NCBI RefSeq assembly: GCF_017994015.1
Contig: NZ_JAGOLP010000017.1
Location: 1-64,000, forward strand
Length of the DNA stretch: 64,000 bases
Source of the DNA: Ferrovibrio sp.
GTDB lineage: Bacteria; Pseudomonadota; Alphaproteobacteria; Ferrovibrionales; Ferrovibrionaceae
Direction of reading: 5' to 3'
Positions 1-64,000 of this stretch are shown one piece after another. Under the pieces are notes generated by a model. That model was not told the DNA's origin and searched no databases. It saw only the letters and a list, made by a program, of their open reading frames with translations. Positions within the stretch are counted from its first letter, which is position 1, and each line of letters starts with the position of its first letter. A program made the translations under genes and the position numbers.

Positions 1-62
1 GGCCTTGTTCGTCTCCGTTGGCGTTCCCAGTTCCCCGGTTTCCGCGTCCTTCTCTCTGCGGA

Positions 63-737
63 TCAGGCTGCTCTTGCCGTTGCCCCGGTCGGTGATCTGG
101 AAGATGCGCCCGGCTGGTTTTGGCTGCGGAGCGGGCTGACATGGAATTTGCGCATGTGGCTGCGCACCGGTGCGCCCTGTTGCTGTGCCAGCGCCAGATG
201 ATCGATGGCATCGGCCCACAAGCGGTGCTGGCGCCCATCGGGCCATACCATCGGCTGCGGCCCATCAAGGCGGATGGCGGCGATATCGTCGCCGACAAAA
301 CCTGCACCGGCCTGGCAGAGTGCGGCGGCCAGGGTGGATTTACCGGCGCCGGTTGGTCCGCAGAGGGCGATGGCGCGGCCTTGCCAGGCCACCGTGGCGG
401 CATGCAGGGCCAGCAGGCGCCGCTGATGCAGGATGGCGGCAAAGCCGGTAGACAGGATGAAGGGGGCAATATCGGCTTCACTGGCAGCGCCCTTCGGCTC
501 CACCACGATCTCCCGGCCATCATCAGCCATCAGCCGCGCAATTCCCGGTATATCCAGGTAAAACCGCCGCCCGGTCAGGCGCCAGTTGGGACCGGTATAA
601 TCTGTAGGGGTCGGTTCGTCCGGGCAGTTTCCGAGCCGTATCACAACATCCGGCGGTGCCGTGGACGCAGCAATCGGCTGACCTCCGGGTAACGGAATAC
701 TTGTGGCCACCGACAGGCCACAGATCAGGTATTGCAC
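63..737 (-). CDS. HPr-kinase-like protein of a lasso-peptide locus (probably frameshifted)
   Basis: The protein resembles the small HPr-kinase/phosphorylase-like kinases found in lasso-peptide clusters, where the paeninodin enzyme phosphorylates the C-terminal Ser of the precursor. A Walker A loop GPTGAGKST lies near residue 127, preceded by LLALHAATVAWQGRA, and a GDD motif follows near residue 149; both are typical of the fold. The start is GTG at 737, 21 nt after the precursor gene, so the two probably share a transcript. After KFHVS (about position 137) the frame runs into a low-quality Ser/Arg/Ala tail and stops at 63. Shifting frame there gives APQPKPAGRIFQITDRG and stays open to position 1, which looks like the genuine C-terminal part. 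A one-base deletion, or a sequencing error, at about 130-138 is therefore likely. The true gene end may lie outside the window. Confidence 0.75.
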   Translation of the reverse strand: MQYLICGLSVATSIPLPGGQPIAASTAPPDVVIRLGNCPDEPTPTDYTGPNWRLTGRRFYLDIPGIARLMADDGREIVVEPKGAASEADIAPFILSTGFAAILHQRRLLALHAATVAWQGRAIALCGPTGAGKSTLAAALCQAGAGFVGDDIAAIRLDGPQPMVWPDGRQHRLWADAIDHLALAQQQGAPVRSHMRKFHVSPLRSQNQPGASSRSPTGATARAA

Positions 738-758
738 CGGATTACGGGCCAGAAACGA

Positions 759-926
759 TTACGACCCGGTGCCTGGTGATGCTTCGGTGGAATGTTGATT
801 TGGTTTGCCCTCGGTCAGGCTGTGGATGCTCTGGTCGCGGATCGCCGGCTTGGTCCAGGTTTTCAGCGCCGGCTTGCTCCAGGTCTTCTTGGTCGAGAGC
901 TGTTCGTTATTGTCCATCTCGCCCAT
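759..926 (-). CDS. putative lasso-peptide precursor, 55 aa
   Basis: This small ORF starts at ATG 926, with GGGA 8 nt upstream, and ends 21 nt before the kinase gene. A second ATG at 917 would give 52 aa. Residues 15-28 contain two copies of a W-x-K-P-A-(L/I) motif (TWSKPAL, TWTKPAI), resembling the YxxPxL leader element that lasso B1/RRE proteins bind. The leader would end in LTE, with Thr at position -2. The predicted core is GKPNQHSTEASPGTGS: Gly1 and Glu9 could form a nine-residue macrolactam ring, and the last residue is Ser, the residue phosphorylated in paeninodin. The maturation genes (B1, B2, C) are not visible and should lie to the left of the window. Recognition rests on motif and neighbour only, so other RiPP classes remain possible. 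Confidence 0.6.
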   Translation of the reverse strand: MGEMDNNEQLSTKKTWSKPALKTWTKPAIRDQSIHSLTEGKPNQHSTEASPGTGS

Positions 927-966
927 ATCACATATCCCAAATTGTTGCCTGGTGCGGCCCCTATTG

Positions 967-974
967 ATTGTATA
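967..974 (-). promoter_or_regulatory. -10-like element for the precursor gene
   Basis: On the minus strand TATACAAT lies about 40 nt before the precursor start codon. A weak CTTACT hexamer lies 18 nt further upstream. The 180-nt gap to kdsD is divergent, so a promoter is expected here. Confidence 0.35.
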
Positions 975-1107
975 CTGGTTGAATCCCATAAAAGTAAGAG
1001 ACAAAACAGTCCAGGCCGGCTTTTTGACCCGGGCGGTTTGCTTTTTGCCGCCCCTTTGCCCATACTTGGCACGAATCTTGTTAGGTAATTCCACAGCCAG
1101 GATCGGC

Positions 1108-2181
1108 ATGTCCAAATCCGCCAAGTTGCCGGCAGCGCGTCGCAAGGTCGCCGGCTCACGTTCTGTTGCCGCCAAGGCAGCGCCAGCCACGCGCAAATTG
1201 CCGGTGGGCGATATCGCCGTGGCGCGGCGCGTGTTGCTGACCGAGGCCAAGGGCCTGACCGTGATGGCGGCCGGGCTGAATGGCGATTTCAGCCGCGCGC
1301 TGGATGTGCTGGCCCGCGTTGGCGGCGAGGGCGGGCATGGCCGCGTCATCGTTTCCGGCATGGGCAAATCCGGCCATGTGGCGCGCAAGATCGCCGCCAC
1401 CATGGCCTCCACCGGCACGCCGGCAATGTTTGTGCATCCGGGCGAGGCCAGCCATGGCGACCTGGGCATGGTGATGCCGGGCGATGCGCTGATCTGCCTG
1501 TCCAATTCCGGCGAGACCAAGGAACTGGCCGACCTGATCGCCCATGCCAAGCGTTTTGCCATTCCGCTGATCGGCATCACCGCCAAGGCGCGCTCGGCGC
1601 TGGGCCAGGCCAGCGATGTGGTGCTGGAATTGCCGCCGGTGGAAGAAGCCTGTTCCATCGGCATGGCGCCCACCACTTCCACCACCATGATGCTGGCGCT
1701 GGGCGATGCCCTGGCGGTGGCCCTGCTCGACCGCAAGGGTTTCACGCGCGAGGATTTCCACAATTTCCACCCCGGCGGCAAACTCGGCAGCCAGTTGGTG
1801 AAGGTGAAGAACCTGATGCATACCGGGCCAAGCCTGCCGCTGGTGCCGGTTGGCACCGGCATGGGCGAGGCGCTGGTGATGATGACTGGACGCAGCTTTG
1901 GCTGCATCGGCATTGTCGGCAAAAGCGGCCGCGACAAAGGCCGCCTGGTCGGCATTGTCACCGACGGCGATTTGCGGCGCCATATCGGCAACGACTTGCT
2001 GTCGCGCCAGGTGGAGCAGGTGATGACCAAGGCGCCGGCCGTGATCGGCCCCAACCTGCTGGCCGGCGAAGCGCTGCTGGAGATGAACAAGCGCCGCATC
2101 ACGGCTTTTTTTGTGGTGGATGGCGGCAAGCCCATCGGCATCCTGCACATGCATGATTGCGTGCGCGCCGGATTGACCTGA
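1108..2181 (+). CDS. kdsD: D-arabinose 5-phosphate isomerase
   Basis: The enzyme interconverts ribulose 5-phosphate and arabinose 5-phosphate, the first committed step of KDO synthesis for LPS. The 357-aa protein has an N-terminal SIS domain with GMGKSGHVARK and SNSGETKEL, and a C-terminal pair of CBS domains ending in GILHMHDCVRAGL. That layout and length match the KdsD/KpsF family. The ATG at 1108 follows AGGA, and upstream in-frame sequence lacks family similarity. It is the first gene of a run leading into lptC, lptA and lptB, as in many Alphaproteobacteria. The product acts in the cytoplasm. Confidence 0.95.
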   Translation: MSKSAKLPAARRKVAGSRSVAAKAAPATRKLPVGDIAVARRVLLTEAKGLTVMAAGLNGDFSRALDVLARVGGEGGHGRVIVSGMGKSGHVARKIAATMASTGTPAMFVHPGEASHGDLGMVMPGDALICLSNSGETKELADLIAHAKRFAIPLIGITAKARSALGQASDVVLELPPVEEACSIGMAPTTSTTMMLALGDALAVALLDRKGFTREDFHNFHPGGKLGSQLVKVKNLMHTGPSLPLVPVGTGMGEALVMMTGRSFGCIGIVGKSGRDKGRLVGIVTDGDLRRHIGNDLLSRQVEQVMTKAPAVIGPNLLAGEALLEMNKRRITAFFVVDGGKPIGILHMHDCVRAGLT

Positions 2182-2188
2182 GCCAGCC

Positions 2189-2920
2189 ATGACCAGCGCC
2201 CCGCCACCGCCAGCCGATCCGCCAGGCGCTGCGCCGCAGGAAGGCATTGCTGCGCCGGAAGGCGGTGCGCCGCGCAGCAGGCTGGCGGCGGATTTTGCGC
2301 CGCGTGCGGCACAGGGCGGCGTTGGGCAATTGGGATCGCGGCGCCGCTTTGTGCGTTTCATGAAATTTGTGCTGCCGGTGGGCGCCGTGGCCCTGGTTGG
2401 CCTGATTGCGGCTTGGCCGCAATTATCCAAGCGCGACGGCCGTTTTGGTTTGACCTTCTCCAGCGTCAATACCGAGGAGATGGCGCTGGTGATGAACAAC
2501 CCGCGCTATCGCGGCAGCGATAATCAGGGCCAGCCTTTTGTGATCACTGCCGACCGCGCTACCCAGGACCCGGACGATGCCAAGCAGGTGACACTGGATC
2601 GCGTGGCGGCTGATATTACGCTGAGTAGCGGCGCCTGGGTGTCGCTCAGCGCCAATAGCGGCCTGTTCAACAATGCGACGCAATTATTGACTCTGCATGG
2701 CGATATAAACGTGTATAGCGACCGTGGTTATGAATTCCATGGTATCAATGCGGAAGTGGACCTCACCACCGGGGTGATTGCCAGCGACGACAAGGTGTGG
2801 GGCCATGCCGCTTTGGGCAGTATCCGCGCCAACGGCATGCGGGTGTATGATCGCGGCAAGGCCATCGTGTTCATCAATGGCGTCAAGACCACGCTCTATC
2901 CGCGCGGCGCGGCGGGGTGA
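2189..2920 (+). CDS. lptC: LPS export system protein LptC
   Basis: LptC is the bitopic inner-membrane part of the Lpt bridge that passes LPS from LptBFG to LptA. The 243-aa protein has a Pro/Ala-rich cytoplasmic N-terminus of about 50 residues and one membrane segment (FMKFVLPVGAVALVGLIAAW, about residues 53-72). A periplasmic beta-jellyroll region of DUF1239/LptC type follows (NNPRYRGSDNQGQPFVITAD). It starts 8 nt after kdsD and overlaps the lptA ribosome-binding region, consistent with one operon. The long N-terminal extension is common in alphaproteobacterial LptC. Identification rests on domain pattern plus the diagnostic gene order. Confidence 0.9.
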   Translation: MTSAPPPPADPPGAAPQEGIAAPEGGAPRSRLAADFAPRAAQGGVGQLGSRRRFVRFMKFVLPVGAVALVGLIAAWPQLSKRDGRFGLTFSSVNTEEMALVMNNPRYRGSDNQGQPFVITADRATQDPDDAKQVTLDRVAADITLSSGAWVSLSANSGLFNNATQLLTLHGDINVYSDRGYEFHGINAEVDLTTGVIASDDKVWGHAALGSIRANGMRVYDRGKAIVFINGVKTTLYPRGAAG

Positions 2921-2928
2921 AGATCGGA

Positions 2929-3549
2929 ATGATGATGATGCAGAGACATATCGCCCCCGCTCGGTTCACCATGGCATTCTGGCTTGCCCTGGCCGCCATG
3001 CTGTGGACCGGCACCGTGCTGGCCCAGGTCAATCTCGGCGCCCGGCGCGGCAGCAACACATCCAACCAGCCGATTGAAATTGCTGCCGATAACCTGGAAG
3101 TGTTGCAGGAACGCCAGCTTGCCATCTTTCGCGGTAATGTGGATGTGGCGCAGGGTGAGATGCGGCTCCGCGCCGATGAACTGCATGTGTTCTACCGCGA
3201 TCGTAATGCCGGCCAGGCCCAGGCGGCACAGCCGCAGCGCCCGGCGGCACAGCGCCCGGCAGCGCCCGCCGTGCCATCGGCCGGCGGCCCGGATATGGGC
3301 GCGATCAGCCGTATTGAGGCCAAGGGCAAGGTGTTCATCTCCTCGGCCGATGAAAAGGCCCAGGGCGACTATGCTGATTACAATGTCGACAAGAAGGTGA
3401 TTGTGCTGCAAGGCAATGTGGTGTTGACGCAGAAGGATAACGTGCTGCGTTGCGCCAAGGTGACAATGCAGCAGGATGTGGGCCGCACGGTCTGCGATCC
3501 ATTGCCGGGACAACGTGTTATTGGCGTCTTCCGCCAGGGAGGCCAGTAA
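2929..3549 (+). CDS. lptA: LPS transport periplasmic protein LptA
   Basis: LptA forms the periplasmic filament that carries LPS to the outer membrane. The protein has a signal peptide ([19 protein letters not shown], cleavage after VLA-Q) and an OstA-like beta-jellyroll domain containing [24 protein letters not shown] and [15 protein letters not shown] segments. Residues around 90-120 form an Ala/Pro/Gln-rich insertion. A GTG at 2917 overlaps the lptC stop, but ATG 2929 sits 8 nt after GGGGTGA, an excellent Shine-Dalgarno, so that start was chosen. The gene overlaps lptB by one base (TAATG), which points to translational coupling. Confidence 0.9.
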
Positions 3550-4337
3550 TGTCGGTTGAGCAGCAATCGGAGCAGGCCGCTGCCGGTGGCCCGCGCCTGG
3601 TGGTGGAAAATCAGCATCCCGGCCTGGCAGCGCATCGCCTGGGCAAAAGTTTCAAAAAGCGCCCGGTATTGCGCGATGTGTCGCTGAGTGTGCAGCGCGG
3701 CGAGGCGGTTGGCCTGCTGGGGCCGAACGGCGCCGGCAAAACCACCTGCTTCTATATCATCACCGGGCTGATTTCCGCCGATCATGGCGCCATCACGCTG
3801 GATGGTGCCGAGATCACCGGCCTGCCGATGTATCGCCGCGCCCGCCTGGGCATGGGCTATCTGCCACAGGAAGCCTCGATCTTTCGCGGCCTCACGGTGG
3901 AGCAGAATATCCGCGCCGTGCTGGAACTGGTGGAAGCCGAGCATGACAAGCGCGAGGCGATGCTGGAGGATCTGCTGGCCGAATTCTCGATCAGTCATCT
4001 GCGCCGCACGCCGGCCTTGGCGCTTTCGGGCGGCGAGCGGCGGCGCTGCGAAATCGCCCGCGCCCTGGCGACACGGCCCAGCTTCATGCTGATGGACGAA
4101 CCGCTGGCCGGCATCGATCCGATTGCAGTGGGCGAAATCCGCGAGCTGGTGTCGCATCTCAAACATCGCGGCATCGGTGTGCTGATCACCGATCATAACG
4201 TGCGCGAAACCCTGGATATCATCGACCGGGCCTACATCCTGCATGATGGCAAGGTGCTGATGGAGGGTTCGCCGAAGGAAATTGTTGCCGACGAGAATGT
4301 CCGCCGGGTTTATCTCGGCGAGCGTTTCTCATGGTGA
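3549..4337 (+). CDS. lptB: LPS export ABC transporter ATP-binding protein LptB
   Basis: LptB is the cytoplasmic ATPase that powers LPS extraction with LptF and LptG. The 262-aa protein carries Walker [10 protein letters not shown], the Q-loop region [13 protein letters not shown], signature motif LSGGERRR, Walker [14 protein letters not shown] and the switch histidine in LITDHN. The LPQEASIFR segment is characteristic of LptB. The first 25 residues are an unusual acidic/Gln-rich extension. ATG 3549 overlaps the lptA stop and follows AGGGAGG. The permeases LptF and LptG are not in the window. Confidence 0.97.
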
Positions 4338-4345
4338 GCTGACCG

Positions 4346-5908
4346 ATGGCTATCGGTCCCAGATTGGAAATGCGCCAGGGCCAGTCCCTGGTGATGACGC
4401 CGCAATTGCAGCAGGCGATCAAACTTTTGCAATTGTCCAATCTCGAACTTACCGCCTATGTGGAGCAGGAGCTGGAGCGTAATCCGCTGCTGGAACGCCA
4501 GGATGGCGATGGCGGCCCGGATGATGGCCGCGATGCTTTCGACGTGGCCGAAACCGGCGGTGATGCCGTGCGGCTTGATCTTGAATCGGATACCTCCATC
4601 GCGCCGGCGCTGGAGGCGATGGATGTGATGCCGGAAGGCAACGACCGTGGCGCCGATGCTGCCGGCGAGGCGATGGGCGAGGGGCTGGGGCCAAACTCCG
4701 ATTCCTACATCACCGGCCGCGGCGGCGATGCGCGTTTTGAGGATGGCGAAAGTTCGCTGGAACAGACGCTGTCGGAAAACCAGTCGCTGCGCAGCCATGT
4801 TGAGGATCAATGGCGGCTGATGCCGGCCAGCCCGGCCGAGCGGCTGATAGGCCAGGCGCTGATCGATTGCCTGGATGAAGCCGGCTATCTGGCCGAGCCT
4901 TTGCCGGAAATCGCCGAGCGACTGGGCGCGCCGGAAGCGGCGGTGGAAGCCGTATTGCTCAAGTTGCAGCAGATTGACCCGACCGGCTTGTTTGCCCGCA
5001 GCCTGAAAGAATGCCTGGCACTGCAATTGCGCGAGCGTGATCGCCTCGATCCGGCCATGCAATGCCTGCTCGATCATCTGGAAATGCTGGCGCGGCGCGA
5101 TATTCCCGGCCTGCTCAAGCTGTGCGGTGTTGATCAGGAAGACCTGACCGACATGATCAAGGAAGTGCGCGCACTCAATCCCAAGCCGGGCCTGATGTTT
5201 GGCGGCGAGCCGGTGCAGACGCTGATCCCGGATGTGTTTGTGCGCCGCAGCCCCGATGGCGCCTGGCTGGTGGAGCTGAATAACGACACCTTGCCGCGTG
5301 TGCTGGTCAATTCACGCTATTATGCCAGCGTGGCGCGCGGCGGCGGCGCCAAGGACAAGGGCGCCGAGGCCAAGGAACGCGACAAGGCGGCCAAGACCTA
5401 TCTGTCGGAATGCCTCAATTCGGCCAATTGGCTGGTCAAGTCGCTGGATCAGCGGGCGCAGACCATCCTCAAGGTGGCGAGCGAAATTGTGCGCCAGCAG
5501 GAAGCCTTCCTGCGCCTTGGTATCAACCATCTCAAGCCACTTAATCTCAAGGCGGTGGCCGAGGTGATTGAGATGCATGAAAGCACGGTCAGCCGGGTGA
5601 CATCGAACAAGACCATGGCGACGCCGCGCGGTATTTTTGAGATGAAGTATTTCTTCACCGCCTCGATCAGCGCCACCGATGGTGGCGAAAGTTTCTCGGC
5701 CGAGGCGATCCGGCATCGCATCAAGGATCTGATCGATGCCGAGAGCGCGGATGATGTGCTGTCGGATGACAAGATCGTGGAAATTCTCGCCGGCAAGGGT
5801 GTGGACATTGCGCGCCGCACTGTGGCGAAATATCGAGAAGCGATGAATATTGCTTCCTCGGTGGAGCGGCGCCGGCTGAAGAAAGCCGGCTTGCTGCCTG
5901 TCGGCTAG
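4346..5908 (+). CDS. rpoN: RNA polymerase sigma-54 factor
   Basis: Sigma-54 directs RNA polymerase to -24/-12 promoters and needs AAA+ activators. The 520-aa protein has the Gln-rich region I (LVMTPQLQQAIKLLQLSNLEL), an acidic linker (about residues 55-130), the core-binding domain (LIGQALIDCLDEAGYL), a helix-turn-helix (LKAVAEVIEMHESTVSRVTSNK) and the C-terminal RpoN box ARRTVAKYRE. All parts are intact and length is normal. It follows lptB by 8 nt, the standard order in Alphaproteobacteria. The hpf and ptsN genes usually next to it are here displaced by a carbonic anhydrase gene. Confidence 0.98.
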   Translation: MAIGPRLEMRQGQSLVMTPQLQQAIKLLQLSNLELTAYVEQELERNPLLERQDGDGGPDDGRDAFDVAETGGDAVRLDLESDTSIAPALEAMDVMPEGNDRGADAAGEAMGEGLGPNSDSYITGRGGDARFEDGESSLEQTLSENQSLRSHVEDQWRLMPASPAERLIGQALIDCLDEAGYLAEPLPEIAERLGAPEAAVEAVLLKLQQIDPTGLFARSLKECLALQLRERDRLDPAMQCLLDHLEMLARRDIPGLLKLCGVDQEDLTDMIKEVRALNPKPGLMFGGEPVQTLIPDVFVRRSPDGAWLVELNNDTLPRVLVNSRYYASVARGGGAKDKGAEAKERDKAAKTYLSECLNSANWLVKSLDQRAQTILKVASEIVRQQEAFLRLGINHLKPLNLKAVAEVIEMHESTVSRVTSNKTMATPRGIFEMKYFFTASISATDGGESFSAEAIRHRIKDLIDAESADDVLSDDKIVEILAGKGVDIARRTVAKYREAMNIASSVERRRLKKAGLLPVG

Positions 5909-5923
5909 TATTGGGGTGCGGCA

Positions 5924-6562
5924 ATGTCTGAGATCGACAAGCTTTTTGACAATAACCGCGGCTGGGCGATCAGCAAACTGAATGCCGATCCGGGCTTTTT
6001 TGATCGCCTGTCGCATCAGCAGAATCCGGCCTATCTGTGGATCGGCTGCGCTGATAGCCGCGTGCCGGCCAATGAAATTGTCGGCCTCGATCCAGGCGAA
6101 TTATTTGTGCATCGTAATGTTGCCAATCTGGTGCAGCCGGCCGACATGAACTGCCTGGCGGTTTTGCAATATGCCATCGAGTATCTCAAAGTGCGGCATA
6201 TCATTGTCACCGGCCATTATGGCTGCGGCGGTGTGCGCGCTGCCCTGTATCAGGATCAGCTTGGCCTGATCGATCACTGGCTGCGTCCGATCCGCGATAC
6301 GCGTGAGAAATTCGCGACTGAGCTCGACGCCATCATTGATGAATACAAACGCCTCAATGCGCTGTGCGAAATGAATGTGCGCGAGCAGGTGACGAACCTG
6401 GCCAAGACCACCATCGTGCAGAATGCCTGGGCCAAGGGGCAGTCATTGGCACTGCATGGCTGGGTCTATGGCATCTCGAACGGCCTGGTGCGTGATCTCG
6501 GTGTCACCATGACCGGGCCGGAAACATTGCCGCCGATTCACCGCACCCGCCTGCCGGAATAG
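5924..6562 (+). CDS. beta-class carbonic anhydrase
   Basis: The enzyme hydrates CO2 to bicarbonate using zinc. The 212-aa protein shows the zinc and catalytic residues of beta carbonic anhydrases: CADSRVPANEIV near residue 43 (Cys, Asp, Arg) and HYGCGGVRAAL near residue 99 (His and Cys ligands). The segment LFVHRNVANLV is also family typical. Length matches the bacterial Can type. It starts 15 nt after rpoN and probably shares its transcript. The product should be cytoplasmic, as no signal peptide is seen. Confidence 0.95.
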   Translation: MSEIDKLFDNNRGWAISKLNADPGFFDRLSHQQNPAYLWIGCADSRVPANEIVGLDPGELFVHRNVANLVQPADMNCLAVLQYAIEYLKVRHIIVTGHYGCGGVRAALYQDQLGLIDHWLRPIRDTREKFATELDAIIDEYKRLNALCEMNVREQVTNLAKTTIVQNAWAKGQSLALHGWVYGISNGLVRDLGVTMTGPETLPPIHRTRLPE

Positions 6563-6617
6563 GCATTGGCCCCTTGAAATGGCGCGATTGATAGCCACAT
6601 CAAATACTTAGGTGTGG

Positions 6618-6646
6618 TTGACAGTACCCGGCCGCTTCTCTATGGT
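6618..6646 (+). promoter_or_regulatory. sigma-70-type promoter of hpf-ptsN
   Basis: A consensus TTGACA at 6618-6623 is followed, after exactly 17 nt, by TATGGT at 6641-6646 and a G+C-rich discriminator (CCGCCCCC). It lies in the 200-nt gap before hpf. The rpmJ promoter has the same -35, spacer length, -10 and discriminator start. Confidence 0.75.
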
Positions 6647-6764
6647 CCGCCCCCGCATGATCGGCCGTATGGCAAGGCGGGGCAATCGTGGTAAGATTGC
6701 ATTGTAACTGGCCGGCGAATTGTGGATCATGCCGTAACCGAGCGAAATCGGAACGCGAGACACC

Positions 6765-7091
6765 ATGAAAATCCTCATATCGGGTAAGCAAGTCGATCTT
6801 GGCGAAGCTCTGCGGAGCCACGTCGAGGAGAAGCTAAACGCCGCCGTGTCGAAGTACATGGAGAACGCCATCGAGGCCAATGTGGTGTTCAGCCGCGAAG
6901 GCTCCATGTTCCGCTGCAATTGCGCGGTGCATGTGGGCAGCGGCATCGACATGCAGGCCGACGCAGACGATGCGGAGATTTATGCCAGCTTCGACCAGGC
7001 GCTGGAGAAGCTGGAAAAGCAGGTGCGGCGAGATAAGCGCAAGCGCCGCAATCATCACGCCCGCAAGCCGGAAATTGACGCTGCCGATTGA
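6765..7091 (+). CDS. hpf: ribosome hibernation promoting factor, short form
   Basis: HPF binds the 30S decoding region and silences ribosomes in stationary phase. The 108-aa protein is a single HPF/RaiA domain (MKILISGKQVDLGEALRSHV...YASFDQALEKLEKQVRRDKRKR) ending in a basic tail with RKRRNHHARK. Many Alphaproteobacteria instead have a long HPF of about 190 residues with a C-terminal dimerisation domain, which is absent here. No continuation is visible in another frame before ptsN. The gene has its own strong promoter and is followed by ptsN after 48 nt. Confidence 0.93.
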   Translation: MKILISGKQVDLGEALRSHVEEKLNAAVSKYMENAIEANVVFSREGSMFRCNCAVHVGSGIDMQADADDAEIYASFDQALEKLEKQVRRDKRKRRNHHARKPEIDAAD

Positions 7092-7139
7092 TCGGCGCGT
7101 CACGGCTATCGGCGGGTAAGCCGCGGAGGCAAATTTTTC

Positions 7140-7604
7140 ATGGAAATAAGCGAGCTATTGAGCCCTGATGGCATCGTTGCCAATCTGAAGGCCAACAGCA
7201 AGAAGCAGGCTTTGCAGGAGCTGGCGGCGCGCGCTTCGCGTCTCACCGGCCTGCATGAGCGGCAAATTTTTGACACGCTGCTGGAACGTGAGCGACTCGG
7301 CACCACCGGGGTGGGCAATGGCATCGCCATTCCGCATGGCCGGCTGGCTGGCCTGCCCAAGCTGCACGGCCTGTTCGCCCGCGTTGAGCGGCCGATTGAT
7401 TTCGATTCCATCGACGAGATGCCGGTGGACCTGGTGTTCCTGCTGCTGGCGCCGGAATCGGCTGGCGCGGATCATCTCAAGGCGCTGGCCCGCGTCTCGC
7501 GCCTGCTGCGCGACAAGGCGATCTGCGAAAAGCTGCGCGGCGCCGATAGCGCCGACGCCATGTATGCCCTGCTCACCGACACGCCGGCCAGCCACGCGGC
7601 TTGA
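7140..7604 (+). CDS. ptsN: nitrogen phosphotransferase system EIIA protein
   Basis: EIIA-Ntr is the terminal phosphoacceptor of the regulatory PTS, linked to nitrogen and potassium control. The 154-aa protein is a complete PTS EIIA type-2 domain. The phosphorylated His is in GVGNGIAIPHGRL (about residue 66), and the C-terminal LARVSRLLRDKAICEKLRGA is typical. The start ATG follows GGAGG at 7124-7128. The rpoN-hpf-ptsN order supports the assignment. The partner proteins EI-Ntr and NPr are not in the window. Confidence 0.96.
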   Translation: MEISELLSPDGIVANLKANSKKQALQELAARASRLTGLHERQIFDTLLERERLGTTGVGNGIAIPHGRLAGLPKLHGLFARVERPIDFDSIDEMPVDLVFLLLAPESAGADHLKALARVSRLLRDKAICEKLRGADSADAMYALLTDTPASHAA

Positions 7605-7636
7605 GCTATAACGTAGCCGCGCGGCCTGCCGGGTGA

Positions 7637-7657
7637 CAGCCTGTTTAATGCAGGCTG
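7637..7657. terminator. hairpin between convergent ptsN and DUF1150 genes
   Basis: CAGCCTG and CAGGCTG form a perfect 7-bp stem around a 7-nt loop. It overlaps the stop codon of the minus-strand gene and lies 33 nt after ptsN. No long T-run follows, so it may act as a stabilising or weak bidirectional terminator. Confidence 0.5.
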
Positions 7658-7890
7658 ACCGGTTCCAGTTCATGCTGGCGCGCGGCGGCAAAGGCCAGGT
7701 CACGTTCCGGCGCGATGCCGATCTGCTGCCCGCTGGCTGAGAAGATGCCGTAAGCGGCAATCCCTTCCAGGGTCTGCACCGGGCGCACATAGGCCAGGAC
7801 CGGCGCGCCGAGATTGGCGAAATCCTCAGGTGTCATCACAAAAGCGGTCGGCTTTTCCGCTGCCGGATTGTTGTTGCTGGGGGAGGCCAT
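7645..7890 (-). CDS. DUF1150 family protein
   Basis: This 81-aa protein matches the alphaproteobacterial DUF1150 family, whose members commonly sit directly after a small heat-shock protein gene. Visible family features are the central DFANLGAPVLAYVRPV segment and the C-terminal IGIAPERDLAFAAARQHELEPVSLH. It has no signal peptide or membrane segment. It lies 29 nt after the Hsp20 gene on the same strand, so the two are probably co-transcribed and may respond to heat. The biochemical role of the family is not known. Confidence 0.88.
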   Translation of the reverse strand: MASPSNNNPAAEKPTAFVMTPEDFANLGAPVLAYVRPVQTLEGIAAYGIFSASGQQIGIAPERDLAFAAARQHELEPVSLH

Positions 7891-7919
7891 GATATTACTC
7901 CTTTACTGCTACTGTGAAC

Positions 7920-8366
7920 TTAGCGGTCGACGCCAATCTGGCCGTCGTCGCTGCCGTCGCCGGCATTGATCTGAATCTGGCGCACCTGCGGCTGCGGCCG
8001 GGGCCGCAGCAATTCGATATGCAGCAGGCCATTGGCCAGATGCGCGCCGGTTACCTGGATGCCATCGGCCAGCACAAAGGCGCGCTGGAATTGCCGCGCC
8101 GCGATGCCGCGATGCAGGTAGAGGCGGTCCTTGTCGTCGGCCTGGCGGCCACGGATGACAAGCTGGTTATCCTCCAGCGTGATCGTCAGATCGCTCATGG
8201 CAAAGCCGGCCACCGCCAGCGTGATGCGCAGCCCGTCTTCGCCGGTTTGTTCGATGTTATACGGGGGATAGCCTTCGCCGCCGGATTTGGCGGCGCGTTC
8301 GATCATACGTTCCATATGATCGAAGCCCAGCAGAAGCGGGCTGGAAAATACTGAAACACGGGTCAT
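7920..8366 (-). CDS. Hsp20/alpha-crystallin family small heat-shock protein
   Basis: Small heat-shock proteins hold unfolding proteins in a refoldable state. The 148-aa protein has the IbpA-like N-terminus (SPLLLGFDHMERMIERAAK), followed by an alpha-crystallin domain beginning YPPYNIEQTGEDGLRITLAVAGF. The usual GVL/A-x-L strand is represented by ANGLLHIELLRP. An Ile-x-Ile type tail motif (IQIN) is present near the C-terminus. The ATG at 8366 follows AAGGAG (8377-8382). No convincing RpoH promoter could be seen upstream. It is followed by the DUF1150 gene. Confidence 0.93.
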   Translation of the reverse strand: MTRVSVFSSPLLLGFDHMERMIERAAKSGGEGYPPYNIEQTGEDGLRITLAVAGFAMSDLTITLEDNQLVIRGRQADDKDRLYLHRGIAARQFQRAFVLADGIQVTGAHLANGLLHIELLRPRPQPQVRQIQINAGDGSDDGQIGVDR

Positions 8367-8522
8367 GGCGCGGACTCCTTAAGCCTAAGCGAGTGCCTTG
8401 GCGGAGCCCGCAAGCGGCACTCCGTTGCAGCTTACATGGTGCCGCTGGGCTTGCGGTTCAAGCCCCATCCCGGCAGGATGGCGCATAAGCGAAAAAGCCA
8501 GGATGCAGAGGAGGATAGGGTG

Positions 8523-10016
8523 ATGGGCGTCAATATTGTGGCCGTGATCGGCGCCGGCGCGATGGGGCGTGGCATTGCCCAGGTCGGCATCCAGGGCGGC
8601 ATGCAGGTGTTGCTGTATGATGCCGCGCCGGGGGCTGCCGCCAAGGGCGCCGAGGCGATAGCGGCACAGCTTGATGCGCTGGTGGCGAAGCAGCGCCTGG
8701 GGGCTGGCGAAGCTGGCGCCGCCAAGGCGCAGTTGCGCGTTGTGGAAAGCCTGGAGGCTTTGCAAGACGCCGATCTGGTGGTGGAAGCGATCATCGAAAA
8801 TCTGGAGATCAAGCAGGCGCTGTTCCAGCAGCTTGAAACCATCGTGCGGCCGGATTGCCTGCTGGCTTCCAACACCTCGTCACTGCGCATCGCCAGCATT
8901 GCGCGCGGCTGCCGTCAGCGCGAGCGCGTTGCGGGTTTGCATTTTTTCAATCCGGTGCCGCTGATGAAGCTGGTGGAGGTGATCCGCGCCCCGGCCACCT
9001 CGGATGCTGCCGTGGCGGCGCTGGTCAAGGTGGGCGAGCGCATGGGCCGCAGCCCGGTTGTGGTGCAGGACAGCCCGGGTTTCCTGGTCAATCTCGGTGG
9101 CCGCTGCTTCACCCAGGAAGGTCTGCGCATCGTTTCCGAAGGCGTTGCCACACCGGCCCAGGTGGATGCGGTGATGCGTGATTGCTGGGGCTTCCGCATG
9201 GGGCCGTTTGAATTGATGGACCTGACCGGCATCGATGTGAATTTCCCGGTCAGCCAGATCATTTCTGCCGGCTATTTCCAGGATCGCCGGCTGGCCACAT
9301 CGCCGCTGCACCAGGCGATGATGGAAAGTGGCCAATGGGGCCGCAAGACGCGCCAGGGCTTCTATGCCTATGACGAAGCCGGCAAGGCCAATGTGCCATC
9401 GCCCGATGCGATGTCCGAATCAGCGCCGATCGACAAGGTGGCGCTGGCCGAGGATGACGACGCCCTGGCCGAATTGCTGCGCAAGATGGGTTTTGAAGTC
9501 TCGAATTTTGACGATGGCCAAAGTCCGATCCTGTGTGCCCTGCTGGGCGAGGATGTATCGAGCTATGCAGCACGGCGCGGCTTTGATCATCGCCGCCTGT
9601 TTGCGCTTGATCTCACCGGCCGGCTCGACAAGCGGCTGACGCTGATGCAGGCGCCCGGCGCGGTGTCGGCCTTGCGCGATGGCTTGGTGGCGCAGATCGC
9701 CAAAGCGGGCCGCAAGGTTTGTGCGATCAGCGACAGCCCGGGCTTTATCGGCCAGCGCATCGCCGCCATGGTGGCCAATCTGGGCTGCGAGATGGCGCAG
9801 ATCCGTATTGCCGGCCCGGCCGATATCGACAAGGCGATGACACTGGGCCTGAATTATCCGCTCGGGCCGCTGGCGCTGGCCGATCATCTCGGCCCGGCTG
9901 TTGTGCACAGCATCCTGGGCCAGTTGCAGGCCATCACCGGCGACGACCGCTATCGCCCCAGCCTGTGGCTGCGCCGCCGCGCCCAGCTCGGGCTTTCAGC
10001 GCTGACAGAGGCTTGA
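8523..10016 (+). CDS. 3-hydroxyacyl-CoA dehydrogenase, PaaH-like double C-domain form
   Basis: The enzyme oxidises L-3-hydroxyacyl-CoA to 3-ketoacyl-CoA with NAD+. The 497-aa protein begins with the Rossmann motif AVIGAGAMGRGIAQ, followed by the catalytic region NTSSLRIASIA and HFFNPVPLMKLVEVI. Two consecutive 3HCDH C-terminal domains follow, the first around residue 190 and the second around 405-490 (SPGFIGQRIAAMV, NYPLGPLALADHLG). A second half like this is seen in PaaH of phenylacetate degradation. No other paa gene is near, so a general beta-oxidation or PHB-linked role is equally likely. ATG 8523 follows GAGGAGG. Confidence 0.9.
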   Translation: MGVNIVAVIGAGAMGRGIAQVGIQGGMQVLLYDAAPGAAAKGAEAIAAQLDALVAKQRLGAGEAGAAKAQLRVVESLEALQDADLVVEAIIENLEIKQALFQQLETIVRPDCLLASNTSSLRIASIARGCRQRERVAGLHFFNPVPLMKLVEVIRAPATSDAAVAALVKVGERMGRSPVVVQDSPGFLVNLGGRCFTQEGLRIVSEGVATPAQVDAVMRDCWGFRMGPFELMDLTGIDVNFPVSQIISAGYFQDRRLATSPLHQAMMESGQWGRKTRQGFYAYDEAGKANVPSPDAMSESAPIDKVALAEDDDALAELLRKMGFEVSNFDDGQSPILCALLGEDVSSYAARRGFDHRRLFALDLTGRLDKRLTLMQAPGAVSALRDGLVAQIAKAGRKVCAISDSPGFIGQRIAAMVANLGCEMAQIRIAGPADIDKAMTLGLNYPLGPLALADHLGPAVVHSILGQLQAITGDDRYRPSLWLRRRAQLGLSALTEA

Positions 10017-10023
10017 AACAAAT

Positions 10024-10053
10024 CGGCCAGCCCCGCGCAAGCAGGGCTGGCCG
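10024..10053. terminator. bidirectional hairpin between hydroxyacyl-CoA dehydrogenase gene and gcvPB
   Basis: A perfect 10-bp stem, CGGCCAGCCC with GGGCTGGCCG, encloses a 10-nt loop. It occupies the 45-nt gap between the two convergent genes. There is no clear T-run on either side. Confidence 0.55.
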
Positions 10054-10061
10054 GGTGGCGG

Positions 10062-11621
10062 TTACTCTGCCGCAGCCTTGTTATCTACCGCTGGTTTCCA
10101 GCGCAAAACCGGCTTGCGTGCGGCCTGGGTTTCGTCCAGCCGGCGGCGCGGCGTGAGGCGCGGCGCACCCTGGAAATACTCGGTATTGCCGCCCGCCTTG
10201 GCGCGTTCGGCCAGGCCGCGCAGCACCAGGATGAAATGGTCCAGCGCGTCCTTGCTTTCGCTCTCGGTCGGCTCCACCAGCAGCGCGCCATGCACCACCA
10301 GGGGGAAATACACCGTCATCGGGTGATAACCCTCATCGATCAGCGCCTTGGCGAAATCCAGCGTGGTGATGCCGGTATCCTTCAGGAAGCTGTCGTCAAA
10401 CAGCGCCTCATGCATGCAGGGGCCTTCGAAGGCCGGGCTCATCACATCGCCGCAGGTCGCCATCACATAATTCGCCGCCAGCACCGCATCCTCTGCCACG
10501 CGCTTGAGGCCGTCGCCGCCATGGCTCAGCATGTAGGCCAGGGCGCGGATGAACATGCCCATCTGGCCATGGAATGCCTTCATGCGGCCGAAACTGCGGC
10601 CGTTCATGTCTGTTTCCACCAGCCTGAAACCGCCCTGGGTCAGCATCACATAGGGCAGCGGCACAAAATCCTGCAACGCCGCCGACAGCACCACCGGGCC
10701 GGAACCCGGGCCGCCGCCGCCATGCGGGGTGGAGAATGTCTTGTGCAGGTTGATATGCATGGCGTCGATGCCCAGATCACCCGGCCGCACCTTGCCGACG
10801 ATGGCGTTGAAATTGGCGCCGTCGCAATAGAAGAAACCGCCCACGCCATGGATCAGGTCGGCCACCTGCTTGATGTCGCGCTCAAACAGGCCGCAGGTAT
10901 TCGGATTGGTCAGCATGATCGCCGCCACATCCGGGCCGAGCTTGGCCTTCAGCGCTTCCAGGTCAACGCGGCCATCGGCCGTGGCGGGGATCGGGTCCAC
11001 TTCATAGCCGCACATCGCCGCCGTGGCCGGATTGGTGCCATGTGCCGATTCCGGCGCCAGGATGCGCTTGCGCGCATCGCCACGCGCAATCAGCGCGGCG
11101 CGGATCGCCATCAGGCCGCAGAGTTCGCCATGCGCGCCGGCTGCCGGGCTCATCGCCACGGCTGGCATGCCGGTCAGCACCTTGAGCCAGTCGGCCAGTT
11201 CGGCAATCAGTTGCAGCGCACCCTGCACGGTGCTGGTGGGCTGCAACGGATGCAGGTCGCCCAGGCCCTTGAAACGCGCCGCCTTCTCGTTGAGGCGCGG
11301 ATTGTGTTTCATGGTGCAGGAGCCGAGCGGGAACACGCCCATATCGATGGCGTAATTCTTGCGGCTCAGGCGCACAAAATGCCGGATCACCTGCGGCTCG
11401 CTCAGGCCGGGCAGGCCGATGGCGCCTTTGCGGCGCAGGCCACCCAGGCGCGGTGTCACTTCGGGCGCTGCCGGCAGGTCAACGCCGCAGCGGCCTTCCT
11501 CGCCCTGTTCAAACAGCAGCGCTTCTTCATGATCCAGGCCACGATGACCGCCGATGGTGCCAAGCTGGCCGGTTTCAGTAACAGCATTCGGCGTGGTGGG
11601 GCGTCCCTGACGGTTCAGCAT
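10062..11621 (-). CDS. gcvPB: glycine dehydrogenase (decarboxylating) subunit 2
   Basis: This is the PLP-binding half of the split P-protein, which decarboxylates glycine and passes the aminomethyl group to lipoyl-GcvH. The PLP lysine lies in HINLHKTFSTPHGGGGPGSGP, and MKHNPRLNE and AAGAHGELCGLMAIRA are family hallmarks. The protein is 519 aa. Its ATG at 11621 overlaps the gcvPA stop (TGATG) and sits 7 nt after GAGGAGG, which decides against the GTG at 11624. It is the last gene of gcvT-gcvH-gcvPA-gcvPB. Confidence 0.97.
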   Translation of the reverse strand: MLNRQGRPTTPNAVTETGQLGTIGGHRGLDHEEALLFEQGEEGRCGVDLPAAPEVTPRLGGLRRKGAIGLPGLSEPQVIRHFVRLSRKNYAIDMGVFPLGSCTMKHNPRLNEKAARFKGLGDLHPLQPTSTVQGALQLIAELADWLKVLTGMPAVAMSPAAGAHGELCGLMAIRAALIARGDARKRILAPESAHGTNPATAAMCGYEVDPIPATADGRVDLEALKAKLGPDVAAIMLTNPNTCGLFERDIKQVADLIHGVGGFFYCDGANFNAIVGKVRPGDLGIDAMHINLHKTFSTPHGGGGPGSGPVVLSAALQDFVPLPYVMLTQGGFRLVETDMNGRSFGRMKAFHGQMGMFIRALAYMLSHGGDGLKRVAEDAVLAANYVMATCGDVMSPAFEGPCMHEALFDDSFLKDTGITTLDFAKALIDEGYHPMTVYFPLVVHGALLVEPTESESKDALDHFILVLRGLAERAKAGGNTEYFQGAPRLTPRRRLDETQAARKPVLRWKPAVDNKAAAE

Positions 11622-12961
11622 CACAGTACCTCCTCAAGCGCCGCCACCAGCGCATCCATATCCGCGTTGGTATTCATCTCGGTTGCCGCCAGCAGCAGCA
11701 GGTTTTCCGCTTCTGGCTCATCCGGCCACAGCCTGGAAGCCGGCACGCCGCCCAGGATGCCGCGGGCTGCCAGGGCTTCCACCACTTCCTTGGCTGGCTT
11801 GGGCAGCCGCAAGGTGAATTCGTTGAAGAAGGCATCATTCAGCAGCTTGGCGCCTTTCAGGCCGTCCAGTTTTTCGGCCAGTTGCACCGCCTTGCCATGG
11901 TTGATCTCGGCCAGCCGCACCAGCCCCACTTCGCCCAGCAGGCTGAGATGGATGGTGAAGGCCAGGGCGCAGAGGCCGGAATTGGTGCAGATATTGGAGG
12001 TCGCCTTCTCGCGCCGGATATGCTGTTCGCGGGCCGAAAGCGTCAGCACAAAGCCGCGCTTGCCATCCTGGTCCACGGTTTCGCCGCAGAGCCGGCCCGG
12101 CATCTGGCGCAGGAATTTCTCCTTGGCGGCAAACAGGCCGACATACGGCCCGCCAAAGCTGAGCGGCACGCCGATGCTCTGGCCTTCCGCCACCACGATA
12201 TCGGCGCCCATTTCGCCCGGCGGCGTCAGCAGGCCGAGTGACACGACTTCGCTCACCGCCACCACCAGCAGCACACCCTTGGCCTGGCAGGCTTTGGAGA
12301 GGGCAGTGAGGTCACGCACATGGCCGAACAGCGATGGATTCTGCACCACCACACAGGCGGTGTCGCCATCGATCAGCGCGGTGAGGTCTTCATTGCCGTC
12401 CACATCCATAGGCGCGGCTGTGTAGGGCTGGTCGGTCTGGCGCATCAGCGTTTCAACCACATCGCGGTAATGCGGATGCAGGCCGCCCGACAGCACGGCC
12501 TTCTTGCGCTTGGTGACGCGCTGCGCCATCAGCACGGCTTCGCCGCAGGCGGTGGCGCCGTCATACAACGAGGCATTGGCCACATCCATGCCGGTGATCA
12601 GCGCCACCTGGGTCTGGAATTCAAACAGGTATTGCAGCGTGCCTTGGGCAATTTCCGGCTGGTAGGGCGTGTAGGAGGTGAGGAATTCGCTGCGCTGGAT
12701 CAGATGGTCGGCCGCAGCCGGGATATGATGCCGGTAGGCGCCGGCGCCGAGGAAACACGGCGCATCGGCCGGCGAAAGGTTCTTCGCTGCCAGCGCCGCG
12801 ATATGGCGCTCCACTTCCAGCTCGCCCTGATGCGGCGGCAGGTCGATCTCGGGATTAAGCGCCTCGGCCGGCACATCCTTGAACAAGGCATCAATGTCGC
12901 TGACACCGATAGCCGCCAGCATGGCGCGGCGGTCGGCCTCGGTCTGACCCAGATAACGCAT
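11621..12961 (-). CDS. gcvPA: glycine dehydrogenase (decarboxylating) subunit 1
   Basis: This is the N-terminal-type half of the split P-protein, needed with GcvPB for glycine decarboxylation. The 446-aa sequence opens with [19 protein letters not shown] and contains [41 protein letters not shown] and GTNSGLCAL-like [14 protein letters not shown] segments conserved in GcvPA. No PLP lysine is expected in this subunit. It overlaps gcvPB by one base and follows gcvH by 10 nt. The whole operon should respond to the upstream glycine riboswitch. Confidence 0.97.
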
Positions 12962-12971
12962 GGAATAAACC

Positions 12972-13346
12972 TCAGAGCGTGGCGAGATAAGCGTCGTAGG
13001 CGGCCTGATCCATCAGCCCGTCCAGCTCGGCCGGGTTGGCAAGCTTCAGCCTGGCGAACCAGCCATCGGTCTGCGCCGCACGGTTGACCAGGGCCGGATC
13101 GTCGGCCAGCGCGGCATTGCCTTCCGTGACGGTGCCGGAAACCGGCGCGAAAACTTCGCTCGCCGCCTTCACCGATTCAACCACCGCCAGCTCGTCGCCG
13201 GCAGCCACGGCTTTGCCAGGTTCCGGCACTTCAACATAAACCACATCGCCAAGCTGGCTCTGGGCATAGTCGGAAATCCCGACCGTGCCGATATCGCCAT
13301 CGACGCTGATCCATTCGTGGTCCTTGGTGTAGCGGATAACAGGCAT
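12972..13346 (-). CDS. gcvH: glycine cleavage system H protein
   Basis: GcvH carries the lipoyl arm that shuttles the aminomethyl group between P, T and L proteins. The 124-aa protein has the family start [13 protein letters not shown], the [18 protein letters not shown] segment and the lipoylation site [11 protein letters not shown], with the modified Lys near residue 60. The open frame continues far upstream, but ATG 13346 gives the normal GcvH length and lies 10 nt after gcvT, with TGAGGAA just before it. Confidence 0.97.
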
Positions 13347-13356
13347 GCTGGGTTCC

Positions 13357-14475
13357 TCAGGCTTTGGCGTAACGCTTGGTGATGAAGGGCAGGGTGACAA
13401 TCTTGGCCGGCAGCGGCTTGCCGCGCACCAGCAGGGCAATGGCGGTGCCGGCCGTGGCATGGGCGGTTTCGACATAGCCCATTGCCACCGGGGCATCGAC
13501 ACTGGGGCCAAACCCGCCGGAGGTGACGATGCCGATCTTGCGGCCGGCGCTATCAAGAATCTCGGTGCCTTCGCGGGCCGGAGCGCGGCCTTCCGGCTGG
13601 ATGCCGACACGTTTGCGCGCCACGCCCCCGGCCAGTTGCTGCTGCACGATTGCTGCGCCGGGATAGCCGCCCTCGGCGCGGCGGCGTTTGGAGATGGTCC
13701 AGGCCAGGCCGGCTTCAATCGGCGTGGTGCCGGTGTCGATGTCATGGCCATAGAGGCAGAGGCCGGCTTCCAGGCGTAAGCTGTCACGCGCGCCAAGGCC
13801 AATCGGTTTGACTTCCGGTTGCGCCAGCAGCCAGCGCGCAAAGGCTTCGGCTTCGCTGGCGGCCAGCGAGATTTCGCAGCCATCCTCGCCGGTATAGCCC
13901 GAGCGGGTGACAAAGCAGGCATGCGGGCCAAGCTGCATCTCGGCGCCCTGGCCGAATTGCAGCTCGCTCACTGCCGGGTTGAGCCGCGCCAGCACCGCCA
14001 CCGCCTGCGGCCCCTGCAAGGCCAGCAGGGCGCGGTCGGCCAGGTATTCCACCTGGCAATCCGGCAGGCCGGCTTTCAGCAACGCAATATCCTGTTCCTT
14101 ACAGGCCGCGTTCACGATCACGAACAGATCGTTGGCGCGTTTGTTCACCATCAGATCGTCCAGGATGCCGCCCTGATCGTTGGTGAAAACGGTGTAGCGC
14201 ATGCGGCCGACTTCCAGCGCCACCAGATCGCCCGGCACCAGCCGTTCCAGCGATTTGGCCGGGTCGACTCCGGTGATGAGTACCTGACCCATATGAGAGA
14301 CATCGAACAATCCTGCGGCGGTGCGGGTATGTTTATGCTCGGCCATGATGCCGGCAGGATACTGCACCGGCATCTCATAGCCGGCAAACGGCACCATCTT
14401 GCCGCCCAATTCCTTGTGCAGCGCGTTCAGCGGCGTGAATTTGAGATCTTCTGTTGGTGCGCCAGTGCTAGCCAC
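13357..14475 (-). CDS. gcvT: aminomethyltransferase (glycine cleavage T protein)
   Basis: GcvT transfers the one-carbon unit from aminomethyl-GcvH to tetrahydrofolate and releases ammonia. The 372-aa protein shows [26 protein letters not shown], the folate-site [17 protein letters not shown], and [14 protein letters not shown]. The reading frame stays open through the riboswitch to 14697, but the upstream part is RNA structure, not protein. The chosen start is GTG 14475, close behind GAGGGA, giving the usual length; the short spacing leaves some doubt. It is the first gene of the riboswitch-controlled operon. Confidence 0.95.
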
Positions 14476-14507
14476 GGTCCCTCGCGGATCAAGAGTCGAC
14501 ACAGCAT

Positions 14508-14521
14508 CGGGCTTTCGCCCG
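14508..14521 (-). promoter_or_regulatory. short hairpin in the gcv riboswitch expression platform
   Basis: On the minus strand CGGGC-GAAA-GCCCG forms a GNRA-capped stem between the second aptamer and the gcvT ribosome-binding site. There is no T-run, so control of translation, rather than termination, is the more natural reading. The exact alternative pairing was not worked out. Confidence 0.45.
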
Positions 14522-14527
14522 TCTGCG

Positions 14528-14738
14528 CCCCCTCTGTCCGTGGACCTGAGAGATTCGCCGCCGCCGCCAGAGATCGGCGAGGTCGACTTACTCCGTCGGT
14601 GGGCAAGGTTTTCACCCGGCCGCTTTCCAGAGTTTCGCAAGTAACCCCACGGTCCTTTGGCCTGAGAGTTTCCGGGGCGGTTGCTCCTTCGGCGCATCGA
14701 ACCCGAGCCTAAGCCCGGCTAATGCCTCTCCCGCAGGG
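14528..14738 (-). ncRNA. tandem glycine riboswitch upstream of gcvT
   Basis: Read on the minus strand, this leader contains two copies of the glycine aptamer core. The first has GCGGGAGAGGC, CCGAAGGAGCAA, AAACTCTCAGGCC and AAAGGACCG. The second has CGACGGAGTAAG, ATCTCTCAGGTCC and ACGGACAGAGGG. These elements, their order and the position before gcvT match the known gcvT riboswitch class, in which glycine binding turns on the glycine cleavage operon. Ends are approximate. The region explains most of the 440-nt stretch between gcvT and the next gene that has no protein gene. Confidence 0.93.
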
Positions 14739-14755
14739 GTGCTGCGAACGTTCCG

Positions 14756-14783
14756 AACATAGACGGCCCGGGGATGGTGTCAA
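14756..14783 (-). promoter_or_regulatory. sigma-70-type promoter of the gcv operon
   Basis: The minus strand carries TTGACA (14783-14778) and TATGTT (14761-14756) separated by 16 nt. Transcription would begin near 14749, just before the first riboswitch aptamer. Confidence 0.7.
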
Positions 14784-14821
14784 ACCCTTTCGCCCCCGCA
14801 GCATGAAAAGCCTGGGGAAAA

Positions 14822-14855
14822 CCCCGGTTGACAGGGTTAACCGGGGCGCTACGCT
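14822..14855 (+). promoter_or_regulatory. promoter with flanking palindrome before the Mpo1-like gene
   Basis: TTGACA at 14828-14833 is followed after 16 nt by TACGCT at 14850-14855. An inverted repeat, CCCCGGTT (14822-14829) and AACCGGGG (14839-14846), encloses the -35 element and could be a repressor site. It could also end leftover antisense transcription. Confidence 0.45.
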
Positions 14856-14917
14856 GCTCGCACAAAACAAGTTGGCGGCACCGACTCGGCAACCGGGCGG
14901 TGCGGGAGGAAACAACA

Positions 14918-15460
14918 ATGAATCCGTTTTTCATCGAACAGATGGCGATGTATTCCGCCTATCACCGCGACAGCCGCAACCGGGCGACGCATTTCATCGG
15001 CATCCCGGCGATTGTGTTCTCGCTGTTTGTGCCGCTGGCCTGGGTCGAGTTGGGCCAGGTGGCCGGCCTGCCGCTCACCCTGGCGGTGGTGGTGTGGGCG
15101 GTTACCGGGATGTTTTACCTCTGGCTGGATCGCCTGCTCGGCCTTGGCATGGTGATCCTCAGCCTGGGCCTGCTGGTTGCCGGCCATAACGTGGCGATGA
15201 TGGGCAGCACCATCGGCTGGAGCGTGTTTGCCATTGCCTTTGTCGGCGGCTGGGTGTTCCAGCTTGTGGGGCATGTTTTTGAGGGCCGTCGCCCGGCTTT
15301 AGCCGATAATCTGCTGCAAGCCCTTATCGGCCCGATGTTCCTGGTGGCGGAAACCGCCTTTGCTGCCGGCCTCAAGCCTGAACTGCATCAGGCGGTGGAA
15401 GCGCGCTGGCAGCATTATTCCGTGGGTGCCGTGCAGGCGCGCACTGCTACCGCCAATTAG
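14918..15460 (+). CDS. Mpo1-like (DUF962) membrane protein
   Basis: The 180-aa protein matches the DUF962/Mpo1 family; yeast Mpo1 is an Fe-dependent dioxygenase acting on 2-hydroxy fatty acids. Visible features are the N-terminal MAMYSAYHRDSRNRATHFIGIPAIV (with the conserved His of the YxxxHxxxxNxxxHxxGxP pattern), four hydrophobic segments between residues 24 and 135, and GHNVAMM followed by FQLVGHVFEGRRPAL. It is an inner-membrane protein. ATG 14918 follows GGGAGGA. Bacterial substrates of the family are not established. It precedes a cyclase-family gene by 8 nt. Confidence 0.85.
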   Translation: MNPFFIEQMAMYSAYHRDSRNRATHFIGIPAIVFSLFVPLAWVELGQVAGLPLTLAVVVWAVTGMFYLWLDRLLGLGMVILSLGLLVAGHNVAMMGSTIGWSVFAIAFVGGWVFQLVGHVFEGRRPALADNLLQALIGPMFLVAETAFAAGLKPELHQAVEARWQHYSVGAVQARTATAN

Positions 15461-15468
15461 AGGTCAAC

Positions 15469-16515
15469 ATGAATCCGCGTTGGAAATGTCGGCCCGAAGG
15501 GTCGACCTGGGGCGATTTTGGCCCTGACGATCAACTTGGCCGGCTTAACCTGATCACTCCGGAGAAAACCCGCCAGGGTATTGCCGAGGTGCGCGAGGGT
15601 CTGCGCTTCTGCCTGTCGTTACCGCTGGAATATCCTGGCGGCAACCTGCTCAATCCGCGCCGTTATCCGCCGCAGCTCTTTGCCACTTCGCGCGGCGAGG
15701 TTGGCAATATGGTGCATCGCCTGTCAGCCTATGACGTGCGCCATAATGATGTGATCTGCGACGATCTGGCGTTGATCTATCTGCAATATTCCACGCAATG
15801 GGACAGCTTCGCCCATGCCGGGCAGATGTTTGATGCCGATGGCGATGGTGTGCCGGAACCGTGTTTCTACAATGGTTATCGCGGCGGCGCCGAGGTGCCG
15901 GAAGCGCTTGATCTGGGTGCTGCTGAACCGCGTGCGCTGCGTTTCGCCCAGCCCGGCGCCAAGGCTCTGGGGATCGAAACTTTTGCCCGCCATGGCATCC
16001 AGGGCCGCGCCGTGCTGGTCAATCTATTCGATGATGTGGGCGAAAAGCGCGACTGGGTGGGTTATGACCGGCTGATGCGGCTGATGCAGGCCCAGGGCGC
16101 CGAGATCGAGCCGGGCGACATGCTGTGTTTCTACACCGGCTTTGGCGACACGATCCTGAGCATGAACCGGCAGCCGGATCGCCAGCGGCTGGAAAATTCC
16201 AATGCCGTGATTGATGGCCGCGATGCCAAACTGTTGAACTGGATCAGCGATAGCGGCGTGGCGGCGCTGATTGCCGATAATTACGCCGTGGAAGGATTAC
16301 CGGCGCGCGATGGTGGGTCCGACCAGCATGCCGCCTTGCCGCTGCATGAACATTGCCTGTTCAAGCTTGGCGTGCCGCTGGGCGAAATCTGGTATCTCTC
16401 CGAACTGGCGGCCTGGCTGAAAGCCAATCGCCGCAGCCGTTTTCTGCTCACTGCGCCGCCGTTGCGACTTACCGGTGCAGTGGGGTCGCCGGTCACACCG
16501 ATAGCAACCGTGTGA
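15469..16515 (+). CDS. cyclase family protein (kynurenine formamidase-like fold)
   Basis: The 348-aa protein belongs to the metal-dependent cyclase/formamidase superfamily. The metal-binding stretch appears as STQWDSFAHAG near residue 108, with Asp and His in the expected spacing. The GYDRLMRLMQAQGAEIEPGDMLCFYTGFGD region and the C-terminal LPLHEHCLFKLGVPLGEIWYLSELAAWL are typical of the longer subgroup. Members hydrolyse amide or lactone-like bonds, but the substrate cannot be told from sequence. It probably forms a two-gene unit with the Mpo1-like gene. It is not closely similar to the second cyclase at 46722. Confidence 0.8.
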   Translation: MNPRWKCRPEGSTWGDFGPDDQLGRLNLITPEKTRQGIAEVREGLRFCLSLPLEYPGGNLLNPRRYPPQLFATSRGEVGNMVHRLSAYDVRHNDVICDDLALIYLQYSTQWDSFAHAGQMFDADGDGVPEPCFYNGYRGGAEVPEALDLGAAEPRALRFAQPGAKALGIETFARHGIQGRAVLVNLFDDVGEKRDWVGYDRLMRLMQAQGAEIEPGDMLCFYTGFGDTILSMNRQPDRQRLENSNAVIDGRDAKLLNWISDSGVAALIADNYAVEGLPARDGGSDQHAALPLHEHCLFKLGVPLGEIWYLSELAAWLKANRRSRFLLTAPPLRLTGAVGSPVTPIATV

Positions 16516-16519
16516 GCAG

Positions 16520-16535
16520 AATATCACGCGATATT
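16520..16535. repeat. small palindrome before the chemoreceptor gene
   Basis: AATATC and GATATT are perfect 6-bp arms around a 4-nt spacer in the 100-nt gap. It could be an operator or part of a terminator for the preceding gene. Confidence 0.25.
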
Positions 16536-16618
16536 GTTCGTATTCTAACATTCAATCGCTAGGGGATTTTGCGCCCGCTCACTAGCATTTGCCATAGCGG
16601 CAGATGAGGGAGACGCGC

Positions 16619-18520
16619 ATGGCCTGGTTCCGCAATCTCAGCCTTTTGAGCAAATTGCTCAGTGTGGTGGCGATATTGATCGGCACTGCCGCCTTCATGG
16701 GTTTTGAAGGTGTTCAAGGCCTGCGCATGATGGAGCAATCCGTGATGCGGATCGATGCCGCCTCGATGCGGCTGGAACATGCCGGGCGTGGCACCGCCAA
16801 TCTGGTGCAATTCGTGCGTATGGCCGAAGCCATGACCCGGCCTTTGGAGCCGGCTTTGCGCGAGCGCGTGGCAGCGGTGGCGGCCGACGAAATGAAACGT
16901 TTCCAGAGCCGCATGGAGCGATTGCAGCCGCTGCTGGATACCGACGAGGATTTTCTCGATTTCCAGGCCATGCAGGCGGCCATCAATGCCTATAACTCGG
17001 CCTATCGCCAGGCCCAGGCCGATGCGATGAAAGGCGATTACGCCGCAGCGGAAAAAGCCATCGTGGCGATTGCCGGTGAATTCAATACGGCGCGGCAGAA
17101 ACTGCGCAATATCGAGGACCGCTATACAAAACAGCTGGATCAGGAGCAGAAAGGGGCCATTGCAGCGGCACGCGAAACCAGCCAGCAACTGATCCTGATT
17201 GCAGTTTTTGGCTGTCTTGCCGGCCTGGCGCTGGCACTGGCCATTCTTCTTCTGGGGGTGACGCGGCCCTTGCTGCGCATGATCGAGGCGATGCAGCATC
17301 TGGCTGCTGGCCGGCTGGATGCCACGGTGCCGGAATTGCGCCAGACCGACGAGATCGGCCGTATCGGCTCGGCCTTGGCGGTGTTCAAGCGCAACGCAGT
17401 GGAGAAGCAGCGTGTTGAGGCTGAGATCGAAGCGCAGCGGCAAGTGGCAGAGCAGCAGCGGGCAGCGCGTGAGGCGCGCGAGCGCCAGGCCGCCGCCGAA
17501 GTGGCCGAGCTATGCCGCCGCATCACGGCCGGCGATCTTTCAACACGGCTCGATGAAAGCGACAAGGAGGGATTCCTGCTGGTGCTGAGCCAGGAACTGA
17601 ACCGCCTGTCCGGCACACTTGGCACCGTCACCGGTGGCTTGGCCAGCGTGATGCAGGTGATGGCGCAGGGCGATCTGACACGCCAGGTGGAGGGCGATTA
17701 TCAGGGCGTATTTGCCACGTTGAAACAAAGCGCCAATAGCATGGCGGCGCGGTTACGCGATTTTGCCGGCCGGCTGCTCACCACGGCGGAGGCTGTGCAT
17801 GGCGCTTCGGCGGAAATTTCCACCGGCAGCCAGGATCTGGCCGGCCGCACCGAAAGCCAGGCTGCCAGTATCGAAGAGACTGCCGCTTCGATGCACGAGA
17901 TTACCGCCACAGTGCGGCAGAATGCCGATAATGCGCAGATGGCGAGCCAGCTTTCGCAGGCAGCCAGCGATACGGCCCAGGCCGGCGGCCGCATCACCGC
18001 TGATGCAGTGCAGGCCGTGACGCGGATTGAGGAAAGTGCGCGGCGGATTTCCGATATTGTGGCGCTGATTGATGAGATTGCCTTCCAGACGAATCTCTTG
18101 GCCCTGAATGCCAGCGTGGAAGCGGCCCGCGCAGGCGAAGCTGGCAAGGGCTTTGCGGTTGTGGCGCAGGAAGTGCGCGCCCTGGCGCAGCGCAGCGCCA
18201 ATGCGTCCAAGGATATCAAGGCGCTGATTTCCGAATCGAACAGTCAGGTCAAGGCCGGCGCCGGGCTGGTCAACCGCGCTGGCCAATCGCTGGTGGAGAT
18301 TGTCGCGGCGATAAAGAAAGTGTCGGATATCGTGGCTGAGATTGCCGCAGCCAGCCGCGAGCAGACCACCGGTCTGGATCAGATCAACACCGCCGTAGCC
18401 AGTATGGATGAGATGACCCAGCGCAATGCGGCGCTGGTGGAGGAAACCACGGCCGCGGCGCAATCACTTGCCACCCAGGCCGGCGAATTGGCCAATCTGG
18501 TCCGCTTCTTCAAAACCTGA
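16619..18520 (+). CDS. methyl-accepting chemotaxis protein
   Basis: This transmembrane chemoreceptor would feed a CheA/CheW complex. The 633-aa protein has a first membrane helix at about residues 12-32 and a helical periplasmic domain to about 185. A second membrane helix (LILIAVFGCLAGLALALAILLLGV) is followed by a HAMP domain, a second HAMP-like segment and the cytoplasmic signalling domain. The conserved hairpin reads EIAFQTNLLALNASVEAARAGE and VVAQEVRALAQRSANASKDI. The ligand is unknown; the periplasmic part looks like a four-helix bundle. ATG 16619 follows GAGGGAGA. No CheW-binding partner gene is adjacent. Confidence 0.95.
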   Translation: MAWFRNLSLLSKLLSVVAILIGTAAFMGFEGVQGLRMMEQSVMRIDAASMRLEHAGRGTANLVQFVRMAEAMTRPLEPALRERVAAVAADEMKRFQSRMERLQPLLDTDEDFLDFQAMQAAINAYNSAYRQAQADAMKGDYAAAEKAIVAIAGEFNTARQKLRNIEDRYTKQLDQEQKGAIAAARETSQQLILIAVFGCLAGLALALAILLLGVTRPLLRMIEAMQHLAAGRLDATVPELRQTDEIGRIGSALAVFKRNAVEKQRVEAEIEAQRQVAEQQRAAREARERQAAAEVAELCRRITAGDLSTRLDESDKEGFLLVLSQELNRLSGTLGTVTGGLASVMQVMAQGDLTRQVEGDYQGVFATLKQSANSMAARLRDFAGRLLTTAEAVHGASAEISTGSQDLAGRTESQAASIEETAASMHEITATVRQNADNAQMASQLSQAASDTAQAGGRITADAVQAVTRIEESARRISDIVALIDEIAFQTNLLALNASVEAARAGEAGKGFAVVAQEVRALAQRSANASKDIKALISESNSQVKAGAGLVNRAGQSLVEIVAAIKKVSDIVAEIAAASREQTTGLDQINTAVASMDEMTQRNAALVEETTAAAQSLATQAGELANLVRFFKT

Positions 18521-18566
18521 ACCACATCCCGTATCCTTTCGTCTGTAAACAACGAAAGGACAAGGG

Positions 18567-20117
18567 ATGAACGGGGCGGAAAGTCTGGTGCGGACACTGG
18601 TGGCGAGCGATGTGGATATCTGCTTCGCCAATCCCGGCACGTCGGAAATGCATTTTGTCGCCGCGCTGGATCATGTGCCGGGCATCCGCTGTGTGCTTGG
18701 CCTAGCCGAAGGCGTGGTCACCGGCGCCGCCGATGGTTATGCCCGCATTGCCGGCAAGCCTGCCGCCACGCTGTTGCATCTTGGCCCCGGCCTGGCCAAT
18801 GGCCTGTCCAATATCCACAATGCGCGCAAGGCCAATTCGCCGATGGTCAATGTGATCGGTGAACATGCCACTTATCATCTGCAATATGACGCACCGCTGA
18901 CCGCCGATATCGAAGGTCTGGCGCGGCCGCTATCGCATTGGATCGGCTATGCCCGTTCGGCCGGCGACGTGGCGCGGCTCGGCGCCGAAGCGGTGGCGGC
19001 GGCGCGCAGCAATGCCGGCCAGATTGCCGCGCTGATCCTGCCGGCTGATACTGCCTGGGATGCCGCGCCGGCCGGTGCTGCGGCCAGAATCGAACCGCCC
19101 GCGCGGCCCAAGGTGGATGAAGCAGCGATCCGTGCCGGTGCGGCGGCGCTTAAGCGTGGCGGTGCCAATGCCATGCTGCTGCTCGGCGGCGCGGCGCTGT
19201 ATGGCCGTGCGCTGCGCCTTGCGGGTCGTATCCAGGCTGCCACCGGCTGCCGGCTTTCCGGCCAGGGCGCCAATGCGCGGATTGAGCGCGGGCCAGACCT
19301 GCCGGATGTGGGCCGCATTCCGTTTGTGGTCGATCAGGCGGTGGCCTATCTCAAGCCGGTGGCTGAACTGGTGTTGCTCGGCGCGCGCAATCCGGTGGCC
19401 TTCTTTGCCTATCCGGGCAAGCCCAGCCTGCTGGCGGCGGCCGATTGCACCCTTACTGAAGTGGCGGTCATCGAGGCCGATCTGGAGGATGCGCTGGAGC
19501 GCCTGGCCGATGCCCTGGCGGCGCCCAAGGACTTCACATTGCCGCCCAAGCCTGCCCTGCCGGCGATGCCAAGCGGCGGCGTGACACTGGATGGCATTGC
19601 CGCCGTGGTTGCGCGGCTGCTGCCGGACAACGCCATCCTGGCCGATGAATCGGTCACCTCCGGGCGTGGCATTTTCGGCGCCCTGGCTGGCGGTGTGCGG
19701 CATGACTGGCTGCAAAATATGGGCGGTTCCATCGGCTATTCGATGCCGGTGGCGGTGGGCGCCGCGCTGGCGGCGCCGGATCGCAAGGTGGTGTCGCTGA
19801 CCGGCGATGGCAGCGCGTTTTACACCTTGCAGGCGCTGTGGAGCATGGCGCGGGAAAATCTCAACATCACCGCCGTGGTGTTTGCCAACCGGCGCTACGC
19901 CATCCTGCGCAATGAATTATCGAATGTCGGCGCCGCCAATCCGGGGCCGCGCGCCATCGATATGCTGACACTGGATCGGCCCAACCCGGATTGGGTCAAG
20001 CTGGCGGAAGGCCATGGTGTGGCGGCAGAGCGGGCGGTGGACCTGGATGGTTTTGCCGCCGCGCTTGGCCGCGCTCTTGCCGAGCGCGGCCCCAGGCTGA
20101 TCGAGCTGGTTTTCTAG
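18567..20117 (+). CDS. thiamine-diphosphate enzyme, acetolactate synthase large-subunit-like
   Basis: The 516-aa protein has the three-domain layout of ThDP-dependent decarboxylases and synthases. The N-terminal PYR domain includes the catalytic Glu in LGLAEGVVTGAADGYAR. A central domain is followed by the PP domain with the ThDP motif TGDGSAFYTLQALWSMARENLNITAVVFANRRYAIL. Databases often name such proteins acetolactate synthase, but no regulatory subunit (ilvN) is nearby and benzoylformate-decarboxylase-like functions are equally possible. It converges on the methyltransferase gene with a 4-nt overlap. Confidence 0.8.
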   Translation: MNGAESLVRTLVASDVDICFANPGTSEMHFVAALDHVPGIRCVLGLAEGVVTGAADGYARIAGKPAATLLHLGPGLANGLSNIHNARKANSPMVNVIGEHATYHLQYDAPLTADIEGLARPLSHWIGYARSAGDVARLGAEAVAAARSNAGQIAALILPADTAWDAAPAGAAARIEPPARPKVDEAAIRAGAAALKRGGANAMLLLGGAALYGRALRLAGRIQAATGCRLSGQGANARIERGPDLPDVGRIPFVVDQAVAYLKPVAELVLLGARNPVAFFAYPGKPSLLAAADCTLTEVAVIEADLEDALERLADALAAPKDFTLPPKPALPAMPSGGVTLDGIAAVVARLLPDNAILADESVTSGRGIFGALAGGVRHDWLQNMGGSIGYSMPVAVGAALAAPDRKVVSLTGDGSAFYTLQALWSMARENLNITAVVFANRRYAILRNELSNVGAANPGPRAIDMLTLDRPNPDWVKLAEGHGVAAERAVDLDGFAAALGRALAERGPRLIELVF

Positions 20118-21673
20118 GCGACTTTGAGTGCCTGCAACACCGGCAGGCGGCGCAGGAACAGCTTGGCATCTTCCAGCAATTGGGCGACGTTTTCATTTTC
20201 GCCCTGCAAGGTCTTGCCATCCTTCACCACGCGCTGGCCGATGGCGGTCATCATGCCCCAGGCGGCCTTGGCCAGCGAGGTGGCATCCGGGGTTTTATTG
20301 CCCTTGGCTTCGTTGATGGCGGCCACAAACATCTGTTGCAGGCGCGGCATGCTGACCCCCGCGCCGATCACCGGCGAGGCCAGGCAGAGCACTTCGCTAT
20401 GCTCCTTCGCCCGGGCCAGCAAGGCGGCATTGAAGCGCGCCGCTGCCGGTGTCATAGCGGCTTCCTCCTCGGCGCTGACTGCCGCAGAGGCATGGCCGGC
20501 GCCGATCAGCACGGTGACGGCCTGGATGATCTGCATTGGATTGACATTCTTGGCCGCCAGCACCGGCACCAGTTCGGCCAGCGTTTTGGCGCGGTAGTTT
20601 TCCGCTGCCAAAGCCTCGATCATCGGCGTGTAGACGCCTGGGCTGAGATTGACCTCGCCCACCGGCGCGGTCAGTTTCAGCGGGATGTCGTCGGCCGGGC
20701 TGATCAGGGCGATGCGGCTCTGCATCAGCAGGTTGGTGCGTTCCGGGGCGCTCATGGTGCGCGGGCCGCGCACAAAGATGTCGCGCCGGAACATCTGGTT
20801 CACCACATAGTCGCGGGTGCTTTCGCGCAGCAGCGGATGGGTGATGCCGGCCAGCATGTTGCGCGCCGCATCGCTCATATTGATATTGTCGATATGGTCG
20901 AGCAGGTTGGCCGAGGCTGCCAGGCTGAGTTTGGCGGCTTCCAGCTGCTGCGCAGCTTCGGCGAAATACATCGGCCGCCAATCGGCGTTGAAATACTCAT
21001 GCGCCAGATAATTGACCGGCTTGTCCTTGAGGCCCTTGAGCCGCTCGCGGGCGCCGGAAACCTGCCGGAAATAGCCGGCGCCGGCGGTATCCACCGCCTC
21101 GCCGAAAGCAATCGCATTCTGGATGCGCTTCTGGATGCCCTGGTCGCCGCTGCCGGCCATATCCTCGTGCATCTTCATCAATTCGCGGATCGGCATCATT
21201 GCCGACCAGCCCGGCAGGGTGTTGTACGACATATACACAACACCGCCGACTGCCAGATGTTTGCGCATGATCTCGACAATGGCGGCGCGGTTGGTATCTG
21301 ACACCCAGCTCCAGATGCCATGCAGCACAATAACGTCGAATTTCGGCAGGTCGTTGCGCTCGGCCAGTTCGGCAAAGCCGGCATCCAGCAGGGTGGCGCC
21401 GTTGCCGCCGGCCAGGGCCAGTGCCTGGGCGCCGGCAGCCTGACTCGGATTGAAATCTGTGCCCCAGAAATTGCCCTGGTTGGTGGCGGCATGCATGTTC
21501 ACCGACACACCCTGGCCAAAGCCCAGTTCCAGGTAGTTCACCGGGCCGGGTGCTGGCGGCGCGATTCCACGCAGCAGCAGGGCGAGTCGCAGATGCGCCG
21601 GGGCCAATTCACGATAATAGCCATAGGTATAGTCGATTTCCGCTACATATCCGGCGGTCCAGTTCGGCTGCAC
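20114..21673 (-). CDS. class I SAM-dependent methyltransferase with C-terminal regulatory domain
   Basis: The N-terminal half is a Rossmann methyltransferase with the SAM motif LELGFGQGVSVNMHAAT, FWGTDFNPSQA and the motif IV-like FDVIVLHGIWSWVS. The middle and C-terminal part match the predicted methyltransferase regulatory domain (MethyTransf_Reg type). The frame opens at ATG 21706, but GTG 21673 lies 5 nt after AGGAGA and begins VQPNWTAGYVAEIDYTYGYYREL, where family similarity starts, so that start is preferred (519 aa). Targets of this family are unknown; surface polysaccharide or lipid modification is often guessed. It is monocistronic here. Confidence 0.82.
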   Translation of the reverse strand: MQPNWTAGYVAEIDYTYGYYRELAPAHLRLALLLRGIAPPAPGPVNYLELGFGQGVSVNMHAATNQGNFWGTDFNPSQAAGAQALALAGGNGATLLDAGFAELAERNDLPKFDVIVLHGIWSWVSDTNRAAIVEIMRKHLAVGGVVYMSYNTLPGWSAMMPIRELMKMHEDMAGSGDQGIQKRIQNAIAFGEAVDTAGAGYFRQVSGARERLKGLKDKPVNYLAHEYFNADWRPMYFAEAAQQLEAAKLSLAASANLLDHIDNINMSDAARNMLAGITHPLLRESTRDYVVNQMFRRDIFVRGPRTMSAPERTNLLMQSRIALISPADDIPLKLTAPVGEVNLSPGVYTPMIEALAAENYRAKTLAELVPVLAAKNVNPMQIIQAVTVLIGAGHASAAVSAEEEAAMTPAAARFNAALLARAKEHSEVLCLASPVIGAGVSMPRLQQMFVAAINEAKGNKTPDATSLAKAAWGMMTAIGQRVVKDGKTLQGENENVAQLLEDAKLFLRRLPVLQALKVA

Positions 21674-21813
21674 GGGTCTCTCCTGGTAAAAATGTTTCGG
21701 TGCCATTAATAGCAGAAAAGCTCTCTGAATTCTTAATTACCGGGTATTTTCTGGTTATCCTGGCCCTGGGAAAAGCGGCTTTTTCGCCAATGGTAGGGGC
21801 GGTAACAGGGCCG

Positions 21814-21842
21814 TTGACAGGGGCAAGGTGGCTTTGTATGGT
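21814..21842 (+). promoter_or_regulatory. sigma-70-type promoter of rpmJ
   Basis: TTGACA (21814-21819), a 17-nt spacer and TATGGT (21837-21842) are followed by the discriminator CCGCCC. The arrangement is the same as before hpf. A G+C-rich discriminator suggests growth-rate or stringent control. Confidence 0.75.
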
Positions 21843-21953
21843 CCGCCCGCTTTTCCGCGCCGGGGCGGTTCGCCGCGTCGGCTTTTTCATTGCCCGCTCT
21901 GGGTTTCGGTGCATCGGCACTGGCGCCTGGGGATAGAGATCAAGGTTCGTGTC

Positions 21954-22079
21954 ATGAAGGTCATCAATTCGCTCAAGTCGGCCAAGACCCGCCATCGCGA
22001 TTGCCGCGTGGTGCGCCGCAAGGGCCGCGTCTATGTGATCAACAAGACCAATCCGCGCTTCAAGGCCCGCCAGGGCTAA
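21954..22079 (+). CDS. rpmJ: 50S ribosomal protein L36
   Basis: The 41-aa product begins [41 protein letters not shown]-like in three blocks and matches the alphaproteobacterial L36 form without the zinc-ribbon cysteines (only one Cys). The open frame extends further upstream, but ATG 21954 gives the universal L36 start and length. It is monocistronic, with its own promoter upstream and hairpins downstream. Confidence 0.95.
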
Positions 22080-22120
22080 AAGCCAGCTGGGTTAATAACC
22101 GGCTGGGCTAATAGCCGGGC

Positions 22121-22138
22121 GCCCGACTTCGGTCGGGC
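22121..22138 (+). terminator. rpmJ hairpin 1
   Basis: GCCCGAC-TTCG-GTCGGGC is a perfect 7-bp stem with a stable UUCG loop about 40 nt after rpmJ. It lacks a T-run. Confidence 0.5.
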
Positions 22139-22152
22139 TGGTGCTGCCATTA

Positions 22153-22185
22153 ACGGCCTGGGCGACTCCGTCGCCCGGGCCGTTT
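22153..22185 (+). terminator. rpmJ hairpin 2, likely intrinsic terminator
   Basis: ACGGCC-T-GGGCGAC pairs with GTCGCCC-G-GGCCGT around a TCC loop, a 13-bp stem with one T/G opposition, followed by TTT. It lies just before the glc promoter and probably insulates it. Confidence 0.65.
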
Positions 22186-22200
22186 GGCGTTTCTGGCGGC

Positions 22201-22229
22201 TTGACGAACCGGTGTTATGCCGGTTATTT
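22201..22229 (+). promoter_or_regulatory. promoter of the gntR-glcDEF operon
   Basis: TTGACG (22201-22206), a 17-nt spacer and TTATTT (22224-22229) form a plausible sigma-70 promoter. The -10 overlaps the palindromic operator. Confidence 0.6.
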
Positions 22230-22248
22230 GTCAGCTTGTCTGACAAAT
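22226..22248. promoter_or_regulatory. GntR/FadR-type operator
   Basis: Perfect 9-nt arms ATTTGTCAG and CTGACAAAT are separated by CTTGT. The right part contains TTGTCTGACAA, which fits the FadR-subfamily consensus TNGTNNNACNA. It covers the -10 and ends 10 nt before the regulator start, so autorepression is likely. Confidence 0.7.
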
Positions 22249-22258
22249 ATGAGGCGAG

Positions 22259-23002
22259 ATGCTGGCCGCTGGTCGGGAAGAGCAAGCCGCTGAAAACCTG
22301 CCGCGCCCGCTCGGGCTGGCTGGCGAATTGGCGCGCCGGCTGCAAGCCACGATCAGGGATGGCGCGCTGGCGCCCGGCGACAAGCTGCCGACCGAGAAGC
22401 AACTGGCCGAACAATATGGCGTCAGCCGCGCCGTGGTGCGCGAAGCTATCGCCCGGCTGAAATCCGAAGGCTATGTCGCCAGCCGCCAGGGGGCAGGGGC
22501 CTTTGTGGTGGCCCGCCCGGGCCAGACCAGTTTCCGCATGACACCCGGCGACCTGCGCCATGCCTTTGAATTGCGCGGCGCCATCGAAGTGGCAGCGGCC
22601 GAACTGGCGGCACGGCGTTGCCAGCCGCAGGATTTGGTGGCGATCCGCGCTGCCTTTGCCGCCATGCAGGCAGCCCTGGCCGCGCCGGGCGCCGAGGCGG
22701 CGCAAAGCGGCGTGGTGTCCGACGATGCCTTTCATGCCGCCATTGCTGCCGCCACGCATAACCCGCTGATCCAGCGTTTCCTGGATTTCCTGGCGCACCA
22801 GTTTTCCGAAACCCGGCAACTGACCTGGGCCGGCCTGCCGCTCAAGCCCGGCAATGCCGCCGCCGCCCAGGCCGAACATGCCGCCCTGCTGGCGGCGCTG
22901 GAAGCCGCCGACCCAATTGCCGCCGCTGCCGCCGCCCGCGCCCATGTGGCCGGTGCAGCGGCGCGGTTCGGCCTGCTGCAAGAGGATACCGTGCCATGCT
23001 GA
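22259..23002 (+). CDS. FadR-subfamily GntR transcriptional regulator of glycolate genes
   Basis: The 247-aa protein has an N-terminal winged helix (LARRLQATIRDGALAPGDKLPTEKQLAEQYGVSRAVVREAIARLKSEGYV, about residues 24-72) and a C-terminal all-helical FCD ligand domain (ELRGAIEVAAAELAARR; DDAFHAAIAAATHNPLI; HAALLAALEAADP). FCD regulators usually sense small carboxylates. The gene directly precedes and overlaps glcD by 7 nt, so it most likely controls glcDEF in response to glycolate, as GlcC does in E. coli. A palindromic operator covers its own promoter. It could alternatively sense lactate (LldR-like). Confidence 0.88.
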   Translation: MLAAGREEQAAENLPRPLGLAGELARRLQATIRDGALAPGDKLPTEKQLAEQYGVSRAVVREAIARLKSEGYVASRQGAGAFVVARPGQTSFRMTPGDLRHAFELRGAIEVAAAELAARRCQPQDLVAIRAAFAAMQAALAAPGAEAAQSGVVSDDAFHAAIAAATHNPLIQRFLDFLAHQFSETRQLTWAGLPLKPGNAAAAQAEHAALLAALEAADPIAAAAAARAHVAGAAARFGLLQEDTVPC

Positions 23003-24483
23003 TGCCCGCTCCAGATCCCGCCATCCTGGCGCAGCGCGCCGAGTTGATCGCCGATCTGCGTCGCATCGTGCCGGGCGAGGGCGTGATCGCCGATGAACGC
23101 AGCCTGCGTGCCTATGAATGCGATGGCCTGACCGCTTATCGCCAATTGCCGATGGTGGCGGTGCTGCCCAGCAATGTCGAGCAGGTCGCCGCCGTGTTGA
23201 AATTGTGCCACGAGCGTGGCGTGAATGTTGTGCCGCGTGGCGCCGGCACCTCGCTTTCCGGCGGCGCCCTGCCGCTGGCCGATGGCGTGCTGCTGGGCAT
23301 GGGCAAGTTTAACAAGGTGTTGGAAATCGATTGGGACAATCGCTGCGCCGTGGTGCAGCCCGGTGTCACCAATCTGGGCATCACCCGCGCGGTGGAGCAT
23401 CGCGGTTTCTATTACGCGCCGGATCCTTCCAGCCAGATTGCCTGCACCATTGGCGGCAATGTGGCGGAGAATTCCGGCGGTGTGCATAGCCTGAAATACG
23501 GCCTCACCACCAATAATATCCTGGGTGTGCAACTGGCGCTGATCACCGGCGAGGTGATCCGGCTCGGCGGCAAACATCTGGAAGCTGAGGGCTATGATCT
23601 GCTCGGTGTGGTCTGCGGTTCGGAAGGCCTGCTGGGTGTGGTGACGGAAGTGACCGTGCGTATCCTGCCCAAACCAACCAGCCAGCGTGCCGTGCTGGCC
23701 GGCTTTGCCACTTCGGAAGCGGCGGGCGATTGCGTGGCCAAGGTGATTGCGACCGGTATCATCCCGGGCGGCATGGAGATGATGGACCGGCCGGCAATCC
23801 ACGCCGCCGAGGATTTTGTTCAGGCCGGCTATCCGCGCGATGTGGAAGCCTTGCTGATTATCGAACTGGATGGCCCGCCGGCCGAGGTGGATGATCTGCT
23901 TGGCCGGGTCGGCACCATCGCGCGCGATTGCGGCGCGGTGTCGCTGCGGGTTTCCGAAAGCGAGGAGGAGCGGCTGCGCTTCTGGGCCGGGCGCAAGGCG
24001 GCGTTTCCGGCTGTGGGCCGCATCTCGCCGGATTATCTCTGCATGGATGGCACCATCCCGCGCAAGAAGCTGCCTGAAGTGCTGACCCGCATGGGCCAGC
24101 TTTCGGAGAAACATGGCCTGCGTGTCGCCAATGTGTTTCATGCCGGCGATGGCAATCTGCATCCACTGATTTTGTATGATGCCAATAATCCCGGCGAATT
24201 ACAGAAGGCGGAAGAATTCGGCGCCGATATCCTGCGGCTTTGTGTCGAAGTGGGCGGCGTGCTGACCGGCGAACATGGTGTGGGCGTGGAAAAGCGCGAC
24301 CTGATGCCGGCGATGTTCAACGAAGCCGATCTGGCACAGCAGGAGCGGGTCAAATGCGCCTTCGATCCGGATCACCGGCTTAATCCCGGCAAGGTTTTCC
24401 CCACCCTGCATCGCTGCGCCGATCTGGGCGCCATGCATGTCAGCCGGGGCAAGCTGGCCTTCCCCGATATTCCACGGTTCTGA
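22996..24483 (+). CDS. glcD: glycolate oxidase subunit GlcD
   Basis: GlcD is the FAD-binding catalytic subunit that oxidises glycolate to glyoxylate at the membrane with GlcE and GlcF. The 495-aa protein has the PCMH-type FAD domain (VPRGAGTSLSGGALPLADGVLLGM; YYAPDPSSQIACTIGGNVAENSGG; GSEGLLGVVTEV) and the C-terminal FAD-oxidase domain with NVFHAGDGNLHP and the GEHGVGVEK motif. Length and motifs match GlcD rather than D-lactate dehydrogenases. It overlaps the regulator gene and is 2 nt from glcE. Confidence 0.95.
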   Translation: MLMPAPDPAILAQRAELIADLRRIVPGEGVIADERSLRAYECDGLTAYRQLPMVAVLPSNVEQVAAVLKLCHERGVNVVPRGAGTSLSGGALPLADGVLLGMGKFNKVLEIDWDNRCAVVQPGVTNLGITRAVEHRGFYYAPDPSSQIACTIGGNVAENSGGVHSLKYGLTTNNILGVQLALITGEVIRLGGKHLEAEGYDLLGVVCGSEGLLGVVTEVTVRILPKPTSQRAVLAGFATSEAAGDCVAKVIATGIIPGGMEMMDRPAIHAAEDFVQAGYPRDVEALLIIELDGPPAEVDDLLGRVGTIARDCGAVSLRVSESEEERLRFWAGRKAAFPAVGRISPDYLCMDGTIPRKKLPEVLTRMGQLSEKHGLRVANVFHAGDGNLHPLILYDANNPGELQKAEEFGADILRLCVEVGGVLTGEHGVGVEKRDLMPAMFNEADLAQQERVKCAFDPDHRLNPGKVFPTLHRCADLGAMHVSRGKLAFPDIPRF

Positions 24484-24485
24484 TC

Positions 24486-25715
24486 ATGAGCGATATTTTC
24501 CTGCCCCAAACCGCCGAGGATGTGCGCCAGGCCATTGCCTGGGCCGCCGCCGAAAACCAGCCGCTGGCCGTGCAGGGCAATGGCAGCAAGGCGCGGCTCG
24601 GCCGCCCGGTGCAGGCCGCACATCTGCTTGATCTCAGCCGCCTCAGCGGTGTGCTGGAATATGAGCCGGCCGAACTGGTGCTGACTGCGCGGCCGGCCAC
24701 GCTGATTGCGGATATCGAAACCCTGCTTGGCGAGCAGCGTCAGATCCTGGCATTTGAGCCGCCGGATTTTGGCCCGCTCTGGGGCATGCCGCCGGGGCGC
24801 GGCACGCTGGGCGGCGCCATCGGTGCCAATCTGGCCGGGCCGCGCCGTTTCAAAATCGGCGCCATGCGCGATCATCTGCTGGGGTTCCAGGCTGTCACCG
24901 GGCGCGGCGAATTGGTCAAGAACGGCGCCAAGGTGGTGAAGAATGTCACCGGCTACGATCTGTCCAAGCTGCTCTGCGGCGCTTTCGGCACCCTGGCCGC
25001 CATCGTCGAAGCCAATGTGAAAGTGCTGCCGGCGCCAGAAAAAACCCGCACCATCCTGGTTTATGGCCTGAGTGATGCCGCGGCGGTCCAGGCTTTGGCC
25101 GAAGCGGCGCAATCGCCGCATGAAGTTTCCGGCCTGGCACATCTGCCGGCCGATATGGCGGCACGTTCCGGAGTGGGCCGCATCGCGGCGGCGGGCCAGG
25201 CGGTCACGCTGGTGCGGGTGGAAGGCACCGATGTGTCGGTGCTGGCGCGCTGCGCCGCGTTACATGATCTGCTGGGCCGGCATGGCGCGCTGGATGAATT
25301 GCATTCGCTCAATTCGGCCTGGGCCTGGCGTGAAATCCGCGATGCCAGCCTGCTGGCTTTGCCGCTGGAGCGCGTGTTGTGGCGTATCTCGGTGGCGCCG
25401 ATGCAAGGCCCGGCTTTGGTGGCCAGCCTGCGCCACAGCCTGCCCGGCCTGGCGGCGTTTTATGACTGGGCCGGCGGCCTGATCTGGCTGGCGCTGCCGC
25501 CCAGCGAAGATGCTGGCGCCGGCTTGGTGCGCCAGGCGGTGGCAGCCAGCGGCGGCGGCCATGCCACCTTGTTCCGTGCCGAGGATGCCCTGCGCGCCGC
25601 CCTGCCGGTATTTCAGCCGCAGGAAGCGGCGCTGGCCGCGCTCAGCCTGCGGGTGAAACAGAGTTTCGATCCTAAACACATCCTCAATCCGGGCCGCATG
25701 GAGGCGGGTGTCTGA
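24486..25715 (+). CDS. glcE: glycolate oxidase subunit GlcE
   Basis: GlcE is the second FAD-binding subunit of glycolate oxidase. The 409-aa protein has a shorter FAD domain with the VQGNGSKARLGRPV loop, PGRGTLGGAIGANLAGPRRFKIGAMRDHLLG and KNVTGYDLSKLLCGAFGTLA, and a C-terminal KQSFDPKHILNPGRM. That set distinguishes GlcE from GlcD. It overlaps glcF by one base. The three subunits are encoded in the canonical order, and no glcG or malate synthase gene follows. Confidence 0.95.
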   Translation: MSDIFLPQTAEDVRQAIAWAAAENQPLAVQGNGSKARLGRPVQAAHLLDLSRLSGVLEYEPAELVLTARPATLIADIETLLGEQRQILAFEPPDFGPLWGMPPGRGTLGGAIGANLAGPRRFKIGAMRDHLLGFQAVTGRGELVKNGAKVVKNVTGYDLSKLLCGAFGTLAAIVEANVKVLPAPEKTRTILVYGLSDAAAVQALAEAAQSPHEVSGLAHLPADMAARSGVGRIAAAGQAVTLVRVEGTDVSVLARCAALHDLLGRHGALDELHSLNSAWAWREIRDASLLALPLERVLWRISVAPMQGPALVASLRHSLPGLAAFYDWAGGLIWLALPPSEDAGAGLVRQAVAASGGGHATLFRAEDALRAALPVFQPQEAALAALSLRVKQSFDPKHILNPGRMEAGV

Positions 25716-27013
25716 TGCAAACCAGCTTCACCCTGGCGCAGCTTGCCGATCCGGATATTGCCGAAGCCAACACCATCCTGCGCAAATGTGTGCATTGCGG
25801 CTTCTGCACCGCCACTTGCCCCACCTATGCCCTGCTGGGCGACGAGCGCGACAGCCCGCGCGGCCGCATCTATCTGATCAAGCAGATGCTGGAAGGCGGC
25901 GAGGCGGCGACGGAAGAAACCGTGCGCCATGTGGATCGCTGCCTGTCCTGCCTGTCCTGCATGACCACCTGCCCGAGCAGCGTGCATTACATGCATCTGG
26001 TGGATCATGCCCGCGCCCATATCGAACAGACCTATCAGCGCTCGCTGGGTGATAGGCTGTTGCGCAGCCTGCTGGCCTGGCTGTTGCCCTATCCCGGCCG
26101 CTTCCGCTGGGCCTTGCGCGGCGCCATGCTGGCGCGGCCCTTTGCCGGGCTGCTGCCGGCCAAGCTGCGCGGCATGGTGCAGATGGCGCCGAAGCGGCTG
26201 CCGGCCGCGTCAAGCGTGGATTTGCCGCAGGTGTTCAAGGCTGAAGGCGCGCGCAAGAAGCGCGTGGCCCTGCTCACCGGCTGCGCCCAGCAGGTGCTTG
26301 ATCCGGCAATCAACGAGGCCACCATTCGGCTGTTGACCCGGCTGGGCTGCGATGTGGTGGTGGCCCCGGGCAGCGGCTGCTGCGGTGCGCTGGAGCATCA
26401 TATGGGCCGCGAGGCCGCCGCCCATGCCAAGGCGCAGGCCAATATCGCCGCCTGGATCAACGAGGCCGATGGCGAGGGGCTGGATGCCATTGTGGTCAAT
26501 GCCTCGGGCTGCGGTACCAATCTGAAGGATTATGGCTTCATGCTGCGCAACGATGCCGCCTGGGCCGAGCGCGCGGCGCGGGTTTCGGCATTGGCCAGGG
26601 ATATCAGCGAAGTGCTGCTGGATCTGGAGATCAAGCCCGATGGCAGCGCCCCGGCATTGAAGCTGGCCTATCACAGCGCCTGTTCCTTGCAGCATGGCCA
26701 GAAGATCACCCAGGCGCCGAAGCAGTTGCTGCAACGCGCCGGCTTCACGGTGAGCGATGTGCCGGAAGGCCATCTCTGTTGCGGCTCTGCCGGCACCTAC
26801 AATCTGCTGCAACCCGAATTGGCAACCCAGTTGCGCGATCGCAAGGCGGCAAATATCCGCTCCGTGGGCGCCGATGCCGTGGCGGCGGGCAATATCGGCT
26901 GCCTGGTGCAGATTGCGGGGGGGCTGGAAGCCGGCGGGAAGGCCTTGCCGGTGCTGCATACCGTGCAATGGCTGGATTGGGCCACCGGCGGGCCAAAGCC
27001 CGCCGGATTTTAG
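25715..27013 (+). CDS. glcF: glycolate oxidase iron-sulfur subunit GlcF
   Basis: GlcF carries two 4Fe-4S clusters and passes electrons from GlcDE towards quinone. The 432-aa protein has two ferredoxin-type clusters near the N-terminus (CVHCGFCTATCPTY and CLSCLSCMTTCPSSVHY) and two CCG domains (LTGCAQQVLDP...GSGCCGALEHH, and YHSACSLQHGQ...GHLCCGSAGTY). All Cys ligands are present. The last codons lie within the first copy of a 21-nt palindromic repeat that recurs just downstream. Confidence 0.96.
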   Translation: MQTSFTLAQLADPDIAEANTILRKCVHCGFCTATCPTYALLGDERDSPRGRIYLIKQMLEGGEAATEETVRHVDRCLSCLSCMTTCPSSVHYMHLVDHARAHIEQTYQRSLGDRLLRSLLAWLLPYPGRFRWALRGAMLARPFAGLLPAKLRGMVQMAPKRLPAASSVDLPQVFKAEGARKKRVALLTGCAQQVLDPAINEATIRLLTRLGCDVVVAPGSGCCGALEHHMGREAAAHAKAQANIAAWINEADGEGLDAIVVNASGCGTNLKDYGFMLRNDAAWAERAARVSALARDISEVLLDLEIKPDGSAPALKLAYHSACSLQHGQKITQAPKQLLQRAGFTVSDVPEGHLCCGSAGTYNLLQPELATQLRDRKAANIRSVGADAVAAGNIGCLVQIAGGLEAGGKALPVLHTVQWLDWATGGPKPAGF

Positions 27014-27037
27014 AGTGGCGGGCCAAAGCCCGCCGGA
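26987..27037. repeat. duplicated 21-nt palindromic unit at the 3' end of glcF
   Basis: The 21-nt unit beginning GGCGGGCCAAAGCCCGCC occurs at 26987-27007 and again at 27017-27037, a 30-nt period. Each copy folds as GGCGGGC/GCCCGCC around CAAA. The first copy encodes the GlcF C-terminus; the second lies after the stop and may serve as the operon terminator. Confidence 0.7.
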
Positions 27038-27048
27038 CTGTAACGGCC

Positions 27049-27270
27049 TTATTTCTTGGTTTCAGCATAGGCCCGGCATTGCTGCTCGGCCTGCATGCGC
27101 TGATGCGAGGTCATGGTCTGGCCCACTTTGAGGCCGCGCATGATGTCGCTCATGCATTCCTGCACCAGTTCGGCATGGGATTTTTTCTCGGCCGGCTTGC
27201 CGGCCTGGGCCAGAAGGGGCGCCGGCAGCAGGGGCAGCAGCAGGGTCAGGGTGAAAAATAGTCGGCGCAT
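27049..27270 (-). CDS. small exported protein of unknown function
   Basis: The 73-aa product begins with a clear signal peptide (RRLFFTLTLLLPLLPAPLLAQA, cleavage after LLA). The mature part of about 50 residues is charged and has two Cys (VQECMSDIMRGLKVGQ and QQCRAYAETKK), which could form one disulfide in the periplasm. I do not recognise the family. It lies alone between glcF and the phosphatase gene, converging on glcF. The ATG at 27270 is the only sensible start. Confidence 0.65.
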   Translation of the reverse strand: MRRLFFTLTLLLPLLPAPLLAQAGKPAEKKSHAELVQECMSDIMRGLKVGQTMTSHQRMQAEQQCRAYAETKK

Positions 27271-27306
27271 GGTTTTATCCTGGGGATTGGGCTCTTTTGG
27301 GCCGGA

Positions 27307-27798
27307 TTATAGCCGGTCATTACCAGAGGATGAAGTTACCATACGGATATGATCAATTAATCCGGCACTGGCCTGATGGCAGAGCTGTAACACCAGATCG
27401 AATCCATCCTGCTTGCCGTAATACGGGTCTGGCATCTCGCGCAGCGGTTGATCGGGGGCAAATTCCAGGTAAAGCCGCAGCTTATCCCGCAATCCCGGCG
27501 GGCACAGCCGCTGCATCGCGTGCAGGTGGCCGTGGTCCATCGCCAGCAGCAGGTCAAAGCGCTGGAAATCGGCGGCAACAAGCTGGCGGGCGCGCAGGTT
27601 GCCGATCTCGATGCCGCCGGCCCGGGCGGTGCGGATGCTGCGCGGATCGGGCGGGTCGCCGATATGGTAGTCATGCGTGCCGGCGGAATCGACCTGCACG
27701 CTGGTGTGCAAAGCCTGCTGGTGCAGATGATGCCGCAGCACCGCTTCGGCGGTGGGTGAGCGGCAGATATTCCCGGTGCAGATCATCAATATGTGCAT
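27307..27798 (-). CDS. low-molecular-weight protein-tyrosine phosphatase
   Basis: The 163-aa enzyme has the LMW-PTP P-loop CTGNICRSPTAEAV at the N-terminus, with nucleophile Cys near residue 8 and the Arg at +6. The general-acid region appears as MPDPYYGKQDGFDLVLQLC. These proteins act on tyrosine phosphates, sometimes on exopolysaccharide kinases or arsenate. No kinase or ars gene is adjacent, so its role is open. It is divergent from the NTF2-like gene at 27861. Confidence 0.93.
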   Translation of the reverse strand: MHILMICTGNICRSPTAEAVLRHHLHQQALHTSVQVDSAGTHDYHIGDPPDPRSIRTARAGGIEIGNLRARQLVAADFQRFDLLLAMDHGHLHAMQRLCPPGLRDKLRLYLEFAPDQPLREMPDPYYGKQDGFDLVLQLCHQASAGLIDHIRMVTSSSGNDRL

Positions 27799-27860
27799 GA
27801 GACCATTTTGCCGTCGCCCGAGGCTACCGCAAGCCTCCCTTGCGGCGGTAAAATGCCGCC

Positions 27861-28382
27861 ATGCGAGACGAGACTGCCCTGCTTTTTGCCAATGAGGCTT
27901 TTTATACCGCCTTCACCGACCGTGATATGGCGGCGATGGCCGATTTATGGGCCAAGGACCAGCCGATTGGCTGCATTCATCCCGGCTGGCCGCCGCTTTT
28001 TGGCCGCGAGGCGGTGCTGGATAGCTGGGAGCGTATCCTGGCCAATCCGGCGGCGCCCGAGGTGGAAACCGCCGGTGCCGAAGCCGTGTGCTGGGGCGAT
28101 GTGGGCATTGTGGTGTGTTACGAGAAGGTGGACGACACCTATCTGGTGGCCACCAATACCTTTGTGCGCGAAGGCAAAACCTGGAAACTGGCTTATCATC
28201 AGGCCGGCCCGGTGACCACGCCGCCGCCCGGCGCTGCCAGCAATGACGACGATGGCGACGAGGATGAGGAGGACGAGGAAGTCCTGCTCGCCGAGGCCGG
28301 CGATGATGATGATTTGGAAGACGACGATGATGACGACGATGATGACGGCGACGACCAGCCGCCGTCGCGTTCGATTCATTAG
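27861..28382 (+). CDS. NTF2/SnoaL-like protein with long acidic tail
   Basis: Residues 1-115 form a nuclear-transport-factor-2-like fold of the DUF4440/SnoaL type (FYTAFTDRDMAAMADLWAKDQPIGCIHPGWPPLFGREAVLDSW...VREGKTWKLAYHQAGPV). From about residue 125 the protein is almost only Asp and Glu, with a run of nine Asp near residue 156, and it ends in QPPSRSIH. The tail is unusual for the family and may bind cations or basic partners. The ligand is unknown. It overlaps the end of rlmJ by 4 nt. Confidence 0.75.
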   Translation: MRDETALLFANEAFYTAFTDRDMAAMADLWAKDQPIGCIHPGWPPLFGREAVLDSWERILANPAAPEVETAGAEAVCWGDVGIVVCYEKVDDTYLVATNTFVREGKTWKLAYHQAGPVTTPPPGAASNDDDGDEDEEDEEVLLAEAGDDDDLEDDDDDDDDDGDDQPPSRSIH

Positions 28383-29239
28383 TCTTTAGGTCTGACCAGC
28401 CATTCCAGCCTAGTTGCCGCGCCGGGTTCGCGGCCCAGCCGCGTCAGCAGATAGGCCAGCGGGCCTTTGAGCTGCTGATCCAGCCGCCAGGGTGGATTGA
28501 GCAGTAGCAGGCCGGAGCCATTGAGCCGGTCGGGCGCCGTGGCAGCGCGGATGAGCAATTCCACCCGCAGGCTGGGCGGCAGCCCGTCACGCGCCAGCGC
28601 CTTGGCCCAGGCATCAACACTGCCCGCATCCTTGATCGGATACCACAGCGCGATCTGGCCCACCGGCCAGCGCCGATGCGCTGCCAGTAGGGCGCGGCCG
28701 ATCCGCTCAAATTCATCACGCTGCTCATAGGCCGGATCAATCAGCGCCAGGCCACGCCGGGGCGTCGGCGGCAGCAGGCCGCGTAGGGCCTCGTAGGCAT
28801 CGCGCCGGTGAATGCCGATGCGGGCATCACCGCCGATATTGATGCGCAGTGTTTCGTTATCTTCCGGGTGCAGTTCCACCAGCGCCAGGCGGTCGGCTTC
28901 GCGCAATGCCTGCTGCATCAGCCAGGGCGAGCCGGGATAATGCCGCAGCCCGGCGCCGCCGAGTTCGAGGGCCGGATTAAGCTGCTTCAGCGCCGCCCAG
29001 TAAAGCGGCAGGGCAGTTGCTGCCTGCGGATCGGCCAGCACGGCGCCGATGCCGAGCCGGTATTCACCGCCGCGCTGAGTGGCATCGGCTGCCAGATCGT
29101 AAAGCCCGATACCGGCATGGCTGTCGAGCAGATGAAACGGTGCCGGCTTGGCGCGCAGGGCTTCCAGCAGGTGCAGCAGCACCACATGTTTCAGTACATC
29201 GCCATGGTTGCCGACATGATAGGCGTGACGGTAATTCAT
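28379..29239 (-). CDS. rlmJ: 23S rRNA (adenine2030-N6)-methyltransferase
   Basis: RlmJ methylates A2030 of 23S rRNA. The 286-aa protein starts MNYRHAYHVGNHGDVLKHVVLLHLLEAL, a hallmark of the family, and has the SAM/catalytic motif ALIDPAYEQRDEF (DPPYE variant with Ala) near residue 165. It also has LLDSHAGIGLYDL as the SAM-binding segment. Start and length fit E. coli RlmJ. The gene is followed on the same strand by no close partner and is 10 nt from the glutathione peroxidase gene upstream. Confidence 0.94.
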   Translation of the reverse strand: MNYRHAYHVGNHGDVLKHVVLLHLLEALRAKPAPFHLLDSHAGIGLYDLAADATQRGGEYRLGIGAVLADPQAATALPLYWAALKQLNPALELGGAGLRHYPGSPWLMQQALREADRLALVELHPEDNETLRINIGGDARIGIHRRDAYEALRGLLPPTPRRGLALIDPAYEQRDEFERIGRALLAAHRRWPVGQIALWYPIKDAGSVDAWAKALARDGLPPSLRVELLIRAATAPDRLNGSGLLLLNPPWRLDQQLKGPLAYLLTRLGREPGAATRLEWLVRPKD

Positions 29240-29249
29240 GCCGGGGGTT

Positions 29250-29846
29250 TTACCCGGCGGGCGACAATTTCGCCAGTTGCGCCTCGATGGCTTTCAGCAC
29301 CTTGGCTTCAGTGGGCTTGGTCATGGTGGAGAACCAGTCCACCGCCCGGCCTTCGCCATCAATCAGGTATTTGTGGAAATTCCAGCGCGGCCGGGCCACC
29401 TCGCCAAGCTCGGCATGCAGCCATTTATACAGTGGGTGCGCCTTGTCGCCCACCACCACCTGCTTGTCGGCCAACGGGAAATCCACGTCGAAATTCACTT
29501 CGCAGAATTCCTTGATCTGGCTGGCGGTGCCCGGTTCCTGGCCGCCAAAATCATCCGATGGCACTCCCAGCACCACCAGGCCGCGCTCGCGATACTGGCG
29601 CCACACGGCTTGCAGGTCAGTGTATTGCGGGGTGAAGCCGCATTGCGAGGCGGTATTCACCAGCAGCACCACCTTGCCCTTGAATTGCTTCAGCGGCAGC
29701 TTTGTGCCGTCGATGGCGGGCAGTTCAAAATCATGCATCGTCATGCCGGTTTTTGCCTTGGCTGGAAAGGGCAGGGAGGCCAGGGTGAGCAGCCCGAGGC
29801 CGGCTTGCAGCAGGTGGCGGCGCAGGAAGGCCATGACTTTGTCCAT
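29250..29846 (-). CDS. glutathione peroxidase family protein with twin-Arg signal
   Basis: The 198-aa thiol peroxidase has NTASQCGFTPQY with the peroxidatic Cys near residue 75, the Gln-bearing PSDDFGGQEPG, and the Trp motif RWNFHKYLI. The N-terminus reads FLRRHLLQAGLGLLTLASLPFPAKA, resembling a Tat or Sec signal peptide, so the enzyme is probably periplasmic. Start 29846 is preferred over 29834 only because it keeps the longer n-region; neither has a good ribosome-binding site. It probably uses thioredoxin rather than glutathione, as most bacterial Cys forms do (inference). Confidence 0.9.
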   Translation of the reverse strand: MDKVMAFLRRHLLQAGLGLLTLASLPFPAKAKTGMTMHDFELPAIDGTKLPLKQFKGKVVLLVNTASQCGFTPQYTDLQAVWRQYRERGLVVLGVPSDDFGGQEPGTASQIKEFCEVNFDVDFPLADKQVVVGDKAHPLYKWLHAELGEVARPRWNFHKYLIDGEGRAVDWFSTMTKPTEAKVLKAIEAQLAKLSPAG

Positions 29847-29943
29847 TGTCTGAATTCTTAAGCCGGTGTTAACGCCGGCGCCATAGGGTTGAGCATTGCT
29901 AACTATAGCGCCGAAAGTCGCCACGGCCAGGGTTGATGCTGCC

Positions 29944-31050
29944 ATGCCGAGCATTCCGGGTTTTCTGAGTTTCATCGCCTGTGGCCTGTTTGGCCTGATC
30001 GGCGCGGTTGGGCTATCGCGGCTGGCGCCGGAATGGCTGCCGGCACCGTTTGTTCTGCTGGTGGTGGCAATCACCGGCCTGCTTTGGGCGTTGCGCGAGC
30101 GCTATGAGCGCTTCCGGGTGCAGAATCTGCTGCTGGACGAGATCGAGCGCATGGCCAGCCGGGTGCCGATCAGCACCACCACAATAGAGGCGCCGCCGCA
30201 ACCGCAATCGCAGCAGCGCGCCGAGCCGCGTCTGACCTTGCCGCCGCAGGTGCAAAGGCCGGCCGAGACAGCAGCCCAGGAACCAGCCCAGGATAACGAA
30301 ACCGCCGACGATGCGGCGCTTTTTGCCGCCGTTTGCGATGCGCTGAACCATAACCGGGTGGAACTGCATGTGCAGCCGGTGGTGCGGCTGCCGATGCGCA
30401 AGCTGCGCTATGTGGAACTTTTTGCCCGCGCCCGCGATGCCGAGGGCCGCGAATTGTCGCCCGGCGCGCATCTGCCGGCTTTGGCCGCTGCCGGGCTGGC
30501 GGCCGAATTTGATGCCCTGATGCTGTTGCGCGGTGTGCAACTGGTGCGCAAGCTGGAAGCCCGCGCCCGCCATGTCGGGTTTTTCTGCAATATCTCCACT
30601 GCGGCTTTGGCCGATGCAAAAGCGTTTGAGGCTTTGCATGATTTTCTGCGCCGCGAGCGGGAACGCGCCGGCACGCTGATCCTGGAATTTTCGCATCGTG
30701 GCCTGCTCAAGCTGGATGGTGCCGGCTGGCATCGGCTGCAAAAGCTTGGCGCCCTGGGCTTTGCGCTGTCGGTGGATAGTGTGGACAGCCTTGATCTGGA
30801 TATCGCCGGCCTGGCGCGGCGCGGCGTGCGCTTTGTGAAGCTGGATGCGCGCCTGCTGCTTGATCCGGTGGCAGTGCGGCGCGCGCCGGTGGCGCTGGAG
30901 GATTTGCTGGCTTTGTGCCATCGGCATGAGATCGAGCCGGTGGCGGCCAAGGTGGAAACCGAGCAGGATCTGCTGCAACTGGCCGATCTGGGCTTTGAAC
31001 TGGGCCAGGGCCACCTGTTCGGAAGTCCCAAGCTGGCCAAGGCCGCTTAA
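29944..31050 (+). CDS. membrane-anchored degenerate EAL-domain protein
   Basis: The 368-aa protein has two N-terminal hydrophobic segments (LSFIACGLFGLIGAVGL and APFVLLVVAITGLLWAL), a linker of about 70 residues rich in Gln/Pro, and a C-terminal EAL-type domain. Catalytic motifs are altered: EAL is ELF (YVELFAR), and the DDFGTG loop is SVDSVDS. The Glu of LEF, the Lys of VKLD and QGHLFGSP remain. It is therefore likely a c-di-GMP binder or structural protein, not a phosphodiesterase. The layout recalls Caulobacter TipF, a flagellar positioning factor, but no flagellar genes are nearby. Its end overlaps the HAD gene by 4 nt. Confidence 0.82.
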   Translation: MPSIPGFLSFIACGLFGLIGAVGLSRLAPEWLPAPFVLLVVAITGLLWALRERYERFRVQNLLLDEIERMASRVPISTTTIEAPPQPQSQQRAEPRLTLPPQVQRPAETAAQEPAQDNETADDAALFAAVCDALNHNRVELHVQPVVRLPMRKLRYVELFARARDAEGRELSPGAHLPALAAAGLAAEFDALMLLRGVQLVRKLEARARHVGFFCNISTAALADAKAFEALHDFLRRERERAGTLILEFSHRGLLKLDGAGWHRLQKLGALGFALSVDSVDSLDLDIAGLARRGVRFVKLDARLLLDPVAVRRAPVALEDLLALCHRHEIEPVAAKVETEQDLLQLADLGFELGQGHLFGSPKLAKAA

Positions 31051-31835
31051 CTGCCCAGCAGCAAATCCGCCAATTCGCAAAAGCCGGCGCCGCCTTCCGA
31101 TGGCGTGATGAATTTCGGCGGCGCGGCGATCCGCTCCAGAAATGGCCGCACATTGGCCACGCCCACCGAATACTGGAAATAGCCGAACATCGGCGCGTCA
31201 TTCGGGCTGTCGCCGCTGAACACCACTTGCTCGCGCACCGCATCCAGATCGGCGCCGAAACATTCGGCGAAGAAGGCGCGGGTCATGCTCAGCTTGTCCC
31301 AGGCGCCGAACCAGCCATTGACATGAATTGAGCTGACCTTGGCAGTGGCGCCCGCCGCCTCGAACAAAGCCACGATGCGGTCGATCGCCTCGGCCGGCAG
31401 TGGCGGCACGTCCTCGCAGAAATCCACCGCCAGGTCGCATTCGCGATATTGCTGATCGGAAGCCAGCGCGCAGCCTGGCACATCACGCAGGATGGTTTCG
31501 GCCAGGGCCGCAAGCTTGCTGCGCGCCGCCTGGCGCATGGCATCATCCTGCCAGAAACGGCGCTGCATCTTCCGCGCCGCGCGGTCATAGCGCATGTAAA
31601 GCGCGCCATTTTCGCCGACAATGCCGGAGCAGGGCCAGAAGCGCGCGATCATGTCGCACCAGCCGGCCGGCCGGCCGGTGATCGGCACCACGCGGATGCC
31701 GGCGGCTTCCAGCCGCTCCAGCGCGGCATAGGCGCGGGCTTCCAGTCGGCCATGGCTGGTGAGCGTGTCGTCAATGTCGGTCAGCAGGTAACGGATCTGG
31801 CTGGCCTGGGGCTTCAGGGCGGAAAGCGGCTGCAT
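31047..31835 (-). CDS. HAD-IIB family phosphatase
   Basis: The 262-aa protein is a haloacid-dehalogenase superfamily hydrolase of class IIB. It has the nucleophile motif LLTDIDDTLTSHGRL near residue 17, VPITGRPAGW as motif II, a Lys in motif III, and SGDSPNDAPMFGYF as motif IV. The fold group includes sucrose-phosphate, trehalose-phosphate and mannosyl-phosphoglycerate phosphatases. Its sugar-phosphate substrate cannot be assigned here, as no synthase gene is adjacent. It is divergent from the MaoC gene at 31966. Confidence 0.88.
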   Translation of the reverse strand: MQPLSALKPQASQIRYLLTDIDDTLTSHGRLEARAYAALERLEAAGIRVVPITGRPAGWCDMIARFWPCSGIVGENGALYMRYDRAARKMQRRFWQDDAMRQAARSKLAALAETILRDVPGCALASDQQYRECDLAVDFCEDVPPLPAEAIDRIVALFEAAGATAKVSSIHVNGWFGAWDKLSMTRAFFAECFGADLDAVREQVVFSGDSPNDAPMFGYFQYSVGVANVRPFLERIAAPPKFITPSEGGAGFCELADLLLGS

Positions 31836-31965
31836 GATGGCGTGTGGGGGGTCCGAAAGGGGGAGAGGCCGGCCCGGGAGGGGCGCTTGCCGGTATTTTG
31901 GGCAGTCAGTATAGTCGCCGCCCCGATCCGCCCCGTCAACGTATCAGCCCCGTGAAAGTGTGCCG

Positions 31966-32403
31966 ATGACCCAGCTCGATCAGCATGGCTATTTCCTTGA
32001 AGATATGTCCGTTGGCATGTCGGCAATGTTCAGCAAAACCGTAACCGAGGCCGATATCCTGCTCTTCGCTGCCGTATCGGGCGATACCAACCCGGTGCAT
32101 ATCGATCAGGAATTTGCCGAAGCCAGCATGTTCAAGGGCCGCATCGCCCATGGCATGCTCTCGGCTAGCTTGCTTTCAACCGTGTTCGGCACCAAGCTGC
32201 CCGGGCCGGGCTGCATCTACCTGGCGCAGAATCTGCGCTTCAAGGCACCGGTGCGGCTGGGCGAAACCGTGAAGGCGAAAGTGACCGTGACCGAGATTGT
32301 TGAAGACAAGCGCCGCGTGAAATTCGATTGTGAATGCCGGGTCGGCAATACCGTGGTGGTGGATGGCGATGCCACGCTGATGGTCAACCGCCGCCCGCGC
32401 TGA
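31966..32403 (+). CDS. MaoC family (R)-specific enoyl-CoA hydratase-like protein
   Basis: The 145-aa single hot-dog domain has the hydratase motif SGDTNPVHIDQEFA near residue 40, with the catalytic Asp and His, followed by KGRIAHGMLSASLLSTV. This matches PhaJ-type hydratases that make (R)-3-hydroxyacyl-CoA for polyhydroxyalkanoate synthesis. C-terminal strands (FDCECRVGNTVVVDGDATLMV) complete the fold. It is followed by ribF after 5 nt. The PHA link is inference, supported by the probable phasin and acetoacetyl-CoA synthetase elsewhere in the window. Confidence 0.87.
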   Translation: MTQLDQHGYFLEDMSVGMSAMFSKTVTEADILLFAAVSGDTNPVHIDQEFAEASMFKGRIAHGMLSASLLSTVFGTKLPGPGCIYLAQNLRFKAPVRLGETVKAKVTVTEIVEDKRRVKFDCECRVGNTVVVDGDATLMVNRRPR

Positions 32404-32408
32404 CGCTG

Positions 32409-33353
32409 ATGCAGATCATCCAGTCTCTCACCGATCTGCCCGCCGCCTTGCGCGGCGGCGCCGTGGCGATCGGCAATTTTGATGGTGTGCATCTGGGCCA
32501 TCGTGCCTTGGTGGCCCAGGCGCAGCGGCAGGCGCAGCGGCAGGCAGATGGCGCACCGGTTTTGGCTATGAGTTTCGAGCCGCATCCGCGGCGTTTTTTC
32601 ATGCCAGATGCGCCGCCTTTCCGGCTTGATGGCCTGGCGCAGAAAGCCCGCCTGCTGGCCCAGGCCGGCGCCGATGCCTTGCTGGCTTTGCCCTTTGATG
32701 CCGCCTTTGCCGCGCTCGGGCCGGAGGCTTTTGTCAGCAATGTGCTGCGCCGCGATCTGGGCGCCGCACATGTGGTGGTGGGTTATGATTTCACCTTCGG
32801 CAAGGGCCGTGCCGGCGATACTGCCGCCCTGCACCGGCTCTGCGCCGATCCGCAAACCGGCGGCGGCATCGGTGTCAGCGTGGTGACCGCGCAAGGCGAT
32901 GCGGCCGGCGCGTTTTCCTCCTCGCGCATCCGCGCCCTGCTGCAAGCTGGCGAGCCGGCAGCCGCCAATATATTGCTCGGCCGGCCCTGGGAGATCGAGG
33001 GCAGCGTGTTGCATGGCGACAAGCGCGGCCGCACCATCGGCTTCCCCACCGCCAATGTTGATATGGGCGATTTCCTGGTGCCGAAGCTCGGCGTCTATGC
33101 CGTGCGGACTATCCTGCCCGATGGGCAAGTCATCCCCGGCGTCGCCAATCTCGGCCTGCGCCCCACTTTCGGCAAAGACAAAGTGGCGCTGGAAGTGAAC
33201 CTGTTCGATTTTGCCGGCGATCTTTACGGCCAGATCTTGCGCGTCGCCTTCATCGGCTTCATCCGCCCGGAACAGAAATTCGCCGGCCTCGACGCCCTCA
33301 AGGCGCAGATCGCCGCCGATGCAGCGGAAGCGCGCCGGATATTGGCGGGGTAG
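32409..33353 (+). CDS. ribF: bifunctional riboflavin kinase/FAD synthetase
   Basis: RibF phosphorylates riboflavin to FMN and adenylates FMN to FAD. The 314-aa protein has an N-terminal FAD synthetase domain with AIGNFDGVHLGHRALV, ALPFDAAFAALGPEAFV and the FSSSRIR motif. The C-terminal riboflavin kinase domain has GSVLHGDKRGRTIGFPTANV and FGKDKVALEVNLFDF. All key parts are intact. ATG 32409 was chosen over upstream codons because the family N-terminus begins there. It lies between the MaoC gene and ileS. Confidence 0.97.
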   Translation: MQIIQSLTDLPAALRGGAVAIGNFDGVHLGHRALVAQAQRQAQRQADGAPVLAMSFEPHPRRFFMPDAPPFRLDGLAQKARLLAQAGADALLALPFDAAFAALGPEAFVSNVLRRDLGAAHVVVGYDFTFGKGRAGDTAALHRLCADPQTGGGIGVSVVTAQGDAAGAFSSSRIRALLQAGEPAAANILLGRPWEIEGSVLHGDKRGRTIGFPTANVDMGDFLVPKLGVYAVRTILPDGQVIPGVANLGLRPTFGKDKVALEVNLFDFAGDLYGQILRVAFIGFIRPEQKFAGLDALKAQIAADAAEARRILAG

Positions 33354-33533
33354 GGGCGCTCGCTCGACAGCGCCGGTCAGGGATGCTAAATCTCCGTCAT
33401 GTCTAGCGAATTCGGTTATCCCTGCCCGCTGCGGCTTGCGCGAATTAGCCGCCCGGTCCTTCTGTAAGGGCCGGGTTCTTCGCCGTTTTCTGCCACATTT
33501 CCGCGTTCATAGCGCGACGCCCCGAGTGACGTC

Positions 33534-36371
33534 ATGAGCAAAGACTATCGCGACACCGTATTCCTGCCCGCCACCGATTTTCCGATGAAGGCCGGGCTGC
33601 CGGCCAAGGAGCCGGAAATCCTGGCCCGCTGGAGCCGCAACAATCTCTACAAGCAGCTGCGCGCCGATGCCGCGGGCCGCGAAAAATTCATCCTGCATGA
33701 TGGCCCGCCCTATGCCAACGGCAACCTGCATCTTGGCCATGCGCTGAACAAGATCCTGAAGGACACCATCAACCGCACGCGGCAGATGCTGGGCTTCGAT
33801 GCCAATTACGTGCCGGGCTGGGATTGCCACGGCCTGCCGATCGAATGGAAGATCGAAGAGAAATACCGCGCCGCCGGCAAGAACAAGGATGACGTGCCGA
33901 TCGACGAGTTCCGCAAGGAATGCCGCGATTTCGCCGATCACTGGATTGCCGTGCAGCGCGAGGAATTCAAGCGGCTGGGCGTGGTGGGCGATTGGGACAA
34001 TCCCTACACCACGATGAGCTTTGCCGCGGAAGCGCAGATTGTGCGCGAGATCCAGAAATTCCTGATGAATGGCGGCCTGTTCAAAGGCTCGAAGCCGGTT
34101 TTGTGGTCAATCGTTGAACGCACCGCCCTGGCCGAAGCCGAGGTGGAGTATCAGGAACACACCTCGCATACCATCTTCGTGAAATTCCCAGTGGTGCAGC
34201 CGAGCCAGGCTGCCTTGGCCGGCGCCAGCATCGTGATCTGGACCACCACGCCCTGGACCATGCCGGCCAATCGCGCCATCGCGCTGAAGCAGGATGCGGC
34301 GTATGTGCGCCTGCGGGTTGATGCGGTGGGCGAGAAATCGCTGGCGCGGCCGGGCGATGAGGTTGTGGTGGCGGCCGAGCTGGTGGCCCAGGTGGTCAAG
34401 GCCTGCGCCATCGAGGCATATAGCGAGGTGGCGCGGCTGAGCGGCGCCGATCTGCTCGGCACGATTTGCGCCCATCCGTTGCGCGGCCAGGGTTTTGACT
34501 ATGACGTGCCGGTGCTGGCCGGCGAGTTTGTCACCCTGGATGCCGGCACCGGCTTTGTGCATATCGCGCCGGGCCATGGCGCCGATGACTACGCGCTGGG
34601 CATCGCCAACGGCATCGAAGTGCCGCATACGGTGGATGAAGACGGCAGCTATTTCCCGCATGTGCCGCTCTTTGCCGGCAAGCGGGTGCTGGATGATGCC
34701 GGCAAGGAAGGCGGCGCCAATCTGGCGGTGATTGAGGCGCTGACCAATGCCGGCGGCCTGCTTGGCCGTGGCCGGCTGCGCCATCAATATCCGCATTCCT
34801 GGCGCTCGAAGGCGCCGCTGATCTTCCGCAACACGCCGCAATGGTTCATCTCCATGGCCACCAACGACCTGCGCAAAAAGGCGCTGGCGGCCATCGACGC
34901 CACGGCGTTTTACCCGCCGCAGGGCCGCAACCGGCTTTATGCCATGATTGAGCAACGGCCCGATTGGGTGATCAGCCGGCAGCGCGCCTGGGGCGTGCCG
35001 ATTACGGTGTTTGAGCATAAGCAGACCGGCGAATTGCTGCGCGACGAAGCGGTGAATGAACGTATCGTGCAGGCCTGCCTCAAGGGCGGCGCCGATGCCT
35101 GGTTCACGGCCAAGCCGGCGGATTTCCTCGGGGACCAATATAATGCCGATGACTGGAAGATGGTGACCGACATCCTGGATGTCTGGTTCGATTCCGGTTC
35201 CACCCATGCCTTTGTGCTGGAGCAGCGCCCCGATCTGCAATGGCCGGCCTCGCTCTATCTCGAAGGCTCTGACCAGCATCGCGGCTGGTTCCATTCCTCG
35301 TTGCTGGAAAGCTGCGGCACACGCGGCCGCGCGCCTTATGATGCCGTGCTCACGCATGGCTTCATCCTCGACGAGAAGGGCCGCAAGATGTCCAAGTCGC
35401 TCGGCAATTCGGTCGAGCCGCAGGATGTCATCAAACAATCCGGCGCCGATATCCTGCGGCTCTGGGTTGCTTCGGCGAATTACAACGAGGATCTCTCGGT
35501 CGGGCCGAAGATCATCCAGGCCCAGGTGGATGCTTATCGCCGCTTGCGCAACACGCTGCGTTATCTGCTTGGCAATCTGGCCGGCTTTGCTGAAAGCGAG
35601 CGGCTGCCGGTGGAGCAGATGCCGGAGCTGGAACGCTGGGTGCTGCATCGCCTTACTGAGTTGAGCCAGACGGTGCGCGAAAGCTGCGAGAGCTACGATT
35701 TCCACCGCATGTATGTGGCGCTCTACAATTTCTGCGCCGTTGACCTGTCAGGTTTCTATTTTGATATCCGCAAGGATGCGCTGTATTGCGATGCGCCCGG
35801 CACCATCCGCCGCCGCGCCGCGCGCACGGTGCTGGATATCCTGTTTGACTGCCTGGCCAAGTGGCTGGCGCCGATCATCTGCTTCACCGCCGAGGAGGCC
35901 TGGCTGATCCGGCATCCGAGCGAAGATGGCAGCGTGCATCGTGAACTTTTCCCCGATCTGCCGGCGGCCTGGGCCGATGCGGCACTGGCGGCGAAGTGGG
36001 AGCGGGTGCGCAGCGTGCGTCGCGTGGTTACCGGTGCGCTGGAAATCGAACGTGCTGCCAAGCGTATCGGTTCCAGCTTGCAGGCCGCGCCGCAGGTATT
36101 TGTCACCCAGGAAGATGCTGATGCCCTGGCCGGTATCGACTTCGCGGAAATCTGCATCACTTCGGCGGTGCAGGTGCAGGTGGGCGAAGCGCCCGCCGAG
36201 GCTTTCCGGCTGGAGGATGTGAAGGGCGTTGGCGCGTTGCCGCGCAGTGCCAGCGGCATCAAATGCGAACGCTGCTGGCAGGTGCTGCCCGAAGTGGGCC
36301 ATGTGCAGGGCCATGACGACCTGTGCCAGCGCTGCGCTGATGCCGTGTCGATTCTCCCGGCGGCAGGCTGA
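33534..36371 (+). CDS. ileS: isoleucyl-tRNA synthetase
   Basis: IleRS charges tRNA-Ile and edits Val. The 945-aa protein has the HIGH signature as HLGHALN (near residue 64), the editing domain with TTTPWTMPANRA, the KMSKS loop in KGRKMSKSLGN (near residue 623), and the C-terminal zinc-binding KCERCW...CQRC motif. Length is normal for the bacterial type. The 180 nt before it contain no T-box or other structure that I could identify. It is followed by lspA, a common pairing. Confidence 0.98.
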   Translation: MSKDYRDTVFLPATDFPMKAGLPAKEPEILARWSRNNLYKQLRADAAGREKFILHDGPPYANGNLHLGHALNKILKDTINRTRQMLGFDANYVPGWDCHGLPIEWKIEEKYRAAGKNKDDVPIDEFRKECRDFADHWIAVQREEFKRLGVVGDWDNPYTTMSFAAEAQIVREIQKFLMNGGLFKGSKPVLWSIVERTALAEAEVEYQEHTSHTIFVKFPVVQPSQAALAGASIVIWTTTPWTMPANRAIALKQDAAYVRLRVDAVGEKSLARPGDEVVVAAELVAQVVKACAIEAYSEVARLSGADLLGTICAHPLRGQGFDYDVPVLAGEFVTLDAGTGFVHIAPGHGADDYALGIANGIEVPHTVDEDGSYFPHVPLFAGKRVLDDAGKEGGANLAVIEALTNAGGLLGRGRLRHQYPHSWRSKAPLIFRNTPQWFISMATNDLRKKALAAIDATAFYPPQGRNRLYAMIEQRPDWVISRQRAWGVPITVFEHKQTGELLRDEAVNERIVQACLKGGADAWFTAKPADFLGDQYNADDWKMVTDILDVWFDSGSTHAFVLEQRPDLQWPASLYLEGSDQHRGWFHSSLLESCGTRGRAPYDAVLTHGFILDEKGRKMSKSLGNSVEPQDVIKQSGADILRLWVASANYNEDLSVGPKIIQAQVDAYRRLRNTLRYLLGNLAGFAESERLPVEQMPELERWVLHRLTELSQTVRESCESYDFHRMYVALYNFCAVDLSGFYFDIRKDALYCDAPGTIRRRAARTVLDILFDCLAKWLAPIICFTAEEAWLIRHPSEDGSVHRELFPDLPAAWADAALAAKWERVRSVRRVVTGALEIERAAKRIGSSLQAAPQVFVTQEDADALAGIDFAEICITSAVQVQVGEAPAEAFRLEDVKGVGALPRSASGIKCERCWQVLPEVGHVQGHDDLCQRCADAVSILPAAG

Positions 36372-36379
36372 GCTTGCCC

Positions 36380-36853
36380 ATGCTGCTGAAGCCGCGTCTG
36401 CTCGGATTGCTGCTGGCCTTGCTGATCCTGGTGGCCGACCAGGCCAGCAAGGCGCCGCTGCTTGACTTGATGGCGCAGCATCCCGGTGGCATCGAAATCA
36501 CCAGTTTCTTCAACCTGGTGATGGTATGGAATCGCGGCGTCAGCTTTGGCCTGTTCAGCGATGCCGATGATAGCCGGCGCTGGATTTTAATCGCGGCGGC
36601 GGCGGCCATCACATTATGGCTGCTGGTGTGGTTGTGGCGCGGCCCCAACCGCCTGGTGGCGCTGGCGCTGGGCCTGGTGATCGGCGGCGCGCTGGGCAAT
36701 ATCCTGGATCGCCTGCGCTTTGGCGCGGTGGCGGATTTTTTTGATTTTCATCTTTTCGGCTGGCATTGGCCGGCCTTCAATATCGCTGATTGCGCCATCG
36801 TTGTTGGCGTTGGCCTGCTGCTGCTCGATTCATTCCTGCCGCGCCGCAACTAA
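36380..36853 (+). CDS. lspA: lipoprotein signal peptidase
   Basis: LspA cleaves signal peptides of diacylglyceryl-modified prolipoproteins in the inner membrane. The 157-aa protein has four membrane segments and the two catalytic Asp motifs: ALGNILDRLRFGAVADFFDF and FNIADCAIVVGVGLLL. VADQASKAPLLDL near the N-terminus is the usual DQxxK site. ATG 36380 starts 8 nt after ileS. The partner enzyme Lgt is also encoded in this window, at 56.5-57.4 kb. Confidence 0.95.
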   Translation: MLLKPRLLGLLLALLILVADQASKAPLLDLMAQHPGGIEITSFFNLVMVWNRGVSFGLFSDADDSRRWILIAAAAAITLWLLVWLWRGPNRLVALALGLVIGGALGNILDRLRFGAVADFFDFHLFGWHWPAFNIADCAIVVGVGLLLLDSFLPRRN

Positions 36854-36977
36854 TGTAGAATTCAGCGTTACATTGCGCCGCTGTTGAAAAAGTGGCAAGC
36901 TTGCAACTGTAACAGGCGGCGGATTGGATGAGCGGGGCGCACGGAAATATCCTGGGCAAACAGGCTGGCGGCTGCGA

Positions 36978-38915
36978 ATGGACGCGCCGCGCATGAGCAT
37001 GCCCGGATTGGGCATACCCTGGCGCCGCCGGCTTTCCACCAAGCAGGTCAAGGTTGCCGTGTTTGCCGCGCTGGTGCTGGGCTTCATTTCCAGCATCTAC
37101 CAGCTTGTGCTGGATATTCGCGGCGAGATGGCCAATCGCAATAGCGGCGTGGCCCAGGTGATGGATATGCTGACCGAGGCCGCAGCGCAGGCGGCCTATG
37201 CGCTGGACGAACAGCTTGCCGCCCGCGTGGTCAATGGCCTGCTGCTGTATGGCCCGATCCTGCGCGCCGAGGTGTATGACAATTATGGTCGCCGCATGGC
37301 GGCACAGCAGCGTGAGGAAACCGCGCCCAACTGGCTCACCCGGCTGGCCGGCTTGCAGGATGAAACCCATACCAGGCCGCTTTTTGCCAGCCGAGGCCAG
37401 GAATTGGTTGGCGAGTTGCGTGTGGTGGTGGATGCGGATCAATTCAGCCGCGATGTGCTGAACCGCATCTGGGTGGTGCTGGTCACCGGTTTTGTGCGCA
37501 ACCTGATTCTCGCGCTGGTGCTGGCGGTGCTGTTTTACTACACGCTGACGCGGCCGTTGCTGGGCCTGCTCGGGCAACTGGATCAGGTGGATGCGCAGGC
37601 GCCAAGCGCACGCCGGCTGGAAGCGCCGCCGCAGCATCAGGATGATGAATTCGGCCTGCTCACCAGCCGCATCAACGGCATTCTCGGCGCCAGTGCGCGG
37701 CATCTGGATGATCGGGATCGTGAACGGCAATTGCTGCGCTCTGTGCTGGATAACCTGCCGGCGCGGGTGACAGTGAAGGATGCCGAGGGCCGCTATCTGC
37801 TGCTCAATCGCCCGGCTGAACAGCTTTTTGGCATCGATACCGGCAATGCCTATGGCAAGCATATCCAGGATGTGCCGCTGCCCGGCCTGGATGCCGCCAG
37901 CCGGCAGCATTTCATTGATGATTCGCTGGCGCATGACCGTATTCTGGCCCAGACCGGGCAAGCGGTGCTGAATTACGAAAACACCTTCACCGATCCGCAG
38001 GGGGCATCCACCACATCGCTGGTCAGCAAGGTGCCGATCCGAGATGCCGAAGGCCGCATCTTCGGCGTGTTGTCGATTGCCACCGACATCACCGAGCGCA
38101 AACGCGCCGAGCAAGCTCTGGACCAGGCCAATACGCAGTTGCGCGCCCAGGCCGACGATCTGGAGCGGCTGGCGGTCAGCCTGTCGCGTGAGCGCGAACA
38201 TGCCATTGCCGCCAATCGGGCAAAGAGCGAATTCCTGGCTAATATGAGCCATGAATTGCGCACGCCGCTGAATGCCGTGATTGGTTTTGCCGAGGTGATT
38301 GTGCTGCGCATGTGGGGCGCCTCGTCCGACCGCTATTTCGACTATGCCCAGGATATTGCCATCAGTGCGCGGCATCTGCTCAATGTCATCAACGATATTC
38401 TCGATATGTCGAAGATCGAGGCCGGGCGCTACGAATTATCGCTGGAGCCGACCGATATCGGCCAGGCGGTGGAGGATTGCCTCACCATCGTGAAGGGCCG
38501 CGCCCGCGAAGGTCGCGTCACGCTGATCAATGAGATCACCAGTGATCAGTTGCCATTGCTCAACCTGGATGCGCGGGCCTTGAAGCAGGTGTTGCTCAAT
38601 CTGCTGTCGAATGCGATCAAATTCACCCCGGCGGCCGGTGTGGTGCGGATTTCCTGCAAGGTTGAGGCAGATGGCAGTGTGGTGTTGCAGGTGCGCGATA
38701 CCGGCATCGGCATCCGCAGTGAAGATGTTGGCCGTATCTTCGAGCCATTCTGGCAGGGTGATCCCAGCGTGCGGCGGCGCAGCGAAGGCACCGGCCTTGG
38801 TCTGGCGATCAGCCGCAAATTCATGGAACTGCATGGTGGCAGCCTGGATATCATCTCGGCGATGGGCGAGGGCACCACGGCCTTGGCACGCTTTCCGGCC
38901 CATTTGGTAAAATAA
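36978..38915 (+). CDS. PAS-domain sensor histidine kinase
   Basis: The 645-aa protein has two membrane helices (about residues 20-45 and 165-190) around a periplasmic domain, then a HAMP-like linker, a PAS domain (LRSVLDNLPARVTVKDAEGRYLLLNR...DITERKRAEQAL), a coiled coil and a HisKA domain with the phospho-acceptor His in NMSHELRTPLNAVIGF (about residue 425). The ATPase domain shows NLLSNAIKFTP, DTGIGIRSEDVGRIFEPFW and GTGLGLAISRKF. No response regulator is adjacent, so it is an orphan kinase. The signal is unknown. The start at 36978 is the best fit, but ATG 36993 or 36999 is possible. Confidence 0.92.
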   Translation: MDAPRMSMPGLGIPWRRRLSTKQVKVAVFAALVLGFISSIYQLVLDIRGEMANRNSGVAQVMDMLTEAAAQAAYALDEQLAARVVNGLLLYGPILRAEVYDNYGRRMAAQQREETAPNWLTRLAGLQDETHTRPLFASRGQELVGELRVVVDADQFSRDVLNRIWVVLVTGFVRNLILALVLAVLFYYTLTRPLLGLLGQLDQVDAQAPSARRLEAPPQHQDDEFGLLTSRINGILGASARHLDDRDRERQLLRSVLDNLPARVTVKDAEGRYLLLNRPAEQLFGIDTGNAYGKHIQDVPLPGLDAASRQHFIDDSLAHDRILAQTGQAVLNYENTFTDPQGASTTSLVSKVPIRDAEGRIFGVLSIATDITERKRAEQALDQANTQLRAQADDLERLAVSLSREREHAIAANRAKSEFLANMSHELRTPLNAVIGFAEVIVLRMWGASSDRYFDYAQDIAISARHLLNVINDILDMSKIEAGRYELSLEPTDIGQAVEDCLTIVKGRAREGRVTLINEITSDQLPLLNLDARALKQVLLNLLSNAIKFTPAAGVVRISCKVEADGSVVLQVRDTGIGIRSEDVGRIFEPFWQGDPSVRRRSEGTGLGLAISRKFMELHGGSLDIISAMGEGTTALARFPAHLVK

Positions 38916-38973
38916 TCCCGTTGCAATGCTGCCGGGGCTTGAGCCGGCGCCGCGCCGGGCGTAACGATCCGGC

Positions 38974-39888
38974 ATGGAAACGCCCCCGCCAAGCTTATCC
39001 GCCGCCACCAAGCGCCAGCAGAGTCTGGCGCTTGCCGCCTTGATCCTGGGCGCCTTGGCCATCGCCTTCTCACCGATCTTTGTGCGGCTTTCGGAAGTAG
39101 GGCCAACCGCCACCGGCTTCTACCGCACCTTCCTGGCCTTGCCGCCGCTCTGGCTGTGGTGGTGGCTGCGCGCGCCGCGCCCCAGCACGGCAGCGGAAAC
39201 CGGTGGTCTGCCGCCATTGGCGCTGATCCTGCTGCCCGGGCTGTTATTTGCTGGCGATCTGTTTTTCTGGCATCTGGCGATCAAATACACCACCGTGGCC
39301 AATGCCACGCTGCTGAGCAATTTCGCCCCGGTGATCGTCACACTCGGCGCCTGGCTGGTTCTGCGCGAACGCATTACAAGGCAGTTTCTGATTGCCATGC
39401 TGGTGGCAATCTGCGGCGCGCTGATGCTGGTTGGTTCCAGCTTCCAGCTTGGCGGCACCAATGTGTTTGGCGACATGCTGGCCTTCATCACGGCGCTGTT
39501 CTATGGCGTTTACATGATTGCCGTGGCCAAGCTGCGCGGCCGCCATGGCACCCAATCGTTGATGCTGTGGTCCACCCTGGTCAGCGCATTGGCTTTGCTG
39601 CCGGCGGCTTTGCTGATGGGCGAAGCCTTCATGCCGGCCACGTTGCAGGGCTGGTTCACGCTTTTTGGCCTGGCCTGGATCAGCCATGCGCTGGGCCAGG
39701 GCTTGATCGCCTATGCGCTGGGCCATCTGCCGGCCTCATTCTCATCGCTGGTGGTGCTGGTGCAGCCGGTGGCGGCGGCCTTCTTCGGCTGGCTCTGGCT
39801 TGGCGAGGGCCTGAGCAGCTTGCAGATCGGCGGCGGCCTGGTGGTGCTGTTCGGCATCTACCTGGCGCGCCGCGCGCAGTTGAAATGA
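38974..39888 (+). CDS. EamA/DMT-superfamily transporter
   Basis: The 304-aa protein has ten hydrophobic segments arranged as two EamA repeats, the first from about residue 15 and the second from about 165. Typical positions are the repeat-one segment ATLLSNFAPVIVTLGAWLVLRERIT and, in repeat two, LPASFSSLVVLVQPVAAAFFGWLWLGEGLSSLQIGGG. Members export or import amino acids, nucleotides or metabolites; specificity is not readable. It is a stand-alone gene converging on the acetoacetyl-CoA synthetase gene. Confidence 0.9.
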   Translation: METPPPSLSAATKRQQSLALAALILGALAIAFSPIFVRLSEVGPTATGFYRTFLALPPLWLWWWLRAPRPSTAAETGGLPPLALILLPGLLFAGDLFFWHLAIKYTTVANATLLSNFAPVIVTLGAWLVLRERITRQFLIAMLVAICGALMLVGSSFQLGGTNVFGDMLAFITALFYGVYMIAVAKLRGRHGTQSLMLWSTLVSALALLPAALLMGEAFMPATLQGWFTLFGLAWISHALGQGLIAYALGHLPASFSSLVVLVQPVAAAFFGWLWLGEGLSSLQIGGGLVVLFGIYLARRAQLK

Positions 39889-39892
39889 GCTG

Positions 39893-41860
39893 TTATTTCG
39901 GCATGCGCTGGGCGTAATCGGCAAACCAGGCCAGGCTGGCCGGATTGCTCATGGCGCCCGGATTGGCCACCTTTTCGGGTGGTTGGCCGAGCAGGATTTT
40001 TTTCACCGGCACTTCCAGTTTCTTGCCGGAAAGTGTGCGCGGCACTTCCGCCACCTGCTGGATGTCGCTGGGGATGAAGCGGGCCGAAACCGCATCGCGG
40101 ATGGCTTGGTTGATGCGCTGCTTCAGGGCATCGTCCAGCAGCAGCCCGTCGCGTAGTGCCACAAAGAGCGGCATGAAACTTTCGCGGCCAAGATATTCCA
40201 GGTCGATCACCAGGCTATCCAGGATTTCCGGCAATTCTTCCACGGCGCGATAAATTTCTGCCGTGCCGAGGCGTAGGCCGAGCCGGTTGATGGTGGCATC
40301 CGAGCGGCCATAGATGATCGAGCCGCCGCGCGGTGTGATCCTGATCCAGTCGCCATGGCGCCAGATGCCGGGATAAACATCGAAATAGCTGCCCTTGTAG
40401 CGTTCGCCATCCGGATCATTCCACAAATACAGCGGCATCGAGGGCAGCGGCTGCACACAGACCAGTTCGCCCACGTCATCCACCAGCGGTTTACCGGCTT
40501 CATCATAGGCCTGAATATCAGCACCCAGGCAGCGCACCTGCATTTCGCCGGCATAAACCGGCAGCATCACGCAGCCGGCCACAAAAGCGCCGGCAAAATC
40601 AGTGCCGCCGGAAATCGGCGACAGCCAGATATCGCCCAATTCGCGATAGATCCAGGCATAGGCATCTTCGGAAAGCGGCGAGCCGGTGGAGCCGACGCTG
40701 CGCAAGGCCGAAAGATCGGCCAGGTCGCGCGGCTTGATCCCGGCCTTGAGGCAGGAAGCATAGAAGGCGGCACCGGAGCCGAAGAAGGTCAGCTTGGCCT
40801 CGCCGGCAAAGCGCCACAGCCGGCCCCAATCCGGCCAGGCCGGGCTGCCATCGTATATCGCGATGGTGGCGCCGGTGGAAAGCCCGCCAACTTGCGCATT
40901 CCACATGATCCAGCCGGTGCTGGAATACCAGTGGAACACATCATCCGGGCCGATGTCATTGTGCAGCTGCATCATCTTCAGCATCTCAAGCACGATGCCG
41001 CCATGGCCATGCACAATCGGCTTGGGCAGGCCGGTGGTGCCGGAGGAATACACCACCCAGAGCGGATGATCGAACGGCACCGGCTCAACCTGGATTGCCG
41101 CCGGCTGGGCCAGAATCTCGGCCCAGCGCGCCACGGTCAGCTTGGCCGGCAGGTTTACGGCTTCGGCCTTGCTCGGCAGCAGGACCACATCACGCAGGCT
41201 GGGCAACGCGCCGGTGATCTCGCGCACCATGTCGCGCTTGTCCATCGGTTTGCCGTTGTAATGCACGCCTTCCACGGCAAACAACGCCACCGGCTCGATC
41301 TGCTTGAAACGATCCAGCACCGCCTGCAAACCCATATCCGGGGCGCAGATTGACCACACCGCGCCCAGCGACACGGTGGCCAGGAAAGCGATCAGGGTTT
41401 CAGGCGTGTTGGGCGCATAGGCCACCACGCGGTCGCCGCGCTGGATACCGCGCCGGCGCAGATGTGCGGCCACGGCGCCAACCTGCTGGCGCAGGTCAGC
41501 CCAGCTCAACTCGCGCATGGCTTCGGTTTCGGAAGCATACAGAATCGCCGGCCGCGCCGTGGTTTCGTGGCGCAGGATCTGGTCAACGTAATTCAGTTCG
41601 GCGCCGCTGAACCATTGTGCGCCGGGCATGCGGGCATCGGCCAGCACCTGGGCATAGGGCTTGTAGGCCTTGATCTCGAAGAAATCCCACATGCTGGCCC
41701 AGAAGGCGCGGATATCTGCCACCGACCATTGCCACAGCGCGTCGTAATCAGCGAAGTCGAGGCCACGTTCCTGCTTCAGCCAGGTCATGTAACGCTGCAA
41801 CTGGCTGCGCTGGATACGCTCGGGCGTGGGAGTCCAGAGCGGCTTTTCAGACGCGGTCAT
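39893..41860 (-). CDS. acetoacetyl-CoA synthetase
   Basis: The ATP-dependent ligase activates acetoacetate to acetoacetyl-CoA, linking ketone-body or PHB breakdown to central metabolism. The 655-aa ANL enzyme has the P-loop VVYSSGTTGLPKPIVHGHGG, the A5-like motif STGWIMWNAQVGGL, the adenylate motif YGRSDATINRLGLRLGTAEIY and the catalytic Lys near the end in RTLSGKKLEVPVKKIL. The N-terminus WTPTPERIQRSQLQRYMTWL is typical of AacS/AcsA. It ends the minus-strand run that begins with the TRAP transporter genes, 43 nt after the SMP-30 gene. Confidence 0.94.
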   Translation of the reverse strand: MTASEKPLWTPTPERIQRSQLQRYMTWLKQERGLDFADYDALWQWSVADIRAFWASMWDFFEIKAYKPYAQVLADARMPGAQWFSGAELNYVDQILRHETTARPAILYASETEAMRELSWADLRQQVGAVAAHLRRRGIQRGDRVVAYAPNTPETLIAFLATVSLGAVWSICAPDMGLQAVLDRFKQIEPVALFAVEGVHYNGKPMDKRDMVREITGALPSLRDVVLLPSKAEAVNLPAKLTVARWAEILAQPAAIQVEPVPFDHPLWVVYSSGTTGLPKPIVHGHGGIVLEMLKMMQLHNDIGPDDVFHWYSSTGWIMWNAQVGGLSTGATIAIYDGSPAWPDWGRLWRFAGEAKLTFFGSGAAFYASCLKAGIKPRDLADLSALRSVGSTGSPLSEDAYAWIYRELGDIWLSPISGGTDFAGAFVAGCVMLPVYAGEMQVRCLGADIQAYDEAGKPLVDDVGELVCVQPLPSMPLYLWNDPDGERYKGSYFDVYPGIWRHGDWIRITPRGGSIIYGRSDATINRLGLRLGTAEIYRAVEELPEILDSLVIDLEYLGRESFMPLFVALRDGLLLDDALKQRINQAIRDAVSARFIPSDIQQVAEVPRTLSGKKLEVPVKKILLGQPPEKVANPGAMSNPASLAWFADYAQRMPK

Positions 41861-41903
41861 GTTTTCCTCCGGGGATTCTTTTGCCGCAGCTTAACGCAAC
41901 CCG

Positions 41904-42914
41904 CTACCAATGCACCATGGGCAGGCCAGGCACCGGAGAGTGGAAATATGGAATGCGGTCGCCAAACAAAGTGCCGATATAGGCATGGCGCAGATCGGGG
42001 CCGCCGAAAGTGACACTGGCCATCCAGGGTGTCAGGCTGCTGCGTGCCGCCATCATTTCGGCCGGCCCTGCTGTGCCGGCCTGATAGGCGGCTTCCAAAG
42101 CGGCGATGGCGGCCGGGTTGCCATCATCAAACAATGTCAGCACGTCGCGTTCCGGCGTGATCGCGATCAGGCGTTCAGCCATCACCAATGTCACCCACAG
42201 ATTGCCATAGGCATCAAACGCGCAGCCATCGGGGAAGCCGGCCGGGCCAAAATCCGCCGGGCCATAGGTTTCGCGCCCGCTCAGCGAACCATCATCGCCA
42301 ACCCGGAACCGCGTGATGCAACGGCCGCAGGTTTCCACCGCGTAGAGATATTCCTCCTTGGCATCCAGGCGCACTTCATTGGTGAAGCGCAGGCCATCGG
42401 CGACCACGCGCATGCCATGCTCGTCCACCAGCGCGATATAGCCATCGGCCAGGCCGGGGCGCACTGCTTCCATCCAGTTTTTGATCCGGGTTGAAACCGT
42501 CACCCACAGGCGGTTTTTGCTGTCGCGCAGCACGAAGTTCACCTTGCCAATCGGCTGGCCGTCGATGCTGTCATGCAGCACGCGGCTCTTGCCCTGGCGA
42601 TCCATCACTTCCAGGCAATCGGTGCCGAAATTGGCAATCAGGATGTCGCCATTGGCGGCAAAGGCCAGGCCATTCGGCAAGGTGCCTTCGGTGAAACGCT
42701 TGGCCAGATCGCCGGTGGCGGAGAAGCGCACATCGGGCTGCTGCGCGATCAGCGTCTGGCTGCCATCCGGCGCGATGCGCATCACGCCGCCGCGCGCATC
42801 CGCCGACCATAACGTGCCATCACGCTCGGCCAGGATACATTCCGGGCGCTGCAAATCCTGCCCGGCAAATTTGAAATCGTCGCGGGTGACGCGGAAATTT
42901 TTCAGCGGGTTCAT
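41904..42914 (-). CDS. SMP-30/gluconolactonase/LRE family protein
   Basis: The 336-aa protein is a six-bladed beta-propeller of the SMP-30 family, which includes Ca/Zn lactonases. Family segments are RPECILAERDGTLWSADARGGVMRI (metal-binding Glu), PNGLAFAANGDILIANFGTD (metal Asn), and GFPDGCAFDAYGNLWVTLV (metal Asp). The metal ligands appear conserved, so lactonase activity on a sugar-acid lactone is plausible. It lies 3 nt after the TRAP large permease gene and probably acts on what that transporter imports. Confidence 0.88.
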   Translation of the reverse strand: MNPLKNFRVTRDDFKFAGQDLQRPECILAERDGTLWSADARGGVMRIAPDGSQTLIAQQPDVRFSATGDLAKRFTEGTLPNGLAFAANGDILIANFGTDCLEVMDRQGKSRVLHDSIDGQPIGKVNFVLRDSKNRLWVTVSTRIKNWMEAVRPGLADGYIALVDEHGMRVVADGLRFTNEVRLDAKEEYLYAVETCGRCITRFRVGDDGSLSGRETYGPADFGPAGFPDGCAFDAYGNLWVTLVMAERLIAITPERDVLTLFDDGNPAAIAALEAAYQAGTAGPAEMMAARSSLTPWMASVTFGGPDLRHAYIGTLFGDRIPYFHSPVPGLPMVHW

Positions 42915-42917
42915 GGC

Positions 42918-44249
42918 TCACACCAGCAGCAGGGTCAGTTTCGGGAAGGCAGCCAGCAGGATCAGGGTGATCAGCATGATGCCGGCAAAAGGCAGTGCAC
43001 CGATGAAGATGTCGCGCAGGCTGATGCGCGGATCGTTCAGGGTGGATTTGATAACAAAGACACTCAGTCCAAAAGGCGGCGTCAGCAGGCCGATCTCCAC
43101 CGCCACGATGGTGATGATGCCGAACCAGATCAGGTTCATGTCAAAGCCGCTGGCAATCGGCAGCATCAGCGGTAGCACGATCAGCAAGATCGAACTGGAA
43201 TCGATGAAGCAACCGAGCAGGATAACCAGCAGGATATATACTGCCAGGAAGGCCAACGGCCCAAGCCCGGCGGCGCTGATCTGCTCGACCAGGAATTGCG
43301 GCACGCCGGACAGCGCCAGCATGCGGGTGTAAAGGCTGGCGCCGATGATCAGGAAGGATACCGCAACGGTGACATGGCCGGTCTCCACCAACACCTGCCA
43401 AAGCTTCGGCCCATCCAGCTTGCGCTTGGCCAGGGCGATCAGCAGCGCGCCGGTGGCACCCACCGCGCCGGCATCGGTGGCGGTGAAAAAGCCGGCATAA
43501 AGCCCGCCCAGCACGGCGGCGATCAGGCCGGCAATCGGCAGCAGTTTGGTGGCCATCTCGGCGCCGCTCATGCGGGGCGTATCGTCATTGGCGGCGGCAG
43601 CGTTGTTGCCACCGACAAATCCCGGTGTGAAACGCGCCATCAGCATGATGCCGATGGCATAGGCCACAGCCAGCAGCAGGCCAGGCACCACGCCGGCCAT
43701 GAACATACTGCCGACCGACACTTCGGCCAGGAAGCCATACAGGATCATCAGCAGGCTAGGCGGGATCAGCATGCCCAGCACGGAAGAGCCTGCCACCACA
43801 CCGGTGGCGAAGCCGGACGTGTAGCCATAGCGCAGCATTTCCGGCACCGCCACGCGGGTGAATACCGCCGCCGAGGCGATGGAAATTCCGGTGATGGCGG
43901 CGAATACCGCATTGGCCGCCACAGTGGCGATGCCCAGGCCGCCGCGCAGTCGGCGCAGGCCCTGATTGGCCACTTCAAAAGCATCCTTGCCGATATCGGC
44001 AATCGACACCAGAAAACCCATCAGCACAAACAGTGGCACCACGCCGAAGATATGGCTGGCAATGGAATCATAGGTGCCGGCGCCCAGCATGCTGGCGGCC
44101 ACCATCGGGCTGCCCTTGATCAGCCACACGCCGATGAAGGAGGTGAGGCCAAGCGCCACCGCCACATGCAGGCCGAGCCAGATCAGCAGCATCATGCCGG
44201 CCAAGGTCACGAAGCCGATTTCCAGGCCGGTAAATTCAAGGCCGCTCAT
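42918..44249 (-). CDS. TRAP transporter large permease (DctM-like)
   Basis: This is the twelve-helix channel subunit of a tripartite ATP-independent periplasmic transporter. The 443-aa protein has the DctM pattern: FVLMGFLVSIADIGKDAFEVANQGLRRLRGGL, GYTSGFATGVVAGSSVLGMLIPPSLLMILYG, and GCFIDSSSILLIVLPLMLPI. It overlaps the small permease gene by 4 nt, indicating translational coupling. The imported acid is unknown; neighbouring SMP-30, FAH and cyclase genes suggest a carboxylate. Transport would be driven by the ion gradient. Confidence 0.95.
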   Translation of the reverse strand: MSGLEFTGLEIGFVTLAGMMLLIWLGLHVAVALGLTSFIGVWLIKGSPMVAASMLGAGTYDSIASHIFGVVPLFVLMGFLVSIADIGKDAFEVANQGLRRLRGGLGIATVAANAVFAAITGISIASAAVFTRVAVPEMLRYGYTSGFATGVVAGSSVLGMLIPPSLLMILYGFLAEVSVGSMFMAGVVPGLLLAVAYAIGIMLMARFTPGFVGGNNAAAANDDTPRMSGAEMATKLLPIAGLIAAVLGGLYAGFFTATDAGAVGATGALLIALAKRKLDGPKLWQVLVETGHVTVAVSFLIIGASLYTRMLALSGVPQFLVEQISAAGLGPLAFLAVYILLVILLGCFIDSSSILLIVLPLMLPIASGFDMNLIWFGIITIVAVEIGLLTPPFGLSVFVIKSTLNDPRISLRDIFIGALPFAGIMLITLILLAAFPKLTLLLV

Positions 44250-44731
44250 TGCCGCGCCTCACGCAGGTCGCGCCATAGCAGCCGCAGGTATTGCAGCAGG
44301 GTAGCCATGGCGCCGATCAGGATCAGCAGCTTGATCGGCCAGGTTGGCGCGGTGAAATCGCCGATGGCGCCAACATATTCGCCGATCTCCACGGCTTCCT
44401 CGAATTGTCCCAGGCTGCCCCAGAAAACCAGGCCGAGGAAAATTGCGCCGAGCAGATGGAAAAAGCCTTGCAGCAGATAGCCGGCGCGCGGCCGGTGCGT
44501 GATCAGGCTATCCAGCAGCATGTCTGACCGGGTGATGCGGCCCACCATCAGGGCATGGCCGAGTTGCAGGAATACGATGCCGACAATCGAGAGGCTGAGC
44601 AATTCTGTGGTGCCGCGCACCGGGGCGCCGAATAATTCGCGCCCCAATATGTCGGCATCAATCAGCAACATGAGCAGAAAAATCCACAGGGTGCCGAGCG
44701 CATTCATGGCGCCGAGGAGACGGGAGAACAT
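44246..44731 (-). CDS. TRAP transporter small permease (DctQ-like)
   Basis: The 161-aa protein has four membrane helices and the DctQ features DADILGRELFGAPVRGTTELLSLSIVGIVFLQLGHALM and RSDMLLDSL. ATG 44731 follows AGGGTG by 6 nt and is preferred over GTG 44740, which has no spacing from its Shine-Dalgarno-like sequence. It lies between the binding protein and large permease genes, the standard TRAP order. Its exact role is stabilising the permease complex. Confidence 0.92.
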   Translation of the reverse strand: MFSRLLGAMNALGTLWIFLLMLLIDADILGRELFGAPVRGTTELLSLSIVGIVFLQLGHALMVGRITRSDMLLDSLITHRPRAGYLLQGFFHLLGAIFLGLVFWGSLGQFEEAVEIGEYVGAIGDFTAPTWPIKLLILIGAMATLLQYLRLLWRDLREARQ

Positions 44732-44755
44732 GCCGGGCACCCTGTCTGTGTGGCC

Positions 44756-45832
44756 TTATTCCTTCGACCAGTCACGCGGGAAACTGGCACCTGCCGCGCG
44801 CATCTGGGCAACGAACTCGTTCAGCACCAGGCTGCCGGGCAGGCCCTTGGCATCCAGATCCTTTGCCCAGGGCAAAGCCACATTGGGCAACACGGCGGCC
44901 CATTGCTTGCGTTCCTCGGCCGAAAGTTCACGCGGCTTGGCGCCGGCTTCCACCATCTTCTGCATCAGTGTGGTGGCGGTGGCGGCCAGGGTGGCGGCAA
45001 AGCGGGCGTCATATTCAGCGCCCACTTCATCCACGATCTTCTTGGCATCATTGGGCAGCTTGTCGTAGACCCGCTTGCTCATCACCAGCGCACCGGCAAA
45101 TTGTGCGCCGTAATTCACCTTGGTGATATGCGGCGCCACTTCCACCAGCTTGGCCGGGAAAGCGCCGGTGGTGAAGGTGAGGGCGCCTTCAGTCACGCCA
45201 GTCTGGATGTCGTTGTAGTAAGTCTGCAAGGTGCCGGCCACCGCCACCGCGCCAGTATTCTTCACCCAATTGGCCGAGGGGCCAGGAGCATTGATTTTCT
45301 TGCCGTTCAGATCAGCCAGGCTGTTGATCGGCGTCTTGGTGAACAGGTGATAGCTGTCCAAGCCGGTCCCGCCAAGGAAATGCATGTTGTTTTTGCTCCA
45401 GGCGTCATTCATCGCCGGGATTTTGGCCTGCATGTTCTTGATCACCTTCGACATCACGGCCACGTCGTCGGTCATGAACGGCGCCACATAGGACACATTC
45501 TGCAACGGAAATTTCGGCGCCTCAAAAATCGTCGAGACAAAGGCCAGTTCGGCTAGGCCATCCTTGATCGCGCCGCTTTCGCTGCCCAGCTTCACCGCCG
45601 TGCCGCCCCAGGCGCGGGTCCATTCAAACTTCACCTTGCTGTTGGCAGCAGCCAGGCGCTTGTCCAGTTCCGGGATGAAGAATTCATCCGCCAGCTTCAC
45701 CCAGGGAAAAATCACCGGATGGCCGGCCACTGCGGTCATCTTGATGGTTTGCGCCTGGCTCGGATGGATGCTCAGGGTCAGGGCCGCCGCGCCAAGCAGC
45801 AGGCTGATGCCGGTGGTGTTGATTTTGTTCAT
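44756..45832 (-). CDS. TRAP transporter substrate-binding protein (DctP-like)
   Basis: This periplasmic binding protein captures the substrate for the TRAP permease. The 358-aa precursor has a signal peptide (ISLLLGAAALTLSIHPSQAQT, cleavage after SQA) and the DctP fold. A LPGSLVLNEFVAQM segment lies near the C-terminus, and FTKTPINSLADLNGKKINAPGPS is the conserved hinge region. The ligand-binding Arg is not certain from sequence alone. It is the first transporter gene and follows the GntR regulator gene by 40 nt. Confidence 0.93.
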   Translation of the reverse strand: MNKINTTGISLLLGAAALTLSIHPSQAQTIKMTAVAGHPVIFPWVKLADEFFIPELDKRLAAANSKVKFEWTRAWGGTAVKLGSESGAIKDGLAELAFVSTIFEAPKFPLQNVSYVAPFMTDDVAVMSKVIKNMQAKIPAMNDAWSKNNMHFLGGTGLDSYHLFTKTPINSLADLNGKKINAPGPSANWVKNTGAVAVAGTLQTYYNDIQTGVTEGALTFTTGAFPAKLVEVAPHITKVNYGAQFAGALVMSKRVYDKLPNDAKKIVDEVGAEYDARFAATLAATATTLMQKMVEAGAKPRELSAEERKQWAAVLPNVALPWAKDLDAKGLPGSLVLNEFVAQMRAAGASFPRDWSKE

Positions 45833-45872
45833 GTGGTTTTCCTCCCGTGGAAAATCTTGCTTTTGTTTGTGG

Positions 45873-46622
45873 TTAATCAGGTCGTCTTTTGCCGGTTTGC
45901 AGTTTGGCCGTGCCGTAGCAGAAGGCCACGGTATGCAGCAGATGATCGTGCAGCATCGCCACGGCCTGCTCGGCCTGGCGTGCCAGCACCAGTTCCATTA
46001 ACTGGCGATGCTCTTCCAGGATGCCGAGGTCGGCTGCGGCCAGATAACTTTCCATCATGCGATGCCGATAGCGTTCGGCCTGATCGTAGAGCCTGGATTG
46101 CTCTTCCAGCAGGCGCGGCGAGCCGCAGGCGGCAATCAGTGCAACATGGAAATTCTTGTGCAGCAGGCCAAATTCGCCCAGGTCATCGGGCTGTGTGCCC
46201 TGCTGCCGCGTCACATAACGTTCCAGCCGATGATAGGCGGCAAGGATAGCGGCCTCCCAGGCATCATCGCCGCGCTGCAAGGCCAGGCGCAGGGCGGCGG
46301 TTTCAATCACCTGGCGCGCCAGCGTGATGTCATCCAGGTCTTCCCGGCTCATCGGGCTGACGCGAAAGCCGCGCTGGCTTTCGGCGGCAACAAAACCCTG
46401 CTCGGCCAGCCGCGCCAGGGCTTCGCGCAACGGGCTGGCGGAGAGGCCATAGCGCGCCTTCAGGTCGTCGATCTGTAATTTGGCGCCAGAGGGGAATTGC
46501 CCGGCGATGATATCGGCGCGCAGGCGGGCATGGGCAAATTCGGTCAGGCTGCCGGCTTCCGCCGCCAGATCGCGTATTTCCGCACGCTTGTCGCCCATTC
46601 CCATGCGTGGCATCCTCGCCAT
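45873..46622 (-). CDS. GntR-family (FCD) transcriptional regulator
   Basis: The 249-aa protein has an N-terminal winged helix (ADIIAGQFPSGAKLQIDDLKARYGLSASPLREALARLAEQGFV, about residues 35-80) and an FCD ligand domain with RQVIETAALRLAL and FHVALIAACGSPRLLEEQ. It is encoded just upstream of the TRAP genes and divergently from the cyclase/FAH genes, so it probably controls both sides in response to the transported acid. The start may be 46622 or 46604, the latter having AGGA at good spacing. The AT-rich divergent gap holds candidate binding sites. Confidence 0.88.
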   Translation of the reverse strand: MARMPRMGMGDKRAEIRDLAAEAGSLTEFAHARLRADIIAGQFPSGAKLQIDDLKARYGLSASPLREALARLAEQGFVAAESQRGFRVSPMSREDLDDITLARQVIETAALRLALQRGDDAWEAAILAAYHRLERYVTRQQGTQPDDLGEFGLLHKNFHVALIAACGSPRLLEEQSRLYDQAERYRHRMMESYLAAADLGILEEHRQLMELVLARQAEQAVAMLHDHLLHTVAFCYGTAKLQTGKRRPD

Positions 46623-46721
46623 GTCGTCGGGTGGCTGTCAACGATAAAAAACAAAAATATCGACATTAAATATCCGCGTCGTTATTCTTGCCGAAAAATA
46701 CCGGAGAGGAAACGCGCTCAC
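46623..46721. promoter_or_regulatory. divergent control region between gntR and cyclase genes
   Basis: This 99-nt A/T-rich gap must hold promoters for both directions. TGTC-AAC-GATA and TATCGACA lie 9 nt apart as an imperfect inverted repeat at about 46634-46661, a possible GntR site. No clean -35/-10 pair was found. Confidence 0.35.
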
Positions 46722-47498
46722 ATGGCCCGCCGCTTTGTCGATCTGTCGATCTATCTTGAAAATGATGTGCTGTCTGATCCGCCCGGCTTCGGCCCGCGCA
46801 TCGACTATATCAATCACCAGCAAAGCCCGGAGGATATCGTCAAATTCTTCCCCGGCCTGAAGCAGGAAGACCTGCCCGATGCCGAAGGCTGGGCGGTGGA
46901 GAATGTGACACTCAACACCCATAACGGCACACATCTGGATGCGCCGTATCATTTCCATTCCACCATGAACAAGGGCGAGCGTGCCTGGACCATCGATGAA
47001 GTGCCGCTCGACTGGTGTTTCTCCGATGGCGTGAAGCTGGATTTCACCAAGCTGCCGGATGGTTATGTGGTGCAGCCCGAGGATGTTGAAGCCGAACTCA
47101 AGCGCATCGGCTACACGCTGAAGGAAAAGGATATCGTGCTGGTGAATACCGCCGCCGGCAAAGCTTATGGCCAGCCCAATTATGTCGCCACCGGCGCCGG
47201 CATGGGCTATCACGCCACCATCTATCTGCTGGAGCGCGGCGTGCGCGTCACCGGCACTGATGCCTGGAGCTGGGATGCGCCCTTTGTGCATACGGCAAAG
47301 AAATTCGCTGAAACCCAGGATGCCGGGCTGATTTGGGAAGGCCACAAGGCCGGGCGGCATATCGGTTATTGCCATCTGGAAAAGCTGCATAACCTGGAAG
47401 TGCTGCCGCCTTTCGGCTTCACCGTAAGCTGCTTCCCGCACAAGATTCGCGGCGCTTCGGCGGGCTGGACCCGCGCCGTGGCGATTTTTGAGGAATGA
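46722..47498 (+). CDS. cyclase family hydrolase (kynurenine-formamidase-like)
   Basis: The 258-aa protein has the full metal motif of the family, TLNTHNGTHLDAPYHFHS near residue 66, including the His-x-Gly-Thr-His-x-Asp pattern. Length matches bacterial KynB-like and related hydrolases. Later segments GVRVTGTDAWSWDAPF and PPFGFTVSCFPHKIRGASAGWTRAVAIF are typical of a subgroup found in aromatic-acid and sugar-acid gene sets. ATG 46722 follows GGAGAGGAAA. It is translated with the FAH-family gene (4-nt gap). The true substrate is not known. Confidence 0.87.
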   Translation: MARRFVDLSIYLENDVLSDPPGFGPRIDYINHQQSPEDIVKFFPGLKQEDLPDAEGWAVENVTLNTHNGTHLDAPYHFHSTMNKGERAWTIDEVPLDWCFSDGVKLDFTKLPDGYVVQPEDVEAELKRIGYTLKEKDIVLVNTAAGKAYGQPNYVATGAGMGYHATIYLLERGVRVTGTDAWSWDAPFVHTAKKFAETQDAGLIWEGHKAGRHIGYCHLEKLHNLEVLPPFGFTVSCFPHKIRGASAGWTRAVAIFEE

Positions 47499-47502
47499 GA
47501 GC

Positions 47503-48438
47503 ATGAAACTCTGCACCTACAGCCATCCCGGCACCGGCGCTATGCGGCCCGGCGCGCTGACCTCGGATGGCGCCATGATTGTGGATTTCGGCAATGTGTT
47601 TGCCGACATGCTGGCCTTGATCAAGGGCGGTGACGAGGCAATGGCTGCGGCGCGCGGCCTGCTGGATAATGCCGAGATGCGGGTGCCGCTGGTGGATGCC
47701 ACGCTGCATGCGCCGGTGCCGGTGCCAGAGCAGATCCGCGATTCCATGCTGTTTGAAAAACACGTGCAGCAGGCAATGGAACGCATCGCCATCATGCGCA
47801 AGCCTCTGCTTGGGCCGCTGCTGGTCAAGGCCGGCATGATCAAGGTGGCGCCGACCTGGTATCAGATGCCGATCTATTACAAATCCAACCGCTTTTCAGT
47901 GATCGGCACCGGCCAGGATGTGCTATGGCCGCGCTACAGCCAGGTGATGGATTTTGAGCTGGAATTCGGCTTCTTCCTGGGCAAGGGCGGCAAGAATATC
48001 AAAGCCGCCGATGCGCGCCGGCATATCTTCGGCCTCACCATCTTCAACGATTTCTCCGCCCGCGATGCGCAAAGCGCCGAGATGCAATCGATGCTCGGGC
48101 CGTGCAAGGGCAAGGATTTTGATACCGGCAATGCAATGGGTCCGTTCCTGGTCACCATGGACGAGATCGGCGATCCCTATGCCCTGCGCATGCAGGCGCG
48201 GGTGAATGGCGAAACCTGGTGCGACAGCAATTCCAGCACCATTCATCACACGTTTGAAGCATTGCTGGAGCGCGTCTCGGCTGATGAAACGCTGCATGCC
48301 GGCGAATTCTTTGGCTCCGGCACGGTGGGCGATGGCTGCGGCCTGGAACATGGCCGCTTCCTCAAGGATGGCGATGTGGTGGAGCTTGAGGTGGAAAAGA
48401 TCGGCGTGCTCAGGAATCGCGTGACGCGGCAGAAATAG
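47503..48438 (+). CDS. fumarylacetoacetate hydrolase (FAH) family protein
   Basis: The 311-aa protein has the FAH-type C-terminal catalytic domain with the metal ligands in DFELEFGFFLGKGGKNI (Glu and Glu) and a following Asp in GLTIFNDFSARDAQ. The KDFDTGNAMGPFLVTMDEI and GTVGDGCGLEHGRFLKDGDVVELEVEKIG segments are standard. Family members hydrolyse or decarboxylate 2-oxo acids, for example hydroxymuconate or 2-keto-3-deoxy sugar acids. With a cyclase upstream and an SMP-30 lactonase divergent, an acid catabolic pathway is implied, but the exact reaction is not assigned. It converges on the SDR gene. Confidence 0.9.
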   Translation: MKLCTYSHPGTGAMRPGALTSDGAMIVDFGNVFADMLALIKGGDEAMAAARGLLDNAEMRVPLVDATLHAPVPVPEQIRDSMLFEKHVQQAMERIAIMRKPLLGPLLVKAGMIKVAPTWYQMPIYYKSNRFSVIGTGQDVLWPRYSQVMDFELEFGFFLGKGGKNIKAADARRHIFGLTIFNDFSARDAQSAEMQSMLGPCKGKDFDTGNAMGPFLVTMDEIGDPYALRMQARVNGETWCDSNSSTIHHTFEALLERVSADETLHAGEFFGSGTVGDGCGLEHGRFLKDGDVVELEVEKIGVLRNRVTRQK

Positions 48439-48443
48439 CCGCG

Positions 48444-49187
48444 TCAGGTCAGGTTCAGGCCGCCATCCAGCAGCAGGATTTCGCCGGTCATGTAGTCGCT
48501 GGCGGCGATCATCGCCACGGCCTGGGCGATATCCTGCGGCTGTGCCGCCCGGCGCATCGGCGCGCGCTCGCGCCACAGCTTTTGCGCATCGGTCCATGCC
48601 GCCGTCAGCGGTGTATCCACCAGGCCCGGCGCGATGGCATTGACGCGGATATCCGGCGCCAGCGACAGCGCCAGCAGCTTGGTCATGTGGTTCAGCGCAG
48701 CCTTGCTTGCGGCATAGGGGATCGAAGCGCCTTTTGGCCGGATGCCGGCATGGGAACTGATATTCACCACACAGCCGGGCCGGCCGCGCTGCGCCGCCGC
48801 GCGCAAGGCGTTTTCCGCCAAGGCCACGAGGCGGAATGGCGCCACTACGTTAACCTCATGCAGTTCATGCCACACAGCCGGCGTGGCAGCGGCCAGATCG
48901 GCATGCGGGATAACGCGGCTGATGCCGGCATTGTTCACCAGCAGGTCCAGCCGGCCCCAGGCCGCCAGCGCAGTCTCCAGCAGTTTGATCCGCTCGGCAT
49001 CCTGGCTCAGATCGGCCTGCACATACAGTGCATTGCCCAGTTCATGCGCCAAGGCCGCGCCGGCTTCGGCTGAACTGCGCGAATGCAGGATCACCGCATA
49101 GCCGTCCTGCGCCAGCCGCCGCGCGATGCCGGCGCCAATGCCGGAAGTCGAGCCGGTGACGAGCGCGACGGGGAGGGCGGCGTTCAT
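48444..49187 (-). CDS. short-chain dehydrogenase/reductase
   Basis: The 247-aa oxidoreductase has the SDR cofactor motif VTGSTSGIGAGIARRL, the NNAGI motif, the Ser of VVNISSHAG and the catalytic Tyr-x3-Lys in IPYAASKAALNHM. The C-terminal YMTGEILLLDGGLNLT is the usual end. The Arg/Ser after the first strand (HSRSSAEA) suggests NADP(H). Substrate is unknown. The gene closes the minus-strand run from ychF through the MaoC pair, and sits 5 nt from the FAH-family gene stop. Confidence 0.9.
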   Translation of the reverse strand: MNAALPVALVTGSTSGIGAGIARRLAQDGYAVILHSRSSAEAGAALAHELGNALYVQADLSQDAERIKLLETALAAWGRLDLLVNNAGISRVIPHADLAAATPAVWHELHEVNVVAPFRLVALAENALRAAAQRGRPGCVVNISSHAGIRPKGASIPYAASKAALNHMTKLLALSLAPDIRVNAIAPGLVDTPLTAAWTDAQKLWRERAPMRRAAQPQDIAQAVAMIAASDYMTGEILLLDGGLNLT

Positions 49188-49199
49188 ATGTGCGGAACC

Positions 49200-49652
49200 T
49201 CAGCCTTGCGGTGGATGGCGCAAGCGCATCAGGCCGATGCTGGTCATGCTCATGATCATGTCGTCGCGCTGATTGAACACTTCGATGAGAAAGCGGCCCG
49301 AGCCGATATCGGGGCGGCTCTTGGATGGTGTTTTTTCAACACAGGTCAGGCGGGCGCGGATCGTGTCGCCCGGGCGCACCGGCTGCTTCCATAGCAGATT
49401 GTCAAAACCGGGCGAGCCGAGGCTGGCTTCCACCTCGATGGCGGAATCAACAATCAGCCGCATCACAGTGGAAGCCGTGTGCCAGCCGGAGGCAATCAGG
49501 CCGCCGAAATTGCTGTCCTTGGCGGCTTCCGGATCAATGTGAAACGGCTGCGGATCAAACTGCTCGGCAAAATGGATGATTGCTGCTTCGGTGAAAGTAT
49601 GCGAGCCCGTATCGCGCGGCTGGCCGATCACCACATCCTCAAAATACTGCAT
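49200..49652 (-). CDS. MaoC family dehydratase, copy 2
   Basis: The 150-aa hot-dog protein begins MQYFEDVVIGQPRDTGSHTFTEAAIIHFAEQFDPQPFHIDPEAAKDSNFGGLIASGWHTAS in overlapping blocks, with the hydratase residues Asp and His in FDPQPFHID. The C-terminal half carries WKQPVRPGDTIRARLT. It is similar throughout to the next gene upstream (49656-50126), so the two are a tandem duplicate pair and may form a heterodimer or act on related acyl-CoAs. It overlaps no neighbour and precedes the SDR gene by 12 nt. Confidence 0.85.
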   Translation of the reverse strand: MQYFEDVVIGQPRDTGSHTFTEAAIIHFAEQFDPQPFHIDPEAAKDSNFGGLIASGWHTASTVMRLIVDSAIEVEASLGSPGFDNLLWKQPVRPGDTIRARLTCVEKTPSKSRPDIGSGRFLIEVFNQRDDMIMSMTSIGLMRLRHPPQG

Positions 49653-49655
49653 CGC

Positions 49656-50126
49656 TCAAGCCTCCTTGGCGGCTGCAGCGGCCACATCAGGATGGCGGCG
49701 ATACATGCCATTACCGCGCATGCGCAGCACCACATCGCCATGCTGGTTGCGCATCTCGTATTGTGTCTTCACCACGCCACGATCCGGCTTGGAGGTGGAT
49801 GCCTTCACCGCCGTCACCACGCCGATGAGCGACAGCGTGTCGCCCGGCCGCACCGGCTTCAGCCAGCGTAATTCATCCACGCCCGGCGAACCCATGCTGG
49901 TGCTGCCCCTGATCGCATGATCCACCATCAGCCGCATCATGATGCCGGCGGTGTGCCAGCCGGAAGCGATGATGCCGCCATAGGGCGTCTTCGCCGCCGC
50001 TTCAGGGTCGATATGAAACGGCTGCGGATCATAGTCGCGGGCGAAGGCGATGATCTCCGCCTCGGTCACGGAGCGAGGTGGAAATTCGGTGGTGTCGCCC
50101 ACCTTGAAATCGTCGAAATACTTCAT
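49656..50126 (-). CDS. MaoC family dehydratase, copy 1
   Basis: The 156-aa protein has the same architecture as its neighbour: MKYFDDFKVGDTTEFPPRSVTEAEIIAFARDYDPQPFHID in two blocks, then GGIIASGWHTAGIMMRLMVD and LRWLKPVRPGDTLSLIGVV. The active-site Asp and His are present. The C-terminal tail ending DVAAAAAKEA is longer than in copy 2. ATG 50126 is preferred to the TTG at 50132. It lies 9 nt after ychF, on the same strand, so read-through from the translation genes is possible. Confidence 0.85.
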   Translation of the reverse strand: MKYFDDFKVGDTTEFPPRSVTEAEIIAFARDYDPQPFHIDPEAAAKTPYGGIIASGWHTAGIMMRLMVDHAIRGSTSMGSPGVDELRWLKPVRPGDTLSLIGVVTAVKASTSKPDRGVVKTQYEMRNQHGDVVLRMRGNGMYRRHPDVAAAAAKEA

Positions 50127-50135
50127 GGGCAAGGC

Positions 50136-51236
50136 TCAGGCATTGAAGCGGAAATGGAACACGTCGCCATCTTGCACGATGTATTCCTTGCCTTCCAGAC
50201 GCATCTTGCCGGCTTCGCGCGCACCGGCTTCGCCCCGGCCGGCAACATAATCCAGATAGGCAATGGTCTCGGCGCGGATGAAGCCTTTTTCGAAATCGGT
50301 ATGGATCACGCCGGCTGCTTCCGGCGCCTTGGCGCCCTGGCGCACGGTCCAGGCGCGGGCTTCCTTGGGGCCAACGGTGAAGAAGGTGAGCAGTTCCAGC
50401 AACGCATAGCCGGCGCGGATCACCCGGGTCAGGCCGGTTTCGCTCAGGCCCAGATCGGCCAGGAAAGCCTGCTTCTCGTCTTCCGAATCAAGCTGCGCCA
50501 CCTCGGCCTCGATGGCAGCCGAAATCACCACGCAGCCGGCATTCTGCTGCTTGGCCATTGCGGCCACGCGCTGCGAGAAGGCATTGCCATTGGCGGCAGC
50601 GGCTTCCTCCACATTGCAGACATACAGCACGGGCTTCGAGGTCAGCAGCATCAATTCCTTGTAGATTTTCTTCTCGTCATCGGCCGGCGTCACGGTGCGG
50701 GCGGGCCGGCCATCGCGCAACGCCACCAGGATACGCTCGATCAGCGCCAGCCGCGCCTTGGCATCTTCGTCACCCTGCTTGGCCTTCTTGGCAAAGCCGT
50801 CAACGCGCTTTTCCAGGCTGTCCAGATCGGCCAGCATCAATTCGGTTTCCACCGTCTCGGCATCGGCCACCGGATCAACGCGGCCTTCCACATGGGTGAT
50901 GTCGCCATCTTCGAAGCAGCGCAGCACATGGCACACCGCATCCACCTCGCGGATATGTGCCAGGAACTGGTTGCCCAGGCCTTCGCCCTTGGAAGCGCCG
51001 CGCACCAGGCCGGCAATATCCACGAAGCTCAACTGCGTCGGGATGATCTTGGCCGAGCCGGCAATGCTGGCCAGCACATCGAGCCGATCATCCGGCACCC
51101 CCACCAGTCCGGTATTCGGCTCGATGGTGCAGAATGGGTAATTCGCCGCCTGAGCTGCGGCGGTCTGCGTCAGGGCGTTGAAAAGCGTCGACTTGCCAAC
51201 ATTGGGCAGACCGACGATGCCGCATTTGAAACCCAT
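50136..51236 (-). CDS. ychF: redox-regulated ATPase YchF
   Basis: YchF (EngD/OLA1) is a ribosome-associated P-loop ATPase of the Obg group. The 366-aa protein has G1 GLPNVGKSTLFNALT near the N-terminus, the NYPFCTIEPN switch region, DIAGLVRGASKGEGLGNQFL as G3, and the C-terminal TGS-like domain (TFFTVGPKEARAWTVRQGAKAPEAAGVIHTDFEKGFIRAE). The altered G4 typical of ATP preference is seen in YVCNVEEA. It follows pth by 4 nt, a widely conserved arrangement. Confidence 0.97.
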   Translation of the reverse strand: MGFKCGIVGLPNVGKSTLFNALTQTAAAQAANYPFCTIEPNTGLVGVPDDRLDVLASIAGSAKIIPTQLSFVDIAGLVRGASKGEGLGNQFLAHIREVDAVCHVLRCFEDGDITHVEGRVDPVADAETVETELMLADLDSLEKRVDGFAKKAKQGDEDAKARLALIERILVALRDGRPARTVTPADDEKKIYKELMLLTSKPVLYVCNVEEAAAANGNAFSQRVAAMAKQQNAGCVVISAAIEAEVAQLDSEDEKQAFLADLGLSETGLTRVIRAGYALLELLTFFTVGPKEARAWTVRQGAKAPEAAGVIHTDFEKGFIRAETIAYLDYVAGRGEAGAREAGKMRLEGKEYIVQDGDVFHFRFNA

Positions 51237-51240
51237 GATG

Positions 51241-51846
51241 CTATTCCTTTGTCTTGGTCGTTTTTGGTGGCTCGTTACGCGGCGGAGTGAGCCGCAACGC
51301 CACCTTGTTCATGAAGCCGATATCATCCTGGCGGGCCAGCGCAGGCGCGGCCTCGGCCACCGCCTCAAGCAGGGGTTCAAGCCAGGTCTGTTCGTCCTTG
51401 GCAAAATTCTGCAACACAAAGCCCAGCACACGCTCCTTGCCGGGATGGCCGATGCCAAGCCGGATGCGCCGGTAATCCGGGCCGATATGAGCATCCAGCG
51501 AGCGCAGGCCGTTATGCCCGGCATGGCCGCCGCCCAGTTTGACGCGCAGTTTACCCGGCGCCAGGTCCAGTTCGTCATGCGCCACCACGATGCTGGCCGG
51601 CGGCAACTTGTAGAAATGCGCCGCCTCGCCAACGCTGCGGCCGGAATTGTTCATATAGGTTTGCGGCTTCAGCAGCAGGGTCTTCACGCCGTCCAGCACA
51701 CCTTCCGCCAGTTCGCCCTGGAAACGCTTCTTGAACGGGGCAAAACGATAACGGTCGGCAATGGCATCAATGGCCATGAAGCCGATATTGTGGCGTTGGC
51801 GCTGATGTTCGGGGCCGGGATTGCCCAGGCCGACGAGGAGCAGCAT
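51241..51846 (-). CDS. pth: peptidyl-tRNA hydrolase
   Basis: Pth frees peptides from peptidyl-tRNA dropped from ribosomes. The 200-aa enzyme has [22 protein letters not shown] with the catalytic His, [12 protein letters not shown] with its Asn, [30 protein letters not shown] with Asp and the second Asn, and [13 protein letters not shown] 51846 gives the family N-terminus; the open frame extends 10 codons upstream without similarity. It lies between rplY and ychF, the usual order. Confidence 0.97.
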
Positions 51847-51945
51847 CGGGCTTTCCTGAGCGGGCAGCGGAAACAAGCGAAAAAGAGCGGAGCGGGAAAG
51901 AGGCGGGCGGCGCAGGCCAAGCTGCGCCGCCCGTCAGACTGGTGC

Positions 51946-52662
51946 TTACTTCTTGCCGGCCGGCTTGGCCGGGGCCTTGGCAGCGGCAGGGGCCGCCTTG
52001 CCGGCCGGAGCCTTGGCAGCCGGAGCCTTGCCAGCGGGCGCCTTGCCAGCCGCCGGAGCGGCAGCAGCGGCAGCAGCCGGCTTCTCTTCTTCGCCCTTGG
52101 TCGGCGGCGCGATGGTGGCAACAGTGAAGTCGCGATCCTGGATCACCGGCTTCAGGTTGGCATCCAGATTAAACGCGCTGATATGGATGGAATGATTGAT
52201 TTCCATACCGGCCAGGCTGATCGAGATATTCTCCGGGATGTTTTCCGGATTGGCATAGAACTCGACTTCGTGGCGCACGATGTTGAGCACACCGCCCAGC
52301 TTCAGGCCGGGGCTGGCTTCCATGTCGCGGAACACCACCGGGATGAACACGCGGATACGCGACTCGGCGCTGACGCGCTGGAAGTCGACATGGATCGGCC
52401 GGTCGGTGACCGGATCGAGCTGCACGTCACGCGCCAGCACGCGCTCGGACTTGTCGCCCAGCGCAATGGTGAACAGGCGCGAGAAGAAGCTGCCCTTGTG
52501 CAGTTCCTTCATCAGTTCGCGGCCGTCGATCGAGATCAACTCCGGGGTCTTTTTGTCGCCGTAGATGACACCCGGAACACGCCCATTCAGGCGAGTAGCC
52601 CGGGCGGTCCCCTTGCCGGCCCTCTTCCTCGCCTCGGCGGCGAGATTGGTCACTTCACGCAT
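51946..52662 (-). CDS. rplY: 50S ribosomal protein L25/general stress protein Ctc
   Basis: The 238-aa protein is the long L25 (TL5/Ctc) form. It has an N-terminal 5S-rRNA-binding domain (TNLAAEARKRAGKGTARATRLNGRVPGVIYG) and a C-terminal beta domain (GLKLGGVLNIVRHEVEFYANPENIPENI). From about residue 198 the tail consists of repeated Ala/Lys/Pro units such as GKAPAGKAPA and ends in KPAGKK, adding about 40 residues. Such tails occur in related genera and are probably disordered and RNA-binding. It starts the rplY-pth-ychF set and is followed by pth after a 99-nt gap. Confidence 0.95.
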   Translation of the reverse strand: MREVTNLAAEARKRAGKGTARATRLNGRVPGVIYGDKKTPELISIDGRELMKELHKGSFFSRLFTIALGDKSERVLARDVQLDPVTDRPIHVDFQRVSAESRIRVFIPVVFRDMEASPGLKLGGVLNIVRHEVEFYANPENIPENISISLAGMEINHSIHISAFNLDANLKPVIQDRDFTVATIAPPTKGEEEKPAAAAAAAPAAGKAPAGKAPAAKAPAGKAAPAAAKAPAKPAGKK

Positions 52663-52772
52663 GATAAACTCCTCATTGCGCTGCTTGGATGCGGCCGTGC
52701 CTCATTGCACGAACCGCTTCCGACGCCGGCCTCCAGGGGTGCCGCGCGCCGAAACTCTGAAAATCTTGTGCC

Positions 52773-53705
52773 TCAGTCGAACAGGCTCGAAACCGAGCTT
52801 TCCTCGCTGATGCGGCGCATCGCTTCGCCGATCAGCGGTGCAATCGACACCTGGCGGATATTACGCGCCAGCCGCACCGCTTCGGTGGCCAGGATGCTGT
52901 CGGTGATGACCAGGCCTTCCAGCTCGCTGGCGGTGACACGCGCCACGGCGCCGCCTGACAGCACGCCATGCGTCACATAGGCGAAAACCGATTTGGCGCC
53001 GTGCTTCTTGAGCGCCTCGGCGGCATTGCACAATGTGCCGGCGGAATCGACGATGTCGTCCACCAGAATGCAGCGCCGGCCTTCCACATCGCCGATGATA
53101 TTCATCACTTCCGACACGCCGGCGCGCTCACGCCGCTTGTCGACAATGGCGAGATCGGCATCCAGCCGCTTGGCAATGTTGCGCGCCCGCACCACGCCGC
53201 CCACGTCAGGCGACACCACCATCAGGTCGTCGCCCTGCAATTGCTGCTTGATATCGGCAGTCAGCACCGGGCCGGCCATCAGGTTATCGGTTGGCAGGTC
53301 AAAGAAACCCTGGATCTGGCCGGCATGCAAATCCAGCGTCAGCACGCGGTTGGCACCGGCAGCGGTGATCAGGTTGGCCACCAGCTTGGCCGAGATCGGC
53401 GTGCGCGGGCCGGGTTTGCGGTCCTGCCGGGCATAACCGAAATACGGTATCACGGCGGTAATGCGGCGTGCCGAGGCGCGTTTCAGTGCGTCAATGCAGA
53501 CCAGCAATTCCATCAGATGGTCATTCGCCGGATAGCTTGTCGATTGAATGACAAACACATCCTCGCCACGCACATTCTCGTGGATTTCAACGAACACTTC
53601 CATGTCGGAAAAGCGTCGCACGCTCGCCTTGGTCAGCGGCACGCTCAAGTATGCCGCAATGGCTTCCGCCAGCGGACGATTGGAGTTACCCGCCAATACC
53701 TTCAT
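52773..53705 (-). CDS. prs: ribose-phosphate pyrophosphokinase
   Basis: Prs makes PRPP for nucleotide, His and Trp synthesis. The 310-aa protein has the start [20 protein letters not shown], the flexible-loop region [23 protein letters not shown], the metal motif [12 protein letters not shown], and the PRPP-binding [23 protein letters not shown]. The frame extends 11 codons upstream, but ATG 53705 matches the family start. It lies 110 nt upstream of rplY. Class I features are complete. Confidence 0.97.
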
Positions 53706-53806
53706 CGATGTGCCTGTGCTGGATTCCTGGGGGAGCAAAAATCGCGCGGACTATAGCGGCGTGAATGCCGCCTGTAAACCGCGAATTATCTCAGAAATTC
53801 AGCTAT

Positions 53807-54679
53807 TTACTGCTTGGGTGCGGCTTTGAGGCGGGCCAGCATGTCGCGCAGGCCTTCGGCGCCGCCTTGGGCCGCCGCCTGGGCGATGCCGCCCCAGGCG
53901 CCATCCAGGCTGCCACGCGGCACCCGATTAGCCTGGGTGATGCTGCCCAGCCGCTCGCCGCTTGGGGCATACAGGCTCCAGGCCAGCGCCACCTGCTGGG
54001 CACGCGGGCCGGCATCGCTCAGCGCCACCACACATTCCACCTGATAATCTGCCTGGGCCGCATCCCGCACCGGCCGGGCCAGCCCCAGGCCAATAATCTG
54101 GTCGCCAAAGGCGCGGGCCAGCGCGGTGTTGCCGTCACCCGGTGCGCCCTGGAACGGGCGCAGGAACAGTTTGGGCAGGCTTGGATCCAGTGCCGCCTCG
54201 GCACGCTGGCTGGCATCGACCTGCTCGATCTCGTTGGCGACCCGCTGCGCCATGGCGCGGGCCAGCGCCTGGCGGGTGGCTTCCGGCGCCGCTGCCAGGG
54301 TTTCGGCATCCAGGCCCAGCGGCAGGTCGCTGCCATTCAGCGGCGGGCCGCCGAAACGGCTCAATTGCCACACCCAGATGACGCGGCCCTGCTCATCTTC
54401 GGCCAAAGCCGTCACCAGATCGGACGAGGCCGAGGAGCGCGCCAGTGCCGAGGCCGGCCAGTCGCGCTCCACCAAAGCTGCCGCCAGCCCTGCCGCCAGG
54501 CTTTGAGCCAGTTCGCCCTCGGCATTGGCCACCGGCAGCACATAGAGGCTGTGTTCGCCGGTGGGCATGGTCAGTGCAATCGGCAGGCCCTTTTCATCGG
54601 GCAGGAAAGGCTGCGGCAGCGGCTGGCAGGCGGCAACCAGCAGCAGCAAGCCGAGATGAAACGCTCTAACCCAAGACAC
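53807..54679 (-). CDS. predicted lipoprotein of unknown function
   Basis: The protein starts at GTG 54679, preceded by TGGTGG at 6 nt, and begins VSWVRAFHLGLLLLVAACQ. This gives a lipobox LVAAC with the lipidated Cys near residue 18. The mature 270 residues show no domain that I recognise. Segments such as LPVANAEGELAQSLAAGLAAALVERDWPAS and YQVECVVALSDAGPRAQQVALAWSLYAPSGERLGSI suggest a secretin-like or LptE-like alpha/beta periplasmic domain, but this is loose. It follows pgeF and a 22-codon ORF on the same strand. The lipoprotein processing enzymes Lgt and LspA are both in this window. Confidence 0.75.
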   Translation of the reverse strand: MSWVRAFHLGLLLLVAACQPLPQPFLPDEKGLPIALTMPTGEHSLYVLPVANAEGELAQSLAAGLAAALVERDWPASALARSSASSDLVTALAEDEQGRVIWVWQLSRFGGPPLNGSDLPLGLDAETLAAAPEATRQALARAMAQRVANEIEQVDASQRAEAALDPSLPKLFLRPFQGAPGDGNTALARAFGDQIIGLGLARPVRDAAQADYQVECVVALSDAGPRAQQVALAWSLYAPSGERLGSITQANRVPRGSLDGAWGGIAQAAAQGGAEGLRDMLARLKAAPKQ

Positions 54680-54734
54680 AGCCGGCCACCAAGGCAACGA
54701 AGCAGAAGACCAGAAAGATGAATAGATGCGGCAT
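54666..54734 (-). CDS. possible 22-aa membrane micropeptide
   Basis: ATG 54734 overlaps the pgeF stop codon (TGATG) and opens a 22-codon frame, MPHLFIFLVFCFVALVAGC followed by VLG. The stop lies inside the start region of the downstream lipoprotein gene. The peptide is one hydrophobic helix ending in a lipobox-like LVAGC. It could be translated by coupling to pgeF and could set up re-initiation at the lipoprotein GTG. It may also be an untranslated chance frame. Confidence 0.35.
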   Translation of the reverse strand: MPHLFIFLVFCFVALVAGCVLG

Positions 54735-55504
54735 CAGACGAGCGCGATGGCCGAGACCTGGCGGCCGTAATCCGGCTCGCCGGCCAGGGTGATGCGACGA
54801 TAGCTGAAGAAACGCTCCGGCTCGGCCAGCGTATCCAGCCCGGTATCCTCAAACGCCACGCCGGCAGCGCCAAGCCTGCGCGCCAGATAGCCGGGCAGGT
54901 CAAACTGCCAATGGCCCGGGCGTTTGCCGGCGCCAAAAAAATCCGCGTTGCCGGCATCGGCGGCGGTGAATTCAACGCGGAACGGCTCGCTCACTTCATA
55001 ACTCGGCTGGCGGATGGTGGGGCCGATGGCGGCACGGATACGCGCCCGGTCTGCGCCCAGCTTTTCCATCGCCGCCAAAGTGGCATCGGTGATGCCGGCC
55101 AGGGCGCCGCGCCAGCCGGCATGGCAGGCGCCGATCACACCGGCCACGGCATCGGCGAACAGCACCGGCGTGCAATCGGCCGACAGCACCCCCAGCGCGA
55201 TGCCGCGCCGCCGTGTCACCAGGCCATCGGCTTTGGGCCGGCTGGCCGGATCGTAGCTGTCATCCACCACGATCACCTCGCGGCCATGCACCTGGTACAG
55301 CGATGTCAGCGCCTTGGCGCCCAGGCTGGCAGCCACAAGGCGGCGATTTTCGGCCACATGCGCCGGATCGTCGGCTGAGCCTGGGCCGCAATTCAGCGCG
55401 GCATATAGACCGGTGGAAACACCGCCGCGGCGGGTGAAAAAACCATGCCGCAGGCCGGGCAGGGCGGCGAGGGCGGGGCTGGTGACGGATTCAGGCAATA
55501 GCAT
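54734..55504 (-). CDS. pgeF: peptidoglycan editing factor PgeF (YfiH, laccase-domain)
   Basis: The 256-aa protein matches the YfiH/PgeF family, which removes wrongly incorporated L-Ser from UDP-MurNAc stem peptides; older annotations call it polyphenol oxidase. Family features are HGFFTRRGGVSTGLYAALNCG, ADGLVTRRRGIALGVLSADCTPVLFAD, GACHAGWRGALAGI (His-Cys metal site) and RAAIGPTIRQPSYEVSEPF. It starts directly after midA and ends overlapping the small ORF. The product is cytoplasmic. Confidence 0.93.
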   Translation of the reverse strand: MLLPESVTSPALAALPGLRHGFFTRRGGVSTGLYAALNCGPGSADDPAHVAENRRLVAASLGAKALTSLYQVHGREVIVVDDSYDPASRPKADGLVTRRRGIALGVLSADCTPVLFADAVAGVIGACHAGWRGALAGITDATLAAMEKLGADRARIRAAIGPTIRQPSYEVSEPFRVEFTAADAGNADFFGAGKRPGHWQFDLPGYLARRLGAAGVAFEDTGLDTLAEPERFFSYRRITLAGEPDYGRQVSAIALV

Positions 55505-56545
55505 TCAGAAACCGGCGGGTTTGGGCAGGGTTGGGGGCGCAAGCGCCAGGGCCTGAAAGAGTCTGCCCATGGCGTGGTCATCGGTCAACCGATGCAGCGC
55601 CGCATCAATGCTGGCGGCCTGCGCCGCAGTGGCGCGGGCCTGAAGCTGGCTGGCGCGGGTTGCGATGCCAAGGCTGCGCAGCAGCGCGCCCTGGCCGATT
55701 GGGCCATACGCCGCAAGCCCGGCACGGCGGGCGGTGGCGGCCAGGCTGGCGAAATCAACATGCGCGGTCAGGTCGGCTTCGCCCGGGGCTGCCAGCAGAT
55801 CAGCATAGCGATGCTGCCGCACCGCCTGGAAACTATCGCCATAGCCGCTTTCGCTGGGGCCATAATCAATGAACAACGCCACGCCGCCTTGAGCCAGCAG
55901 CCGCGCCGCCAGGTTTTCGATCACCGCATGGGCGGCAGGGCAGGTTTCATATATGCTGCCTTCCGGCGCCGCGCGGCCCAGCGGCACGCTATCGCGGCCA
56001 AGCACAAAACGCAGGCCGCCATCGGCGATATCCACACGCCGCTCATGCCAGGCGCCATCCTGCATCTGGTATTGCCGGATCGGCAGCGCATCCAGGAATT
56101 CGTTGCCCAGCACAATCAGCGGCGCATCCCGGGGCAGGTCGGTTATCTCGCCGCACCAGGTGGCATCCGGCACCGCCCGGGCCTGGATCGCGCGCAGGCG
56201 CGGCGAGGCTTCCACCAATACCACCCGGAACGGCGCCATGCGGCGCGTTACCCGCAGCGCATCCTGCATCAGCGTGCCGCGCCCGGGGCCAAGTTCCGCC
56301 AGATAGCAGTGCTGCGGCGCGCCCAGAAGCTGCCAGCTATCCACCGCCCACAGGCCAAGCAATTCGCCGAACATCTGGCTAATTTCGGGCGCGGTGATGA
56401 AATCGCCGGCTGCGCCGATGCTTTCGCGTGTGGTGTAATAGCCATGTTGCGGGTGCAGCAGGCATTCCGCCATATAATCGCTGATGCTGAGCGGCCCTTC
56501 CGCCAGGATGCGGCGGCGGATCAGCTCAAGCAGCGGCCCGCTCAT
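55505..56545 (-). CDS. MidA/NDUFAF7-like SAM-dependent methyltransferase
   Basis: The 346-aa protein matches the family (COG1565) whose mitochondrial member NDUFAF7 methylates an arginine of a complex I subunit. Typical segments are ISDYMAECLLHPQHGYYTTR, GDFITAPEISQMFGELLGLW, LAELGPGRGTLMQDALR (SAM motif) and VLGNEFLDALPIRQYQ. ATG 56545 overlaps lgt by 4 nt (ATGA) and gives the family start, although the frame is open further upstream. It lies between lgt and pgeF in a tight minus-strand operon. A role in complex I assembly is inferred from the family. Confidence 0.92.
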   Translation of the reverse strand: MSGPLLELIRRRILAEGPLSISDYMAECLLHPQHGYYTTRESIGAAGDFITAPEISQMFGELLGLWAVDSWQLLGAPQHCYLAELGPGRGTLMQDALRVTRRMAPFRVVLVEASPRLRAIQARAVPDATWCGEITDLPRDAPLIVLGNEFLDALPIRQYQMQDGAWHERRVDIADGGLRFVLGRDSVPLGRAAPEGSIYETCPAAHAVIENLAARLLAQGGVALFIDYGPSESGYGDSFQAVRQHRYADLLAAPGEADLTAHVDFASLAATARRAGLAAYGPIGQGALLRSLGIATRASQLQARATAAQAASIDAALHRLTDDHAMGRLFQALALAPPTLPKPAGF

Positions 56546-57357
56546 CCGGCAGCAGAGGCATCGCGCTTGGCCCGCGCCATCAGCCACAGGCCGAGCAGCA
56601 CCATCGGCAGCGACAGCCATTGCCCCATCGTGGTGCCGGCGATCAGATAGCCAAGCTGTTCATCTGGCTGGCGGAACAATTCGCCGATGATGCGGGCGCA
56701 GCCATAGCCGGCCAGGAACAGGCCGGCCAGCGAACCGGGCTTCTGCGCCACATCGGTATGCCGGCGCACCAGATTGAGCAGCACAAACAGCACCAGGCCT
56801 TCCAGGAAGGCCTGGTAAAGCTGGCTCGGATGGCGTGGTTCCGGGCCGCCGGTGGGGAACACCATGGCCCAGGCCACATCCGGCGCCACACGGCCCCACA
56901 ATTCGCCATTGATGAAATTGGCAATGCGGCCAAAAAACAGCCCAATCGGCGCCACGCAGGCAATGATATCGGCAAAGCGGAACAGGCTTATGCCGCTGCG
57001 CCGGGCATACAGCACCATGCCCAGGATCACGCCCAGCATGCCGCCATGAAACGACATGCCGCCTTTCCACACCGATAGAATCTCAATCGGGTTTTGCAGA
57101 TAAAACAGCGGATTGTAGAAGATCACATAGCCCAGCCGGCCGCCCAGGATCACGCCGATGGTGGCCCAGACCAGGAAGCCGTCAATCTCATCGGCTGTGA
57201 TGCGGCTGCCGGGCTGGCGCGCCAGCCGCATCGCCATCTGCCAGCCCAGCACCAGGCCGGCAATATAACTCAGCGCATACCAGCGGATGGCAAACGGCCC
57301 AAAGGCCACGATCACCGGATCGATAACGGGAAAGGGCAATGCCAGCAGGGTCGGCAT
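56542..57357 (-). CDS. lgt: prolipoprotein diacylglyceryl transferase
   Basis: Lgt attaches diacylglycerol to the lipobox Cys of prolipoproteins in the inner membrane. The 271-aa protein has seven membrane segments, the conserved YxxxxxxG region (IRWYALSYIAGLVLGW), GVILGGRLGYVIFY, MSFHGGMLGVILGM with the essential His, and the Lgt signature GLFFGRIANFINGELWGRV. A short C-terminus ends in RAKRDASAAG. It overlaps lysS by one base and midA by 4 nt, so it belongs to a coupled unit. Confidence 0.96.
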   Translation of the reverse strand: MPTLLALPFPVIDPVIVAFGPFAIRWYALSYIAGLVLGWQMAMRLARQPGSRITADEIDGFLVWATIGVILGGRLGYVIFYNPLFYLQNPIEILSVWKGGMSFHGGMLGVILGMVLYARRSGISLFRFADIIACVAPIGLFFGRIANFINGELWGRVAPDVAWAMVFPTGGPEPRHPSQLYQAFLEGLVLFVLLNLVRRHTDVAQKPGSLAGLFLAGYGCARIIGELFRQPDEQLGYLIAGTTMGQWLSLPMVLLGLWLMARAKRDASAAG

Positions 57358-58895
57358 CAGCTTTCGTCGCCTTCCGCATTGCCCTCGGAGGCCGCTTCGC
57401 CATGCTGGCGCGGGCGCAGGGTGGGGAAGGCGATCACTTCACGGATGGTGGGCGAATTGGTCAGCAGCATCACCAGCCGGTCGATGCCCACGCCCAGGCC
57501 GCCCATCGGCATCATGCCGGCGGCTTGCGCCTTGAGGAAATCCTCATCCACCTGATGCGCCTCGTCGTCGCCGGCATCGCGCTGTTCCTGCTGCGCCTCG
57601 AAGCGGCGGCGCTGTTCCTGCGGATCGGCCAGCTCGGAAAACGCATTGGCGATTTCCCAGCCATTGCAGAAGGTCTCAAAGCGCTCGGCCACTTCCGGCC
57701 GCGCCGGATTGGCCTTGGCCAGCGGTGAAATGGCTTTCGGCAATTCCACCACATGGGTCGGCTGGATCAGCTTGGGTTCCACAAAATGCTCAAAGCAGGC
57801 TTCCACCAGCTTGCCCCAATCGGCCGATTTCGGCGCCTCGGCGCCCAGGGCTTGGCGCGCCTTGGCCTGGTCGGCTTCCAGATTCAGGTCAAAGCCGGAA
57901 TGTTCCTGGATCAGCTCCAGCATGGTGGCGCGGCGGAATGGCCGCTTGAAGCTGATCGTGTGTTCGCCAAAGCTCACATCGGTGCCGCCGGTGGCGGCAA
58001 TCGCCGCCGCCTCGATGATGCGCTCGGCGATATCCATCATGTCGGCATAATCGGCATAGGCCTGATACAGCTCGATGGTGGTGAATTCCGGATTGTGCCG
58101 CGGCGAGATACCCTCATTGCGGAAGCAGCGGTTGATCTCAAACACCTTTTCGCTCAGGCCGCCGATCACCAGCCGCTTGAGATGCAATTCCGGCGCGATG
58201 CGCATATAAAGCGGAATATCCAGCGCGTTGTGATGCGTCACAAACGGCTTGGCGATGGCGCCGCCTGCAATGCTGTGCAGCATCGGGGTTTCCACTTCCA
58301 GGAAATCCTGTGCCGGCGCAGTGAGAAATTGCCGCACCGCCTGGATCACGCGAAAGCGCGTGCGCAGGGTGCGCCGGCTGTCTTCGTTGCCGATCAGGTC
58401 ATATTCGCGGTGGCGATAGCGCTGCTCAACATTTTTCAGGCCATGCCACTTTTCCGGCGGCGGCTCCAGCGCCTTGGCCAGCACCACGATGCGGCTCAAA
58501 TCCACCGTGATCTCGCCGCGCTTGGTGCGCCGCACCTTGCCTTCCACGCCGATGATGTCGCCCAGATCCAGCGCCTTCATGATCGGGGCGAATTCGCCCT
58601 GCACCTGATCCTTCGGCGTATAGACCTGCAACTTCACCGTATCATCCAGGATATCGATGAACATGCCGGAATTGCGGATTGCCATCACGCGCCCGGCCAC
58701 CGCCACGGCATCCTCGGTGCGCTCATCGGCTTGCAGATGCGCATAAGCCTCATGCACTGCCTGGTTCTTGTGGCTTTTCGGAAATTTCGCCGCGTTATAC
58801 GGGTCCAGGCCAAGCTGGCGCAGGGCCTGCAATTTGGCTTCGCGGTTGGCGCGCTCGGTGCTGGCGCCGCTTTCCTGGGTGGTCTGATCGGTCAC
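57357..58895 (-). CDS. lysS: lysyl-tRNA synthetase, class II
   Basis: The 512-aa enzyme has the N-terminal OB anticodon-binding fold (VAVAGRVMAIRNSGMFIDILDDTVKLQVY) and the class II motifs: motif 1 LEVETPMLHSIAGGAIAKPF, motif 2 FRNEGISPRHNPEFTTIELYQAY, and motif 3 GGLGVGIDRLVMLL. The class II type excludes the archaeal class I enzyme found in some Alphaproteobacteria. It is the first gene of lysS-lgt-midA-pgeF on the minus strand, divergent from ubiK. Confidence 0.97.
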   Translation of the reverse strand: MTDQTTQESGASTERANREAKLQALRQLGLDPYNAAKFPKSHKNQAVHEAYAHLQADERTEDAVAVAGRVMAIRNSGMFIDILDDTVKLQVYTPKDQVQGEFAPIMKALDLGDIIGVEGKVRRTKRGEITVDLSRIVVLAKALEPPPEKWHGLKNVEQRYRHREYDLIGNEDSRRTLRTRFRVIQAVRQFLTAPAQDFLEVETPMLHSIAGGAIAKPFVTHHNALDIPLYMRIAPELHLKRLVIGGLSEKVFEINRCFRNEGISPRHNPEFTTIELYQAYADYADMMDIAERIIEAAAIAATGGTDVSFGEHTISFKRPFRRATMLELIQEHSGFDLNLEADQAKARQALGAEAPKSADWGKLVEACFEHFVEPKLIQPTHVVELPKAISPLAKANPARPEVAERFETFCNGWEIANAFSELADPQEQRRRFEAQQEQRDAGDDEAHQVDEDFLKAQAAGMMPMGGLGVGIDRLVMLLTNSPTIREVIAFPTLRPRQHGEAASEGNAEGDES

Positions 58896-59032
58896 GGTTC
58901 TGTCTGACTTTGTCTGGCGGAATGGGCGCGGAAACTACCATTGCAGGCCGGGCTTTCCAAGCTTTCAGGTCGCAGCCTTGCGGCAGCGCAGCCGGCAGCC
59001 CATATAGCAAGCAGCAAAAGGAGGCTTGAACC

Positions 59033-59317
59033 ATGCAATCCGACAATCGTGTGCTGAACGATCTCTCCCGCCTTGCCACCGGGGCGCTGGGCGCCATCCA
59101 GGGGGTGAAAACCGATGTGGAACAGGCCTTCCGCCAGAAGCTGGAACAGGCCCTGGCCGGCATGGACCTGGTGCAGCGCGAGGAATTTGACGCGGTGAAG
59201 GAAATGGCCCGGCTGGCGCGTGAGGAGAATATCGCGCTCAAGGCCCGGCTTGATGCGCTGGAAGCCCGACTCGCGCCGCCGCCCTCGCTACAGGGCGCCA
59301 ATATGGACAGCGCCTGA
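59033..59317 (+). CDS. ubiK: ubiquinone biosynthesis accessory factor UbiK-like protein
   Basis: The 94-aa protein belongs to the BMFP/YqiC (UbiK) family, a trimeric coiled-coil factor that assists aerobic ubiquinone synthesis. It shows the pattern ALAGMDLVQREEFDAVKEMARLAREENIALKARLDALEARL, with the conserved LVxREEFD segment and heptads to near residue 82. ATG 59033 follows AGGAGG. A strong hairpin follows the gene. UbiK function is known from enterobacteria; its use here is by family. Confidence 0.9.
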   Translation: MQSDNRVLNDLSRLATGALGAIQGVKTDVEQAFRQKLEQALAGMDLVQREEFDAVKEMARLAREENIALKARLDALEARLAPPPSLQGANMDSA

Positions 59318-59345
59318 GCCGCCAGCCCGCAAAGCCGCTCCAGGT

Positions 59346-59378
59346 CGACTCGGCAGGCTGGTTAAGCCCGCCGAGTCG
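59346..59378 (+). terminator. hairpin after ubiK
   Basis: CGACTCGGC-A-GGCT pairs with AGCC-C-GCCGAGTCG around GGTTA, 13 pairs with one A/C mismatch. It starts 28 nt after the ubiK stop. There is no T-run, so it could also be a regulatory palindrome. Confidence 0.5.
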
Positions 59379-59476
59379 CACCGAATTACCCACAGATTTA
59401 CGCCGCTTATCCACGCGCTTTCACGGATTCATCGCCAATCCGCCCTTGCTTCGTCACATACCGCCGCCTAACCTAA

Positions 59477-59510
59477 ATCTATGGTGTTAACGCATATGCA
59501 ACACCTAGAT
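59477..59510 (+). promoter_or_regulatory. palindrome upstream of ybjN
   Basis: ATCTA-T-GGTGTT pairs with AACACC-TAGAT (11 pairs, one bulged T) around a loop that contains GCATATGC, itself a palindrome. It lies about 70 nt before ybjN and is a candidate operator or cis element. Confidence 0.4.
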
Positions 59511-59577
59511 ATATGGTTCGCCTGAGCCTCAGCCGCCCAAACGGCAGGGGCTTGCGTAAAGTGGGGGGCGCCTAGTC

Positions 59578-60084
59578 ATGCGGCCAGTTACTGACGTTGA
59601 GATCACCACCCGCCTGGGCAATCCGCTGGATTTGGTTGAACAGATCGTGGCGGAGCAGGAATGGCCGTTTGAGCGCCAGGGTTCGGATGAACTGACGGTC
59701 GGCGTTTCCGGCCGCTATTGCGAACATCAGATGTGGTTTTCCTGGCGCGAGGAACTCGGCGCCATGAGCTTTACCTGCGCCTTTGACATGAAACTGCCGC
59801 CGAACCGCAAGCGCGACCTGCATTCGCTGCTCGCCTATGTCAATGAAAAGGCGCTGATCGGCCATTTTGACTATTGGTCGGAAGAAGGCATGGTGGTGTT
59901 CCGCCAGGCCTTGCTGCTGCGCGGCGGCCTCGGCGCCACCACGGAGCAGATCGAAGACCTGATGGAAATCGGCCTCGGCGAATGCGAACGCTTCTACCCC
60001 GCCTTCCAGTTCCTGGTCTGGGGCGGCCGCAGCCCGGAAGAAGCCGTGGCCGCAGCCATGTTCGACACGGTGGGCGAGGCTTGA
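59578..60084 (+). CDS. YbjN domain-containing protein
   Basis: The 168-aa protein matches the YbjN family of sensory-transduction-like cytoplasmic proteins (overexpression in E. coli alters motility and stress responses). Seen features are NPLDLVEQIVAEQEWPFERQGSDELTVGVSGRYCEHQMWFSW at the N-terminus, and GDFxY-type positions as LIGHFDYWSEEGMVVFRQALLLRGG. The C-terminus FYPAFQFLVWGGRSPEEAVAAAMFDTVGEA is typical of the alphaproteobacterial members, which usually neighbour proC. Here an AT-rich island separates it from proC. A run of nine G follows its stop codon. Confidence 0.88.
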   Translation: MRPVTDVEITTRLGNPLDLVEQIVAEQEWPFERQGSDELTVGVSGRYCEHQMWFSWREELGAMSFTCAFDMKLPPNRKRDLHSLLAYVNEKALIGHFDYWSEEGMVVFRQALLLRGGLGATTEQIEDLMEIGLGECERFYPAFQFLVWGGRSPEEAVAAAMFDTVGEA

Positions 60085-60167
60085 GGGGGGGGGATATGTT
60101 CGATTGTTCGAAATAAAGCCCTTTAATTGCCCTATTGGGGAATGTTTATTGGGCTGTGAGTGGCCAT

Positions 60168-60860
60168 TTAGTCTAAGACTGAAGTTCTCCTACTGGCCTG
60201 ATGGACGCGATTAAGCGAATCCAAGAGTCTGCTTCCGGCACCAACAATCTTTGACAAAACCTTTATTTGTTCTTTGCAAGCAAGGTCGCTCGTGGCCACA
60301 GGGTAGTTAATCTGATGGTCAACTTCTCCCCAAATCTCTTCAAATAAAGTTCTCACTTGCACTTCGCAGCATAGTGGAGAGTCTGATCGCGGCCTAATCA
60401 AGTAGTGCACACTTGTGTAACTCGTCGGTTTTTGTATAATTTCAAGTTCATAAGCCCCGAAGAACTCGGCGGCCTCGGGATCCCAAGTGTAGGCTTTCGG
60501 TTTTTCGTCAAGTACCCAATCGCCAGCGCTTAGTTTGCTGCGTATGACTGAATCTATTTTACCGAAATGCTCCTGAAATAGATGCATAACGCGAACGCCA
60601 GCTAGATCGGTGATTTCACGAAATATATTTTCACCGTTTATGTTTTTGCCATTTTTAATTTTACGAATAATTTTATCCCTAAGATGCTCACGGTTCTTGA
60701 TGCGGCTTTTGTAAGAGTGAACGACTTCTGCGCCAGGCATAATAAGCGAGGGGTGCTGGCCAATGTATTTTTCAACAAACTCCATGAACATTTTTAGATC
60801 GTGCTGAATTTCATCGAATTTAACAAGCAGCTCTTCATGGTCTTGGAGTATTTTGCTCAT
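60168..60860 (-). CDS. stand-alone RelA/SpoT-domain nucleotide pyrophosphokinase
   Basis: The 230-aa protein is a small alarmone-synthetase-type domain without the hydrolase, TGS or ACT domains of Rel. The expected synthetase residues are visible: SRIK (Arg53, Lys55), the Mg-binding Asp in TDLAGVR (85), SYTSVH with Tyr148 and His152, the Glu of EVQVRT (166) and the following WGEVDHQINY. Activity is therefore likely, producing (p)ppGpp or, as in toxSAS enzymes, modifying tRNA or making ppApp. The N-terminal 45 residues are helical. Its start overlaps the ParA-like gene stop by 4 nt (ATGA), indicating coupled expression. No antitoxin of a known type is adjacent. Confidence 0.85.
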   Translation of the reverse strand: MSKILQDHEELLVKFDEIQHDLKMFMEFVEKYIGQHPSLIMPGAEVVHSYKSRIKNREHLRDKIIRKIKNGKNINGENIFREITDLAGVRVMHLFQEHFGKIDSVIRSKLSAGDWVLDEKPKAYTWDPEAAEFFGAYELEIIQKPTSYTSVHYLIRPRSDSPLCCEVQVRTLFEEIWGEVDHQINYPVATSDLACKEQIKVLSKIVGAGSRLLDSLNRVHQASRRTSVLD

Positions 60861-61960
60861 AGTAGGTCGAGCCTCAGAATAAAGTCTTTCGCAAATTTTG
60901 TGTAAGCTACTCTGGTGGCACGATATGTTTGCTGGTTTCCTGCAATAGTCCCCCTGTCTTCTCGCTCAAGGATGGGGCAGTCGGGAAGCTCCCACATTGG
61001 GATATGGTATTTTTGGGACATGCTAGGAAACGTGTTATGGGTATGAATTACTGCGTCTTCACCCATTGATCGCTCCAGAAGTCCTGGAAATTGGATTAGG
61101 TTTTCTTCGTCTATGGAGCTTTTAATAGTTACAGGAATTTGGGTTGCGTAATGTTGGTGCGCTTTGGCGAGCTTCAGCTCGCTTTCGTCTTTGCTATAGC
61201 GTTTGGCATTGTAAATAGTATATCCTATGAAGCGAACAAATTTTTCTGGAAAATTTGATCGCTTCTGGTCCGACAAGAAGTGAAAAATACTATCAAATTG
61301 CTTGCGCCAAGTCCTAAGTGCATTACCAATATTGCGTATACCATACACAGAAAATAAGTCCGGCGCGCATGGAATCAGAAAACCATCTGCAAGTGAGAGC
61401 AGATGGCGATTAAGCGCTCCTAGGCTAGGTGAAGTATCAAATATGACAATTTCATAACCATTTTGTTTGGCATACTCGTGAGCAAGAGTTCTTACTCTAG
61501 TTGCGGTTCTTATTGATAATGGATCTCCTTGGTAGATTCCGCTCCAGCGCTCCCCAATTTTGGCCTCAAAAAGATGGAGAGTAAGGCGCCCAGGAATAAT
61601 GTGGACGTTTTCTTTCAAAACAACTGGAGGAGGAAGGGTTTCAATCTCAGCAGTGCCATCTTCGGTTGGCTTAATGTCAAAATGGATGCTTCGATTTTTT
61701 TTGAGTATTTCTTCAAAGCCTGCTTCACCAAGCTGTTTTCGAGCATTCTCAAAATCTTCAATAAATTTGTCCTCTGCTTGCCATATCTCTTCGATTTTTT
61801 CCATCTGGAGAGAGATAATTGTCAGGTTACATTGCGGGTCTAAATCGATTAGCAGTACCTTTTTGCCGAGTTCACCGAGCGCGTGGGCAAGGTGATATGT
61901 GAGTGTAGTTTTACCAACCCCACCCTTATTGTTGAAGATGGTAACAATTTTGGGATTCAT
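60857..61960 (-). CDS. ParA-type ATPase of the island
   Basis: The 367-aa protein has the deviant Walker A KGGVGKTT (residues 12-19), Walker A' LLIDLDPQCNLT (37-48) and Walker B-like IVIFDTSPSLG (171-181) of the ParA/Soj family. Middle residues 55-170 include an insertion with charged helices, and the C-terminus contains YHIPMWELPDCP. ATG 61960 follows AAGAAG and starts with the family MNPKIVTIFNNKGG, so it is preferred over the ATG at 62020, which lacks a ribosome-binding site. No ParB gene or parS-like repeats are seen, so plasmid partition is unlikely. Coupling to the RelA-like gene suggests it regulates or localises that enzyme. Confidence 0.88.
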   Translation of the reverse strand: MNPKIVTIFNNKGGVGKTTLTYHLAHALGELGKKVLLIDLDPQCNLTIISLQMEKIEEIWQAEDKFIEDFENARKQLGEAGFEEILKKNRSIHFDIKPTEDGTAEIETLPPPVVLKENVHIIPGRLTLHLFEAKIGERWSGIYQGDPLSIRTATRVRTLAHEYAKQNGYEIVIFDTSPSLGALNRHLLSLADGFLIPCAPDLFSVYGIRNIGNALRTWRKQFDSIFHFLSDQKRSNFPEKFVRFIGYTIYNAKRYSKDESELKLAKAHQHYATQIPVTIKSSIDEENLIQFPGLLERSMGEDAVIHTHNTFPSMSQKYHIPMWELPDCPILEREDRGTIAGNQQTYRATRVAYTKFAKDFILRLDLL

Positions 61961-62049
61961 GAATTTCTTCTTTTTAGATTTATGAATTTTTACAATGTGC
62001 TGTTTTGCGGGATAAATCAACTATAAATTATGGCTGTAGGATTGAATTT

Positions 62050-62061
62050 ATTTATATAAAT
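62050..62061. promoter_or_regulatory. AT palindrome upstream of the ParA-like gene
   Basis: ATTTATATAAAT is a perfect 12-nt palindrome about 90 nt before the ParA start. It could be the promoter -10 region or an autoregulatory operator. The rest of 61961-62226 contains no gene and only the proC leader. Confidence 0.35.
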
Positions 62062-62226
62062 GCGCTATTTTTGGCCAGTTTGGTCGTCATATTTGCGTGT
62101 CTTGGATTCAATAGGGTGATGTTAATTTGATCTGGCATTCCCCTTATCGCCTTGAGAGCTAGAGCTGCGCAGCCTATTGATACCCTTGGCTCATTTCCCG
62201 ATCAGACCTTCAAGGACTTACACATC

Positions 62227-63030
62227 ATGACGACACGGATTTTGCTGGTTGGCTGCGGCAAGATGGGTGGGGCTTTGGCCCAGGGCTGGCTGCGCCAGGG
62301 CGTGGCGGCGGCGGATATTGTGGTGGTGGAGCCCAATCCGCAGCCTGATCTGCCGCAGGGCGTGTTGCAGGTGGGCGGTGCCGAGGCGGTGCCGGCGGCT
62401 TTTGCCCCCGATATTGTGCTGCTGGCGGTGAAGCCGCAGGTGATGGATGCGGTGGCGCCGGCTTATGGCCGCTACGCACAAGCCGGCGCCTGTTTCCTCT
62501 CGGTGGCGGCGGGCAAGACGGTGGCAACACTGAACCGGCTGCTGGGCGGCAATGCCGCCATCGTGCGCAGCATCCCCAACACGCCGGCGGCCGTGGCCCA
62601 GGGCATCACGGCATGTTTTGCCGGTGCCGGGGTTTCCGAAGCCCAGCGCCAGGCTTGCGACAGCCTGTTGCAGGCAGTGGGCGAGGTGGTGTGGGTCGAG
62701 CGCGAGGAATTGATCGACAGCGCCACGGCGGTTTCCGGTTCCGGCCCGGCCTATGTGTTCTGGCTCACTGAATGTATGGCAGCGGCCGGCGCCAAGCTGG
62801 GTCTGCCGCCGGAACTGGCGGCGCAACTGGCCCGTGCCACGGTGCAGGGTGCCGGCGCGTTGATGCGGCAAAGCCCGGAAAGCCCGACGCAATTGCGCAA
62901 GAATGTCACCAGCCCGAACGGCACCACCCAGGCGGCTTTGGATGTGCTGATGGCGGAAAACGGCCTGGAACCGCTGATGACCAGCGCCGTGGCCGCCGCC
63001 GACAAACGCTCGCGCGAACTGGCGGGGTGA
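62227..63030 (+). CDS. proC: pyrroline-5-carboxylate reductase
   Basis: ProC makes proline from pyrroline-5-carboxylate with NAD(P)H. The 267-aa protein has the Rossmann start ILLVGCGKMGGALAQGWL, IVRSIPNTPAAVAQGITA, and the C-terminal dimer domain with SATAVSGSGPAYVFWLTECMAAAGAKLGL and NVTSPNGTTQAALDVL. ATG 62227 follows AAGGA; the upstream in-frame extension in the AT-rich region is not part of the family. Base composition returns to that of the chromosome within this gene. Confidence 0.96.
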   Translation: MTTRILLVGCGKMGGALAQGWLRQGVAAADIVVVEPNPQPDLPQGVLQVGGAEAVPAAFAPDIVLLAVKPQVMDAVAPAYGRYAQAGACFLSVAAGKTVATLNRLLGGNAAIVRSIPNTPAAVAQGITACFAGAGVSEAQRQACDSLLQAVGEVVWVEREELIDSATAVSGSGPAYVFWLTECMAAAGAKLGLPPELAAQLARATVQGAGALMRQSPESPTQLRKNVTSPNGTTQAALDVLMAENGLEPLMTSAVAAADKRSRELAG

Positions 63031-63069
63031 GCTTCGGCCTTGTCGGCGCTGCATTTCGGCTCAATATCT

Positions 63070-63085
63070 GTTAGCATAAGCTGAC
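63070..63085. promoter_or_regulatory. imperfect palindrome before the TetR gene
   Basis: GTTAGC and GCTGAC pair with one mismatch around ATAA, directly before the Shine-Dalgarno of the TetR gene. This is a plausible autoregulatory site. Confidence 0.3.
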
Positions 63086-63098
63086 AAGGAGCCGTTTG

Positions 63099-63821
63099 AT
63101 GGCCAAGCGCAAAACCAAAGCCGGCGCCGCGCCGAGCAGTGAAACGAATCCCAGCGAAGCGCTGCGAAGCGACGCGAACACGCGGGAACGGCCGGGAAGC
63201 GGCGGGAACACAGCGGAAGCCGGGCGCGATCCGATTGATACGATGCTGGAGATTGTCGCCACCACCGGCTGGCTGTCGCTCTCGCTGGGTGCCGTGGCGC
63301 AAGCCGCCGGTCTGCCGCTGGCCGCGCTTTATCGCCAATATCCGTCAAAACTGGCCCTGCTGCGTGGTTTTGCCGCCCGCGTTGATGGCCAGATGTTGGC
63401 AGCCCTGGGCAGTGAGGCAATGGCCGAGACCAGTGTGAAGGACCGGCTGTTTGAAGTGCTGATGGCGCGCTTCGATGCCCTGGCGCCGCATAAGGAAGCG
63501 ATGCGGGTGCTGCTGCGCGAATTGCCGCGTGATCCGCTAGCGGCTTTGTGTTTTGCCGAAAGCGGCCTGAAGCGCAGCCTGGATTGGGCTTTGGCAGCAG
63601 CACAGCTTGATGCCGCCAGCCTGCGCGGCGCTGTGCGGCGCAAGGCGCTGGGTGCGATTTATCTCGACACGCTGCGGGTCTGGCTGGCCGATGACAGCGC
63701 CGATCTGGCCCGCACCATGGCGCACCTCGACAAGCGGCTTGGCCAGGCCGAGGGGGTGCTTGCGGGTAAGAGCGGAATTGGCGGCATATTTTCGCGTATG
63801 CGAAAGAAGCAGGCCGAGTAA
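63099..63821 (+). CDS. TetR-like transcriptional regulator with low-complexity N-terminus
   Basis: The 240-aa protein has a TetR-type helix-turn-helix at about residues 53-90 (TMLEIVATTGWLSLSLGAVAQAAGLPLAALYRQYPSKLALLRGF) and a helical C-terminal domain. Helix 3 reads LPLAALYRQYPSKLALL. The first 45 residues are a charged low-complexity segment, unusual for the family. ATG 63099 follows AAGGAG and is preferred over the adjacent TTG. It lies between proC and a probable phasin gene, so it could affect PHB-related genes, but this is only positional. COQ9-like proteins share this fold and are an alternative. Confidence 0.75.
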   Translation: MAKRKTKAGAAPSSETNPSEALRSDANTRERPGSGGNTAEAGRDPIDTMLEIVATTGWLSLSLGAVAQAAGLPLAALYRQYPSKLALLRGFAARVDGQMLAALGSEAMAETSVKDRLFEVLMARFDALAPHKEAMRVLLRELPRDPLAALCFAESGLKRSLDWALAAAQLDAASLRGAVRRKALGAIYLDTLRVWLADDSADLARTMAHLDKRLGQAEGVLAGKSGIGGIFSRMRKKQAE

Positions 63822-63859
63822 ATCCATAACTATATGATTTATAACATTTTAAATTTTTG

Positions 63860-63870
63860 CTGCACTGCAC
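63860..63870 (+). promoter_or_regulatory. PhaR-like operator before the terminal gene
   Basis: CTGC-ACT-GCAC fits the CTGC-N3-GCAG type element bound by the PHB-responsive repressor PhaR, with one mismatch. It sits 10 nt upstream of the -35 box. Confidence 0.45.
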
Positions 63871-63880
63871 AAAAAACTAC

Positions 63881-63909
63881 TTGACCGCGTTTCGGTCGCT
63901 GCCTATATT
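63881..63909 (+). promoter_or_regulatory. strong sigma-70-type promoter of the terminal gene
   Basis: TTGACC (63881-63886) and TATATT (63904-63909) are separated by exactly 17 nt. The gap before this promoter (from 63822) is AT-rich and holds no other gene. Confidence 0.7.
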
Positions 63910-63982
63910 CAGGGCATTCCCGGCACCATTACCAGTGCAACCTTTGGCCCAGCCGCGCCAGCCAGCCATGGAGCGTTCCATC

Positions 63983-64000
63983 ATGACCAAGACCGAGTTC
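63983..64000 (+). CDS. start of a gene, possibly a phasin (partial)
   Basis: Only six codons (MTKTEF) are inside the window. ATG 63983 follows GGAG by 9 nt; an in-frame ATG at 63966 lacks a ribosome-binding site. A TGC-rich PhaR-like operator and a strong promoter upstream are the usual setting of a phasin gene, which coats polyhydroxybutyrate granules. The protein sequence alone cannot prove this. Confidence 0.35.

Follow-up and report, generated by a model that had tools for sequence, protein, structure and literature searches.

The window, which is the whole stretch of 64,000 nucleotides analysed here, begins at a contig edge (position 1 is the first base of contig C78, G000:C78:1), and its left end carries a short ORF, an incomplete HprK-like kinase gene and a divergent kpsF-like gene (Table 1). 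The ORF at 759-926 on the minus strand was translated as MGEMDNNEQLSTKKTWSKPALKTWTKPAIRDQSIHSLTEGKPNQHSTEASPGTGS followed by a stop, and either the first ATG (926) or the ATG at 917 could be its start codon.

Table 1. Features at the left end of the window.
Feature	Position	Strand	Basis
Lasso-type precursor peptide gene (A), 55 aa and stop	759-926	-	Translation, orthologues, coding-type substitution pattern
Predicted leader, residues 1-39, ending SLTE, Thr at -2	810-926	-	Register common to 45 precursors
Predicted RRE-binding motif WTKPAI, residues 24-29 (W -16, P -13, I -11)	840-857	-	Sequence and literature motif
Predicted core GKPNQHSTEASPGTGS, Gly1-Glu9 macrolactam, Ser16 candidate phosphorylation site	762-809	-	Register test
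HprK-like peptide kinase (K), incomplete; homology to the G004 kinase spans 737 to about 107 only	63-737	-	Clade with the kinases of G004 and G057
Kinase His112	402-404	-	Sequence
Kinase P-loop GAGKST	333-350	-	Sequence
Kinase Asp-Asp (Asp150-Asp151)	285-290	-	Sequence
Contig-edge sequence without match to the kinase or anything searched; assembly artefact or true disruption	1-107
kpsF-like sugar isomerase, divergent chromosomal neighbour outside the cluster, marking the insertion site	1108-2181	+	SIS and CBS domains

Conservation of the precursor gene and the contig edge

The frame of the precursor stays open for about 1.4 kb farther upstream, more than 500 codons antisense to kpsF, which would suit a chance ORF, and the length of the ORF is thus no evidence of a real precursor gene. 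An orthologue with 87% identity was found in G004, a member of the same genus, at the same place beside kpsF, and another with about 56-58% identity (58% over residues 4-55) was found in Hyphomicrobiales bacterium UR115 (G057), on a closed replicon of 801,789 bases (CP131057.1) where no kpsF adjoins it. Both orthologues were adjoined downstream by the same HprK-like kinase. Between the window and G004, amino-acid changes fell in 2 of the 39 codons of the leader and 5 of the 16 codons of the core; few changes in the leader and more in the core are the usual pattern of RiPP precursors. Because it is conserved in G004 and UR115, the ORF was confirmed as genuine, and the reading as a chance ORF was refuted. 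The earlier note had described a 55-residue ORF directly before an HPr-kinase-like gene, and both parts were borne out, with the correction that the kinase gene is incomplete. Plasmid searches gave matches in UR115 and one Thalassobaculum. The precursor scored 9.1 bits (E=1) on the NCBIfam model of the paeninodin-family precursor (NF033524, PadeA), under its cut-off of 27 bits. A PqqA identity was rejected, since the Pfam match was weak (E=0.01) and limited to 10 residues of the leader, the part in which PQQ and lasso leaders have a motif in common (PMC13381572).

The kinase ORF was 86% identical to the G004 kinase until about position 107, where the homology ended, and about the last 90 kinase residues appear to be missing or replaced. 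Its matches to HprK_rel_A (E=3e-11) and Hpr_kinase_C (E=3e-4) were both far under the curated cut-offs, and it reached 42-43 bits on the HPr-rel-A system model (TIGR04352) against a cut-off of 200. The set of His, Lys, Asp and Asp reported to be catalytic in lasso kinases (PMC9266682) is retained as His112, the P-loop Lys and Asp150-Asp151. The window kinase grouped with the kinases of G004 and G057 (clade support 100/99), and the kinases of G332 and G068 formed the sister clade (99/95). A role in anti-phage defence was rejected, as PADLOC gave only weak P-loop matches to the kinase.

Since the contig edge cuts the kinase, no cluster gene other than the precursor and the partial kinase lies in the window, and the rest of the cluster, to the left, was read from relatives. 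The first 107 nt had no match in the window's own genome, in plasmids or in Pfam. When the G004 DNA past the kinase was searched in the window's assembly, which is 87% complete, only weak paralogue matches were obtained, and rnd, which bounds the G004 cluster on its far side, was absent as well. A remnant from a dead cluster would agree with the kinase disruption near position 107 and with the absence of the other cluster genes from the assembly; the loss of the flanking rnd together with them makes an assembly gap the better reading, and the left side is best treated as such. A true disruption of the kinase at the contig edge is possible, and the gene could then be inactive in the window's genome. 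Taken together, a chance or remnant ORF is very improbable.

In each of the 11 members of the genus or family that were searched, lack the cluster and gave a kpsF, this gene and rnd are immediate neighbours, and the G004 cluster sits exactly between these two genes (L079:6165-13356; window junction near 930-1108). Among ten genomes of the genus, the precursor was found in the window's genome and G004 only, suggesting that the cluster between rnd and kpsF was acquired by transfer or lost repeatedly.

Orthologous clusters and kinase neighbourhoods

The clusters of G004 (L079) and UR115 (L080) have the same order: precursor, kinase, sulfotransferase, PqqD-like B1, convergent AsnB, ATP-grasp protein and two oxygenases. 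Pfam matches were obtained for Sulfotransfer_1 (E=1e-27), PqqD (E=5e-24), Asn_synthase (E=7e-29), ATPgrasp_ST (E=2e-24) and, in one oxygenase, 2OG-FeII_Oxy_3 (E=4e-17); the second oxygenase is without Pfam match and was assigned from its HxD...H pattern alone. The PqqD protein matched lasso_PqqD_Bac with E=4e-22, under the curated cut-off, and its best PDB match was a lasso PqqD chaperone (E=4e-14), with TbiB1 also matched. AsnB was closer to lass_lactam_cya (E=2e-58) than to asparagine synthase (6e-36), and the lasso cyclase NCBIfam model was its closest model at 198 bits, against a cut-off of 525. The sulfotransferase carries the usual PAPS-binding motifs YPKSGNTWLR and RDPRDVAVS, and in G004 its gene and that of the kinase overlap by 4 nt. 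The earlier note had proposed sequencing to the left of position 1 for B1, B2 and C genes; in the orthologous clusters B1 and C were present within 5 kb, and no B2 (PF13471) was found.

A scan of genome contigs with the kinase alignment yielded no more than six loci. Kinase relatives were gathered from 385 genomes of the class and from other loci, and the neighbourhood set comprised 62 kinases. PqqD was found near 52 of them, AsnB near 46, a sulfotransferase near 39 and B2 near 26.

Tandem triple phage-tail-collar (PF07484) proteins were seen beside 12 kinase-linked lasso-type clusters (L015:14489-17109, L082, L085, L086, L087, L088, L105, L125, L131, L132, L134 and L143), with a DUF6916 protein in 9 of the 12 and a GNAT acetyltransferase in some. 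The module also occurs in Azospirillum sp. TSH100 (NZ_CP039640.1, about 131-141 kb, L165) and can be found without lasso genes, sometimes adjoining giant surface-protein genes.

Leader, core and register

The leader contains the motif [Y/W]xxPx[L/V/I...], which is bound by lasso B1 proteins (PMC13381572) and has also been given as YxxPxL (PMC10368454). Short ORFs near kinases or cyclases with [WYF]xxPx[hydrophobic] were collected as motif ORFs, and a C-terminal Ser was strongly over-represented among them (47 of 133). The register rule sets the start of the core 16 residues past the aromatic residue of [W/Y]xxPx(I/L/V/F). It was applied to 45 precursors near related kinases, the window and G004 included, and Asp or Glu stood at core positions 7-9 in 41 of the 45, against a mean of 11.6 in shuffled cores (maximum 21, 2000 shuffles); the set was partly selected for terminal Ser and many of its members are related to each other, so these counts are not independent events. 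Thr stood at -2 in 23 of the 45 and Gly at core 1 in 20. With the register moved by one residue, no more than 33-34 precursors had the acid and 10 or 3 had the Thr, and among the 86 motif ORFs without terminal Ser only 10 had an acid at core 7-9.

The window precursor fitted the register fully, with T(-2), G1, E9 and Ser16, and the boundary between leader and core, Thr(-2), Gly1, Glu9 and C-terminal Ser named in the earlier note thus agreed with the 45 precursors. In the window subfamily the leader was much better conserved than the middle of the core, Lys2 and the ring Glu were conserved, and every member retained the C-terminal Ser. Thr(-2) and a Gly, Ala or Ser at core 1 were kept in the precursors of the window, G004, G057, G332 and G068; the leaders of G332 and G068 read IRDQ[SA]IKSLT, and their cores begin with AK and have the acid at position 8.

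Other cores were observed near the related kinases. The related cluster of G021 (L081, G021:C1:574000-590000) has Ala at -2 and the core SKSTPTEGGTTSGPGS. The family ITNCGSGxDGVIC...S (L015:12233-12415, L088:7805-7987 and L128:7976-8161) would, by the register, start with Ile1 and close on Asp9, with a possible Cys4-Cys13 disulfide. The core NGLVAPGD...GS (L123:10636-10992, L130:12207-12413 and L139:5255-5419) would start with Asn1, and such a start was first reported for metanodin (PMC12670498).

The kinase and the RRE logic are shared with the Linear Polyphosphorylated Peptides (LPP) of Bacillota, in which an HprK-like kinase and an RRE likewise act on a small precursor, and the product could be a linear phosphopeptide of this kind, on which the kinase acts and no ring is formed. 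LPP clusters have neither B2 nor macrolactam cyclase and use a SpI-type peptidase (PMC13381572), and the orthologous clusters have no B2 either. The lasso-cyclase-like AsnB in these clusters, its presence near most of the related kinases and the retained ring acid at core 7-9 make a linear product highly unlikely.

Leader peptidase and the proposed system

B2 was located elsewhere in the genomes of the window (G000), G004 and G057. UR115 has two kinase loci and one B2, near 630 kb of CP131057.1 and about 225 kb from the cluster on the same replicon. Six kinase loci were counted in the window's genome, together with two B2 genes, of which one belongs to the C32 cluster and the other comes after an ABC exporter of the peptidase-C39 type and an HlyD gene. 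Three genomes from a single genus (G050, G178 and G275) each gave at least 6 kinase matches and one B2, which was beside none of the kinases. The clusters of G332 and G068, in the sister kinase clade, have B2 close by. A genome with several scattered clusters and just one or two B2 genes is less familiar, and so is the sulfotransferase beside 39 of the 62 kinases. Across the 385 genomes, B2 was present in 24 of the 26 that bear the kinase and in 11 of the 359 others (Fisher p about 1e-27, kinship among genomes ignored). Given its absence from the relatives' clusters, B2 is probably provided in trans by one or two copies in the genome, as its co-occurrence with the kinase also suggests, and the leader-cutting enzyme that the cluster lacks may come from another locus.

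The exporter-linked B2 of the window's genome lies in an apparent operon (G000:C32, L013:5506-9522) in which the peptidase-C39 ABC exporter and the HlyD gene precede the B2-type peptidase. Of the clusters found in this genome, a single one has a B2 itself, and it lies about 60 kb away.

The absence of B2 would also fit a related RiPP that is not a lasso peptide, whose leader stays or is cut by another protease and in which the AsnB-like enzyme links side chains, for example those of Lys2 and Glu9, or forms another amide. G004 and G057 have clusters without B2, and a whole-genome search of G021, a complete genome, found no PF13471 gene, although its related cluster retains precursor, PqqD, AsnB and kinase; Lys2 is conserved throughout the window subfamily, G021 included, and in the sister clade. 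Such a product is unlikely, as the five precursors named above retain Thr(-2) and a small residue at core 1, and B2 lies close to the G332 and G068 clusters and somewhere in nearly all kinase-bearing genomes.

The ORF at 759-926 probably encodes the precursor of a lasso peptide of the phosphorylated type, within the alphaproteobacterial HprK-kinase kind. The earlier reading as a lasso-peptide precursor was supported, with the threaded ring and the phosphorylation standing as predictions. Gene conservation, the cluster content of relatives, the sequence register and the co-occurrence of B2 were observed, and from these we infer every chemical step. The PqqD-like B1, which would be encoded to the left in the unassembled part, would bind the leader motif WTKPAI, and the HprK-like kinase would phosphorylate Ser16. 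The B2 protease would recognise Thr(-2) and cleave after Glu(-1), then the AsnB-like cyclase would close the ring around the tail by linking the amine of Gly1 with the side chain of Glu9, giving a predicted ring GKPNQHSTE and a tail ASPGTGS. This tail has no bulky residue, so a stable thread is not obvious. The PAPS-type sulfotransferase, the two 2OG-Fe(II)-type oxygenases and the ATP-grasp protein would probably add further modifications.

The kind of system is already known from paeninodin, in which an HprK-like kinase attaches phosphate to the C-terminal Ser of the still linear precursor, and from SyanA, where such phosphorylation is repeated (PMC8498205, PMC9266682). SyanA and SyanK of Sphingobium yanoikuyae, which give a polyphosphorylated lasso peptide, likewise combine a proteobacterial HprK-like kinase with an adjacent Ser-ending precursor (PMC8498205, PMC9266682); a different core family is expected here, the SyanA sequence lying outside the comparison, and SyanB2 was reported for that system, whereas B2 is missing from the orthologous clusters of G004 and UR115. 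Paeninodin of Paenibacillus (PadeA, PadeK) also has a kinase, a discrete B1, a cyclase and a C-terminal Ser as phosphorylation site (predicted here), but its core and phylum are different, and the orthologous clusters lack an ABC transporter and B2. The Bsf lasso peptide of Bradymonas sediminis comes from a kinase-bearing cluster with discrete B1 in another Gram-negative bacterium; BsfK phosphorylates ring Ser3 and Bsf has Ile at -2 (PMC10368454), whereas the window precursor has Pro3 and Thr(-2). In the cluster of pseudomycoidin, a phosphorylated and glycosylated lasso peptide, a C-terminal Ser kinase is likewise joined by a second transferase (PMC8498205), which is a nucleotidyltransferase there and a sulfotransferase here. 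A sulfotransferase in lasso clusters of Firmicutes has been mentioned earlier (PMC8498205). No description of this core family, of a B2-less cluster or of the sulfotransferase partner was found in the literature compared, which left out the original SyanK report.

Tentatively, some Alphaproteobacteria may have a distributed phospho-lasso system, in which many scattered clusters share one or two leader peptidases encoded outside them and a sulfotransferase adds a second modification. Each cluster would typically have its own precursor, kinase and B1, and often its own cyclase; in the window's genome, the shared peptidase would partly stand in line with the peptidase-C39-type exporter. The modification by the sulfotransferase would be an undescribed one, possibly on or beside the phosphorylated C-terminus.

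As read here, the window precursor gives the phosphorylated lasso peptides a further, distinct core family, and with the simple register rule kinase-linked precursors can be found, of which many are probably unannotated. If B2 acts in trans, searches that demand B1, B2 and C together would miss many such clusters, and the sharing of one protease among B1 proteins becomes testable. The sulfotransferase beside most such kinases points to a modification undescribed for proteobacterial lasso peptides in the literature compared.
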